From: Candidatus Cybelea septentrionalis
Lineage (GTDB): Bacteria > Vulcanimicrobiota > Vulcanimicrobiia > Vulcanimicrobiales > Vulcanimicrobiaceae
NCBI GenBank assembly: GCA_003158175.1
Contig: PMHJ01000039.1
Location: 1 to 40,490, forward strand
Direction: 5' to 3'
Length of the DNA: 40,490 nt
Part shown: in pieces, positions 1-40,490 of the stretch
How the letters are laid out: every line of letters begins with the position of its first letter
Numbering within the stretch: position 1 is the first letter of the stretch
The notes under the pieces: generated by a model
The model's database searches: none
What the model was told of the DNA's origin: nothing
Seen by the model: only the letters and a program-made list of their open reading frames with translations
Translations under genes and position numbers: made by a program

Positions 1-63
1 AGCACGACGACGCTCTTCTACAGCGACACGAACACCAACACGCTACACGAGCTCGAACCGTAG
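1..63 (+). CDS. C-terminal tail of a secreted lipoprotein-family gene (cut by window edge)
   Basis: Only the last 20 codons plus TAG are in the window (frame 1), ending in a run that reads FYSDTNTNTLHELEP. This matches the end of the complete lipoprotein at 25603-26754, which ends FFTDTNSNNVQELEP, so the two genes are paralogues. Function is unknown; by analogy with the complete copy the protein would be a lipid-anchored extracytoplasmic protein. A strong hairpin terminator follows 20 bases after the stop. Confidence 0.75.
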   Translation, partial: STTTLFYSDTNTNTLHELEP

Positions 64-82
64 TCTCCGGACCTGTTGCGAA

Positions 83-120
83 GGAGCCCTCTGGGTTTTA
101 CCAGGGGGCTCCGTTCTTTC
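83..120 (+). terminator. Rho-independent-type terminator
   Basis: A 12-bp stem (83-94 with 101-112, one G-T pair) closes a 6-base loop and is followed by a weak T-rich stretch (TTCTTTC). It lies directly after the stop codon at 61-63 and before the 3' end of the convergent phosphoesterase gene. The T-tract is on the plus-strand side, so it mainly serves the upstream gene. Confidence 0.7.
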
Positions 121-134
121 GTCCGCGAGGCGTC

Positions 135-1547
135 CTATTCGGTGTCTACCGGCTCGTTCGACGGGGGCTCGCGCAGGAAGTGCAATATTGAGTACTTGCT
201 CGGGATCGCCGTGAAGTTGCGCGGTTTTTGCGTGAAGTCAAAGCTGTCCTCGATGCTGGTCGCGCGCTGATCGCTGTAACCAGCCTTGGTCTGGCCGAGC
301 GGCTTGAGGTTGTAGGCCTCCTCGATGAACTTCAAAATGCTGCCAAACTCGTACTGTGTGTGTGAAACGTACCCCGGCTGGCTCGTGCTCGTCTCTTTCG
401 CATATGGTGAGATGATCAAACAGGGGACGCGAATTCCCAGGCCGCGGTAATCGAGTTGCTTGGGCGAAGCGTTATCGTACCAGCCGCCCCAATCGTCCCA
501 GAGCACGATGATCGCGGTCGACTGCCAATAGGAGCTCTCGCCGACCGCATTGACGACCGATGCTACCCATGAAGGGCCGAGGTCGCTATGCGCCGAGGGA
601 TGATCGGAGTCGGCCTTCGTCGGGCTCACCCAGCTCACCGAAGCAAGGCTTCCGTTCGATGCATCGGTCAAGACCTGTGATTGTGGAGCGATGATGTCTT
701 TGCTCCAGTCGGGACCGTAGCGCACGTATTTGCTCGCTTCATATGGCTCCCACAAGCCGCCGTCGAGCACTTTGGTGGCGTAATACTTCCATGAGACGCC
801 GGCGTTATCGAGGTCTTCGGCCATCGTCTTCCATTGATCGAAACATGGAAATGGCCCGTCGAAGCGGTGTATGTGGCGTTTAGAGTCCACAAACGAACTC
901 TTCGTGCCGGGCGGCGAGTCGCAGTCGTCGGGAGGCTGGTTCGGGAAATCAACTTCGGCCGTGGTCGGGGTGAGGTCGTCGGTGCCGGCAACCAGCGTCA
1001 AATGCCCGGTGAAGCTGCCCCCAAACTCGGTCGGGAACATTTCATCGGCAAGCACGTACTGTTCGGCCATGTCCCAGTACGGCGTGATGAGTGACTGTTT
1101 GACGTACGCATAGGCTTCGTAGTTACCGTGGTTCTGTCCGTATTTATAGAAGCCGTCCATCTTCCCGTTGTCCCAATCAGTGATGGACGAGACCCAGTCA
1201 TGTTTTAGATCGGGCCCGTCGAACGAGATGGCATGCAGGGGAACCTCTTTGTCGCCGCTCGGGCAGCCGGAGCCGGAGGTGAAGCGCCGTTCCCGGGGTG
1301 TCGAGGGGGCGCATCCATACGTCGGCGCATTCGCGCCGGGGTACCCGGCGAAAAAGTTTTCAAGGCTGCGGTTCTCTTGAATGATGACCACCACGTGCTT
1401 GATGTATTTGCTGACGGGGTTTCCGCTTGCGGGCCGAGCTTCAGGTAGGCTGCTTTGCGGGGCGACCGGCGGCGTGGCGGGAGACGAACAGCCAGTCGCG
1501 ACGATTAAACCGAGAAGTGCCGAAATTACGAGTGGCTTTGCGAGCAT
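135..1547 (-). CDS. Phosphoesterase-family lipoprotein (phospholipase C / AcpA-like)
   Basis: A 470-aa protein of the phosphoesterase family (Pfam PF04185), which includes bacterial phospholipases C and the acid phosphatase AcpA. The N-terminus is a lipoprotein signal peptide with lipobox VATGC at residues 16-20, so the protein is exported and lipid-anchored. Just after it comes the family hallmark HVVVIIQENRSLENFF, with the metal-binding Glu-Asn. Later family blocks are FPTEFGGSFTGH, WVSPTKADSDHPSAHS and VLWDDWGGWYDN, which supply further metal and substrate ligands. The ATG at 1547 has a GGGAAG-like ribosome site upstream. The gene diverges from rpsF with about 60 bp between them. The substrate (phospholipid or phosphomonoester) cannot be told from the sequence; likely role is phosphate scavenging at the cell surface. 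Confidence 0.88.
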   Translation of the reverse strand: MLAKPLVISALLGLIVATGCSSPATPPVAPQSSLPEARPASGNPVSKYIKHVVVIIQENRSLENFFAGYPGANAPTYGCAPSTPRERRFTSGSGCPSGDKEVPLHAISFDGPDLKHDWVSSITDWDNGKMDGFYKYGQNHGNYEAYAYVKQSLITPYWDMAEQYVLADEMFPTEFGGSFTGHLTLVAGTDDLTPTTAEVDFPNQPPDDCDSPPGTKSSFVDSKRHIHRFDGPFPCFDQWKTMAEDLDNAGVSWKYYATKVLDGGLWEPYEASKYVRYGPDWSKDIIAPQSQVLTDASNGSLASVSWVSPTKADSDHPSAHSDLGPSWVASVVNAVGESSYWQSTAIIVLWDDWGGWYDNASPKQLDYRGLGIRVPCLIISPYAKETSTSQPGYVSHTQYEFGSILKFIEEAYNLKPLGQTKAGYSDQRATSIEDSFDFTQKPRNFTAIPSKYSILHFLREPPSNEPVDTE

Positions 1548-1606
1548 TCTTCGACTCTTCCCATAGGCCGAGCGCCACTCCTATAGTTGCCGGTAGGAGA
1601 GCGTCG

Positions 1607-1987
1607 ATGACCGGCTCGAACCTAGCCCCCATGACCGATTACGAGGTAACCTACATTTTGCGCCCCGCGCTCGAAGAGAACGAAGTCGAAGAGCGCGCCA
1701 ACGCCATCGCCGAGATCGTCAAGGGCCAGGGCGGCGAGGTCACGGCCGTCGAGCGCCTGGGCAAGAAGCGGCTGGCCTACGAGATCAAAGACGCCCGCGA
1801 AGGCACCTACGTCGTGATGCAGTTCAAGGGGGGCCCCACCGTTTCCAAGGAGCTCGATCGCCTGCTCAAACTGCATGAGGACGTGTTGCGAGCGCTTATC
1901 GTTCGGCTCGATGCGAAGATGCTGACCCATATGGCGGCACTGGCTGCCGCCGCTCCGCCGCAGCCGCAGAACGCATCCTTTTCATAA
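1607..1987 (+). CDS. rpsF: 30S ribosomal protein bS6
   Basis: A 126-aa protein. The core from YEVTYILRPALEENEV through TAVERLGKKRLAYEI and GTYVVMQFKGG to VLRALIVRL is the bS6 fold, which binds 16S rRNA with bS18. Two starts are possible: ATG 1607 has an AGGAG seven bases upstream, while ATG 1631 begins at the conserved MTDYEVTY but has no ribosome site. 1607 is chosen, giving an 8-residue N-terminal extension. The tail is Ala/Pro/Gln-rich. ssb follows after 95 bp as in most bacteria, but the partner rpsR is about 9.6 kb away. Confidence 0.95.
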   Translation: MTGSNLAPMTDYEVTYILRPALEENEVEERANAIAEIVKGQGGEVTAVERLGKKRLAYEIKDAREGTYVVMQFKGGPTVSKELDRLLKLHEDVLRALIVRLDAKMLTHMAALAAAAPPQPQNASFS

Positions 1988-2082
1988 CATCTATGCCACA
2001 CTGGTGACACTTTGGGATGGTATTAGCTAGGCTAGGCATTGGAGCACGCACAGGGTTTGCATTTGGTGAAAGAGAGTAAGGC

Positions 2083-2556
2083 ATGGCAGCTTCGTTCAAC
2101 AAAGTGATTTTAGTCGGGAACCTGACGCGGGATCCGGAGATTCGCTATATTAACTCCGGCTCGCCGGTCACGAAGTTTCGCATCGCCGTCAATCCGAACA
2201 AGCGCGACGCGAAGCCCGAAGATACGATGTACGTTGACATCGTCGCTTGGGAACGGCTCGCCGAGACCTGCAACACGTATCTCAAGAAGGGCAGCCCCGT
2301 GCTCGTCGAGGGCCGGCTCTCGATCCGCTCCTACGACGATAGCAAACTAAAGGATGACGCCGGCCAGCCGATTCGCCGTCAAGCGACCGAAGTCGTCATC
2401 TCGGGGATGCAGATGCTCTCATCGCGCCGCGACGACGGCGACTCAGGCGACCACGGGGGCTTCAACGGAGGTCGCAGCAGCGCGGCCGCCGTCACTTCGC
2501 CCGCACGCGCTGCCGACAGCTCGGCCGACGAACTCGACGACGAAATTCCGTTTTAG
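2083..2556 (+). CDS. ssb: Single-stranded DNA-binding protein
   Basis: A 157-aa SSB. The OB-fold occupies about residues 1-110 (NKVILVGNLTRDPEIRY, then YVDIVAWERLAETC and LVEGRLSIRSYDD). A low-complexity Gly/Ser/Ala linker leads to the acidic tip DELDDEIPF, the docking tail for replication and repair proteins. The ATG is preceded by a purine-rich AAAGAGAGTAAGG. It coats single-stranded DNA in replication, recombination and repair. It lies downstream of rpsF and probably is co-transcribed with it. The next gene is convergent. Confidence 0.97.
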   Translation: MAASFNKVILVGNLTRDPEIRYINSGSPVTKFRIAVNPNKRDAKPEDTMYVDIVAWERLAETCNTYLKKGSPVLVEGRLSIRSYDDSKLKDDAGQPIRRQATEVVISGMQMLSSRRDDGDSGDHGGFNGGRSSAAAVTSPARAADSSADELDDEIPF

Positions 2557-2584
2557 CGACGAACGACCAGCGCGCTCGAACCCG

Positions 2585-3166
2585 TCATGCCGAGGGTCCG
2601 TCGGCTTCGATATTTAGTGAGATGTCCACGCTGTTTCCGACGACCAGCGGGCCGTAGGTCATGCCCCACTGCGTACGATCGATCGTCACACTTGCGCCGT
2701 AAGCGATAATAGATCGGCCGCGGGGAGATTTCCCCGAAGCGATAACCTGACCGTTCAACACGACCGGATGCGTCTCACCGTGCATCGTCAGATTGCCCGC
2801 GATCGTGAAATGCGCGGGGTCCGTGCCTTCGATTTTCGTGCTAACGAAGCGTATTTCGGGCGTCGACGCGACGTTGAAATAGTGCGCGGAGCGAAGGTCG
2901 CCGTCGCGCATGTCGTTGTGCGTGTCGAGTTTGGAAGCGTCGAGCTCGGCCGAAATTGCAATGGGTATCTGCGAGCCTGCGTTGAGTTGGACCGATGCCT
3001 TTTCGATTGGAATCGTGCCGATCACCGGAACGATGCCGAAATGGCGTGCGGTAAACTGCGCGGTAGAGTGGACGGGGTCGACGGTCCACGTTTGCGTTTG
3101 TGCGGCGAGCACTGGCCGGGCGCCGAGCACAACTAAGAGCGAGAGCATGAGCGTAAGCGTCTTCAT
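2585..3166 (-). CDS. YceI-family secreted lipid-binding protein
   Basis: A 193-aa protein with a cleavable signal peptide (hydrophobic stretch 3-20, cut near ALA-AQ). The mature part begins TWTVDPVHSTAQFTARHFG, the hallmark of the YceI lipocalin-like fold that binds polyisoprenoids or amphiphiles in the periplasm. Further family blocks are KLDTHNDMRDGDLRSAHYF, HFTIAGNLTMHGETHPV and YGASVTIDRTQWGM. Its ATG overlaps the stop of the upstream membrane gene in an ATGA junction (3163-3166), so the two are probably translationally coupled. The ligand is not predictable. Confidence 0.9.
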   Translation of the reverse strand: MKTLTLMLSLLVVLGARPVLAAQTQTWTVDPVHSTAQFTARHFGIVPVIGTIPIEKASVQLNAGSQIPIAISAELDASKLDTHNDMRDGDLRSAHYFNVASTPEIRFVSTKIEGTDPAHFTIAGNLTMHGETHPVVLNGQVIASGKSPRGRSIIAYGASVTIDRTQWGMTYGPLVVGNSVDISLNIEADGPSA

Positions 3167-3822
3167 CCGAGCGTTCTTCCGCCTTCGGCGTCCGCGTTCT
3201 TCTTACCATCCGCACGCTTGGCGATAACCGGCTCGAAGCGGCGATCGGGCACGATCCAGAGAACGGCAACGGCGACGAAGATTGCGTCGGCCGCAATCGT
3301 CGAAAGAAACGAAATCGCGATAGCACCGACGTAAAGCGCGGGCGAAATCTTGCCTTTCACGTCCGCCGCGATGGCCTTTGCAAAGGCGCCGCCGGGCCCG
3401 TTCACTCCGATGAGCGCGGCCTGTAAAATAGTGAATGCGATCGCGTCCATCAGGAGGACGACGCCATAGAGTGCCGTTGGGACCGGAGCGAACGGATTTC
3501 GCCCGAGCCACGCCGTCGTGAACGGAACCAGCGAGAGCCAAAAGAGCAGATGGAGGTTTGCCCACATCGCTCGGCCGTCGATCCCGTCGCTGGCCCGCAG
3601 CATATGATGGTGGTTGTTCCAATAAATTCCGATAAAAGCAAAGCTGAGGACGTAGGCAGAAAATGTCGGAATCAGGGCGTGCAGCGACGCTAAATTCGTG
3701 CCGTCGGGCGGCCGTAGTTCGAGCACCATGATCGTAATGATCACGGCGATGACGCCATCGCTGAAGGCCTCGAGGCGCCCCGCTTCCGTCGAGAACCGAG
3801 GCTTCTCCCCGAAGCGATTCAT
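3163..3822 (-). CDS. TMEM175/DUF1211-family integral membrane protein
   Basis: A 219-aa protein from the ATG at 3822. The reading frame stays open to 3957, but that part is Arg-rich and unlike the family, so the start just before MNRFGEKPRF is preferred although no clear ribosome site is seen. The first helix carries the family signature R-x3-FSDGVIAVIIT, characteristic of TMEM175-type potassium-permeable channels (DUF1211). About six hydrophobic helices follow. The C-terminus is basic (ADGKKNADAEGGR). The stop overlaps the start of the YceI gene. The gene diverges from glnA. Channel activity is inferred from the family only. Confidence 0.85.
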   Translation of the reverse strand: MNRFGEKPRFSTEAGRLEAFSDGVIAVIITIMVLELRPPDGTNLASLHALIPTFSAYVLSFAFIGIYWNNHHHMLRASDGIDGRAMWANLHLLFWLSLVPFTTAWLGRNPFAPVPTALYGVVLLMDAIAFTILQAALIGVNGPGGAFAKAIAADVKGKISPALYVGAIAISFLSTIAADAIFVAVAVLWIVPDRRFEPVIAKRADGKKNADAEGGRTLG

Positions 3823-3990
3823 TTGCGATGCCGTTCTATCGGAGCGCCGCCAAGTCTTGCGCGGTCGAACCGGGCTCCGTCCGACCTGCCGCGGGCCAAA
3901 AACGTTTACCAATTGTCCAAAGGCGCGGCCTGCGGATTGTGCAAGGGTCCAGGGCATGTAACTCGCCGAACGTCAAGGAGAACGAACCAC

Positions 3991-5442
3991 ATGACTTCGA
4001 CGGCCATGCCGACCAATGCCGACCTGCGCGATTTCCTCATGCTCCCTTACTCCGAGCTCGAAGAGCTCAACTTGCGCGCGAAGCAGCAGCGCCAAGAACG
4101 CGTTCCCCTTCACGCCCTGCAAGAGCAGCGGCTGAAATATCTTGCCGACGAGCCTAGGATCAAAGCGTTAACGGTGCTCTTCAGCGACCTTGAAGGGCGC
4201 CTGCACATGCTTGACTACGACAAGAAGTTCTTGCTCAAGTCGCACGACAATCTGACATTCGACGGGTCCTCGATCCGAGGCTTTACGCCGCAGCGCGAAA
4301 GCGACTTGCGCCTATCGCTCGACTGGAGCGCGTTTTACTGGGGGCCGGCGGATATCTTCGGGTCGGGCAAGGTGCTCGTCTTCGGCGACGTCTTCGACCG
4401 TGAGGGAAGGTCTTTTACCGGTGACATTCGCGGTGCGCTCAAGAAGTTCGCGAACGAATGTTATACGAAGGAAGGCTACGCGCTCAATGCGGCCAGCGAG
4501 ATCGAGGGCTTCCTCTTCAAAGGCCTCGATGCAGAACGGCGCTATCACGAAACGGGCGCGTTCGAGTACGTCAACACCGGCGGCTACTATCACTCCCTGC
4601 CTGGCGACCCGTTGCGCGATTTCATCGACACGGTCGCCGAAGTGCAGCGCGCGATGGGCTTTCAAAACGAGAAGGATCATCCGGAGGTCGCACCGTCGCA
4701 GTTCGAGATCAACTATAACTACGGCGAAGTCGTCGCCGCGGCAGACCAGATCCAGCTCTACAAGCTGATCTGCCGCCAAGTCGCGACCAAGCTCGGAATG
4801 ACCGCAAGTTTCTTGCCCAAGCCGGTCGTCGGCGTCAACGGGAGCGGCATGCATACCAACGTCTCGGTGAGCAAGAACGGCAAGAACCTCTTCTGGGAGC
4901 CAAAGGGACAGGAGCAGCTCAGCGCCTTCGGCTGGAAGTTTGTCGATCGCATCCTCACGCACGGGAACGACATCTGTCTGATGCTCAACTCCAGCGTGAA
5001 CTCGTATCGCCGGCTCGACCCCCACTTCGAAGCGCCCAATCAGCTCAAAGCATCGGCGATCGATCGCGGCTCGATGATGCGCATTCCGATCGGCAACGAG
5101 CGCAGCATGCGCACGGAGGTCCGCTCCGTCGCTCCCGACGCAAATCCGTACATGGTGATGCTGGCCGTCTTTAAGACCGGTCTCGAGGGAACGACCAGTA
5201 CGCTGAAAAACTTGCGCCAAGCCGATCGTTACCTGCCCGACAATATCTACGACGCGATGGCCGCGTTTCGCGCTTCAGAATGGACCGGCAAGCTCCTGGG
5301 CGACGACGTCAAAGCGCGCTACGCGGATCTCAAACAGGCCAGCGCCGACCGCTGCCCTCGGCTACTCGGAAGCTTCGTCAAAGCCCAAGAAGTGCAATAC
5401 CACCACGAAGTGTACAACCAATACCTCTGGAACCTATTTTAG
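3991..5442 (+). CDS. glnA: Glutamine synthetase, type I
   Basis: A 483-aa glutamine synthetase, which makes glutamine from glutamate, ammonia and ATP in the cytoplasm. ATG 3991 has AAGGAG 10 bases upstream; the frame extends further 5' but that part is not protein-like. Seen motifs: the N-terminal beta-grasp block TFDGSSIRGF, the metal-binding ASEIEGFLF and HPEVAPSQFEIN, the ATP loop VNGSGMHTNVS, NSYRRL, and the glutamate/ATP-binding RIPIGNERSMRTEVR with DANPYM. The usual second His of the GMHxHxS loop is Asn here. The segment near the E. coli adenylylation tyrosine reads DNIYDAM, but no adenylyltransferase is nearby, so regulation is open. It ends about 15 bp before the palindromic element at 5458. 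Confidence 0.93.
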   Translation: MTSTAMPTNADLRDFLMLPYSELEELNLRAKQQRQERVPLHALQEQRLKYLADEPRIKALTVLFSDLEGRLHMLDYDKKFLLKSHDNLTFDGSSIRGFTPQRESDLRLSLDWSAFYWGPADIFGSGKVLVFGDVFDREGRSFTGDIRGALKKFANECYTKEGYALNAASEIEGFLFKGLDAERRYHETGAFEYVNTGGYYHSLPGDPLRDFIDTVAEVQRAMGFQNEKDHPEVAPSQFEINYNYGEVVAAADQIQLYKLICRQVATKLGMTASFLPKPVVGVNGSGMHTNVSVSKNGKNLFWEPKGQEQLSAFGWKFVDRILTHGNDICLMLNSSVNSYRRLDPHFEAPNQLKASAIDRGSMMRIPIGNERSMRTEVRSVAPDANPYMVMLAVFKTGLEGTTSTLKNLRQADRYLPDNIYDAMAAFRASEWTGKLLGDDVKARYADLKQASADRCPRLLGSFVKAQEVQYHHEVYNQYLWNLF

Positions 5443-5457
5443 AGGCGCCTCTCTAAA

Positions 5458-5606
5458 GCGCGTGGAGCCAAGCTACGTTGTGGTGTGGGGCGTCTGAGGG
5501 AGGAGCGGAGCCAGGATGGCGAGAGCGACCGCGAAGCGAGCAGCTTTTTCGCAGGATGCGAAAAAGTGGGCGTCCCCGCACCACAACGTAGCTTGGCTCC
5601 ACGCGC
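5458..5606. repeat. 149-bp palindromic element with 28-bp perfect inverted repeats
   Basis: Positions 5458-5485 and 5579-5606 are exact reverse complements (28 bp). Pairing continues inward with a few mismatches and G-T pairs through TGGGGCGTC and GCGTCCCCG. The 93-bp centre contains a second perfect hairpin (CTTTTTCGC, loop AGGAT, GCGAAAAAG). It fills the gap between the convergent glnA and the propeller gene and has no coding potential. The build resembles a REP/BIME or MITE-like mobile palindrome; it could also stop transcription from both sides, though neither arm is followed by a good T-run. Confidence 0.8.
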
Positions 5607-5612
5607 CAAGAG

Positions 5613-6845
5613 CTACGGATCGAGGCTGTTGCGGATTTTCTCCAACGGGATTGCGATCACGCTGCCCGTGTCGCTTCCGATGATGAGAGTCGTTCCGACA
5701 ACGATCGGCGAGCCGACGTTGAACGGCGTACGCATCAGCTTATCGCCGACGACGCGACCGGTTTTGGCATCGAGCGCCCACAGATAACCGCCGAGATCGC
5801 CGAAGTAGAGGACGTCGCCGACGTCGACGATGCCGCCCTTGACGGCGCCTCGGGTCGGCGTCTCCCAGAGGAGCATTCCGGTCGCGGTGTCGAGCGCATG
5901 CATCCACGGCACCAGCGCACTGCCGACGAAGAGCCGCCTCCCCTCGAGGAGCGGAATGGCGGCTTCGTTACGGATTGGAAGCGCGCCGCTCTCCAGTGCA
6001 ACGTCCCATAAGGGCGCGCCGCTGGTGGCGTCGAGCGCGTAGACTCGCTGCGCGGTTAGGTCGCCGATGGCCGTCGACGTATCCGGCAGCACGGGCGAGA
6101 CGTAGTCGCAGAAGATGCGACGGCCGTCGGTGACCGGAGGACAATCGCCGATTCCCGAGGCGCCCCTCGAAAACGGGCTGCGCCAAATGATAGAGCCGCC
6201 ATCCGCGTGCACTCGCCATGCGGCGTTGCTGCCGACACCCGTCGTGACGAAATCCCCGTTACCGATGGGAAGAATCGCGGACATCGAGGCCATCGACCCG
6301 AGCCAGTGCTGATATCGCATCTCACCGCTGGCCGGATCTAGGCCGTTAATCCAACCCGCTCCGTCGTGATCGATTAGCGTGTGGTTGATGATGGCAGGCG
6401 TCGGCATGGCCGAACCGCTCACGGTGGTTTGCCATCGCATGCTCCCGGTAAAACGATTGAAACCGATCAGGGCGCTCGCACCCTGGCCGACCATCACGGG
6501 CTCGGAAGGCGACGAGCTGCGGCTTGTCGGATCGCCCTCACCAACGATCACCAAATCGTTGTAAATCAGAGGAGCGCTCATGAGCGGATTTGGAACGCGC
6601 GCGCTCCATAAGACCTTCCCGGTGGTAGCCTCGATCGCGTAGAGCGATCCGTTATTGTTCCCGATGTAGATCGTTCCCTCGACCGTCGTTGGACTAGCCG
6701 AAATCTGTCCTCCGGTTTCGATTCGCCACGAGGCGTTGAGGGAACCCTCAACGACGGCGTTGTTTTGGGGACCCAGGCGAAATTGCGTCCACACTATCGC
6801 AAGCGTCAAAAAGAACCGGCCGGCTAGGGCGATCATCAACAACAT
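5613..6845 (-). CDS. PQQ-repeat-like beta-propeller protein encoded in the pqq operon
   Basis: A 410-aa protein with an N-terminal hydrophobic stretch (residues 2-19) acting as a signal anchor or signal peptide. The rest is a run of propeller blades with the PQQ-repeat look: GTIYIGNNNGSLYAIEATTGKVLW, ALDATSGAPLWDV, HALDTATGMLLWE, WALDAKTGRVV. This fold is shared by BamB and PQQ dehydrogenases. No CxxCH heme motif or dehydrogenase active-site block is seen, so it is probably a non-catalytic or BamB-like extracytoplasmic protein. It starts 11 bp after the pqqB stop and is the last gene of the operon. Location suggests a role with PQQ or PQQ enzymes; this is inference. Confidence 0.8.
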   Translation of the reverse strand: MLLMIALAGRFFLTLAIVWTQFRLGPQNNAVVEGSLNASWRIETGGQISASPTTVEGTIYIGNNNGSLYAIEATTGKVLWSARVPNPLMSAPLIYNDLVIVGEGDPTSRSSSPSEPVMVGQGASALIGFNRFTGSMRWQTTVSGSAMPTPAIINHTLIDHDGAGWINGLDPASGEMRYQHWLGSMASMSAILPIGNGDFVTTGVGSNAAWRVHADGGSIIWRSPFSRGASGIGDCPPVTDGRRIFCDYVSPVLPDTSTAIGDLTAQRVYALDATSGAPLWDVALESGALPIRNEAAIPLLEGRRLFVGSALVPWMHALDTATGMLLWETPTRGAVKGGIVDVGDVLYFGDLGGYLWALDAKTGRVVGDKLMRTPFNVGSPIVVGTTLIIGSDTGSVIAIPLEKIRNSLDP

Positions 6846-6856
6846 AGGTTCCCACT

Positions 6857-7762
6857 CTAGAGCAGCAATTCCATCCCGTCGTAGGCGATCTCGGTGGCCG
6901 CTTCCCGAATTTCCTGAGAAGCCGCTGAGGACGGGTCGAGCATCGGATTCGAATTATTGAGATGCGTGAAGACGATCCGGGTGCCGATGCCGCGCAGACG
7001 CTCGAGCGTACCGCCCTCACCACCCACCGATTGATGTCCGAGCGACTCGGCACTTTTGGGGAGCAGGTGCTGCGCGACCAGCTCGTCGGTCGTGTAAAAT
7101 GTCCCGTCGACAAAAGCGACGTGCGCCGATGCGATCGCAGCGTACAGTGCGCTGTCGACGCCGGAGAAGACCGGGGCGAAAAGGAGACGGTTCTTCCGAT
7201 CTAGATCGGAGACTTCGTAGGCAACCACCGCGCCGGGAATGCGGCGACGGCCGTCGTAGCCGGGGGTCGTTCCCGGAACGGACAGGGCGCGAACCGCCAG
7301 TTGATTTCCAACGATGTCGTCTTCGCTTGCAGCTTCGCATGGAACGTCGAGCGGACTCTCGAGCCAGCGATGCGGTGGCTGGGAAAAAGGCACGTAGGCC
7401 GATTGCGCGGTCGCGATGGCGCGAACGATCGCACTCGAGCGAACGATGAAGTGGTGTTCGCCGCTCTGACGCAGGGTCGCGAGGCCTCCGAGATGATCGA
7501 CGTTCGCGTCGGTGAAGAGGATGCCGGCGATAGGCGTGCCGCGTGGCTTGCCGGGATGCAACGGTGCGAAGGCTTCGATCTGCGATGCGATATCGGGCGA
7601 ACAGTTGAGCAGGAGCCAGCGCTTGCCGTCGGCGCTCACGGCGAGCCCGGACTGCGTTCGTTGCGCGCGGCGTCCCGCGCGGGCCGCCGAGCAGTTGTCG
7701 CACGCGCAGTTCCACTGTGGCACGCCACCGCCGGCCGCCGAACCGAGCACGCGGACGATCAC
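6857..7762 (-). CDS. pqqB: PqqB, metallo-beta-lactamase-fold PQQ biosynthesis protein
   Basis: A 301-aa PqqB. The family start VIVRVLGSAAGGGVPQWNC(A)C and the Cys pair CACDNC are present, followed by LLLNCSPDIASQI, ILFTDANVDHLGGL, VPGTTPGYDG and VFTHLNNSNPML. As in other PqqB, the metallo-hydrolase HxHxDH motif is degenerate (DANVDH). The enzyme is thought to hydroxylate the tyrosine of the processed Glu-Tyr dipeptide. The start is a GTG at 7762 that overlaps the pqqE stop (GTGA, 7759-7762). Reading upstream to 7951 would run into pqqE in another frame and is rejected. Confidence 0.95.
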   Translation of the reverse strand: MIVRVLGSAAGGGVPQWNCACDNCSAARAGRRAQRTQSGLAVSADGKRWLLLNCSPDIASQIEAFAPLHPGKPRGTPIAGILFTDANVDHLGGLATLRQSGEHHFIVRSSAIVRAIATAQSAYVPFSQPPHRWLESPLDVPCEAASEDDIVGNQLAVRALSVPGTTPGYDGRRRIPGAVVAYEVSDLDRKNRLLFAPVFSGVDSALYAAIASAHVAFVDGTFYTTDELVAQHLLPKSAESLGHQSVGGEGGTLERLRGIGTRIVFTHLNNSNPMLDPSSAASQEIREAATEIAYDGMELLL

Positions 7763-8829
7763 GCTCGGCGATAGACCGGTTCGGCCCCGGACGTCTCCTC
7801 GCGTAGTGACGCGATACTGGCGTGATCCGGGCTGAGCGAACAGGCCGGGTCCGTCACGCCGGGATCGCCTGTGATCAAGTACGCTTGGCACCGGCAACCG
7901 CCCCAGTCCAACTCGCGCCGCTCGCACGAGCGGCATGGCTCGGGCATCCAATCGGTGCCGCGATAGCGCACGAACGATGCGGAATCGCGCCAGATATCAC
8001 CGAGCGCGCGATCGCGCACGTTCTCAAACGCCAACGTGGTAATTCCAGCCGCCGCCGGGCAGGGCAACGCGTAACCGTTGGGCGTGACGGTGATGAACTG
8101 ACGACCCCAGCCGTTCATGCACGGTTTGGGAAAATCGCCGAAGTAATCCGGAAGCACGTAAACGATCTCCATCGATCCGTGTAGACGCTCGCGAGCAGCG
8201 GCGACGACGTCTTCGCCGTGGCGAACCTGCTCCAGCGTCGGCATCAGCGCGACGCGGTTGCGATAGGCCCAGCCGTAGAACTGCACGTTGGCCAGCTCCA
8301 GCCGGCGAATTCCGAGGCGCTGCGCGTAATCGATGACCTCCTCGATCGAATCGTGATTCAAACGGTGCAACACGCAGTTGAGCGTTAGCGCGACCTCGCG
8401 CGTAAGCACGCGCCGCAGCGCGTCCGCCTTCTTGTCGTGGACGATTGCGCCGGCGATGCGGTCGGCGAGTGCTGCCTGCGGCGCCTGAATGCTAATCTGC
8501 ACGTGATTGAGACCGCCGTCGACCAACCGGTCGAGCAATTCGTCGTCGAGAAACGTCCCCTGCGTGATCAGGTTCGTATAGAGCCCGCAAGCGGCTGCGG
8601 CTTCGACGAGTGGAACGAGATCGGAGCGCAGCGTCGGCTCGCCGCCGGAAAAGTGCGCTTGAACCACGCCAAGATCGGCGGCTGCCTGCAAAACGCTGCG
8701 CCATTGGCCGGTCGTCAACTCATCGCGGTACGCTCGCAGATCGAGCGGGTTGTAGCAATACGGACACTGCAGATTGCAGCGGTAGGTAAGCTCGCAAAGC
8801 AGCGACAAGGGCCTGAGCTGCTCGTTCAC
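7759..8829 (-). CDS. pqqE: PqqE, radical SAM PqqA-peptide cyclase
   Basis: A 356-aa radical SAM/SPASM enzyme. C18-x3-C22-x2-C25 binds the SAM [4Fe-4S] cluster. The C-terminal SPASM region has the cysteine set CRSC...CRC...C (about residues 296-330) for auxiliary clusters. With PqqD it joins the Glu and Tyr side chains of PqqA by a C-C bond, the first step of PQQ synthesis. FSGGEPTL at about 60 is the SAM-binding GGE block. The ATG overlaps the pqqD stop and the TGA overlaps the pqqB GTG, so the genes are translationally coupled. Confidence 0.97.
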   Translation of the reverse strand: MNEQLRPLSLLCELTYRCNLQCPYCYNPLDLRAYRDELTTGQWRSVLQAAADLGVVQAHFSGGEPTLRSDLVPLVEAAAACGLYTNLITQGTFLDDELLDRLVDGGLNHVQISIQAPQAALADRIAGAIVHDKKADALRRVLTREVALTLNCVLHRLNHDSIEEVIDYAQRLGIRRLELANVQFYGWAYRNRVALMPTLEQVRHGEDVVAAARERLHGSMEIVYVLPDYFGDFPKPCMNGWGRQFITVTPNGYALPCPAAAGITTLAFENVRDRALGDIWRDSASFVRYRGTDWMPEPCRSCERRELDWGGCRCQAYLITGDPGVTDPACSLSPDHASIASLREETSGAEPVYRRA

Positions 8830-9089
8830 TGCAGAAGCCCACGCTGCTCGAGCCGCTCGAAGAGTTCGGACAGATCCTCGCCGGCGCGGTCGGCGGTTAC
8901 GTCGAATCGCGCGGCCACTGCCGCGACGATCTCTACCAGCGGGCGCGTTCCGTCGACCAGTTCCAGCGCCGCCGCTGCGGGGGCATTGAGAACGAGCGCG
9001 CCCTCAGGGATCAGCAGCATGACGCTGCCGTTTCCGTCGTGCCGCAGCTTGACGCCCTTACCGAAGCGCGGGCACGCGGTGGGCTTCAT
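8826..9089 (-). CDS. pqqD: PqqD, PqqA-binding chaperone
   Basis: An 87-aa PqqD, the RRE-type peptide chaperone that binds PqqA and presents it to PqqE. Starting from ATG 9089 the protein begins MKPTACPRFGKGVKLRHD, with the typical ALVLNAPAAAALELVDGTRPLVEIVAAVAARFD block split over the middle; it ends LFERLEQRGLLQ. The ATG overlaps the pqqC stop in an ATGA junction (9086-9089). An open frame reaching further upstream lies inside pqqC and is not used. Confidence 0.94.
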   Translation of the reverse strand: MKPTACPRFGKGVKLRHDGNGSVMLLIPEGALVLNAPAAAALELVDGTRPLVEIVAAVAARFDVTADRAGEDLSELFERLEQRGLLQ

Positions 9090-9784
9090 TTGAAGGTGCC
9101 GCAGGCGAGGGCAGTCGCATCCAGGGTGCACCAAAGAACGTCGCATTTAAAGCGCAAGGCTTCGACGCAAGCGCGTTCGACGTCGGGTGTCGTCGCTTCT
9201 TGGAGCACCCAAGATAACGCCGATTCGGCATCGCGTTTCGCCAGTGGAATTCGTTTTTGAAAGTACGCTAAACCCGAGCGATCGATCCACGGATACTTTT
9301 CGATAATCGCGGCGACTCTGGCCGTCATGACCGGCGGCCCGAAAAGCTCGGTGAGGGACGAGGCCACCGCTTCGATCCACGGCCGAGTGCGGGCAAACGT
9401 AACGTAGGCATCGACCGCGAAACGCGTCCCCGCCGCCACGCCGCGCTCCGAGAGCACCTCGGCCTCGTCGAGTCCGACCGCTTGCGCGAGCGCCAGCCAC
9501 GAGACAGTGCCTCCCTCGCCGTCCACGGCGCCATCGTGATCGTAAATGCGAGAGATCCACGCCCGGCGATGCGATGCGGAGGGCAGGTTCGCGAGAATCG
9601 CCGCGTCCTTTACGGGAATCTGCTTTTGGTAGTAATAGCGATTCGCCACCCAAGCCTGCACCGCGGCGCGGTCGAGCGTTCCGGCGACGAGCCGCCGATG
9701 AAACGGGTGCTTGTCGTGGTAATGCTCCTCGCCGACGGCGTAAAGCCGTGCGAGGAGATCGGAATCGGCCGTCGTTGGGGGAGG
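9086..9784 (-). CDS. pqqC: PqqC, pyrroloquinoline-quinone synthase, start codon unclear
   Basis: PqqC performs the last step, ring closure and oxidation to PQQ. Conserved blocks: EEHYHDKHPFH (Tyr/His of the active site), QAWVANRYYYQKQIPVKDAAI and SRIYDHDG. The open frame begins right after the pqqA TAA, in the same frame, giving up to 232 aa. The first codons read PPPTTADSDLLARLYAVGEEHYHD. There is no ATG, GTG or TTG before the GTG at 9661, and that GTG would delete the conserved HYHDKHPF region. The true start is therefore non-canonical (ACG at 9775 or 9772 is possible), or PqqC is made by read-through from pqqA, or there is a base error. The interval given is the full open frame. The stop overlaps pqqD. 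Confidence 0.85.
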   Translation of the reverse strand, partial: PPPTTADSDLLARLYAVGEEHYHDKHPFHRRLVAGTLDRAAVQAWVANRYYYQKQIPVKDAAILANLPSASHRRAWISRIYDHDGAVDGEGGTVSWLALAQAVGLDEAEVLSERGVAAGTRFAVDAYVTFARTRPWIEAVASSLTELFGPPVMTARVAAIIEKYPWIDRSGLAYFQKRIPLAKRDAESALSWVLQEATTPDVERACVEALRFKCDVLWCTLDATALACGTFK

Positions 9785-9892
9785 TTAGAGCTTAGGTTCG
9801 CGCATCGGCGCGCTAAGGTAAGCCGTTACCTCGGCGCCAAGCTGATGCTCTTGAAAATCGGGGCGCTCCCATGGCGCGCGCTTCTCTTTCAT
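9785..9892 (-). CDS. pqqA: PqqA, ribosomally made PQQ precursor peptide
   Basis: A 35-residue peptide missed by length-limited gene finding. It reads M-KEKRAPWERPDFQEHQLGA, then EVTAYLSAPMREPKL. The core is Glu21-Val-Thr-Ala-Tyr25, the E-x3-Y pair that PqqE cross-links to form PQQ. The preceding PDFQEHQLG matches the leader that binds PqqD. It is longer than the usual 22-24 aa, with extra residues at both ends. GAGGAG lies seven bases before the ATG, an excellent ribosome site. It is first in the operon, as expected. The TAA is in the same frame as the downstream pqqC. Confidence 0.92.
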   Translation of the reverse strand: MKEKRAPWERPDFQEHQLGAEVTAYLSAPMREPKL

Positions 9893-9931
9893 GTAGATAC
9901 TCCTCGGCACAAAGCCCGTTCAAGTAGTATA
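9893..9931 (-). promoter_or_regulatory. Leader and putative promoter of the pqq operon
   Basis: Reading the minus strand, a TATACT box (9926-9931) sits in a GCATACTGTATAC context with a short ATAC/GTAT inverted repeat. The -35 region is poor (GC-rich). GAGGAG at 9905-9900 is the ribosome site of pqqA, spaced seven bases from the ATG. A start site about 30-35 bases before the gene would fit. The ribosome site is clear; the promoter is tentative. Confidence 0.4.
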
Positions 9932-9954
9932 CAGTATGCGGTGTCCGGCCGCCT

Positions 9955-10833
9955 TTATGCCCCGCCGCTGGAGTAATCCGCGGTACCGGCAAACGGACGG
10001 ATGCTTGTGTAGGCGAGCTTTTCGCGCATGAGCCGGCTGGGAATCCGAACGCGGTCTGCCAGGCGCAAAAGGGCCAAGAGCTCGACGTGCCACCACGTCA
10101 TGTCGATCTCGAACCAACGTAGACCGTGGCGGGCCGAAAACGGAAAGGCGTGGTGGTTGTTGTGCCATCCCTCGCCGAAAGAGAGCACCGCGACCCACCA
10201 GCAGTTCGTCGAGCAGTCGGTGGTCCGATAGGTTCGATAGCCGAGCATGTGGGCGGCGCTGTTCACGAGCCACGTCGAGTGATACGCGATGACGAGACGG
10301 ACGAAGACACCCCAGACGACCCATGCCCAGCCGCCCAAAAGGAAGAGCGCCCCCGCGAGCAAGAGTTGGAGCGGAAGACCCCAATGCTGCAACGCTCGAT
10401 AGAACGGGTCGGCATAAAGATCCGGAGCGTAACGCGCGATCTCTTCGTCCGACGGCATATCGAGGTTCTGGCGGTAGAGCCAATCGATGTGCGCCCAGCG
10501 AAAGCCGAGCCGGATGTTATGCGGATCGCCTTCGTCGTCGGCATGGGCGTGATGCTTGCGATGAATGGCGACCCAACGGATCGGATCGCCTTGAAGTGCA
10601 AGCGTTCCAAAGAGTGCAAAAAGATATTCGAGCGGCTTGCGCAAGCGAACGCTGCGATGCGTCAAGACGCGGTGATAGCAGAGCGTCACACCCAAGACGC
10701 CGGTGAGGTAAGAAAGGATCGCCGCGACGGCGATATCCGAAAAATGAAAAAACGCCGGCACGAAAGCGGCCAGCGCACCAACATGAATGATGCCGAGTCC
10801 AATCCCCGTACCGTACCTTGCCGCTCGATTCAT
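9955..10833 (-). CDS. Membrane fatty acid (acyl-CoA delta-9-type) desaturase
   Basis: A 292-aa di-iron membrane desaturase. The three histidine boxes are present: HRVLTH, HRKHH and HNNHH, with WVAIHRKHHAHADDEGDPHN and SFGEGWHNNHHAFPFSARHG typical of the stearoyl-CoA desaturase (Ole1/DesC) group. Four hydrophobic helices are arranged in two pairs. It introduces a double bond into fatty acyl chains and sets membrane fluidity. The frame opens at a GTG at 10887, but that falls in a terminator-like hairpin; ATG 10833 with AGGGAG upstream is chosen. It shares no operon signs with pqqA, whose leader begins beyond its stop codon. Confidence 0.92.
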   Translation of the reverse strand: MNRAARYGTGIGLGIIHVGALAAFVPAFFHFSDIAVAAILSYLTGVLGVTLCYHRVLTHRSVRLRKPLEYLFALFGTLALQGDPIRWVAIHRKHHAHADDEGDPHNIRLGFRWAHIDWLYRQNLDMPSDEEIARYAPDLYADPFYRALQHWGLPLQLLLAGALFLLGGWAWVVWGVFVRLVIAYHSTWLVNSAAHMLGYRTYRTTDCSTNCWWVAVLSFGEGWHNNHHAFPFSARHGLRWFEIDMTWWHVELLALLRLADRVRIPSRLMREKLAYTSIRPFAGTADYSSGGA

Positions 10834-10871
10834 CGTCTCCCTCGTTCGTAACTCACGCCTGGGCTCCCTAT

Positions 10872-10900
10872 GAAAGAGAGCCTGCACGAAGCAGACTCTC
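10872..10900 (-). terminator. Terminator-like hairpin after the zinc-ribbon gene
   Basis: On the minus strand a 10-bp stem (10900-10891 with 10885-10876, one G-T pair) with a five-base loop is followed by TTTC. It lies 31 bases past the stop of the zinc-ribbon gene and before the desaturase start. The T-run is short, so termination may be weak. Confidence 0.45.
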
Positions 10901-10931
10901 TCTCTTGTTTCCTAGCTGGTGCTAGCGGTGC

Positions 10932-11237
10932 CTAACGATACGAGTGCCGGCTGGCGAAACAATCGCGGCAATAGACCGGCTTGTCGCCTCGCGGCTGAAA
11001 CGGAACCTCGGCAACGCCGCCGCACTGGCTGCAAGTTGCCTTGAACATTTCCCGTTGGCTGGTGCTGCGGGCGCCACCGCCGTTTGGCGAGCGACCGGCT
11101 TTGCGTGCGGCACGGCAGTCCGTGCAGCGACTTGGCTTATTCGTAAAGCCCTTCATTGCGAAAAATTCTTGTTCGCCGGCAGTGAACGGGAACTGTTGTC
11201 CGCAGTCAACGCAGGTGAGCATTTCGTCTGTATACAT
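10932..11237 (-). CDS. Small zinc-ribbon protein with CxxC-x17-CxxC domain
   Basis: A 101-aa protein with four CxxC pairs: CVDC and CTDC in the N-terminal zinc-ribbon (about residues 9-42) and CSQC and CRDC in the C-terminal half, spaced 17 apart with the consensus [19 protein letters not shown]. The C-terminal part matches the CxxC-x17-CxxC domain known mainly from Chloroflexi and candidate phyla. It is probably a zinc-binding nucleic-acid-associated protein; function is not established. ATG 11237 has AGGAG 13 bases upstream, a long spacing. The linker is Gly/Ser/Arg-rich. Confidence 0.85.
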
Positions 11238-11546
11238 GTAGCGAGCGAATCTCCTAGATTAAGTAAGGTTGTTCTCCGGATCCGACTCGCTTCAGCCATT
11301 GGGACCTTTGCGGACTTCGAAGCCTGGGTAACCCGACCACTATACACCATTCGGGGGCCAGCGTCACGGACTTCCGCCCCTTGGCCGCCAGGAGCGTCCG
11401 CCGGGCAATCCGAACGTACGTTCCGAAAATCCGGCCTCCGAGCCAGTCTCGGCCCGGTGGTGGAGCGAACCCCGCCCCACCTGGCTAGGGTTTTGCGGCC
11501 CTCGCGGGACCTGCGAAACCGGCAACCACCTAGTCGAAAGGACGCC
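11238..11546. other. Divergent intergenic region between zinc-ribbon gene and rpsR
   Basis: About 309 bp without a convincing gene. On the minus strand a TGACGC/TATAGT pair with about 16-17 bp spacing (around 11349-11376) could be the zinc-ribbon promoter. The plus strand must hold the rpsR promoter and leader; the last 60 bases contain GC-rich inverted repeats. An open frame crosses the region in phase with rpsR but has no protein-like features. Confidence 0.5.
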
Positions 11547-11795
11547 ATGCCACCAACCAAAACGAAGCGCGCCGTCAAAGACCGGCGCCCCAAGCGCAAG
11601 CCCTGCGGGTTCTGCACCGATCGAGCGATCGCGGTAAGCTACCGCGATGCCAGCCGCCTGAAAAAGTACGTCTCCGAGCGCGGGAAAATCGTACCACGAC
11701 GCATCTCGGGAAACTGCGCCAAGCACCAGCGGATGCTGACCGTGGCGGTCAAGCGGGCGCGACTCATCGCCTTCCTTCCGTTCGGCTCCGAGTAG
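11547..11795 (+). CDS. rpsR: 30S ribosomal protein bS18
   Basis: An 82-aa bS18. ATG 11547 has AAAGGA five bases upstream; the frame is open far upstream but only this part is protein-like. It contains [30 protein letters not shown] and [27 protein letters not shown], the RNA- and bS6-binding core of bS18. CxxC plus another Cys suggests a zinc-binding C+ form. rplI starts five bases after its stop. Confidence 0.96.
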
Positions 11796-11800
11796 TCGCC

Positions 11801-12247
11801 GTGAAGCTCGTTCTTTTCAGCGATGTCAAAGCGCTTGGCCGCAAGGGCGACGTCGTCGACGTCGCCGACGGCTACGCCCGCAACTTCTTGCTTCCGCGTA
11901 AACTCGCCGGCGAAGCCGACAAAGGCGCGTTGGCGCAGATCGAAGCCCAACATAAAGCCAAAGAGCGCCGTGAGGCAAACGAGCTGGCCGAGGCGAAGGC
12001 GCTCGCGGCCCGTATCGAAGCCGCAAAGTTTGCCGTGCGCGCGAAAGCCGGCGGCAACGGAAAGCTCTTTGGGGCCGTTACCAATGCCGACGTCGCCTCG
12101 GCGATCGCCGGCGCGCTCTCGATCGACATCGACAGGCACAAAATCGAGCTGGTCGATCAAATTAAGGCGCTCGGATCCTACTCAGTCGAGATCAAGCTTC
12201 ACAAGAGCGTCGTCGCCAAAACCAAGGTGGACGTCGTGGCCGCCTAA
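11801..12247 (+). CDS. rplI: 50S ribosomal protein bL9
   Basis: A 148-aa bL9 starting at GTG 11801. The N-terminal rRNA-binding domain reads MKLVLFSDVKALGRKGDVVDV and DGYARNFLLPRKLA; a long helix (about 42-78) links to the C-terminal domain with GKLFGAVTNADVASAI. It bridges ribosomes near the L1 stalk. It lies between rpsR and the Lon-family gene with gaps of 5 and 14 bp, so one transcript is likely. Confidence 0.97.
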   Translation: MKLVLFSDVKALGRKGDVVDVADGYARNFLLPRKLAGEADKGALAQIEAQHKAKERREANELAEAKALAARIEAAKFAVRAKAGGNGKLFGAVTNADVASAIAGALSIDIDRHKIELVDQIKALGSYSVEIKLHKSVVAKTKVDVVAA

Positions 12248-12261
12248 GGAGCCCCTCTCTG

Positions 12262-14181
12262 GTGCAGCAGGTCTACGTGGCCCGGTTTCGACGAAAGTTC
12301 GGCGCCGAAGATGAGTTGAGCCGGTACGTCAGCGCGCTTTACGACATGCTCGCCTCGGTAATCGGCCAGGACAAAGTCGTTCTGCGGGCGGGCAAAGTCA
12401 GCGCGCTCAAGATGATGCGTTCGCAGAATCTGCCGGATCGGCTTTGCGGTTTGCAGCGCCTCGTCTTTGAGGACCCGACGCTCGAGCGCGTGACGACTCG
12501 CGCGCAACAGCGCAAGACGATCGCCGAGATCGAAGAGGCAATGGCCGACGTCATTGCGCAGCGCCATGCTGAAAATTCGATCGAGCGGCGCGTCAACGAA
12601 AAGATGGCCGAGCGCCACCAAGAATACGTCAAAGACCTCAAGCTCGAAGCACTGCGCGAGACGGGCGGCCCCGAGACGCCGGCATCCCAAGCGAAGCTCG
12701 AAGAGCTCGACGCCCTCTCACAGCGTGGGCTCTCCGTCTCGGCGCTCGCACAGCTGCGCCCTCAAACGCTGCGCGACGTCGTCGGCCAAGAGTCGGCGAT
12801 TCGAGCGCTACTCGCCAAGATCAGCTCGCCGTATCCGCAGCACGCCATTCTCTACGGCCCACCGGGCGTAGGCAAGACGACGGTCGCGCGTCTCGCGCTG
12901 GAGGTGGCAAAGTCGCGACCGTACACACCGTTTGCAAAAGATGCGCCGTTCGTCGAGGCGAGCGGGACGACGCTGCGATGGGACCCTCGCGAAACGGTCG
13001 ATCCGCTCTTAGGCAGCGTTCACGATCCCATCTATCAAGGCAGCCGCCGCGAGTTTTCCGAGGCCGGCATTCCCGAGCCCAAACTGGGGCTGGTAACGCG
13101 GGCTCATGGCGGCGTGCTCTTCATCGACGAAATCGGCGAAATGGACGGACCGCTTCAATCGCGGCTGCTCAAAGTGCTCGAGGATAAGCGGGTTCCCTTC
13201 GAATCGTCGTACTATGACGAAAGCGCGCCGAACGTTCCGCAATGGATCAAACGCCTCTTCAAAGAGGGCGCTCCGGCCGACTTCATTTTGATCGGCGCCA
13301 CGACTCGCGAACCCGACGACATCGATCCCGCGATACGCTCGCGCTGCGCCGAGATATTCTTCGCGCCGCTCTCGCAGCATCAAATTCTTACGATCGTTCA
13401 GGGCGCGATTCGGCGGCTGGGCGCCAAGGCCGTGCGCGGCGTCGCCGCGCTAATTGCGTCTTACACGATCGAGGGGCGCAAGGCGGTGCAAATCGTTGCC
13501 GACGCATACGGTCAGGCACTCTACCGACTCTACCCAAGCAAACCACAAGCCAAAGCGATCAAGAACCCTTCGATCCTCGAAGAAGACGTGCGCGCCGTCG
13601 TTCGCACGAGCCGGCTGGTACGCGCCACGCAGGTGAAGGGGCGCGCGACGCGCGAGATCGGCAAGAGCTTTGGACTGGGCGTGCTGCATCATTTGGGAAG
13701 CATCATCGAGATCGAAGCGGTCGCCTTTCCCGCATCGCAGCCAGGCAAAGGGACGACTCGCTTCAACGATACGGCCGGATCGATGGCCAAAGACTCCGTC
13801 TTCAACGCGACGAGCGTTATGCGCGCCGTGACCGACGTCGACGTCGCCGATTTCGATCTGCACATCAACGTCGTCGGCGGCGGAAACATCGACGGCCCTT
13901 CCGCCGGGCTTGCCATTTTTCTCGCGCTCTATTCGGCGGTCACGAAGACCCCGATTCCCCAAGACCTCGCCATCACGGGTGAGCTTTCGATCCAAGGAAA
14001 GGTGCGCGCGGTAGGCGGCGTCGTCGAGAAGCTCTACGCCGCCCGTCAGGCGGGCATGCGGCGCGTTCTCGTGCCCAAGGAGAACGCACGCGAGATCGAC
14101 GTTGCGCTAAGCGGGATGGAAGTAGTTCCGGTGACCAGCGTCGCGCAGGTGCTGCGAGACCTGCCCAAGCGTCGACGTTAA
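12262..14181 (+). CDS. Lon-family ATP-dependent protease (LonB/LonC-like)
   Basis: A 639-aa protein starting at GTG 12262. Residues 60-160 are a charged helical or coiled-coil region in place of the LonA N-domain. The AAA+ domain carries Walker A GPPGVGKTT (199-207), Walker B GVLFIDEIGEM and sensor DFILIGATTREPDDIDPAIRSRC split across the region. The C-terminal Lon protease domain has Ser547 in DGPSAG and Lys590 in VGGVVEKL, 43 residues apart as in known Lon Ser-Lys dyads. It resembles the short Lon-like proteases of Firmicutes and Thermus relatives, though with an intact Walker A. It degrades damaged or regulatory proteins. The rplI-lon-dnaB order is unusual. Confidence 0.92.
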   Translation: MQQVYVARFRRKFGAEDELSRYVSALYDMLASVIGQDKVVLRAGKVSALKMMRSQNLPDRLCGLQRLVFEDPTLERVTTRAQQRKTIAEIEEAMADVIAQRHAENSIERRVNEKMAERHQEYVKDLKLEALRETGGPETPASQAKLEELDALSQRGLSVSALAQLRPQTLRDVVGQESAIRALLAKISSPYPQHAILYGPPGVGKTTVARLALEVAKSRPYTPFAKDAPFVEASGTTLRWDPRETVDPLLGSVHDPIYQGSRREFSEAGIPEPKLGLVTRAHGGVLFIDEIGEMDGPLQSRLLKVLEDKRVPFESSYYDESAPNVPQWIKRLFKEGAPADFILIGATTREPDDIDPAIRSRCAEIFFAPLSQHQILTIVQGAIRRLGAKAVRGVAALIASYTIEGRKAVQIVADAYGQALYRLYPSKPQAKAIKNPSILEEDVRAVVRTSRLVRATQVKGRATREIGKSFGLGVLHHLGSIIEIEAVAFPASQPGKGTTRFNDTAGSMAKDSVFNATSVMRAVTDVDVADFDLHINVVGGGNIDGPSAGLAIFLALYSAVTKTPIPQDLAITGELSIQGKVRAVGGVVEKLYAARQAGMRRVLVPKENAREIDVALSGMEVVPVTSVAQVLRDLPKRRR

Positions 14182-14193
14182 AGCGTCCTCGCT

Positions 14194-14236
14194 GTTGTGT
14201 GCCATGACGTATGGCACACAACTCACGTAAATTTTT
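14194..14236 (+). terminator. Perfect 12-bp hairpin between lon and dnaB
   Basis: Positions 14194-14205 (GTTGTGTGCCAT) pair perfectly with 14211-14222 across a GACGT loop. A five-T run occurs eight bases beyond the stem. It may be a terminator or attenuator for the ribosomal-protein/lon transcript, or an operator in front of dnaB. The gap between stem and T-run weakens the terminator call. Confidence 0.5.
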
Positions 14237-14299
14237 CCTTATGCACAAGCGACCCACAAGGCGTTCACCGGTGTGGCGCGGGACAGCAGCTCGACGCTC

Positions 14300-15667
14300 A
14301 TGACTGTCCAACCGCTTCGCTCAACGATCGATCGCATTCCGCCGAGCAATCTCGAGGCCGAGATGGCCGTTATCGGCTCCGTGCTGGTCGATCGCGAAAT
14401 GCTTGCAGCCGTTGGAGAAATCGTTCGTCCCGCCGATTTCTACGCGCACGTGCACGAAACGATTTTCGCCGTCCTGGTCGATCTGTACGAGCGCGGAGAG
14501 CCGGTCGACAAGATCACCGTCGGCGAGGAGCTGAAGCGGCGCAACGTTTTGGAACGCGTGGGGGGACTCTCGTATATCAGCGCGCTCATGGATACGGTGC
14601 AGAGCGCCGGATCGGCTCGCTACTATGCGACGATCGTCCGCGAGAAGTCGTTGCTCCGTTCGCTCATCCACGCCGGAACGGAGATTACGCAGCTCGGCTT
14701 CGAGGGTGAAGAAGACGTTCCCGGAGCGCTCGACCGGTCGGCACAGCTCGTTTATACGATCGGCGAGCGCCGCGGCATCACGGAGTTCATGCCGGTTAGC
14801 CGACTGATGAAGGACGCGTTCGATCATATCGATCGGCTCTTTCACATGCGCGGCGATCGCACCGGGCTCACGTCGGGCTTCCGCGACGTCGACGCGATGA
14901 CGACGGGTTTCCAGCCAGGCAACTTCGTGATCGTCGCGGCGCGGCCGGGCATGGGCAAGACTTCATTCGCGCTCAACATGGCGGTCGCCGCAGCGCGCGA
15001 GTGCGGCGAGCCGATCGCGTTCTTCTCCTTGGAGATGTCGAATAACGAGTTGATTCAGCGCTTGATTTGCGCCGAGGCGCGCATCTCGATGAACGATATG
15101 CGGCGCGGCAACATCAAGCAGCATCAGTGGGAAGATATCTCGCGAGCGATGGGCACGCTCAACGAGCTTCCGATCTATCTGGACGACATGGGCGCGCTGA
15201 CGATCGGCGACGTGCGCAGCCGATGCCGGCGGTTAAAATCTACCGTGGGATTGGCCGCGATCTTCATCGATTACCTTCAGCTCGTCCGCCCCGGCGTGCT
15301 CGCACGCAACGCCAACCGCAACGAGGAGCTATCGGAAATTTGCCGGACGCTCAAAGTGACGGCGAAGGATCTCGGCGTCCCGATCGTAGCGCTGGCTCAG
15401 CTCAATCGCGGCGTGGAAATTCGCAGCGAGAAGCGGCCGATGCTGGCAGACTTGAGAGACTCGGGTTCGCTCGAGCAAGAGGCCGACGTCGTCGCGTTCC
15501 TCTATCGCGACGGCTACTACAATCCGGAAACTCCGGAGCCCGACCTGACCGAGTTCATCATCGCCAAACATCGCAACGGTCCGACGGGCACGGTGAAGCT
15601 GCGCTTCCAGCGCGAGTTTACGCTGTTTCTTCCTTATGCGGACGAAACGCATTACCCATCGCCGTAG
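14300..15667 (+). CDS. dnaB: Replicative DNA helicase DnaB
   Basis: A 455-aa helicase from ATG 14300, nine codons after a possible GTG start at 14273. The N-terminal domain begins RIPPSNLEAEMAVIGSVL, as in DnaB, and is followed by the linker and the RecA-like domain with Walker A ARPGMGKTSFALN, FFSLEMS, FIDYLQLV, ALAQLNRGVE and LRDSGSLEQEADVV. It unwinds DNA at the replication fork and loads primase. No intein is present. It follows the lon gene after a hairpin and completes the rpsR-rplI-dnaB block. Confidence 0.97.
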   Translation: MTVQPLRSTIDRIPPSNLEAEMAVIGSVLVDREMLAAVGEIVRPADFYAHVHETIFAVLVDLYERGEPVDKITVGEELKRRNVLERVGGLSYISALMDTVQSAGSARYYATIVREKSLLRSLIHAGTEITQLGFEGEEDVPGALDRSAQLVYTIGERRGITEFMPVSRLMKDAFDHIDRLFHMRGDRTGLTSGFRDVDAMTTGFQPGNFVIVAARPGMGKTSFALNMAVAAARECGEPIAFFSLEMSNNELIQRLICAEARISMNDMRRGNIKQHQWEDISRAMGTLNELPIYLDDMGALTIGDVRSRCRRLKSTVGLAAIFIDYLQLVRPGVLARNANRNEELSEICRTLKVTAKDLGVPIVALAQLNRGVEIRSEKRPMLADLRDSGSLEQEADVVAFLYRDGYYNPETPEPDLTEFIIAKHRNGPTGTVKLRFQREFTLFLPYADETHYPSP

Positions 15668-15730
15668 ATCCGGCGAGGGTTCCTTGGTGCTGGCGCGTCT
15701 GAAGGTGCATTAGAGGGCCCGAGCCAACCT

Positions 15731-15762
15731 GTTAACCATGGTTAGCGTTAGCCATGGGTAAC
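15731..15762 (+). promoter_or_regulatory. Two adjacent 16-bp palindromic operators over the mntR start
   Basis: 15731-15746 reads GTTAACCATGGTTAGC and 15747-15762 reads GTTAGCCATGGGTAAC. Each is a near-perfect palindrome around CCATGG, and they abut. The second contains the ATG (15754) of the metal-dependent regulator. This fits binding of two DtxR/MntR-type dimers that repress their own gene and the NRAMP gene. No Shine-Dalgarno sequence is seen, so the mRNA may be leaderless or very short-leadered. Confidence 0.7.
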
Positions 15763-16443
15763 AAGACGGACCTGCTGACGGTTGGATCCGACCGATCCCC
15801 GTCGCGGGCGCGCGAAGACTACGTCAAGGCGATCTATCAGCTCGGCGGGGGCGCCCCCGTGCGGGCCGCGGCGGTAGCGCGATATCTCAACGTGAGCCGA
15901 GTCTCGGTGAGTAAGGCAAAGCGCCTCCTCGAAGGCGATGGTCTCTTGGAGCCCGAGCCGGCGCCGGCCAAGCCGCTCCGGCTCAGCCACAAGGGGCGCG
16001 CGCTTGCGGTCGCGATGGTGCGCCGGCACCGCCTGCTCGAAACCTTTCTCCATCGCTCGTTGGACGTGCCGCTCGAACGCGTGCACGCCGAGGCCGAGCG
16101 CATCGAGCACGTAATCTCGGACGATCTCGCTGCGCGAATCGCCGCTTTTCTCGGGCGGCCGAGCAGCGATCCGCACGGGCATCCCATTCCCTACGATGAC
16201 GCGACGGCTGCCGGCGGTCCACTGCCTACGTTGGCGAGCGTTGCCGAGGGAGCTCGCGTTGTGGTCGTGAGCCTCGACGATCGCGACGACGAAGCCGTAG
16301 GTGCACTTGCCGCAGCCGGCGTGCTTCCGGGCGCAGCGCTCCGCGTCGAGCGGAACGACACGGCGAAAATGCGCGTGCGCTGCGGAAAGCGTGTCGTCTC
16401 GCTGAATCGCCGTCACGCAGCGATGGTGCGCATTGCAACGTAG
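15754..16443 (+). CDS. MntR/DtxR-family metal-dependent transcriptional regulator
   Basis: A 229-aa regulator. The N-terminal winged helix (about 15-75) includes EDYVKAIYQL and the recognition helix NVSRVSVSKAKRLLEGDGLL. The dimerization domain follows, with ERVHAEAERIEHVISDDLAARI and a metal-binding DPHGHPIP block. The C-terminal 70 residues form a FeoA/SH3-like domain. Such proteins sense Mn2+ or Fe2+ and repress uptake genes. The palindromes over its start and the NRAMP gene overlapping its 3' end (16433) make autoregulated metal homeostasis likely. Mn versus Fe is not decided by the sequence. Confidence 0.9.
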   Translation: MGNKTDLLTVGSDRSPSRAREDYVKAIYQLGGGAPVRAAAVARYLNVSRVSVSKAKRLLEGDGLLEPEPAPAKPLRLSHKGRALAVAMVRRHRLLETFLHRSLDVPLERVHAEAERIEHVISDDLAARIAAFLGRPSSDPHGHPIPYDDATAAGGPLPTLASVAEGARVVVVSLDDRDDEAVGALAAAGVLPGAALRVERNDTAKMRVRCGKRVVSLNRRHAAMVRIAT

Positions 16444-17725
16444 CTACGGCGTCGGCGGCCCCAGCCCGCGTGTCGTTGCCGCTGCGAACGACGTGTTAGC
16501 CGGGAATCGGCGCGGTCTGCGAGCGCTCTTGCCTTTTGCCGGACCGGCGTTTGTTGCGTCCGTTGCGTACATGGACCCCGGCAACTTTGCGACCAACATT
16601 CAAGGCGGCGCTGCTTTCGGCTACCGGTTGCTCTGGGTGGTCGTGCTCGCCAACCTGATGGCGATGCTCTTTCAGGGACTCTCCGCGAAGCTCGGCATCG
16701 CAACCGGAAAGAATCTCGCCGAGCTCTCCCGGGACAACGCACCGAAACCCGTCGTGATTTCGATGTGGATCGTGAGCGAGGTCGGAGCGATGGCGACCGA
16801 TCTCGCGGAGTTCCTCGGAGCGATCATCGGACTCTATTTGCTCTTCCACATCCCGATGTTGATCGGCGCCGTCATTACCGGCATCGTGACATATGCGATT
16901 CTCGCGCTGCACCGGTACGGCTTTCGCACGATGGAAGCATTGATCGGATCGCTGGTGGGCATCATCGCCATCTGTTACGTCGGTGAAACGGTGCTGTCCA
17001 AGCCGAACTGGCATCTCGTGCTCTATCACTCGGTCGTGCCGTGGCTCGGCGGCCCCTCGAGCCTTTTTCTGGCCGTGGGCATCGTCGGCGCGACCGTCAT
17101 GCCTCACGCGATCTACCTGCACTCCGCCCTGACGCAAGATCGAATCGTCGGCAAGAATCGCCGCGACGTCGGGCGCATCGTACGCTTTTCGTACGTCGAC
17201 GTGATCGTCGCGCTGACTATCGCAGGTTTGGTTAACCTGGCGATGATGTACATGGCGGCAGCTGTTTTCAATACGACGGGGCATGCTAACGTCGCCGATA
17301 TTGCGACGGCGTATCGCACCTTAACGCCGCTGCTCGGCAATCTCGCGGCGGTCGTTTTCTTGATCTCGCTGATGGCGTCGGGAATCTCGAGCTCGGTCGT
17401 CGGAACGATGGCCGGCCAAGTGATCATGCAAAGCTTCATCGGTTTCAGCGTGCCGCTTTGGGTTCGCCGGGTGATCACGATGCTGCCGGCAGTCGTCGTC
17501 GTGGCGCTCGGGCTCAACGTCACGCAAACGCTCATAGTTAGCCAGGTAATCTTGAGCTTCGTGTTGCCGGTTCCGGTGATTGCGCTGGTGCTCTTGGGAG
17601 CGCATCGCAAGACCATGGGCGACATGGTGAACCGTCCGTTTGTGACCGCGCTAGCGGTGTGCGCGGGCGTCGCGATTCTCGTACTCAACGTCGTCCTCAT
17701 TTGGACGACGGTGCATCCGAGCTAA
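16433..17725 (+). CDS. mntH: NRAMP-family divalent metal transporter (MntH-like)
   Basis: A 430-aa membrane protein with 11 or so helices. The metal-site motif DPGN is at residues 48-51 and the helix-6 motif MPH is in GATVMPHAIYLHS, both diagnostic of NRAMP proton-coupled Mn2+/Fe2+ importers. The start is uncertain: the TTG at 16433 overlaps the regulator's last codons, and a GTG at 16493 would remove 20 residues of hydrophilic N-terminus. It forms an operon with the MntR-like regulator. It ends overlapping the convergent stop at 17722 by four bases. Confidence 0.9.
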   Translation: MQRSYGVGGPSPRVVAAANDVLAGNRRGLRALLPFAGPAFVASVAYMDPGNFATNIQGGAAFGYRLLWVVVLANLMAMLFQGLSAKLGIATGKNLAELSRDNAPKPVVISMWIVSEVGAMATDLAEFLGAIIGLYLLFHIPMLIGAVITGIVTYAILALHRYGFRTMEALIGSLVGIIAICYVGETVLSKPNWHLVLYHSVVPWLGGPSSLFLAVGIVGATVMPHAIYLHSALTQDRIVGKNRRDVGRIVRFSYVDVIVALTIAGLVNLAMMYMAAAVFNTTGHANVADIATAYRTLTPLLGNLAAVVFLISLMASGISSSVVGTMAGQVIMQSFIGFSVPLWVRRVITMLPAVVVVALGLNVTQTLIVSQVILSFVLPVPVIALVLLGAHRKTMGDMVNRPFVTALAVCAGVAILVLNVVLIWTTVHPS

Positions 17726-18264
17726 ATGCTAATGTCCTGGTCTTCGACGGCGCCGATGCTCGCAGCCAGATACATCCGCGAGAGCTTGACGTACTCTTGT
17801 GAGGAGATCTCGATCCACTTGGCAGCCTCGCCTTCCAGGGCCTTTCTCACCGTAGCTGGCGCGCCCGCCGCAAGGACGCGCGCTGGGATCGCCGCATTTT
17901 GCCCGACGACGCTGCCCGCCGCAATCAAGGTGCCTTCGCCGATCGTGCATCCGTTGAGCAGCGTCGCATTGCTTCCGATCAGGGCGTAGCGTTCGATCGT
18001 GCAATCTTCCATCACCGCGCAGTGACCGACCGTCACGTCGTCGCCGACGAACGTGCCGCCCCGTTCGCTGACGTGGACGACCGCATTATCCTGAATCGAC
18101 GTGCGCGCGCCGATCCGAATCGGTCCGTTGTCGCCGCGTAAAACGGCTCCAAACCAGATGCTCGACTCTGCCCCGACTTCGACGTCGCCGATCAGCACGG
18201 CGTTGGGCGCGACGAAAGCCGATGGGGCGATCTTCGGCCGCTTGCCTCGATACTCGATAATCAT
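17722..18264 (-). CDS. Gamma-carbonic-anhydrase-like left-handed beta-helix protein
   Basis: A 180-aa protein from ATG 18264, built of hexapeptide repeats (VAPNAVLIGDVEVGAESSIW..., VLRGDNGPIRIGARTSIQDN). The RGD and Gln-Asp-Asn blocks of the family are present. Two of the three zinc histidines are present (His64 in VVHVS, His81 in VGH), but the third, five residues after His81, is Glu86 (GHCAVMED where related proteins have GHxxxxHG). Carbonic anhydrase activity is thus doubtful; it may be an acyltransferase-like or structural relative. Its stop overlaps the mntH stop. The start lies back to back with the small gene at 18263/18305. Confidence 0.88.
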   Translation of the reverse strand: MIIEYRGKRPKIAPSAFVAPNAVLIGDVEVGAESSIWFGAVLRGDNGPIRIGARTSIQDNAVVHVSERGGTFVGDDVTVGHCAVMEDCTIERYALIGSNATLLNGCTIGEGTLIAAGSVVGQNAAIPARVLAAGAPATVRKALEGEAAKWIEISSQEYVKLSRMYLAASIGAVEDQDISI

Positions 18265-18304
18265 GGACGATGCTTCGGAAATAGCCGTGTCGAACCTCGC
18301 GCCC

Positions 18305-18553
18305 ATGCACCGACATCGGACTCCGCTGCGCGGCGTGAAGGCGACGCCGCATCCAAAACCCGACGATCCCAACTATACGGCCGTCAACTATGAGTACGCG
18401 GGCCGTACTGGCCACATCCACGAGGTCGTCGAAATCGCAGGGCGTTCGCTTGCCAAAGTGGGCTTCGACGACCGCAAGATCGTGTATTATCTTCTCGACG
18501 ACCTCGACCTGGACGAGAGCGCCAAGCGGGGAACTTTTCACGATGTATCTTAG
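18305..18553 (+). CDS. Small hypothetical protein
   Basis: Unrecognised. From ATG 18305 it is 82 aa; an in-frame ATG at 18263 would add 14 residues and overlap the divergent gene's start. The N-terminus is basic and Pro/His-rich (MHRHRTPLRGVKATPHPKPDD); the C-terminal half is acidic (VYYLLDDLDLDESAKRG). It has no signal peptide or membrane segment. The mixed hydrophobic/acidic pattern looks like a real folded protein, but no family is evident. Confidence 0.55.
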   Translation: MHRHRTPLRGVKATPHPKPDDPNYTAVNYEYAGRTGHIHEVVEIAGRSLAKVGFDDRKIVYYLLDDLDLDESAKRGTFHDVS

Positions 18554-18629
18554 ACAGATTGGGGAGGGGCGACGAAGACTCCGTGGAAGGACCGCCGCCT
18601 AGCCTCGCGCGTCGCGTGGGCGCTGCATC

Positions 18630-18705
18630 GCCGACGTAGCTCAGTTGGTAGAGCAATTGTTTCGTAAACAATAGGTCGCCGGTTCAAGTCCGGCCGTCGG
18701 CTCCA
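18630..18705 (+). tRNA. tRNA-Thr (anticodon CGU)
   Basis: The cloverleaf is complete. The 7-bp acceptor stem pairs 18630-18636 with 18695-18701. The D arm is GCTC-AGTTGGTA-GAGC. The anticodon stem ATTGT/ACAAT holds loop TTCGTAA (18661-18667), anticodon CGT, reading ACG threonine codons. The T arm is GCCGG-TTCAAGT-CCGGC. The discriminator T is followed by an encoded CCA (18703-18705). Confidence 0.98.
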
Positions 18706-18707
18706 CG

Positions 18708-18740
18708 AAAAGCCATTAAACTATGTGGCTTTTTTTGTTT
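18708..18740 (+). terminator. Terminator of tRNA-Thr
   Basis: AAAAGCCA (18708-18715) pairs with TGGCTTTT (18726-18733) and runs into a T-rich tract (TTTTTTTGTTT). It begins three bases after the tRNA CCA. Confidence 0.85.
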
Positions 18741-18798
18741 CCCACTCCTGCGCGTGGTGTCTGGCGTGCAGCAACGGATGCAGCAACGCGATCTTGTG

Positions 18799-18924
18799 AT
18801 GCGGTGGCGCAGCGGTGGAGGTTCGTCTTATGCCGAACCGCAAGCGGCTCACGTTATGGACAAGAGAGGCATAGCGCAACCCGGCAACGGTCAGATCGTC
18901 ATCTCTTGGCAGCGGCGGGAATAA
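18799..18924 (+). pseudogene. 3' remnant of a glycine-rich lipoprotein gene
   Basis: From 18814 the frame reads GGGSSYAEPQAAHVMDKRG then IAQPGNGQIVISWQRRE and stops at 18922-18924. This matches the ends of the intact glycine-rich lipoproteins at 20102-20632 (GGGSSYVEP ... GDGQVIFSWR) and 22013-22474 (GGGSSYIES ... GLIVLSW). The signal peptide and most of the Gly-rich body are missing, and the tRNA terminator lies just upstream. The stop is followed at once by the ATG of the next lipoprotein (now a pseudogene). Confidence 0.8.
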
Positions 18925-20091
18925 ATGAAACTTTTGGTTCTTAGACGCTACGCCCTCAGCTGCGTGCCTGCGTCGATGCTCGCAGGATGCGGCGCCCTTC
19001 GACAGGCTCGGGATGACACGCAGCCCCGACCGGCGCGCCGGGCCCAATGCCGCAAACTCCAGCACTGACCCGACGGGCTGATAGCACGAGCTTCAAAATC
19101 TTGTATCGTTCGCGCAGGAGACAGCGATGGCGCCAATCCGCAGTCCGATCTGATTCACGTGGGCGGCAAGCTTTACGGCACGACAGTTGCGGGCGGCCCC
19201 CGTTACTATTACTGCAGCCCGTACACGAGCTGCGGAACTGTCTTTAGCGTCACGCTCGGCGGCAGCGAGAAAGTGCTGCATATCTTCGACACGCGAGGCG
19301 ACGGCCATAACCCAGTGTCTGGCTTGATCGACGCGGGCGGTACTCTCTACGGCACGACGAGCGGAGGCGGCTCAGCTGCGTGCTACGGCGGGTATTATGG
19401 CCTCTGCGGAACGGTGTTTAGTATCACGCCGAGCGGCGCAGAAAAATTGCTCCACGGCTTCAGTGGACTCCCTGATGGCGAGCACCCCATCGCAGGCCTG
19501 GTCGACGTACAGCGTACATTATAGGTGGCGGAACTGTCTTCAGTATCACACCGAGCAGCGCGGAGAAAGTGCTGTATAGTTTCGAGTACTACGGAACTGC
19601 TGGCAAAGATGGGAACCATTCCCGTGCAGGCCTAATCGACGTCGGCGGCCGCTCTTCGGCACAACCGAAAACGGCGGCAAGTATAATAAGGGCTGCTTCT
19701 GCAGGGTCGGTGGAACGGTCTTTAGCGTCACGCTCGGCGGCAGGGAGAAAGTTCTGCATAGCTTCGGCCACGGGACGGATGTCGCTACTCCCGTCGCATC
19801 CCTGATCGAGGTAAAGGGCACGCTCTACGGCACGACGGAATGTGGCGGCGCAAATGATAGCTCATATTGCAGCGATACGGGCGCGAACGGCTGCGGGACG
19901 GTCTTTAGCATCACCCCTAGTGGCAAGGAAACGGTGCTCCACAGCTTTGGGAGCGGAACCGATGGCAGTGACCCCGCCGCTGCCTTGACCGACGTGAATG
20001 GACCCTATATGGGACGACCGCATTCGGTGGCGGCACTTCTAACCGTGTCCTCAATCTAGGTTGCGGAACGATCTTTGAGATAGCACCGTAG
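18925..20091 (+). pseudogene. Frameshifted LYGTT-repeat (Gloeo/Verruco repeat) lipoprotein gene
   Basis: The first 48 codons encode a lipoprotein signal (MKLLVLRRYALSCV... SMLAGC) and then stop. Homology to the intact gene at 24119-25303 continues in shifting frames: GDSDGANPQSDLIHVGGKLYGTT from about 19110, an open stretch 19159-19524, GGGTVFSITPSSAEKVLYSF in another frame, GTTENGGKYNKG in a third, and the end CGTIFEIAP with TAG at 20089-20091. At least four shifts and one deletion are needed to restore it. The typical repeat is GTVFSITPSGxEKVLHSF...DG..P.AGLIDV.GTLYGTT. It is probably a decayed gene, unless the assembly has clustered indels. Confidence 0.8.
18994..19018 (+). repeat. Dispersed 25-bp element, copy 1 (in lipoprotein N-terminus)
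   Basis: A copy of the sequence CCTTCGACAGGCTCGGGATG and flanks, encoding A-LRQARDD in frame right after the lipobox Cys codon of the pseudogene at 18925. It matches copies at 21020-21044 and 22551-22575 with a few differences. Confidence 0.7.
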
Positions 20092-20101
20092 CTCCGATCT
20101 C

Positions 20102-20632
20102 TTATCTCCAGCTGAAGATGACTTGCCCGTCGCCCTTGCCGGTTGCTTCCCAGCCCGTCCACATGCGGGACCTAATCACACTGGGCTCGACGTATGATGA
20201 TCCCCCGCCGCCACCGCCGCTTCCGAAGTCGAGGCTCGTATACGGAGCGGTTGCGCTGCCGCCACCCCCTCCGCCGCCGTAATACCCGCCGCCACCGCCG
20301 GCGCCGGCAGGTCCTGGTTGACTGGAGGAACCGCCGGCCCCGCCTTTTCCGCCATTGCCGCCCAAGCCCAACGCTCCGTCGCCGCCGGGCTGGCCGTTTT
20401 CGCTGCTTTTGTGGCCTTTACCGCCGGCTCCGGCCGCCCCGCCTACAGTCTGCGTACCGCCCGCGCCGCCCCGTCCGCCGGTGTAATGGAACGTTTTACT
20501 GTTCTTGGCCGCACCTACATCGCCGGCTGCGTTATCGGTACCCTTTGGTATCGATGCTCCGCCGCACGCGGACAGCAATGCTGCAGCGACGCTGACGCTT
20601 AAAGCGCAGCGGCTAAACTCGAATGCTCTCAT
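20102..20632 (-). CDS. Glycine-rich lipoprotein
   Basis: A 176-aa protein from ATG 20632 (GAGAGG upstream); an earlier in-frame start at 20686 is rejected because the signal peptide begins at 20632. Residues 1-24 are a lipoprotein signal ending in lipobox LLSAC. After TFHYTGG the body is more than half glycine with Ala, Ser and Asn. The end GGGGGGSSYVEP ... MWTGWEATGKGDGQVIFSW is shared with 22013-22474 and the remnant at 18799. The organisation recalls ALK-type glycine-rich domains, which form polyglycine-II helices. It is probably a surface-exposed anchored protein; function is unknown. It is transcribed away from the propeller lipoprotein at 20948. Confidence 0.82.
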   Translation of the reverse strand: MRAFEFSRCALSVSVAAALLSACGGASIPKGTDNAAGDVGAAKNSKTFHYTGGRGGAGGTQTVGGAAGAGGKGHKSSENGQPGGDGALGLGGNGGKGGAGGSSSQPGPAGAGGGGGYYGGGGGGGSATAPYTSLDFGSGGGGGGSSYVEPSVIRSRMWTGWEATGKGDGQVIFSWR

Positions 20633-20947
20633 TTGGTGCCTCTCGTAGACGCAGCGACGGCTAAAGGATGTTCGGCACTTTGCCACAGTTCCATGGCAAC
20701 AGGCCCGCGATCATCGGAAAAGCGACCACGGTTCCCGCGCCCAATGACGTGCGGAGTTCGGCGACCGAATGATTACGTGCTACCATTCTAACCGTTTCGC
20801 TTTTCGTCAACGCCGAATCGTAAATAACGGAACGAAGGCGAAAATTGAAGGGTATCGTTGCGACCCCGATGCAGGAAGCGAAGACGCCGAATCGGTCTCT
20901 ATCGAGAAATAACCGACGAACTGTGTCTACGCAGAAGGAGTAACCTA
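20633..20947. other. Divergent promoter region between two lipoprotein genes
   Basis: About 315 bp without a gene. An 11-base sequence CTG(C/T)GTCTACG occurs just before both ribosome sites, once on each strand (20921-20931 plus; 20654-20644 minus). The plus-strand gene has AAGGAG at 20935-20940. No confident -35/-10 pair was picked out. Confidence 0.5.
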
Positions 20948-21988
20948 ATGAATACGACGGGCTTAGTGAAATACGCCGGTGCTATGGGTGCACTCGCGAT
21001 ATTATCAGGTTGCGGCGGGGCCCTTCGACAAGGTCAGGATGACATGGCGGTCGCGCCGTCAACCGCTGCGCTCAATGTCGCGTACGTCGGTAGGACGCTC
21101 TCGGTGAACGGAAGGCCGATAACGGCGGCGCGCCTAAGCCCGCTGCCCAGTTACGCCGCCATTCTTCCTGACCGGCACACGAAGTCGAAGACCTTCGAGT
21201 ACGTTATTAACTACTACGGTACCTATGCCAGCATTTTCGACTATCCCAAGAGCGATCAGGAGATCGGTATGATCAAGGGTCTCGGTGGCCAAGGGTGCAC
21301 GAACGTCCTCTACGGCTACGGAAAGAAGATCTTCTGGAACGTCGCAGGCCAGAACCAGATCGAGGAGTTCAGGGTCGAAAAGAAGTTGATCAAGACGCTG
21401 TCTGTCGCCTACTCTTTTCCATCCAGCTGCGCCATGAATACTAGCGGCGACCTTGCAGTCGGGATCTTGTCTGCGTCGGGACCGGGTGCTGGCGACGTTG
21501 TCATCTTCAAGAACGCGAGCGGCTCGGGTACCGCTTACGCCACACCGTTGGACGAAGAGTTCTTCGATGGCTACGACAATGAGGGTAATCTCTTCGCCGA
21601 CGGCTTTGCCGGCGGCAGCTCTACGGGCTTCGCGCTCGTCGAGCTTCCGAAGGGAAGCACTAAATTCGAAACAATCAAGACGAGCAACACGGTGGAGTTC
21701 CCTGGCTCCGTGCAGTGGGACGGTACCTACCTCACCGTCTTCGATCAGGATACGAACGAGATGTATCAATACACCGTCAGCGGAACGACGGCGACGTTGA
21801 AGGGCACGGTAACGTTCTCGGGTTCCAGCGACTGCGCGCAAACCTGGATCGTTCAGGGCCTTGTCTATTGCGGAGATGCGGGTAACGGCAACGGCGAGGT
21901 TTTTAACTACCCGGCCGGCGGTTCACCGGTCGCAACGTTTACGGGCCAGTTCGATGTGCCGCTCGGCGTGGTGGCCGCAGAAAAATAA
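20948..21988 (+). CDS. Propeller-type lipoprotein, paralogue 1
   Basis: A 346-aa protein from ATG 20948 with AAGGAG seven bases upstream. The lipoprotein signal ends ILSGC and is followed by LRQGQDD, encoded by the dispersed element. The body has recurring beta-propeller-like blocks: IFDYPKSDQEIGMIKG, GCTNVLYGYGKKIFW, CAMNTSGDLAVG, YDNEGNLFADG, FALVELPKGS, VQWDGTYLTVFD, YQYTVSG and FNYPAGGSPVATF. The same series is in 22491-23453 and 30093-31121. The NHL/SMP-30-like blades suggest a secreted propeller; no catalytic residues stand out. Function unknown. Confidence 0.85.
   Translation: MNTTGLVKYAGAMGALAILSGCGGALRQGQDDMAVAPSTAALNVAYVGRTLSVNGRPITAARLSPLPSYAAILPDRHTKSKTFEYVINYYGTYASIFDYPKSDQEIGMIKGLGGQGCTNVLYGYGKKIFWNVAGQNQIEEFRVEKKLIKTLSVAYSFPSSCAMNTSGDLAVGILSASGPGAGDVVIFKNASGSGTAYATPLDEEFFDGYDNEGNLFADGFAGGSSTGFALVELPKGSTKFETIKTSNTVEFPGSVQWDGTYLTVFDQDTNEMYQYTVSGTTATLKGTVTFSGSSDCAQTWIVQGLVYCGDAGNGNGEVFNYPAGGSPVATFTGQFDVPLGVVAAEK
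21020..21044 (+). repeat. Dispersed 25-bp element, copy 2 (in lipoprotein N-terminus)
   Basis: CCCTTCGACAAGGTCAGGAT and flanks, in frame immediately after the Cys-Gly-Gly of the lipobox of the gene at 20948. It encodes A-LRQGQDD. Confidence 0.7.
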
Positions 21989-22012
21989 CCGCTAGGCTTC
22001 CGGAGGCACGCG

Positions 22013-22474
22013 ATGAAAGTTTCAGTTCGTAGTCGGTACGCGCTAGTTAACTGCGCGGCTGCAGCAATACTCGCGGGTTGCGGTGGGAACGCCAGTAACG
22101 GCGTCGTGCCGATCAACGCTGCGCCTGACCATCTTCCGAACCATAAATCGTTTTATTACACGGGTAGAGCGCAGGATTTCAAGGTGCCGTGCTTTTTTGG
22201 ATATTACGGAGAGCCTGGCGGTAACGGTGCGTTTGGCACCGGTGGTTCCGGGGGAATCGGCAGCTCGAAACGTTCGAGCAGTTATTACGCGGCCGGCGCC
22301 GGTGGAGGCGGTGGCGGCGGCGCCGGCTGTACGTCGAACAGCGGCTCGTATAGCGGCGGTGGTGGCGGCGGCGGTGGCGGCTCGTCGTACATCGAGTCGA
22401 GCGCCACGAACGTGCATATGTGGCAAGGCTGGAAAAATCCAACCCATAACGGGCTGATCGTCCTCAGCTGGTAA
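22013..22474 (+). CDS. Glycine-rich lipoprotein
   Basis: A 153-aa protein; ATG 22013 has GGAGG 7 bases before it. The lipoprotein signal ends ILAGC (Cys22-23 region). After SFYYTG comes a Gly/Ser/Tyr-rich body with runs of eight to nine glycines, and the end SSYIESSATNVHMWQGW ... GLIVLSW matches the other glycine-rich copies. It differs from the 20102 copy by having several Cys residues (VPCFFGYYG, AGCTSN) that may form a disulfide. It is probably surface anchored. The partner propeller lipoprotein starts 16 bp downstream, so the two form a bicistron. Confidence 0.82.
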   Translation: MKVSVRSRYALVNCAAAAILAGCGGNASNGVVPINAAPDHLPNHKSFYYTGRAQDFKVPCFFGYYGEPGGNGAFGTGGSGGIGSSKRSSSYYAAGAGGGGGGGAGCTSNSGSYSGGGGGGGGGSSYIESSATNVHMWQGWKNPTHNGLIVLSW

Positions 22475-22490
22475 CGGGAATAAAATCTCA

Positions 22491-23453
22491 ATGCTCTATT
22501 CTCGCACGCTAACCTTTTGCGTCGCTGCGGCAATGTTCTCAGGGTGCGGCGTCCTCCGACAGGCTCAGGATGACATGCAGCCGCCGATCGCTGCGCCCGG
22601 CGAGCCTTCGCGCGCGGCGGTCGGTAAAGACCAGAGCCTTCTCTACGTCAGTGACGAGCCGGCTGGCGATGTTTACATGGTTGCTCTGCCGTCGGGAAGA
22701 TTGGTGGGGAAGTTAACGGGGTTCGATTATGCAGCCGGCGACTGCACCGACCAGTTTGGAAACGTCTTCGTCGACAATCTGGGCGCGGGCCAGGTTCGTG
22801 CATATGCCCATGGGGCCAAGAGCGCCTTTCGAGTTCTCAACGATTCTTCGTGGGAACCCGTCGGGTGTTCAGTGGACCCAACGACGGGGAACCTCGCGGT
22901 CTCCAACATCCGCACCACCCAGTCGGAAGGTAGCATTGCGGTTTACGTAAAGGCCAAAGGTGCGGCGCACTACTACGAATATTCCGGCGTGTATAACTTC
23001 TGGTACTGCGCGTACGACGGAGACGGGAACCTCTTCGCCGACGCTATCGATTATGCCAGCGACAACCCCATCGTTCTTGAACTGCCGAGAGGCCGCAGCA
23101 AGCTGCGATCTGTTTCCTTGAGTCCGCCCATAACCGGCGACGTCGTACCTCCGCTCCTTTGGGATGGCAAACGCCTTGCAGTCGCGAGTCCCGGTTCCGG
23201 TGTGATCTACCAATACCAAATCAGCGGCAGCACGGGCACCAGGGTTAATGTCGTGAAACTTCAGGATGCCGGCGAAGTGTCCGGGCCCTTCTGGATTGCA
23301 TCGACAGGAACGGCCCAAACGCTCTACGCCCCGATCGTCGAAGACAGCATCGAAAGCGTCGGCGTCTACCGCTATCCGGCCGGCGGCAAGCGCCTTCAGA
23401 ATTTCTACGACGCCCCACTTCCATTTGCAGCGGCCGTCAGCATGCCAAAATAG
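22491..23453 (+). CDS. Propeller-type lipoprotein, paralogue 2
   Basis: A 320-aa lipoprotein (lipobox MFSGC, then VLRQAQDD from the dispersed element). It shares the paralogue blocks: YVSDEPAGDVYMVALPSGRLVGKLTGF, GCSVDPTTGNLAVSN, YDGDGNLFADA, VLELPRGRSKL, LLWDGKRLAVAS, IYQYQISGS and YRYPAGGKRL. The SVDPTTGNLAV block is identical to that of 30093-31121. It sits in a two-gene unit downstream of the glycine-rich gene, with CGGGAATAAA in the junction. Likely an anchored beta-propeller; ligand unknown. Confidence 0.84.
   Translation: MLYSRTLTFCVAAAMFSGCGVLRQAQDDMQPPIAAPGEPSRAAVGKDQSLLYVSDEPAGDVYMVALPSGRLVGKLTGFDYAAGDCTDQFGNVFVDNLGAGQVRAYAHGAKSAFRVLNDSSWEPVGCSVDPTTGNLAVSNIRTTQSEGSIAVYVKAKGAAHYYEYSGVYNFWYCAYDGDGNLFADAIDYASDNPIVLELPRGRSKLRSVSLSPPITGDVVPPLLWDGKRLAVASPGSGVIYQYQISGSTGTRVNVVKLQDAGEVSGPFWIASTGTAQTLYAPIVEDSIESVGVYRYPAGGKRLQNFYDAPLPFAAAVSMPK
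22551..22575 (+). repeat. Dispersed 25-bp element, copy 3 (in lipoprotein N-terminus)
   Basis: CCTCCGACAGGCTCAGGATG and flanks, in frame right after the lipobox Cys-Gly codons of the gene at 22491. It encodes V-LRQAQDD. Confidence 0.7.
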
Positions 23454-23510
23454 CGCGCCACGGTCTCCGCTCGATCAATGGGATCGCGACAGCTTGGGTA
23501 AGGAGACGTC

Positions 23511-23792
23511 ATGAATGAAAACACCTCCGGCCTTTCGCGGGCCCTTACAAAAGGCGATCGCGTTATTATGAGCAACGGGGCGACCGCAATCGCGCTGTCC
23601 GCATACCCCGAAAACTTTACCGGCATCGTTCGTCTGTTGCTCGATGGCCAGGAAGTCGCAGACGAAGCTGAGTCTCTCGTTCTTCCCGATGCCGACGACG
23701 TTGAGGAAACGCTGCGGGAGTCTAAGAACGCGATTGTCAGCGAAGACGACGGAGGCGAAGTACGAGGTCGAAGCAACCGAATGGAAGATTAA
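23511..23792 (+). CDS. Small acidic hypothetical protein
   Basis: A 93-aa protein with a strong ribosome site (AAGGAG five bases before ATG 23511). The first half reads like a small beta-barrel (TKGDRVIMSNGATAIALSAYPENFTGIVRLLLDGQEV), the second half is acidic and helical (DADDVEETLRESKN). No signal peptide. Unrecognised. It follows the propeller lipoprotein by 57 bp and is followed by another small acidic protein. Confidence 0.65.
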   Translation: MNENTSGLSRALTKGDRVIMSNGATAIALSAYPENFTGIVRLLLDGQEVADEAESLVLPDADDVEETLRESKNAIVSEDDGGEVRGRSNRMED

Positions 23793-23842
23793 GGCGCTGC
23801 GTAACTCGTCCTGACTCGATCCTTATTGGGTACAACGGGCCT

Positions 23843-24091
23843 ATGGAATATGACGACCGGGACGCCTATACGGCAAAACTGGCCGAGCGCGGCCTCGAAA
23901 TTCACTCCTTTGACGGGAGCACGCTAAAGCTAAACTATAACCCGGCCGCGGATGAACAAGTTCAGGATGGGGAGCGCATTGACGAAAACGAACTCGTGCA
24001 ATACGCGAGAAGCTCGCTGACTGAGCTACCTGGGGCCGGGAACATGTTCCCCGGCCTCGATAAGATTGTGGTAGACTTCGGCGCGATCTAA
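23843..24091 (+). CDS. Small acidic hypothetical protein
   Basis: An 82-aa protein with no recognised family: MEYDDRDAYTAKLAERGLEI, then HSFDGSTLKLNYNP and a C-terminus LDKIVVDFGAI. Acidic, no signal peptide or membrane segment. No clear Shine-Dalgarno before ATG 23843. It lies 50 bp after 23511-23792 in the same direction and may be co-transcribed. Confidence 0.55.
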   Translation: MEYDDRDAYTAKLAERGLEIHSFDGSTLKLNYNPAADEQVQDGERIDENELVQYARSSLTELPGAGNMFPGLDKIVVDFGAI

Positions 24092-24118
24092 ACCGCTAAG
24101 TGAAAAAGGCTTCCAGGA

Positions 24119-25303
24119 CTAAGGCGTGTACTCGAATACGGTACCGACGCCGGCGCCGGTACGGCCGCCCCATACCGTCGTGCCGTAGAGCGATCCGCTC
24201 ATCGTGGTAAGGGTTGCGTAGGGAACCCGACCGCCAGGCCCACCGGGAAAGCTATGGAGCACGCTCTCCGATCCCGACGGGGTTATCGTGTAAATCGTGC
24301 CTTCTTTTTTCGCGCCGCCATAGGCCGTGGTACCGTAGAGCTGGCCGCTCAAGACCGTTAGGCCGGCAAAAGGTTCGCTGCCGTCCTTTCCTGCGCCGAA
24401 GCTGTGGATCACGCTCTCTGAGCCCGACGTCGTGATGGCGAAGACCGTTCCCTTTTTGTGTGCGCCGCCTTGCTGCGTGCTTCCGTAGAGCGTACCGTTC
24501 GACTCCACGAGCCCCGCAAAGGGATAAGCGCCGTCGGCGCCGCCTTTGAAACTGTAGAGAACACTATAGTTCGAGCCGGTTGGACTGACCGCGAAGACCG
24601 TTCCATCATTGTTCGCGCCGCCCGAGGAAGTCGTGCCGTAGAGCATGTTGTTGACTTCGATCAGACTGCCGAGCGGCAGCGAGCCGTCCGCTCCGCCGGT
24701 AAAACTGTGGAGCACTTTTTCGGTGCCCGAAGCCGTGATTGAGAAGACCGTGCCGGTTTCCGTCGAGCCGCCATAATACGTAGTGCCGTAGAGCGTGCCA
24801 TTAACGCTCGTCAGACTCGCGCGCGGATCGTTCCCGTTCTTCCCGTCGAACTGGAAGAGCACGCTCTCCGACCCTGACGTTGTGATCGCATAAACCGTTC
24901 CTTTGTCGGACTTGCCGCCTATCTGCGTGGTTCCGTAGAGCGTCCCGCCGACGTCGATCAATCCGGCATATGGCCGTGCAGAGCTCTTGCCGCCCGCGAA
25001 GCGGTAAAGTACCGTCTCCGAACCGGGCGTGCTGATCGAGAAAACGGTCCCGCATCCATGCCCCGGGTAGCACTCCTTGTTGGGATCGCCACCGAAGTTC
25101 GTCGCGCCGTAGAGAGTGCCACTGACACCGAGCATGCCGCCGGCGGGGATTATTCCATTGTGTGACTGCTTGAACGCAAAGAGCGTCTGGAACTTGGCGC
25201 TGCTGGTGTTTGGCGCACCCGTCGCGGGAAGTGACGAGGTAGCCGGCATGCGCGAGCAGCCAATCAAAATCGTAATACACAAAGCCGAACCAAGTCTTCG
25301 CAT
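24119..25303 (-). CDS. LYGTT-repeat (Gloeo/Verruco repeat) lipoprotein
   Basis: A 394-aa protein from ATG 25303 (GGGAG upstream); the frame extends to 25465 but that part is not signal-like. The lipoprotein signal ends ILIGC. The rest is seven tandem repeats of about 40-50 residues with consensus GTVFxITxSGSESVLHSF.GG.DG..P.AGL..V.GTLYGTT..GG (LYGATNFGG, LYGTTQIGG, LYGTTYYGG, LYGTTSSGG, LYGSTQQGG, LYGTTAYGG, LYGTTVWGG). This is the choice-of-anchor Gloeo_Verruco repeat family, likely a beta-propeller or solenoid exposed at the surface. A decayed paralogue lies at 18925-20091. Confidence 0.88.
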   Translation of the reverse strand: MRRLGSALCITILIGCSRMPATSSLPATGAPNTSSAKFQTLFAFKQSHNGIIPAGGMLGVSGTLYGATNFGGDPNKECYPGHGCGTVFSISTPGSETVLYRFAGGKSSARPYAGLIDVGGTLYGTTQIGGKSDKGTVYAITTSGSESVLFQFDGKNGNDPRASLTSVNGTLYGTTYYGGSTETGTVFSITASGTEKVLHSFTGGADGSLPLGSLIEVNNMLYGTTSSGGANNDGTVFAVSPTGSNYSVLYSFKGGADGAYPFAGLVESNGTLYGSTQQGGAHKKGTVFAITTSGSESVIHSFGAGKDGSEPFAGLTVLSGQLYGTTAYGGAKKEGTIYTITPSGSESVLHSFPGGPGGRVPYATLTTMSGSLYGTTVWGGRTGAGVGTVFEYTP

Positions 25304-25602
25304 GGCGGTTGTCTCCCGAGTCGTCGTGGCTGCTGTTTTACGGTGGGCTTCTCGTATAAGGGGCTGAGTCCTTGCCGCAAAGCGCGCTGCTGCTGCGCGG
25401 CACGAGCACGGCTTCGCGGCTACCTGCTTGCCTACGCAGGTCCCTTCCTTCCGGAGAAGCTCCACGTCCGGTAGGTCTGCGGTTCCCTATCGGAGAAGGC
25501 CAAAAACGCAACGCTAGTCAGGACGATCGGAAGCAACTGTCATGCGGTACGTTAGTTCGGCTTTGTGCATTATCGTCAATCACTCCCAACGGAGGTTGTA
25601 GC
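25304..25602. other. Intergenic region with several stable hairpins
   Basis: About 299 bp between divergent lipoprotein genes. On the plus strand: ACCTGC/GCAGGT (25422-25427 with 25436-25441) with an 8-base loop, and CCGGTAGG/CCTATCGG (25468-25475 with 25486-25493, one G-T pair). A further GC-rich stem is at about 25374-25400. GGAGG at 25591-25595 is the ribosome site of the next gene. On the minus strand CTTATACG could be a -10 box for the 24119 gene. The stems suggest a structured leader, but no known riboswitch is recognised. Confidence 0.45.
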
Positions 25603-26754
25603 ATGGCGCTTCGCTTTTATCGATCAATAATACCGGCAGCGGTGATAGCCCTAGTGACGTCGGGTTGTGCGGCACACGCCGTTCCGCCAAGCGATGGAGC
25701 TTATCCAGCGCTGCAAACCTCGAGCCTGCTCGCAAGCCACAGCCGGCCGGCCGACTCGACGTCGATTCTGAAGAAGCTCACGAAAGACGTCGTCATCGGA
25801 TCCACCGTCGATGCCGGCAATGGCGACCAGGGACCGCGTTCGATCTCAATCGTGCCCAGCAATTCCCACGGGCTGTTGACGAAAGGCGACCTCCTCGTCT
25901 GCAACTTTGAGGATTCGAAGGGTGTGGCCGGCAACGGAACGACCATCGAAATCCTCAATCCGACGCCAAGCTCGACGCCGGTGCGCTTCTTCCAAAACGT
26001 TTCGATTAAGGGTTGCGACGGCGACGCAATCAGTTCCAAGGGCGGTACCGTTTACGGCGCAGGACTTACCAGCGCAAAGATCGTTGTTATTTCCAAGAAC
26101 GGAAAAGCCCAGAAAAGCTACAGCGGCAAAACGATCACCGATCCGTTCTCGGACACCTCCTCCGATCCACCGCAGAACTTCTCTCCGCTATACATTTACG
26201 GTGGCACCACGTCGGGCGGAGGGATCGTGAGCATCAGCATCGGGTTCTACGGCAACGGGCTGGCAACGCAAGTTGCTAAAGGCTTCGCGGTGAGTAAAGG
26301 TTCGCAAGCATTGGCGCCCTCGGGATTGCAGTACGATCCCGCCACCGATACCCTCTACATCGTTGACGGCGTAACCAATACGCTCGTGGCCTTTTCCAAC
26401 TCAAGCAAACTTTTGGATAAGGATGAAATCATCGTCCAGCCCGGCGGAAAGACATTCTCGTGCAAGTATCCGAAGACCACGTGTGCGACCCTCGTTTACA
26501 GTGGGTCGCCGCTGAACGCACCGATGGCATCCGCGTTGCTTCCCAATGGCAATCTCATCGTCGCTAATACACAAGGCACGGCCAATACCCTGGTCGAGTT
26601 GACGCCTCAGGGTCAGGTGCTCGACACGAAGGTAGTCGACTCGAGCTCGACGCAAGGCGTCTTCGGTCTCGTCGCCCGTGGAACGAACGACTCCAACACG
26701 GTTCTCTTCTTCACCGACACGAACTCGAACAACGTTCAAGAGCTCGAGCCGTAG
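25603..26754 (+). CDS. Secreted lipoprotein of unknown family (paralogue of the gene at window start)
   Basis: A 383-aa protein from ATG 25603 with GGAGG seven bases upstream. The lipoprotein signal ends LVTSGC. The body contains propeller-like blocks: LTKGDLLVCNFEDSKGVAGNGTTIEI, SKGGTVYGAGLTSAKIVVISKNGK, LQYDPATDTLYIVDG and ALLPNGNLIVANTQGTANTLVEL. The C-terminus FFTDTNSNNVQELEP matches the partial gene at 1-63. A seven-blade NHL-like fold is plausible. Function unknown. It converges on the acylase-family gene with 17 bp between stops. Confidence 0.83.
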   Translation: MALRFYRSIIPAAVIALVTSGCAAHAVPPSDGAYPALQTSSLLASHSRPADSTSILKKLTKDVVIGSTVDAGNGDQGPRSISIVPSNSHGLLTKGDLLVCNFEDSKGVAGNGTTIEILNPTPSSTPVRFFQNVSIKGCDGDAISSKGGTVYGAGLTSAKIVVISKNGKAQKSYSGKTITDPFSDTSSDPPQNFSPLYIYGGTTSGGGIVSISIGFYGNGLATQVAKGFAVSKGSQALAPSGLQYDPATDTLYIVDGVTNTLVAFSNSSKLLDKDEIIVQPGGKTFSCKYPKTTCATLVYSGSPLNAPMASALLPNGNLIVANTQGTANTLVELTPQGQVLDTKVVDSSSTQGVFGLVARGTNDSNTVLFFTDTNSNNVQELEP

Positions 26755-26771
26755 GAGGCCCTGCGGCGCGC

Positions 26772-28922
26772 TTACGGCAGAAGCGTTTCGCGGTGCACGA
26801 CCGTGCGCGAAACTGCGGCGTCGCTGAAGGGTAGCGGCCACAACCGGCCGTCGATCCACGCCGTGGCCTGGTCGGTGTAGTGTCCCGATCCGGGCTCGCC
26901 CGATTCACCTTGCGGTAGCGTGATGCCGCCGGCATCCCAGTTGCCGACGTCCCAGACCGCTCGGAAACTCTGCGAGTAGCCCGGAGACTGCATGTGCAGC
27001 GTGAAAGCGTCGCCGTTTCCGGGCAGCGTAACGCCATCAAGAAAATCGATGCCGAGCGACGCGAGGGCGTGCGGTACCGGATCGGCTCCGGCAAAACGCC
27101 AGGGCACCGGTGATGGCGGCGTAACGGCGTTCCGATGGGCCGTTGTGCGGTCCATCATTGCAAGCACCGTGGGCATCCGGCCCGTATGCCGCCTCGTTAG
27201 CTGCACGCGTATGCCTTCAACGACCGTGGCCGTCGACGAAGCGCCTTCCATTTCGCCGTTCCACGCAGCGAGTTGCGCGGCTAACGGTGCGTTGCGATCG
27301 CCGAGCGCCTTCGAAACGTCGTGCGCGAGATCGCGTTCCGGAAGCGACAGAACGTCGAGCTGCATTTGCGTGAAATACTCCACGTCGTACATCCGCCGCG
27401 CGCGGAGAAGCTGCGCTATCCGATAGGCACGATAGGGCGTCGCAAACTGGGGACTCAGCGCGAGCCGATACTTCGGGCCGTACATCTTGTTGTTAGCCGT
27501 CCATACCACTGCGTCGCGTGACGGCGCGACCTTCGGCAACCGCGCGAATGGGATCGCCGGGTACCGCTGCGCTAGGTCGCTTGCCGGATGAAACCATCGC
27601 CCGCGGACGGGATCGTTTGGAATGCTTCCGGCGAGGACGTAGGCCGCACGCCCGCTCGTGTCGGCGAGGACGAAGTTCTGCGTCGGACCTGGAAACCTCG
27701 CAAGCGCGGCGGTCGCGGCCTCGATCGTCGCCGCACGATTCAACGCGATGAACGTTAGTGCGGGCGAGACGGGGTCGTCATACGCGTTCCAACGCACGAG
27801 GACGGAGCGGTGGTTAAGGGTTGTGGCCCCGAAGGTGTCACGCGTTCGGTAATATCGCGCCCGCGAGAGCGGGCGAAAGCGCGCCGCAAATTCCTCGGTC
27901 TGCCAACCCGTCGGATCGAGGTGCGCGGGCTCTAAGAACGCCGAGAGCGAGGTCACTGTGCCGTTCGTGGCGCCCCACGCGAGACTCTCGTTATGGCCGA
28001 GAACGACGCCTGGGCAGCCCGGCAACGAGGCGCCGGCGACGTGAAAGTGGGGAGCTCGAAGATCGATCAGATACCACACGCCGGGCATGTGCAGTGCCAG
28101 GTGGGGATCGTTGGCGAGCAACGCGCGCCCGTGGAGGGCGCGGTTTGACCCGGCAGCCCACTCGTCGCTGCCGACCGGCGCGCGCGAGTCTGAAAGCTCG
28201 CTCACCAAGGTCGCAAGATGACGTTTGCACGCCGCGCCGGGCCCGATGCCGGATAATCCAGTCATCACCGGCGCGTCGTAACAGGAGTCCGTAAGCGGAA
28301 AGAGTGCGTTCAATAGGCGCACGCCGCCGACGCGATACGAGGCATCGCGCGGCTCGATCGCGTTCCAGTCGTCGGTGAGATCGAGCACGGTCGCCATCGC
28401 AACTGCCAGCGAATCTTGCGGCGTCCATGGCCGCGGCCGATAGGCGAGCAAACGAAACTCGACGGGCAGCGGCTCACGTTCCATGGCCGCATTCACACCC
28501 TCGCTGAACGCGCCGAAGATTTCGCGCGACCGAAAATCGAGGCGCTGCCACTGCGCCGCCGCGATCGCGCGCACCGGCACCTCGCGTTCGAGCTTATCGT
28601 GTTTGAGCGCCGCCTGGCCGAAAACTTCGGCAAGCTCGCCGAGCACGAAGCGCCGCAGCAAATCCATTTGGAAGAGCCGGTCGGCCCCTTCGACATACCC
28701 CTGCGCAAAGAAGAGATCGTGCTCGTTCCGCGCTAGGACGTGAGGAACGCCGCGATCGTCGCGCAGAATCGCAACCGGTCCTCGCAACCGCAAGCCGGTT
28801 ATCGTTCCGGCCTCTTGGGCGTGCACTCGCATGCCGATGGCGCCGTTAATGATGAATCCGAGAATCAGGAGCGCGCCAAGCGCAGCCACGATGAGAATCA
28901 GCCGAAGAAGAAGCCGCCCCAC
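26772..28922 (-). CDS. Penicillin acylase-family Ntn hydrolase
   Basis: A 716-aa precursor with an N-terminal hydrophobic segment (6-30) for export. This family is cut autocatalytically into alpha and beta chains; the beta-chain nucleophile is Ser252 in GSDEWAAGSNRA, followed by LLANDPHLALHMPGVWYLIDL. The alpha chain has VPHVLARNEHDLFFAQGYVEGADRLFQMDLLRR. Other blocks are LGHNESLAWGATNG and the C-terminal SGEPGSGHYTDQATAWIDGRLWPLPF. Relatives cleave beta-lactams, acyl-homoserine lactones or other amides; the substrate here is unknown. It starts seven bases after the Rieske gene stop, last of a minus-strand operon. Confidence 0.9.
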   Translation of the reverse strand: MGRLLLRLILIVAALGALLILGFIINGAIGMRVHAQEAGTITGLRLRGPVAILRDDRGVPHVLARNEHDLFFAQGYVEGADRLFQMDLLRRFVLGELAEVFGQAALKHDKLEREVPVRAIAAAQWQRLDFRSREIFGAFSEGVNAAMEREPLPVEFRLLAYRPRPWTPQDSLAVAMATVLDLTDDWNAIEPRDASYRVGGVRLLNALFPLTDSCYDAPVMTGLSGIGPGAACKRHLATLVSELSDSRAPVGSDEWAAGSNRALHGRALLANDPHLALHMPGVWYLIDLRAPHFHVAGASLPGCPGVVLGHNESLAWGATNGTVTSLSAFLEPAHLDPTGWQTEEFAARFRPLSRARYYRTRDTFGATTLNHRSVLVRWNAYDDPVSPALTFIALNRAATIEAATAALARFPGPTQNFVLADTSGRAAYVLAGSIPNDPVRGRWFHPASDLAQRYPAIPFARLPKVAPSRDAVVWTANNKMYGPKYRLALSPQFATPYRAYRIAQLLRARRMYDVEYFTQMQLDVLSLPERDLAHDVSKALGDRNAPLAAQLAAWNGEMEGASSTATVVEGIRVQLTRRHTGRMPTVLAMMDRTTAHRNAVTPPSPVPWRFAGADPVPHALASLGIDFLDGVTLPGNGDAFTLHMQSPGYSQSFRAVWDVGNWDAGGITLPQGESGEPGSGHYTDQATAWIDGRLWPLPFSDAAVSRTVVHRETLLP

Positions 28923-28928
28923 AAACGC

Positions 28929-29234
28929 TCAGACGTCGACGAGGACGTCGTCGCCTTGGACACTCACTGGGAACGTCATCAGCGGCGTCACGGCCGGAAG
29001 CGTAAGCGCATCGCCCGTGAGCACGTCGAAGGTCGCGCCGTGGCGCGGACAGACGATGCACTCGCCTTCGAGCGTCCCCTGGTCGAGCGGGCCGCCGTCG
29101 TGCGTACAGACGTCCTCGATGCCGTAAATCGTCCCGCCGACGTTACAAAGCAGAATCTCGCACGAGTTTGCAACCACGCGCCGGGTGGTGCCGGGTGCAA
29201 TCTCGGAAACCTTCGCAACGCGATGCTTAGTCAT
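28929..29234 (-). CDS. Rieske-type [2Fe-2S] ferredoxin
   Basis: A 101-aa Rieske protein from ATG 29234 (eight-base overlap with the NIPSNAP gene). The cluster ligands are Cys43-x-His45 (CTHDGG) and Cys62-x2-His65 (CPRHGATFD). It resembles the small ferredoxins of oxygenase systems (BphF/NirD group). It would carry electrons to an oxygenase or reductase; none is adjacent. The operon context (NIPSNAP upstream, acylase downstream) does not settle the partner. Confidence 0.92.
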
Positions 29235-29559
29235 ACGCCGGAATCCCAAACGTTCCGTCGACGACTTCGACGAAATTTCGCTCTTCGCGGAGAATCAGAC
29301 GTTGAGTTTGCGCGCGATTGAAGTTCTCACGAGCCTCTGGATCGTTTTTGAGGCGAGCGCGGTAGTTTTCGTAGGACGCGAGGCTGTCGAACGCGATCAA
29401 ACCCCACGCAACGTCGTTGGTTCCTTCGTACGGAAGGAAGTAACCCACGAGATGCCCTCCGCATCGGGGAATAATACGGCCCCAAGCCTCGGCATACTTC
29501 CGAAACTCGTCCCGTGCAAATGGGTCGATCTGATAGCGGATAACGCACACGAGTGTCAT
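29227..29559 (-). CDS. NIPSNAP-family protein
   Basis: A 110-aa ferredoxin-like dimeric alpha/beta-barrel protein of the NIPSNAP family: [67 protein letters not shown]. In bacteria such proteins are often small metabolic-enzyme accessories of unknown function. Its start is 11 bp after the DUF6941-like gene. Its 3' end overlaps the Rieske gene. Confidence 0.85.
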
Positions 29560-29570
29560 TGGATCGTCCC

Positions 29571-30038
29571 CTATTGCTGCGGAGGCGGAATTCGCACCGT
29601 TATGGGCGGTTCTCTAAAGGTGAACGCGCACGACTGGCTGACGTTGGCGTCGGGAACGGTGCAGCGCCATTCGTAACGGCCCGGTTTGAGCGGAAGCGGA
29701 CCGATGTTTATCGCAAAGGGCGAGTCGAGTGGAGTGCCGGGAGAGAGGCCCGTCGGACGACCTACCTCGAGGTCGGCTTGAATAAGCATCGGCTGCGGCG
29801 ACTCCGGGCCGGGCACCAGCACCGGTTGCCCGTCGCTGTCGAGCAACTCGATGCGCACTTTGTGTTTGCGGTTCGCGGCCTCCCACGGAACTTCGAACTT
29901 GATGGCGAGTGCAGACGGCGTCGCAGCAGGACCGGTCATCGACCACCCTCCGCCCAGCACGTACAGCTTACCGGCTACCGCCTGTGCGCTGTCCGCGAGC
30001 ATCATGATGATCTTCCAGGAATTTGGCGAGGCTTCCAT
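29571..30038 (-). CDS. DUF6941-like protein
   Basis: A 155-aa protein from ATG 30038 (a TTG at 30053 is an alternative). It contains [26 protein letters not shown] and [19 protein letters not shown], then a C-terminal beta-rich part [17 protein letters not shown]. It matches my recollection of the DUF6941 family, small cytoplasmic beta-sandwich proteins of unknown function. No signal peptide. It lies between the propeller lipoprotein (54 bp upstream) and NIPSNAP (11 bp downstream). Confidence 0.7.
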
Positions 30039-30092
30039 TGCGGTCAGCTTCAACGCCGTCCGCCGTCCTACATTGTTACTTCTCTGCCAGGG

Positions 30093-31121
30093 TTACTTCT
30101 TTGCCAGGCTGAGCGTCGCACCGATCGGATCGGTTTCCCCGGGGATGGTGACGGTCGGACTGCCGCCGGAAGGGTAATCATAGAAAAGCGTATCTTTTCC
30201 GTCCTGGTTCGGGGCGATGAGCCGATCGCCATACCGCCGCTTGGCTCCATCGTGAATGCGCGGAATCCAAAACTGAGCCACCTGGTTCGACCCCGTGAGT
30301 ATCATCGTGTTGACGGTGGTTGCCTGGCTTCCGTTGATCGACATCTGATAAATCGTGCTGGTGAAGTTGTGTTTCACGGCGACTTGATCGCCGACCGCTA
30401 AATACTTGCCGTCCCATTGAACGCCGCCCGGTAAGTAGATCGTCTGGTCGATGTTGACGAAGTTCAGTGTGTTACCGCCCTTCGCCAACTCGCCAAGCCC
30501 GAAGACGCTGCCCTCGGTCTCTCCGTCAACGAATAGGTTTCCCTTGTCGTCGTACGCGCAATAATAGTCGTAATAGATATTCGGGTTCGAGTATGAGGTC
30601 GGCGTACCGCTCGCTTTCCGATAGACGGCGACGTTGCCGATTACTTCACTCGGCCCCCAAAAGTCCGCGACGGCTAGATTTCCGGTCGTCGGATCGACGG
30701 AGCAGCCATTCGCGCGCCCGTCAGGATCGTTGATCGTTCGGATCGGTGACGTGCTTCCGTGAGCGTACTCGGTAATTTGATACACGCCAAGGCTCGTGTC
30801 GTTGGTCACGTAAACGTTGCCCGTCTTATCGACGCACAACCCCTCCGGATTGAAGAAACCCGTCAGCTCTCCGACGAGCTTATAGCCGTGACCGTACGTA
30901 TAGATGTCGATGACCTGCGCGATTAAGTCGGAGATGTAGAGCAGATCGGACTTCTTTGCCGAGGGAAGAATCCACGACCCGCCACGGTCGTAATGGGCGG
31001 TGCTGCCTTGCACGCTCGCAGACGGTATGAGCCTCTGCTGCGGCGGCGCTCCACCGCCGGAGCAACTCGCAAGCGCTGCGCTCGCGACTAAAATGCCTAC
31101 TGCAGACCAGAGATGACGCAT
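30093..31121 (-). CDS. Propeller-type lipoprotein, paralogue 3
   Basis: A 342-aa lipoprotein; ATG 31121 has AGGAGGAG close upstream and lies inside the 3' end of the ATP-grasp gene (25-base overlap). The lipobox is ALASC. Shared blocks with 20948 and 22491 are LLYISDLIAQVIDIYTYGHGYKLVGELTGF, GCSVDPTTGNLAV, YDDKGNLFVDG, VQWDGKYLAVGD, IYQMSINGS and FYDYPSGGSPTVTIPG. No dispersed element after the Cys here. Function unknown; likely anchored beta-propeller. Confidence 0.85.
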   Translation of the reverse strand: MRHLWSAVGILVASAALASCSGGGAPPQQRLIPSASVQGSTAHYDRGGSWILPSAKKSDLLYISDLIAQVIDIYTYGHGYKLVGELTGFFNPEGLCVDKTGNVYVTNDTSLGVYQITEYAHGSTSPIRTINDPDGRANGCSVDPTTGNLAVADFWGPSEVIGNVAVYRKASGTPTSYSNPNIYYDYYCAYDDKGNLFVDGETEGSVFGLGELAKGGNTLNFVNIDQTIYLPGGVQWDGKYLAVGDQVAVKHNFTSTIYQMSINGSQATTVNTMILTGSNQVAQFWIPRIHDGAKRRYGDRLIAPNQDGKDTLFYDYPSGGSPTVTIPGETDPIGATLSLAKK

Positions 31122-32005
31122 TGGTTACTCCTCCTAGATTTTGTAGCAAACTGTAGTTCGTGCTCGACGGCATCGGCGAAGCGCCGTCGCGCCGGTTCGT
31201 GGACGCCTAAATAGAGTCCGGGCTCGATGAGTTCCACTTCGTTCACGCAGGGGCGATCCTCGTCGTCACGCAACAGATCGACCCTCGCATAGAGCGGACG
31301 GCCCGGCACGGCCGCGAGCGCTCTGGCGGCGATATCAAGCTCTTCACGTTTCGGCTCGACTAGCGACGATCGACTGCCGACGACGAGTACCGTATCGAAT
31401 GGTTTCTTGCGGACGGCGTGGGAGTATTGTCCGCGAAAAAAGATCAGCGCCCGTTCACCCCAATCAACGACGCTGCGCAGGTACGGCTGAACGAGCACAT
31501 CCTGCGTTTGCGCCAACTGCCAGAACTTCGCCTGACCTGCGGCAAACGACGCGGTGCCGCGACGGACGAGCGTTACTTGATGCGCCGCTGCACCCCTCGC
31601 GGGCTTGAGGACCATGTCGTGCCAGCCGCGCTCCTCGGCAAGCTGCGCCAGATCGCAGGGCTCGCCGCGCGACACCCAGGCCGTTGGTACGACCGGCACG
31701 CCGAGCCGTTCGAGTTCTTTAAGGTATGACTTGTGCGCGTTCCATCGCAATACGTGCGGATCGTTTTTCAAGACGGTGAGAGAGGCCGCGTGCTCAACCC
31801 AAGCGATGAACTCGCCGTAGCGCTCGTGGTAGTCCCACGTCGAGCGCACGATGCACAATCGGCTCGAACTCCACCGCGCGCCTGGGTCACTCCAGGTCTC
31901 AATCGACACCGTCAAGCCACGCTGTTGAAGTTCGCGCATCAACAAACGGTCGTCGGGATCGAGGGCGGCTACCTTCTTGCAGGTGACCAGCGTGCAGTCG
32001 ATCAC
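31097..32005 (-). CDS. ATP-grasp domain protein
   Basis: A 302-aa ATP-grasp protein. N-terminal Rossmann-like part (VTCKKVAALDPDDRLLMRELQQRG), then VLKNDPHVLRWNAHKSYLKELERLGVPVVPT, ATP-binding Lys in WHDMVLKPARGAAAHQV, EDxxxVQPYL-like LVQPYLRSVVDWGERALIFFRG, and the metal ligands RVDLLRDDEDRPCVNEVELIEPGLYL. It resembles the RimK/DcsG-type ligases that form amide or related bonds using ATP; the substrate is unknown. It diverges from the Lrp/AsnC regulator. Confidence 0.85.
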   Translation of the reverse strand: MIDCTLVTCKKVAALDPDDRLLMRELQQRGLTVSIETWSDPGARWSSSRLCIVRSTWDYHERYGEFIAWVEHAASLTVLKNDPHVLRWNAHKSYLKELERLGVPVVPTAWVSRGEPCDLAQLAEERGWHDMVLKPARGAAAHQVTLVRRGTASFAAGQAKFWQLAQTQDVLVQPYLRSVVDWGERALIFFRGQYSHAVRKKPFDTVLVVGSRSSLVEPKREELDIAARALAAVPGRPLYARVDLLRDDEDRPCVNEVELIEPGLYLGVHEPARRRFADAVEHELQFATKSRRSNQCVISGLQ

Positions 32006-32073
32006 TCTCCAGATTGTAAGCGTGCGAGCGACCGGAGAACATACATAATGCAGCGAAAAAACGGCTCGCTGCC

Positions 32074-32601
32074 TTGAAAACAGGAGGGATCACGGCAAAA
32101 AGCCCAAGTTTTCACGCTCTCGACTCGCTCGACTGCTCGATCCTTCGCGCGCTCCAAAAGGGTGCTCGCGATTCCTTTGCGGAGATCGGCAAGGCGGTAG
32201 GCCTCTCGGCAACCAGCGTCGCCGAAAGAATCCGGCGGCTGGAGGGGGCCGGCGTCATCGAGGGCTATCAGGTGCGGCTCTGCGCCGAGAAGCTCGGTTT
32301 TCCGGTGACGGCCTTTATTTTGGCGCGTCCGAACGGCCCGGATGCGCGCTTTATCAGGGTTGCCGGGGGACGGCCGGAAATTCTCGCCTGCTACCGGGTG
32401 ACCGGCGAGTTTTCATTCATCGTGCAAGCGGTAGTTAAAGACGTAGCGCATCTCGAGGAAGTGCTGAACCATCTCGAACCGGCCTCGATCCACATCGTGA
32501 CGCTCGTCGTGCTTTCTACCTCGATCGAAGCGGCGCCGATCGGCCTGAACGATAGCCACGCGAAAGGCCAAAACACCAAACTTAAAAAGGAACAACGATG
32601 A
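32074..32601 (+). CDS. Lrp/AsnC-family transcriptional regulator
   Basis: About 175 aa with an N-terminal helix-turn-helix (LDCSILRALQKGARDSFAEIGKAVGLSATSVAERIRRLEGAGVIEGY split over residues 18-64) and a C-terminal RAM ligand-binding domain (AFILARPNGPDARF, EILACYRVTGEFSFIVQAVV). The start is unclear: TTG 32074 lacks a ribosome site, while AGGAGGG at 32081-32087 lies just inside the frame with no ATG/GTG/TTG after it before the helix-turn-helix. It diverges from the ATP-grasp operon, which it may regulate; its TGA overlaps the next ATG. Confidence 0.87.
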   Translation: MKTGGITAKSPSFHALDSLDCSILRALQKGARDSFAEIGKAVGLSATSVAERIRRLEGAGVIEGYQVRLCAEKLGFPVTAFILARPNGPDARFIRVAGGRPEILACYRVTGEFSFIVQAVVKDVAHLEEVLNHLEPASIHIVTLVVLSTSIEAAPIGLNDSHAKGQNTKLKKEQR

Positions 32602-33038
32602 ACTACGACAATTTTCGATTCAGCGGACACGCACTAGGTCTCTGCGCAGCCATCGCGATCGTATCGGGATGCGGCGGTTCGCAGCCGGCGGTGACTTCCG
32701 CGACGACGCCGGATGTTAGCGCACCGCGTGACTCAACCGGTAACATCTACTGGAACAAGAAGAGACTCAACTTAGCTTATCCAGCGAAGCGCGCCGGCAG
32801 AGCCACTCTTACTTACTGGGCGCCCGACGGCTATTACACGGCGCCAGTTTACTGCAAGACGAGCGGCCATATTTCGGTGAAGCACGGCCATCCCTTTGGA
32901 GACCCTTCGGGATACATGCAAGTCGTGTACAGATTCAAGGCGCTAACCGCCGGCCCGAACGACTGCGGATTTAGTGCGGTCTTGAGCGGTACCGGCAGCC
33001 CACCGATCGCAGTGATCAAGTTACACGTAGAGCGCTAA
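32598..33038 (+). CDS. Small lipoprotein coupled to the Lrp regulator
   Basis: A 146-aa protein. ATG 32598 overlaps the regulator stop (ATGA) and has AAAAAGGAAC just upstream. The lipoprotein signal ends IVSGC, then GGSQPAVTSATTPD. The mature part (TLTYWAPDGYYTAPVYCKTSGHISVKHG, VVYRFKALTAGPNDCGFSAVL) has two Cys likely to form a disulfide. No family recognised. It ends overlapping the convergent DsbA-like gene by four bases. Confidence 0.8.
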   Translation: MNYDNFRFSGHALGLCAAIAIVSGCGGSQPAVTSATTPDVSAPRDSTGNIYWNKKRLNLAYPAKRAGRATLTYWAPDGYYTAPVYCKTSGHISVKHGHPFGDPSGYMQVVYRFKALTAGPNDCGFSAVLSGTGSPPIAVIKLHVER

Positions 33039-33664
33039 GTCGGGGCGGGTCCGTTGGCCGCCTCGAATGAAGCGTACCCGCGTTCTGCACGAAGCATCTC
33101 CGCGACGGCCCGGTCGAGCGTTTCGAACTCGCACAAGCCGGAAAGAAGTGCGGTGTCGCCGACCTCGTTGCGAATGAGAAACGTTGGAACGACGGTGACC
33201 GGCAGCCGGCGAAACTCCTGCGTACTCGCGCGAACGGCCGGCTCGACCGCTCGCATCGTACTCTCGAGCTGCCCGGGCGTAGCGCCAATCATCTGTGAAA
33301 CTGCGGCGACAGCCCCGGCGTGCGAGCCCAGCGGTTCGCCGCGCAGGAGTATCGCTTCGGCGACCGCGCGACGCACGTCGTGCCCCAGTTGTTGCGCCGC
33401 GGCGACCGCGAGGTTTGCGTCGAGCGTGCGATCGTTACCGCGAATCCACCTCGACGTAACGGCGATGCCGGTGATGGATTCCGATCGCCGGTACATCCAC
33501 CCAAGCGACTCCGCCGTATATCCGATCGCTTCGCCGTCCTTTACCATGGCGATCCGCCACTCGACGTCGAGGTCGCTTCCGTATCTTTCGCGCAGTCGGT
33601 CCAATGTGAGATCGCCGAAATACGACCACTGCGAGCAAACGTCGTAGTAAAAGATCAGCTTCAT
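33035..33664 (-). CDS. DsbA-family (FrnE/HCCA-isomerase-like) thioredoxin-fold protein
   Basis: A 209-aa protein beginning MKLIFYYDVCSQWSYFGD. The active-site region is C10-S-Q-W13, so the second Cys of a CxxC is replaced by Trp; it is not a classic disulfide oxidoreductase. VVPTFLIRNEV contains the cis-Pro loop (V-V-P-T). Family members include 2-hydroxychromene-2-carboxylate isomerase and FrnE-like proteins. No signal peptide, so cytoplasmic. It is convergent with the lipoprotein gene. Confidence 0.85.
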   Translation of the reverse strand: MKLIFYYDVCSQWSYFGDLTLDRLRERYGSDLDVEWRIAMVKDGEAIGYTAESLGWMYRRSESITGIAVTSRWIRGNDRTLDANLAVAAAQQLGHDVRRAVAEAILLRGEPLGSHAGAVAAVSQMIGATPGQLESTMRAVEPAVRASTQEFRRLPVTVVPTFLIRNEVGDTALLSGLCEFETLDRAVAEMLRAERGYASFEAANGPAPT

Positions 33665-33829
33665 TTCGCAGCGATTCTCCCTCCAAGCAATCGTTCCTTA
33701 GCCCCCGCCCGCCAACGCAGCGTTTTGGCGGCAAGGATTCGCTTAGGCCGAGCGGCGCGCGGGTACAAAGCTATTCCTCTCGTGGTTTCAATAACGACCT
33801 TCACGAGAGCGAGAAAGGGCGAAGAAGAC

Positions 33830-34390
33830 ATGCAAACCTACGCGGTTCTGCTCACCGCCCTCGCGCTGACCGGTCAGAACGCCGGAGCGGCCCCCGATCC
33901 GTACGCCGACGTGAACGCCATGCGCGTTGCTTTTACGCACGTTCGTTCGGTCGTGGCGGTCGAGCGCTTCAATACGGGTGCAACTGCAACCGTGAGATAC
34001 GCAGCTCCGAACCGCTTTCACATTACGATGCCTCGCTCGGAGATCGTGCTCGCGGGTGACGTAGAGTATTCGAGGCGAGCCGGCGCGCCCTGGCAGCGAT
34101 CCTCCGAGGGTGCCGAGCATCAAGCGCTGCTCATGGCGGCCTGGCAGCTGGCCGGACCACCGGAGCTCAATATCCACAAGCTCTTTACAATTACTTCGCT
34201 CGGGACCAAGAGCATCGCTGGCGCCCCACTGCGTGGATACCGGCTTCATGACACGTCTGGCGCCTACGACGAAAGCCTCTGGATCAACGCAGATAACCTT
34301 CCGGTGGTCGCTCGCATCGCATCACCCGAGCAGACGATCTTGATCCACTATACGGACTACAATGCGCAAGTCCTGATTGCTATGCCATAG
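33830..34390 (+). CDS. Secreted protein, LolA/LppX-like fold suspected
   Basis: A 186-aa protein from ATG 33830; the frame is open upstream to 33320 opposite the DsbA-like gene but that is a shadow. Signal peptide 1-20 (YAVLLTALALTGQNAGA). The body (DVNAMRVAFTHVRSVVAVERFNTGATATVRYAAPNRFHITMP split over the region, then EIVLAGDVEYSRRAGAPWQ and LWINADNLPVVARIASPEQTILIHYTDYN) has the open-barrel look of periplasmic lipoprotein-carrier-like proteins. A purine-rich GAAGAAG precedes the ATG. Family assignment is tentative. Confidence 0.7.
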   Translation: MQTYAVLLTALALTGQNAGAAPDPYADVNAMRVAFTHVRSVVAVERFNTGATATVRYAAPNRFHITMPRSEIVLAGDVEYSRRAGAPWQRSSEGAEHQALLMAAWQLAGPPELNIHKLFTITSLGTKSIAGAPLRGYRLHDTSGAYDESLWINADNLPVVARIASPEQTILIHYTDYNAQVLIAMP

Positions 34391-34430
34391 GCGTCGCGAC
34401 CTAGGATAGGACGCAGGCCAAATGTTTTTG

Positions 34431-34461
34431 CCGCGGAAGCCGTGACGCCATGTTTCCGCGG
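34431..34461 (+). promoter_or_regulatory. Inverted repeat enclosing the DoxX start codon
   Basis: CCGCGGAA (34431-34438) pairs with TTCCGCGG (34454-34461); the ATG of the DoxX gene at 34450 lies in the 15-base loop. No Shine-Dalgarno is seen before this ATG. In RNA the stem would place the start in a loop, which could affect translation. Confidence 0.4.
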
Positions 34462-34830
34462 CTCGAACTCTTCACCCCTTACGCGCTCCTCTTCCTTAGG
34501 CTGATGGCCGGCCTAGTCTTCGTCGATAGCGGTTACAACGACCTCAAGAGTCCCGGCGCGCGAAGCACCAGCCTGGGGCTGCCGAAGGGCCTGCTCCTTT
34601 TCTTGGGAGTGGCCGAACTGCTCGGCGGAATCGCAGTCATCATCGGTTTCCTGCCGCAGTTGGCAGCGGTCGGGTTGATTCTGATCATGCTCGGCGCCCT
34701 GCAAAAGAAGATGTTCGTCTGGAAGACCGGCTTCTGGGGCAAAGACGGATTCGGCTGGAACTACGAGCTCATCCTCGTTTCAATGCTGCTCGTCATCCTC
34801 TGCACGAATGGCGGCCCCTTCGTGGTCTAG
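34450..34830 (+). CDS. DoxX-family membrane protein
   Basis: A 126-aa protein with four hydrophobic segments (about 9-27, 46-66, 70-88, 106-124). LFLRLMAGLVFVDSGYNDLKSP and LPKGLLLFLGVAELLGGIAVIIGFLPQLAAVGLI match the DoxX pattern (thiosulfate:quinone oxidoreductase subunit relatives and SodA/SseA-associated proteins). Here it stands alone, followed 44 bp later by a ferritin-like protein, which hints at redox or oxidative-stress roles. Confidence 0.85.
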   Translation: MFPRLELFTPYALLFLRLMAGLVFVDSGYNDLKSPGARSTSLGLPKGLLLFLGVAELLGGIAVIIGFLPQLAAVGLILIMLGALQKKMFVWKTGFWGKDGFGWNYELILVSMLLVILCTNGGPFVV

Positions 34831-34873
34831 ACAGCGCGGTATCACCCTCCCCTCAGCCATTTAGGAGAAAAGC

Positions 34874-35464
34874 ATGTCAATTATTTCCGATGTCAAGGAA
34901 ATCCAAGCCAAAGTCAGAGAGGCCATGGAAAACGGCCCGGTCACCCCGTACTACACGTTGCCGCTCGACAAGGTCTATGACGTGCTCAACGCCGCTTTGG
35001 CGTCGGAGATCATCTGCGTGCTGCGCTACAAGCAGCACTATTACATGACGACTTCGATTCATCAGGAGCAGCTGCAGGGGCTCTTCAAAGAGCATTGGCT
35101 CGATGAAGAAAAGCATCTCGAGCTGATCGCCGATCGCATCAAACAGCTGGGCGGCGTTCCGAACCTGGATCCCAACGGCATCAGCAAGCGGGCGTTTTCC
35201 ACGTTCGAGAGTGGCCCCACGCTAGCGGATCTGCTTCGCGAGGATTTGCTCGCCGAGCGGGTCGTCATCAAGATCTACAGTGACATCGTCACGTTCTTCG
35301 GCGACGCCGATCCGGTGAGCCGCCGAATGTTTGAAGAGATCCTCAAGGACGAAGAAGATCACGCCGACGAGATCGCCGATCTGCTCTATACCGTCGACCC
35401 GCAGACCGGCAAGACCGCGGAGCAGTTCACTGGGGACTCAGTCAGCAGGCGCTTCAAGGGCTGA
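34874..35464 (+). CDS. Ferritin-like (Dps/bacterioferritin-type) protein
   Basis: A 196-aa four-helix ferritin-like protein; ATG 34874 has AGGAG six bases upstream. Metal-ligand patterns are SEIICVLRYKQHYY, LDEEKHLELIADRI, LLREDLLAERVVIKIYSDIV and ILKDEEDHADEIADLL, with Glu and ExxH ligands in both halves of the bundle. Such proteins store iron or detoxify peroxide. The C-terminal extension TGKTAEQFTGDSVSRR is unremarkable. It likely belongs with the upstream DoxX gene. Confidence 0.9.
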   Translation: MSIISDVKEIQAKVREAMENGPVTPYYTLPLDKVYDVLNAALASEIICVLRYKQHYYMTTSIHQEQLQGLFKEHWLDEEKHLELIADRIKQLGGVPNLDPNGISKRAFSTFESGPTLADLLREDLLAERVVIKIYSDIVTFFGDADPVSRRMFEEILKDEEDHADEIADLLYTVDPQTGKTAEQFTGDSVSRRFKG

Positions 35465-35526
35465 GACAGGCGCCCGAGCGTTTTGCTCGTATTTCGGTAA
35501 CGTCAAAGCCGTAAGAGGTAACGCAC

Positions 35527-37599
35527 ATGAGAACCGCATTGCGTGGCTTAGCGATCGTTGCGCTCCTATCGATGGGAGCTGCGTGTTCCGGAGGCGGCAA
35601 CAGCGCGAAAACCGGGCCCGATTCCGCGGCTCTGCTGCAAGCCGGCTCCGACGACGCCGACTGGATCGTTCCGGGGAAGACGTACGGCGGAAACCGCGTA
35701 ACGGGTCTTAGCGAGATCTCTCCCTCGAACGTCTCGCAGCTCAAGAAGACCTGGATCACGGACGTGAAGGATGCCGGCGAGGAGGAGGCCTCCCCGATCG
35801 CTTGGGATGGCACGGTCTACGTCTCGACCTCACACGATAACGTGCTGGCGTTAGATGGAAAGTCCGGCGCGTTGCGATGGGCGTTCGGCTACAATCCCGC
35901 CTACGAACTTCAATACCCGGTCAATCGCGGCGTCGGCTTAGCTAACGGCAAGCTCTACATCGTCACACAGGATTGCCGCCTGATTGCCATCGATGCGGCG
36001 ACGGGCAAACAGTCTTTCGATGTGCCGGCCTGTCACGACACGAGCAACACGTGGTACTCAACCGCCGCCTATGTCTACAAGGACAAGGTGATCGTCGGCA
36101 CGTCGGGCGGCGACCTCGGCGGCAGCGGTTTAGTCAGCGCCTTTAGCGCGCAAGACGGTTCGCGCTTGTGGGATTGGCATACCGTCGCGCAACCGGGCGA
36201 GCCCGGACACAGCACGTGGCCGGGCGATTCGTACATCCACGGCGGCGCCGCCGTGTGGGCCGGCCTCTCAATCGATCAGGATACCGACACGCTTTACGCG
36301 GCACCGGGCAATCCTGGTCCCAATCTCACCGAATACGGACGCAACGGCCTAAATCTCTACTCCGATTCGGTCGTCGCGCTCGACATCTCCGGCGCCGCAC
36401 CGCGGCTCAAATGGTATTACAAGATCGTGCCCAACGACGTGCACGACAACGATCCGTCGATGCCGCCGGTCCTCTTTACCGGTAATGTCAACGGAGCCGA
36501 TCGACAGTTACTGGCGGTCGGCGATAAGGCCGGCGACTTCGTCATCCTCGATCGCTCGAACGGCAGGCTCGTCAGCCGGCTCGCGGTAAGCAATCAGCAA
36601 GGCATCTTCACAACAGTTCCTACGCTCAAGGGAACCTTCGCCTGTCCCAACCACGGTGGAGGAATAGAATGGAACGGCGGCTCGTACGACGATGCCGCGA
36701 ATCTTTTCTTTATCCCGAGCACGCAAGAGTGCGCGATTTGGAAGATCGTTTATCCTGCGACGGTGCCGTACGTTCCCGGACAGCCGTACGCCGCCGGACC
36801 GCTGCCAAAACGGCGCCCCGCAAGCGGCGTGCTGACGGCGGTAGACGTCGGAACCGGCAAGCCGGCGTGGGTAAAACCGCTGACCTATTCGGCACAAGGC
36901 GGCGTACTCGTAACGCGCAACGGCCTGATCTTTACGAGTGACGCGAGCGGTCGCGTTTATGCGTTCGAACCAAAGACCGGCCGCGAGCTGTGGCATGACG
37001 ACGTCGGAGCATCGATCGTCGCGCCGATCTCCGCGTATCAAGCCTCCGACGGCCACGAGTACCTCGTTGTCGAAGCGGGCGAAGCCGGAAACCAGCAAAC
37101 GCCCAACCTGCCCAAAGCGAAGGGCGCGCGTGTCGTCGCGTACAGCGTGAGCACGACGCCGACCGTGATGAACGACGCGACCGGCCAGCCCGCCGCAACG
37201 GTTGCCACGGCAAGCTCGGAGAGCGGGTCGGGCGCTCCCGCGTCTGCGCCGGTTAGCGCTCCATATACTTCCGCGCAAGCATCGGCCGGATCCAAGATCT
37301 ATGTGAAGCAGTGTCTTTCGTGTCATGGTACGCATTTGCAAGGAGTCTCGGGACCGGCGCTTAGCGGTCCGGGCTTCGCGCATTCCAGTCTCAGCGTCGC
37401 GCAGCTCTACGGGATCGTGTCGACGCAAATGCCGCTCACGGCGCCGGGGTCGCTCTCGAAGACCGAGGACGCGGCCGTCACGGCATACATTCTTTCCTAC
37501 GATTGCGTGAAGTCTACCGGCACGACGCTGCTCTCCGTCTCGAACGCCGCCGCGCTCTCCGCAGTCAAACCCGGCGCTGCAAGTTGCCCGCCAAAGTAA
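35527..37599 (+). CDS. PQQ-dependent alcohol dehydrogenase with cytochrome c domain (quinohemoprotein), lipoprotein
   Basis: A 690-aa protein; ATG 35527 has AGAGG upstream. Lipobox GAAC with Cys20 predicts anchoring outside the cytoplasm. Residues about 45-550 form the eight-blade PQQ propeller (NVSQLKKTW, VYVSTSHDNVLALDGKSGALRW, GNPGPN, GVLTAVDVGTGKPAWVK, VYAFEPKTGRELW). The active-site block NDVHDND has Asp307 and Asp309; an Asp at +2 is seen in lanthanide-type enzymes. The usual GAE block reads SGGDLG. After a Ser/Ala/Pro linker comes cytochrome c with C596LSC599H600 and a Met in QMPL. It oxidises alcohols or sugars with PQQ and passes electrons to the chain. It is 25 kb from the pqq operon, its probable cofactor source. 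Confidence 0.92.
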   Translation: MRTALRGLAIVALLSMGAACSGGGNSAKTGPDSAALLQAGSDDADWIVPGKTYGGNRVTGLSEISPSNVSQLKKTWITDVKDAGEEEASPIAWDGTVYVSTSHDNVLALDGKSGALRWAFGYNPAYELQYPVNRGVGLANGKLYIVTQDCRLIAIDAATGKQSFDVPACHDTSNTWYSTAAYVYKDKVIVGTSGGDLGGSGLVSAFSAQDGSRLWDWHTVAQPGEPGHSTWPGDSYIHGGAAVWAGLSIDQDTDTLYAAPGNPGPNLTEYGRNGLNLYSDSVVALDISGAAPRLKWYYKIVPNDVHDNDPSMPPVLFTGNVNGADRQLLAVGDKAGDFVILDRSNGRLVSRLAVSNQQGIFTTVPTLKGTFACPNHGGGIEWNGGSYDDAANLFFIPSTQECAIWKIVYPATVPYVPGQPYAAGPLPKRRPASGVLTAVDVGTGKPAWVKPLTYSAQGGVLVTRNGLIFTSDASGRVYAFEPKTGRELWHDDVGASIVAPISAYQASDGHEYLVVEAGEAGNQQTPNLPKAKGARVVAYSVSTTPTVMNDATGQPAATVATASSESGSGAPASAPVSAPYTSAQASAGSKIYVKQCLSCHGTHLQGVSGPALSGPGFAHSSLSVAQLYGIVSTQMPLTAPGSLSKTEDAAVTAYILSYDCVKSTGTTLLSVSNAAALSAVKPGAASCPPK

Positions 37600-37617
37600 A
37601 AGCACGCAATCGTTAGA

Positions 37618-38037
37618 GTGCGTCGGGCGCGTCCGGACGACGCCGAGGCGATCGCCGCGCTTATGGCCCAGTTGGGGTACGACGTGCCGGCCCCGGCCGT
37701 CGCTGCCCGCCTGCAGCGCCTGGGAGAGCGGCGCGACGTTTTTGTCGCGACCGACGGCGAACGCGTCGTGGGATGGGCGGCGCTTTCGATCGACGAGGCG
37801 TTTGTCGAAGGCTTCGGCGCCTGCCTCGAGGGCCTCGTGGTCGACGAGGCTACTCGCAGCCGCGGCGTCGGCCTGCAGCTTCTCGAAGCGGTCGAAGGTC
37901 GGGCGCGCGAACGCGGCTGTGCGGAGATTCGGGTGCAGTCCAACGTCCTGCGCGAGCGCGCGCACTCGTTCTACGAGCGCAACGGTTACTTGAAGGCGAA
38001 AGCACAATATCAGCTGCGCAAGCCGCTGTCACAGTGA
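37618..38037 (+). CDS. GNAT-family N-acetyltransferase
   Basis: A 139-aa protein starting at GTG 37618, 18 bp after the dehydrogenase. The GNAT motif A is LEGLVVDEATRSRGVGLQLLEAVEGRAR, with the acetyl-CoA loop R-S-R-G-V-G; motif B is SFYERNGYLKAKAQYQL. N-terminus VRRARPDDAEAIAALMAQLGY is typical. It transfers an acetyl group to an amine of unknown identity. Confidence 0.93.
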   Translation: MRRARPDDAEAIAALMAQLGYDVPAPAVAARLQRLGERRDVFVATDGERVVGWAALSIDEAFVEGFGACLEGLVVDEATRSRGVGLQLLEAVEGRARERGCAEIRVQSNVLRERAHSFYERNGYLKAKAQYQLRKPLSQ

Positions 38038-38071
38038 AACCACAATTGAAGCTAAAGCGTATAGGAATCAC

Positions 38072-40129
38072 ATGAGAACTGCAGTTTTAACGGCCTTAAT
38101 TCTGGGGGTCTTTCCAACCGTGGCGGCGGCGGCCCCCGTGGCGCCGGAAGACCTCTTCAAGATGACGTTCTTGAGCAGCGCCTTGATCTCGCCCGACGGC
38201 ACCCACGTGCTCGTAGAGTCCTCGCGAATGAACGGTCCGAAAGATACGTACGATCGCACGATCGACCTCGTTGACGTTGCGACCGGAACGCTAACGCATA
38301 ACGTGACCAAACACTTGGGAGACGGCGACTACGACTGGATGCGCGACGGCCGCAGCTTCGTCTTCGTTCGGACGGTTGAAAAGCAGAAACCGCAGCTCTA
38401 TCGCTATACGCTCGCCGACGGAACCGTCGTCCAGTTGACCCACATCAAGAACGGCGTCTCGGGGCCCGTGGTGTCGCATGACGGCGATCGCATCGCGCTG
38501 ACCGTTACCGATACCGACCCGGCGCACGGGGCCTACGTCGATTACAGCAAAGCCGGCTTTACGCCGGCCAGCTCGCAAGAGAAGAGCGACGTGCACCTTA
38601 TCGACGATCTTTTCTTTCAAACGAACGGTGCGGGCTATACCTATCGGGACCACCCGCACATTTGGACGACCGATGCCGACGGCTCGCATCCAACGCAGTT
38701 GACTTCCGGCAGGTACTCTGAAGGCTTCGATGCCTGGTCGCCAGACGACAAAACCATTCTGTTTGACTCGTTGCGCTACGCGACCGTCGATAGCGGACCA
38801 AGCGACGTTTACACGATTCCTTCGACGGGCGGAGCGATGCAGAAGCTCACCTCGAGCCTGCCGGCAAATAACGGGATGTTCTTTGGCGCCGACGGGCACC
38901 GCGTGTACTATTTGAGCGGGGATGTAAAAGACGCTGCGGAGCGGCCCGCGTTGGTATCGGCGAACGGCGACGGCTCCGATGCACGGGTCATCGTCGCGCA
39001 CAACACCGTTCCTTGGGGCGATTCGCTTTTGGCCGACATGAAAGAAGGCGGCGGCTTTTGCGGATTGCCGCTGCCGTCGGGAAATCTAGCCTTACTCAAC
39101 ATCGACGGCCCGGGCTACGCCAACGTGCGAACGCTCGATCTTAACAGCGGCGCGCTGAGAGACATCACGCCGCCTCGGGGCGAAGCGTGGTCGTGCTCCG
39201 TATCGCGCAACGGCGAGCACGTCGCTTACCTCTACAGCGATTTTACGCACCCGGCCGACGTCTACGTGGCTAACATAAGCGGGGGTGCGCCGCGTCAGCT
39301 GACGCACGTCAACGATGCGTATCTCGCTTCGGTGACGCTGTCGCAGCCGGTAGAGTTTACGGTCAAAGATTCAGCCGGTTTTGCGGTTCAAGCCTGGTTC
39401 ATGCCGGCGGTCGGTGGTACCGCGGGGACAAAACATCCGACCTTGCTCGACATTCACGGCGGACCGGAGACGCAGTTCGGCGACACGTATTTCCACGAGT
39501 TTCAACTCTATGCGTCCCTGGGCTATAACGTCGTGTTTTCCGATCCCGCAGGCAGCACCGCTCACGGGTACGCTTTCGAAGAAGCGCTCGAAAACGATTA
39601 CGGCGATGCGATGTTCCGGGACGTCCAGGCCGTGATGGATGCGGCCGTGCAGCGGCCGGACGTCGACGCGTCGCGTTTAGCCGTCCTGGGCGGCTCGTAT
39701 GGGGGATATGCAACGCTTTGGGTGATCTCCCACACCAATCGCTATAAGGCTGCCGTTGCCGAACGCGCCGTGAGCGACTTGCAAAGCGAAAACCTAGCGG
39801 CCGATTTTGCCGGCAAGAACGGTTTAGGCGGCGGGTATTACAATTGGGGTCCGCCGTGGGATCCCGCTAGCACCGACTATGCGAAGTTCTCGCCGCTAAC
39901 GTACGTCGCCAACGTCCACACGCCGCTGATGATTCTTCACGCCGAGAACGACACGCGGGCCCCCATCGACCAGACGCTGCAAGAGTTCACCTCCTTGAAG
40001 ATCTTGGGACAAACCGTAGAGTACGTGTCGTTTCCCAACGAAAATCACGATCTCTCCCGCACCGGTTCCCCGATCCACCGGGTCGAACGTCTGCACCTCA
40101 TCATCAACTGGCTGAAGAAGTATCTCTAA
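38072..40129 (+). CDS. Secreted prolyl oligopeptidase-family (S9) peptidase
   Basis: A 685-aa protein with a signal peptide (MRTAVLTALILGVFPTVAAA). The N-terminal half is a WD40/TolB-like propeller (LISPDGTHVLVESSRMN, HIWTTDADGSHPTQLTSGRYSEGFDAWSPDDKTILF split over 180-230). The C-terminal alpha/beta-hydrolase has DIHGGPE, the nucleophile Ser542 in GGSYGGYATLW, Asp627 in AENDTRAPID and His659 in NENHDLSRTG. It resembles dipeptidyl/acylaminoacyl peptidases acting on peptides in the periplasm. ATAGGA precedes the ATG. Confidence 0.94.
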   Translation: MRTAVLTALILGVFPTVAAAAPVAPEDLFKMTFLSSALISPDGTHVLVESSRMNGPKDTYDRTIDLVDVATGTLTHNVTKHLGDGDYDWMRDGRSFVFVRTVEKQKPQLYRYTLADGTVVQLTHIKNGVSGPVVSHDGDRIALTVTDTDPAHGAYVDYSKAGFTPASSQEKSDVHLIDDLFFQTNGAGYTYRDHPHIWTTDADGSHPTQLTSGRYSEGFDAWSPDDKTILFDSLRYATVDSGPSDVYTIPSTGGAMQKLTSSLPANNGMFFGADGHRVYYLSGDVKDAAERPALVSANGDGSDARVIVAHNTVPWGDSLLADMKEGGGFCGLPLPSGNLALLNIDGPGYANVRTLDLNSGALRDITPPRGEAWSCSVSRNGEHVAYLYSDFTHPADVYVANISGGAPRQLTHVNDAYLASVTLSQPVEFTVKDSAGFAVQAWFMPAVGGTAGTKHPTLLDIHGGPETQFGDTYFHEFQLYASLGYNVVFSDPAGSTAHGYAFEEALENDYGDAMFRDVQAVMDAAVQRPDVDASRLAVLGGSYGGYATLWVISHTNRYKAAVAERAVSDLQSENLAADFAGKNGLGGGYYNWGPPWDPASTDYAKFSPLTYVANVHTPLMILHAENDTRAPIDQTLQEFTSLKILGQTVEYVSFPNENHDLSRTGSPIHRVERLHLIINWLKKYL

Positions 40130-40148
40130 CGTAAGGCGCGAGAGTCTC

Positions 40149-40490
40149 ATGCCACTAAATTCTGGAGGCCTTCGAACCAAGGCGCTGACGCCGGCGATCG
40201 GCGCGACCGTTGAGGGCATCGATCTCAGCGGGCCGCTCGAAGATGCAGAGGTGGCCGAGATTCGCAAGGCTCTCGACGAGCATCTCGTGCTTTTCTTCGA
40301 GGGACAGTCGTTAACGCCGGTTCAACAGCGCGACTTCGCGGCGCGCTTCGGACCGCTCTACGTTCATCCGTTCTATCCGGGTCACGAAGCAGCGACCGAG
40401 GTGATGGTGCTCGAGCACGATGCGACGCACCGCGCCAAGAGCGACCGCTGGCACAACGACGTCACGTATCTGGAGCGGCCGCCGCAGGCG
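40149..40490 (+). CDS. TauD/TfdA-family dioxygenase (3' end beyond window)
   Basis: The first 114 codons of a gene running off the edge. It begins MPLNSGGLRTKALTPAIGAT, then VEGIDLSGPL, LDEHLVLFFEGQSLTPVQQRDFAARFG and WHNDVTY. His102-x-Asp104 is the first pair of the iron facial triad of 2-oxoglutarate-dependent dioxygenases; the distal His lies outside the window. Substrate unknown (taurine and alkyl sulfates are typical of the family). It starts 19 bp after the S9 peptidase. Confidence 0.88.
   Translation, partial: MPLNSGGLRTKALTPAIGATVEGIDLSGPLEDAEVAEIRKALDEHLVLFFEGQSLTPVQQRDFAARFGPLYVHPFYPGHEAATEVMVLEHDATHRAKSDRWHNDVTYLERPPQA

Follow-up and report, generated by a model that had tools for sequence, protein, structure and literature searches.

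An intact pqqC gene without a canonical start codon at its usual place behind pqqA in a clade of uncultured soil bacteria

In uncultured soil bacteria of one clade, pqqC, the gene for the enzyme that completes synthesis of the cofactor PQQ, is startless in nearly every species yet intact. The case at hand is the window, that is, the entire stretch of 40,490 nucleotides from Candidatus Cybelea septentrionalis analyzed here, where pqqC, as the initial annotation stated, has no usable start codon and lies in frame directly behind the stop codon of pqqA, on the minus strand. Comparison of the 18 genomes of the clade demonstrates that the usual start is missing and that the frame of pqqC relative to pqqA is free, and indicates, as far as sequences can tell, that the spacer between the two genes is read as pqqC coding sequence and that the gene is kept intact by selection. 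We put the chances only just above even that pqqC of this clade is expressed by coupled restart, after termination on pqqA, at a codon other than ATG, GTG or TTG.

The PQQ operon of the window

The operon consists of pqqA, pqqC, pqqD, pqqE and pqqB, all on the minus strand and each scoring above its NCBIfam cut-off. The precursor peptide gene pqqA (9785..9892, minus strand) begins with an ATG that has GAGGAG upstream, and its product matches TIGR02107 at 29.2 bits (cut-off, 20 bits). The initial description of this peptide, 35 amino acids with Glu21 and Tyr25 and a single TAA at the end, proved accurate; the TAA occupies 9787-9785 and is preceded by the codons of the C-terminal tail LSAPMREPKL (9817-9788, minus strand). 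Past the TAA, the frame in phase with pqqA reads PPPTTADSDLLARLYAVGEEHYHDK and runs on to a TGA at 9088-9086; this is the open frame of pqqC (9086..9784, minus strand; 232 codons plus the TGA), which contains no canonical start and the product of which matches TIGR02111 at 303.2 bits (cut-off, 240 bits). Conservation of PqqC among relatives extends from about L10 on, and the 27 nt between the pqqA stop and this first conserved residue (9758..9784, minus strand), hereafter the spacer, include no ATG, GTG or TTG in any frame. From the TAA up to HYHD, the pqqC frame is devoid of ATG, GTG, TTG, CTG, ATT, ATC and ATA; it does hold two ACG codons, the candidate starts at 9775-9773 and 9772-9770 (minus strand; bases 10-15 past the TAA). 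The earliest in-frame GTG, at 9661 (ORF 9086..9661), lies where the initial annotation had put it and is given in the window's list of reading frames; initiation there would remove the catalytic HYHD.

The other genes of the operon are more conventional in this respect. The ATG of pqqD (8826..9089, minus strand) overlaps the pqqC stop as ATGA, an ordinary stop-start overlap that contrasts with the beginning of pqqC; PqqD itself passes its NCBIfam cut-off only narrowly (47.3 versus 46 bits). The radical SAM enzyme gene pqqE (7759..8829, minus strand) starts with GTG. The reading frame of pqqB spans 6857..7951 (minus strand), but TIGR02108 matches the product only from residue 66 on, which puts the probable true start near 7756. 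The operon is adjoined by a gene for a beta-propeller protein with PQQ_2/BamB-like repeats (PF13360; 5613-6845, minus strand), and a fatty acid desaturase gene (PF00487; 9955-10887) is located upstream of pqqA on the same, minus strand. The genome of the window also encodes a second TENA/THI-4 family protein (L002, G000 C13:154929-155558; 87.2 bits), and several relatives yield weak second matches to PqqC.

Start codons and reading frames across the clade

PqqC was searched for in 98 related genomes, 39 of which matched at E 0.001, some through distant family members; in 99 genomes of the family, with 27 matches at 1e-40; and in genome_contigs, from which the best 80 of 212 loci were taken, duplicate DNA being counted once. 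The 27 family members comprise the 18 clade genomes, eight outgroup members, and L114 (G131), which was dropped because its match does not cover the N-terminus. Fifteen of the clade genomes belong to the genus of the window (among 18 genomes of that genus), two to a second genus and one to a third. Delimitation of the clade followed the discovery of the missing starts; in the PqqC tree of 31 rows, 16 of its members all fall to the same side of a branch (support 86/87) that is recovered in 82% of bootstrap trees, the remaining two (L029 and L115) being absent from the tree because their pqqC is too short. For the statistical tests, 13 representatives were picked by kinship, with L001, L029, L005, L012 and L015 omitted, and L015, which has no spacer codon, stands outside the codon tests altogether.

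In 17 of the 18 clade genomes, the part of the pqqC frame that lies 15-45 codons upstream of the Asp in the YHDK motif contains no canonical start, and in 12 there is no ATG, GTG or TTG anywhere in the open frame upstream of this Asp. The sole canonical codon of L007, L016 and L020 is a GTG seven codons before the Asp; L115 has that GTG as well as an ATG 72 codons upstream of the Asp, and L013 has a TTG 54 codons upstream, within pqqA. According to the initial annotation, relatives with a normal start at this place would speak against a startless pqqC: L008 is the only clade genome that has one, a GTG 18 codons before the Asp. All eight outgroup members possess an ATG or GTG 22-24 codons before the Asp, and outside the clade, a canonical codon is found 15-45 codons before it in 75 of 76 non-duplicate pqqC loci, where such a codon was counted as present whether or not it is the true start, so that in long frames some occurrences are due to chance. 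The exception, L104 from Saccharopolyspora rosea, has an open frame 332 codons long but no ATG, GTG or TTG within 180 codons before YHD (upstream of 3001); a CTG start or fusion to an upstream gene is possible there.

No alternative codon takes the vacant place throughout the clade. None of the near-cognate codons is common to the 18 genomes, and in L007, L009 and L014, the interval of 11 to 30 codons upstream of the Asp is free of CTG, ACG, ATA, ATC, ATT, AAG and AGG (a CTG lies at 10 codons in both L007 and L009). An ACG is present close to the junction in 11 of the 18, which may be a matter of chance, this codon making up 2.9% of gene-body codons. The non-canonical ACG start, one of the options offered initially, accordingly survives as a fit to the window and does not extend to the clade as a common start, for which we do not take 11 of 18 as proof. 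Inspection of the 18 loci by eye revealed no consistent Shine-Dalgarno-like sequence ahead of pqqC.

The position in phase with pqqA is not general either. The pqqC frame relative to pqqA is 0 in seven genomes (the window, L006, L008, L011, L012, L014 and L017), -1 in eight (L004, L005, L007, L010, L013, L015, L029 and L115) and +1 in three (L009, L016 and L020), and all 18 have it open as far upstream as the stop of pqqA. The distance from that stop to L10 ranges from -4 to 56 nt; in L015, the stop overlaps L10, and hence a PqqC that includes L10 must begin at or before the pqqA stop. The question raised at the outset, whether the TAA is conserved among relatives, has a divided answer: a stop is retained in all 26 family loci, none of which contains an open PqqA-linker-PqqC fusion, and within the clade it is TAA in 15 genomes and TAG in three. 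Given the three frames and the universal stop, a fusion produced by one kind of recoding is not conserved, so read-through into a PqqA-PqqC product, another of the initial options, finds no conserved scheme, and in-phase read-through is ruled out as the general mechanism.

Clade pqqC is intact except in L115, where it is cut by the contig end, and in L029 (G009 C282), where it is split over two frames between match residues 36 and 53, through either a read error or a real lesion. In four pairs, its dN/dS is 0.083-0.109, indicative of purifying selection. The neighboring genes served as a control in 17 clade loci, L115 ending inside pqqC: all 17 have a canonical pqqE start no more than five codons from the match start and also, under a lenient criterion that counts every canonical codon after the upstream stop, a canonical pqqD start (the closest one in L029 precedes the match by 14 codons, in a stretch that includes an unread residue). 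Being intact and under purifying selection in operons whose other members start normally, pqqC is evidently in use.

The PqqA peptides of the clade also share features at the C-terminus. The tail after the Tyr is 8-10 residues long, compared with 3-9 in the eight other family loci, and ends in P/L-K-x-stop in 17 of 18 clade loci (L020 being the sole exception) versus none of the other eight, a motif that was picked post hoc. The PqqA core GAEVTAY is not specific to the clade, being present as well in L025 and L113, which have normal starts.

Translation of the spacer and possible routes to PqqC

Codon usage derived from pqqE of the same loci was applied to compare the pqqC frame of the spacer with the other two frames. 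The spacer fits the pqqC frame best, with P = 5e-5 (the finest step) for the 17 loci that have a spacer and the same value for the 13 representatives. In the outgroup, spacers upstream of the start show no fit to the pqqC frame (P = 0.38; 65 codons from seven loci), and the stretches from the start to L10 do (P = 0.0006; eight loci). The signal close to the pqqA stop is fainter: P = 0.033 for spacer codons 1-3 and 0.0095 for codons 1-4 among the representatives, and 0.22 and 0.077, respectively, in the full set; with codon usage taken from pqqC itself, the stop-proximal half of the spacer gives P = 0.0014 and 0.020. These coding signals place the beginning of PqqC most likely within the spacer or at the stop of pqqA rather than downstream of L10.

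The spacers are also conspicuously poor in start codons, with one ATG, GTG or TTG in 482 nt of clade sequence, all frames considered. Off-frame starts number 0, where shuffling predicts 5.9 (P = 0.0014; 4.4 for the 13 representatives, P = 0.007) and gene-body windows would give 9.6 (P = 0.0002), and the choice of loci was independent of this absence. For in-frame starts, the single instance compares with 3.1 under shuffling, which is not significant (P = 0.16), and with 6.4 in gene-body windows (P = 0.009). The T content of the spacers, 11% versus 19% in the gene body, accounts for part of the shortage. An absence of off-frame starts is what would be expected if ribosomes leaving pqqA restart nearby and would otherwise be diverted.

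Coupled restart, the reading that we favor, would proceed as follows. A ribosome that finishes pqqA would terminate at its stop codon, and the same ribosome, delivered to the junction by termination, would start again close to that stop at a non-canonical codon, which in the window is most likely one of the two ACG codons. The weakness of such a start would keep PqqC scarce relative to PqqA, which as a substrate is spent at one molecule per PQQ; in PMC2294125, PqqA protein of another organism is put 20-fold above, for instance, PqqC or PqqE, and this excess, together with the consumption of the peptide, would furnish the reason for weak PqqC initiation. Separate initiation tolerates the three frames, which fusion via one kind of recoding does not. 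Coupled restart is consistent as well with the short distance to the upstream stop, a feature of termination-reinitiation, and PMC10666635 finds restart in E. coli gene pairs to be limited to short distances; the canonical start of the downstream gene, likewise typical, is at its usual place in 1 of 18 genomes. What argues against coupled restart at a near-cognate codon is that L007, L009 and L014, unlike the window with its ACG, lack any such codon where one is expected, and that, according to the same paper, near-cognate starts are weak in E. coli, ATT being quoted there at about 0.3% of ATG, and restart falls by 40-80% at a distance of 14 nt and is nearly lost at 38 nt. An unlikely variant is that no fixed start codon exists, so that the ribosome would restart in place in whichever frame pqqC occupies, the pqqA stop itself acting as the start signal of pqqC and the ribosome perhaps being held by the P/L-K-x-stop tail. 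The codons upstream of the first canonical or near-cognate start carry an ambiguous coding signal (P = 0.035 for the representatives and 0.25 for the full set), and translation might thus begin at the pqqA stop.

Two other explanations would yield a PqqA-PqqC fusion. Recoding at the pqqA stop, whereby a few ribosomes would read through (frame 0) or shift (-1, +1), could draw on the frame being open to the stop in all 18 genomes, a raw count, on the hint that the coding signal reaches the stop in codons 1-4, and on the possibility that the post hoc tail motif slows termination; we nevertheless regard it as improbable. Three frames would require three kinds of recoding, in place of the constant phase with the stop that marks programmed read-through, and the stop is TAA in most of the clade. 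The genome of the window yields 41 tRNA matches, all at places covered by ARAGORN, and none of them has a stop-codon anticodon, the assembly being 94% complete, so that one could be missing. Folding energies at the junction, computed for 18 loci with 60 shuffles each by an in-house shuffling routine, are not consistently low (z from -3.4 to +1.4): z is below -2 at the junction in four (L001, at -2.9, L006, L007 and L115) and downstream of the stop in five (L001, L006, L007, L008 and L029), and RNA structure may exist at the junction in some genomes. Fusion in any frame would also be possible if ribosomes hopped from the final codon of pqqA to a matching one at the beginning of PqqC, and in 13 of 18 genomes this final codon does recur upstream of G18 within the pqqC frame, compared with an average of 9.5 under shuffled assignments (P = 0.0175, by a statistic that ignores kinship). 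However, the exact match of take-off and landing codons that typifies programmed bypassing is absent in five (L011, L016, L017, L020 and L115), L016 and L020 do not match even in the first two bases, and landing on the CTC that is common at L10 would mean that ribosomes skip the spacer, contrary to its coding signal; we consider hopping highly improbable.

Initiation at a canonical codon elsewhere has the attraction that such codons exist, namely, the GTG at V17 in L007, L016, L020 and L115, TTG54 in L013, ATG72 in L115 and, in the window's list of reading frames, GTG 9661; against this, the 12 genomes with none up to the YHDK Asp, the loss of the conserved HYHD that a start at 9661 would entail, and the coding signal of the spacer combined with conservation from L10 on make it quite improbable. 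An error of assembly or sequencing in the window appears next to negligible. The window spacer is one base longer than those of L004, L005 and L029, with the extra base in a C run just before the shared ACGACGGCCGATTCC, but these three relatives are startless too, and an error at this point would alter only the frame relative to pqqA. More generally, startlessness recurs in separately assembled genomes, which takes it beyond an assembly error in the window, and a base error at the TAA, also contemplated initially, is rejected on account of this recurrence and of the purifying selection on pqqC.

Comparison with known systems

If coupled restart at a non-canonical codon is indeed how PqqC is made, a downstream gene of an operon would need no canonical start codon, and gene finders that rely on start codons would truncate or miss a needed enzyme gene. 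The clade would then provide a natural system of many species for studying restart by post-termination ribosomes and would exemplify a simple evolutionary route to a large excess of precursor peptide over the enzyme that processes it. Neither reinitiation nor the use of rare start codons is new; a clade-wide startless enzyme gene for which three frames are allowed was not encountered in our limited look at the literature. In that look, which took in few subscription journals, the titles and abstract openings among the matches listed mentioned neither a startless pqqC nor a PqqA-PqqC fusion.

Several known systems share parts of this arrangement. The infC gene has a rare start codon, ATT, that holds its expression low, and pqqC would resemble genes of this type in starting outside ATG, GTG and TTG; in the infC type, however, the rare codon is fixed, whereas no single codon is common to the pqqC genes of the 18 genomes. 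In the bypassing of T4 gene 60, the sense codon immediately preceding the stop is found again downstream, and the frame is free; at the pqqA-pqqC junction, by contrast, the matching codon is missing in five of 18 genomes, and the gap appears to be translated. A further parallel is termination-reinitiation coupling at ATGA-type overlaps, as characterized in PMC10666635, which likewise involves neighboring genes at very short spacing, and of which pqqC-pqqD of the window is an ordinary example within the same operon; in the known pairs, an NTG start coincides with the stop or adjoins it, and for pqqA-pqqC, such a start is missing from its usual place in 17 of 18 genomes. Finally, the PqqC-PqqD fusion of M. 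extorquens (PMC2294125) also joins adjoining PQQ genes, but there two pathway proteins are encoded by one gene, whereas between pqqA and pqqC a stop codon intervenes, and the neighbor of the enzyme is the substrate peptide.
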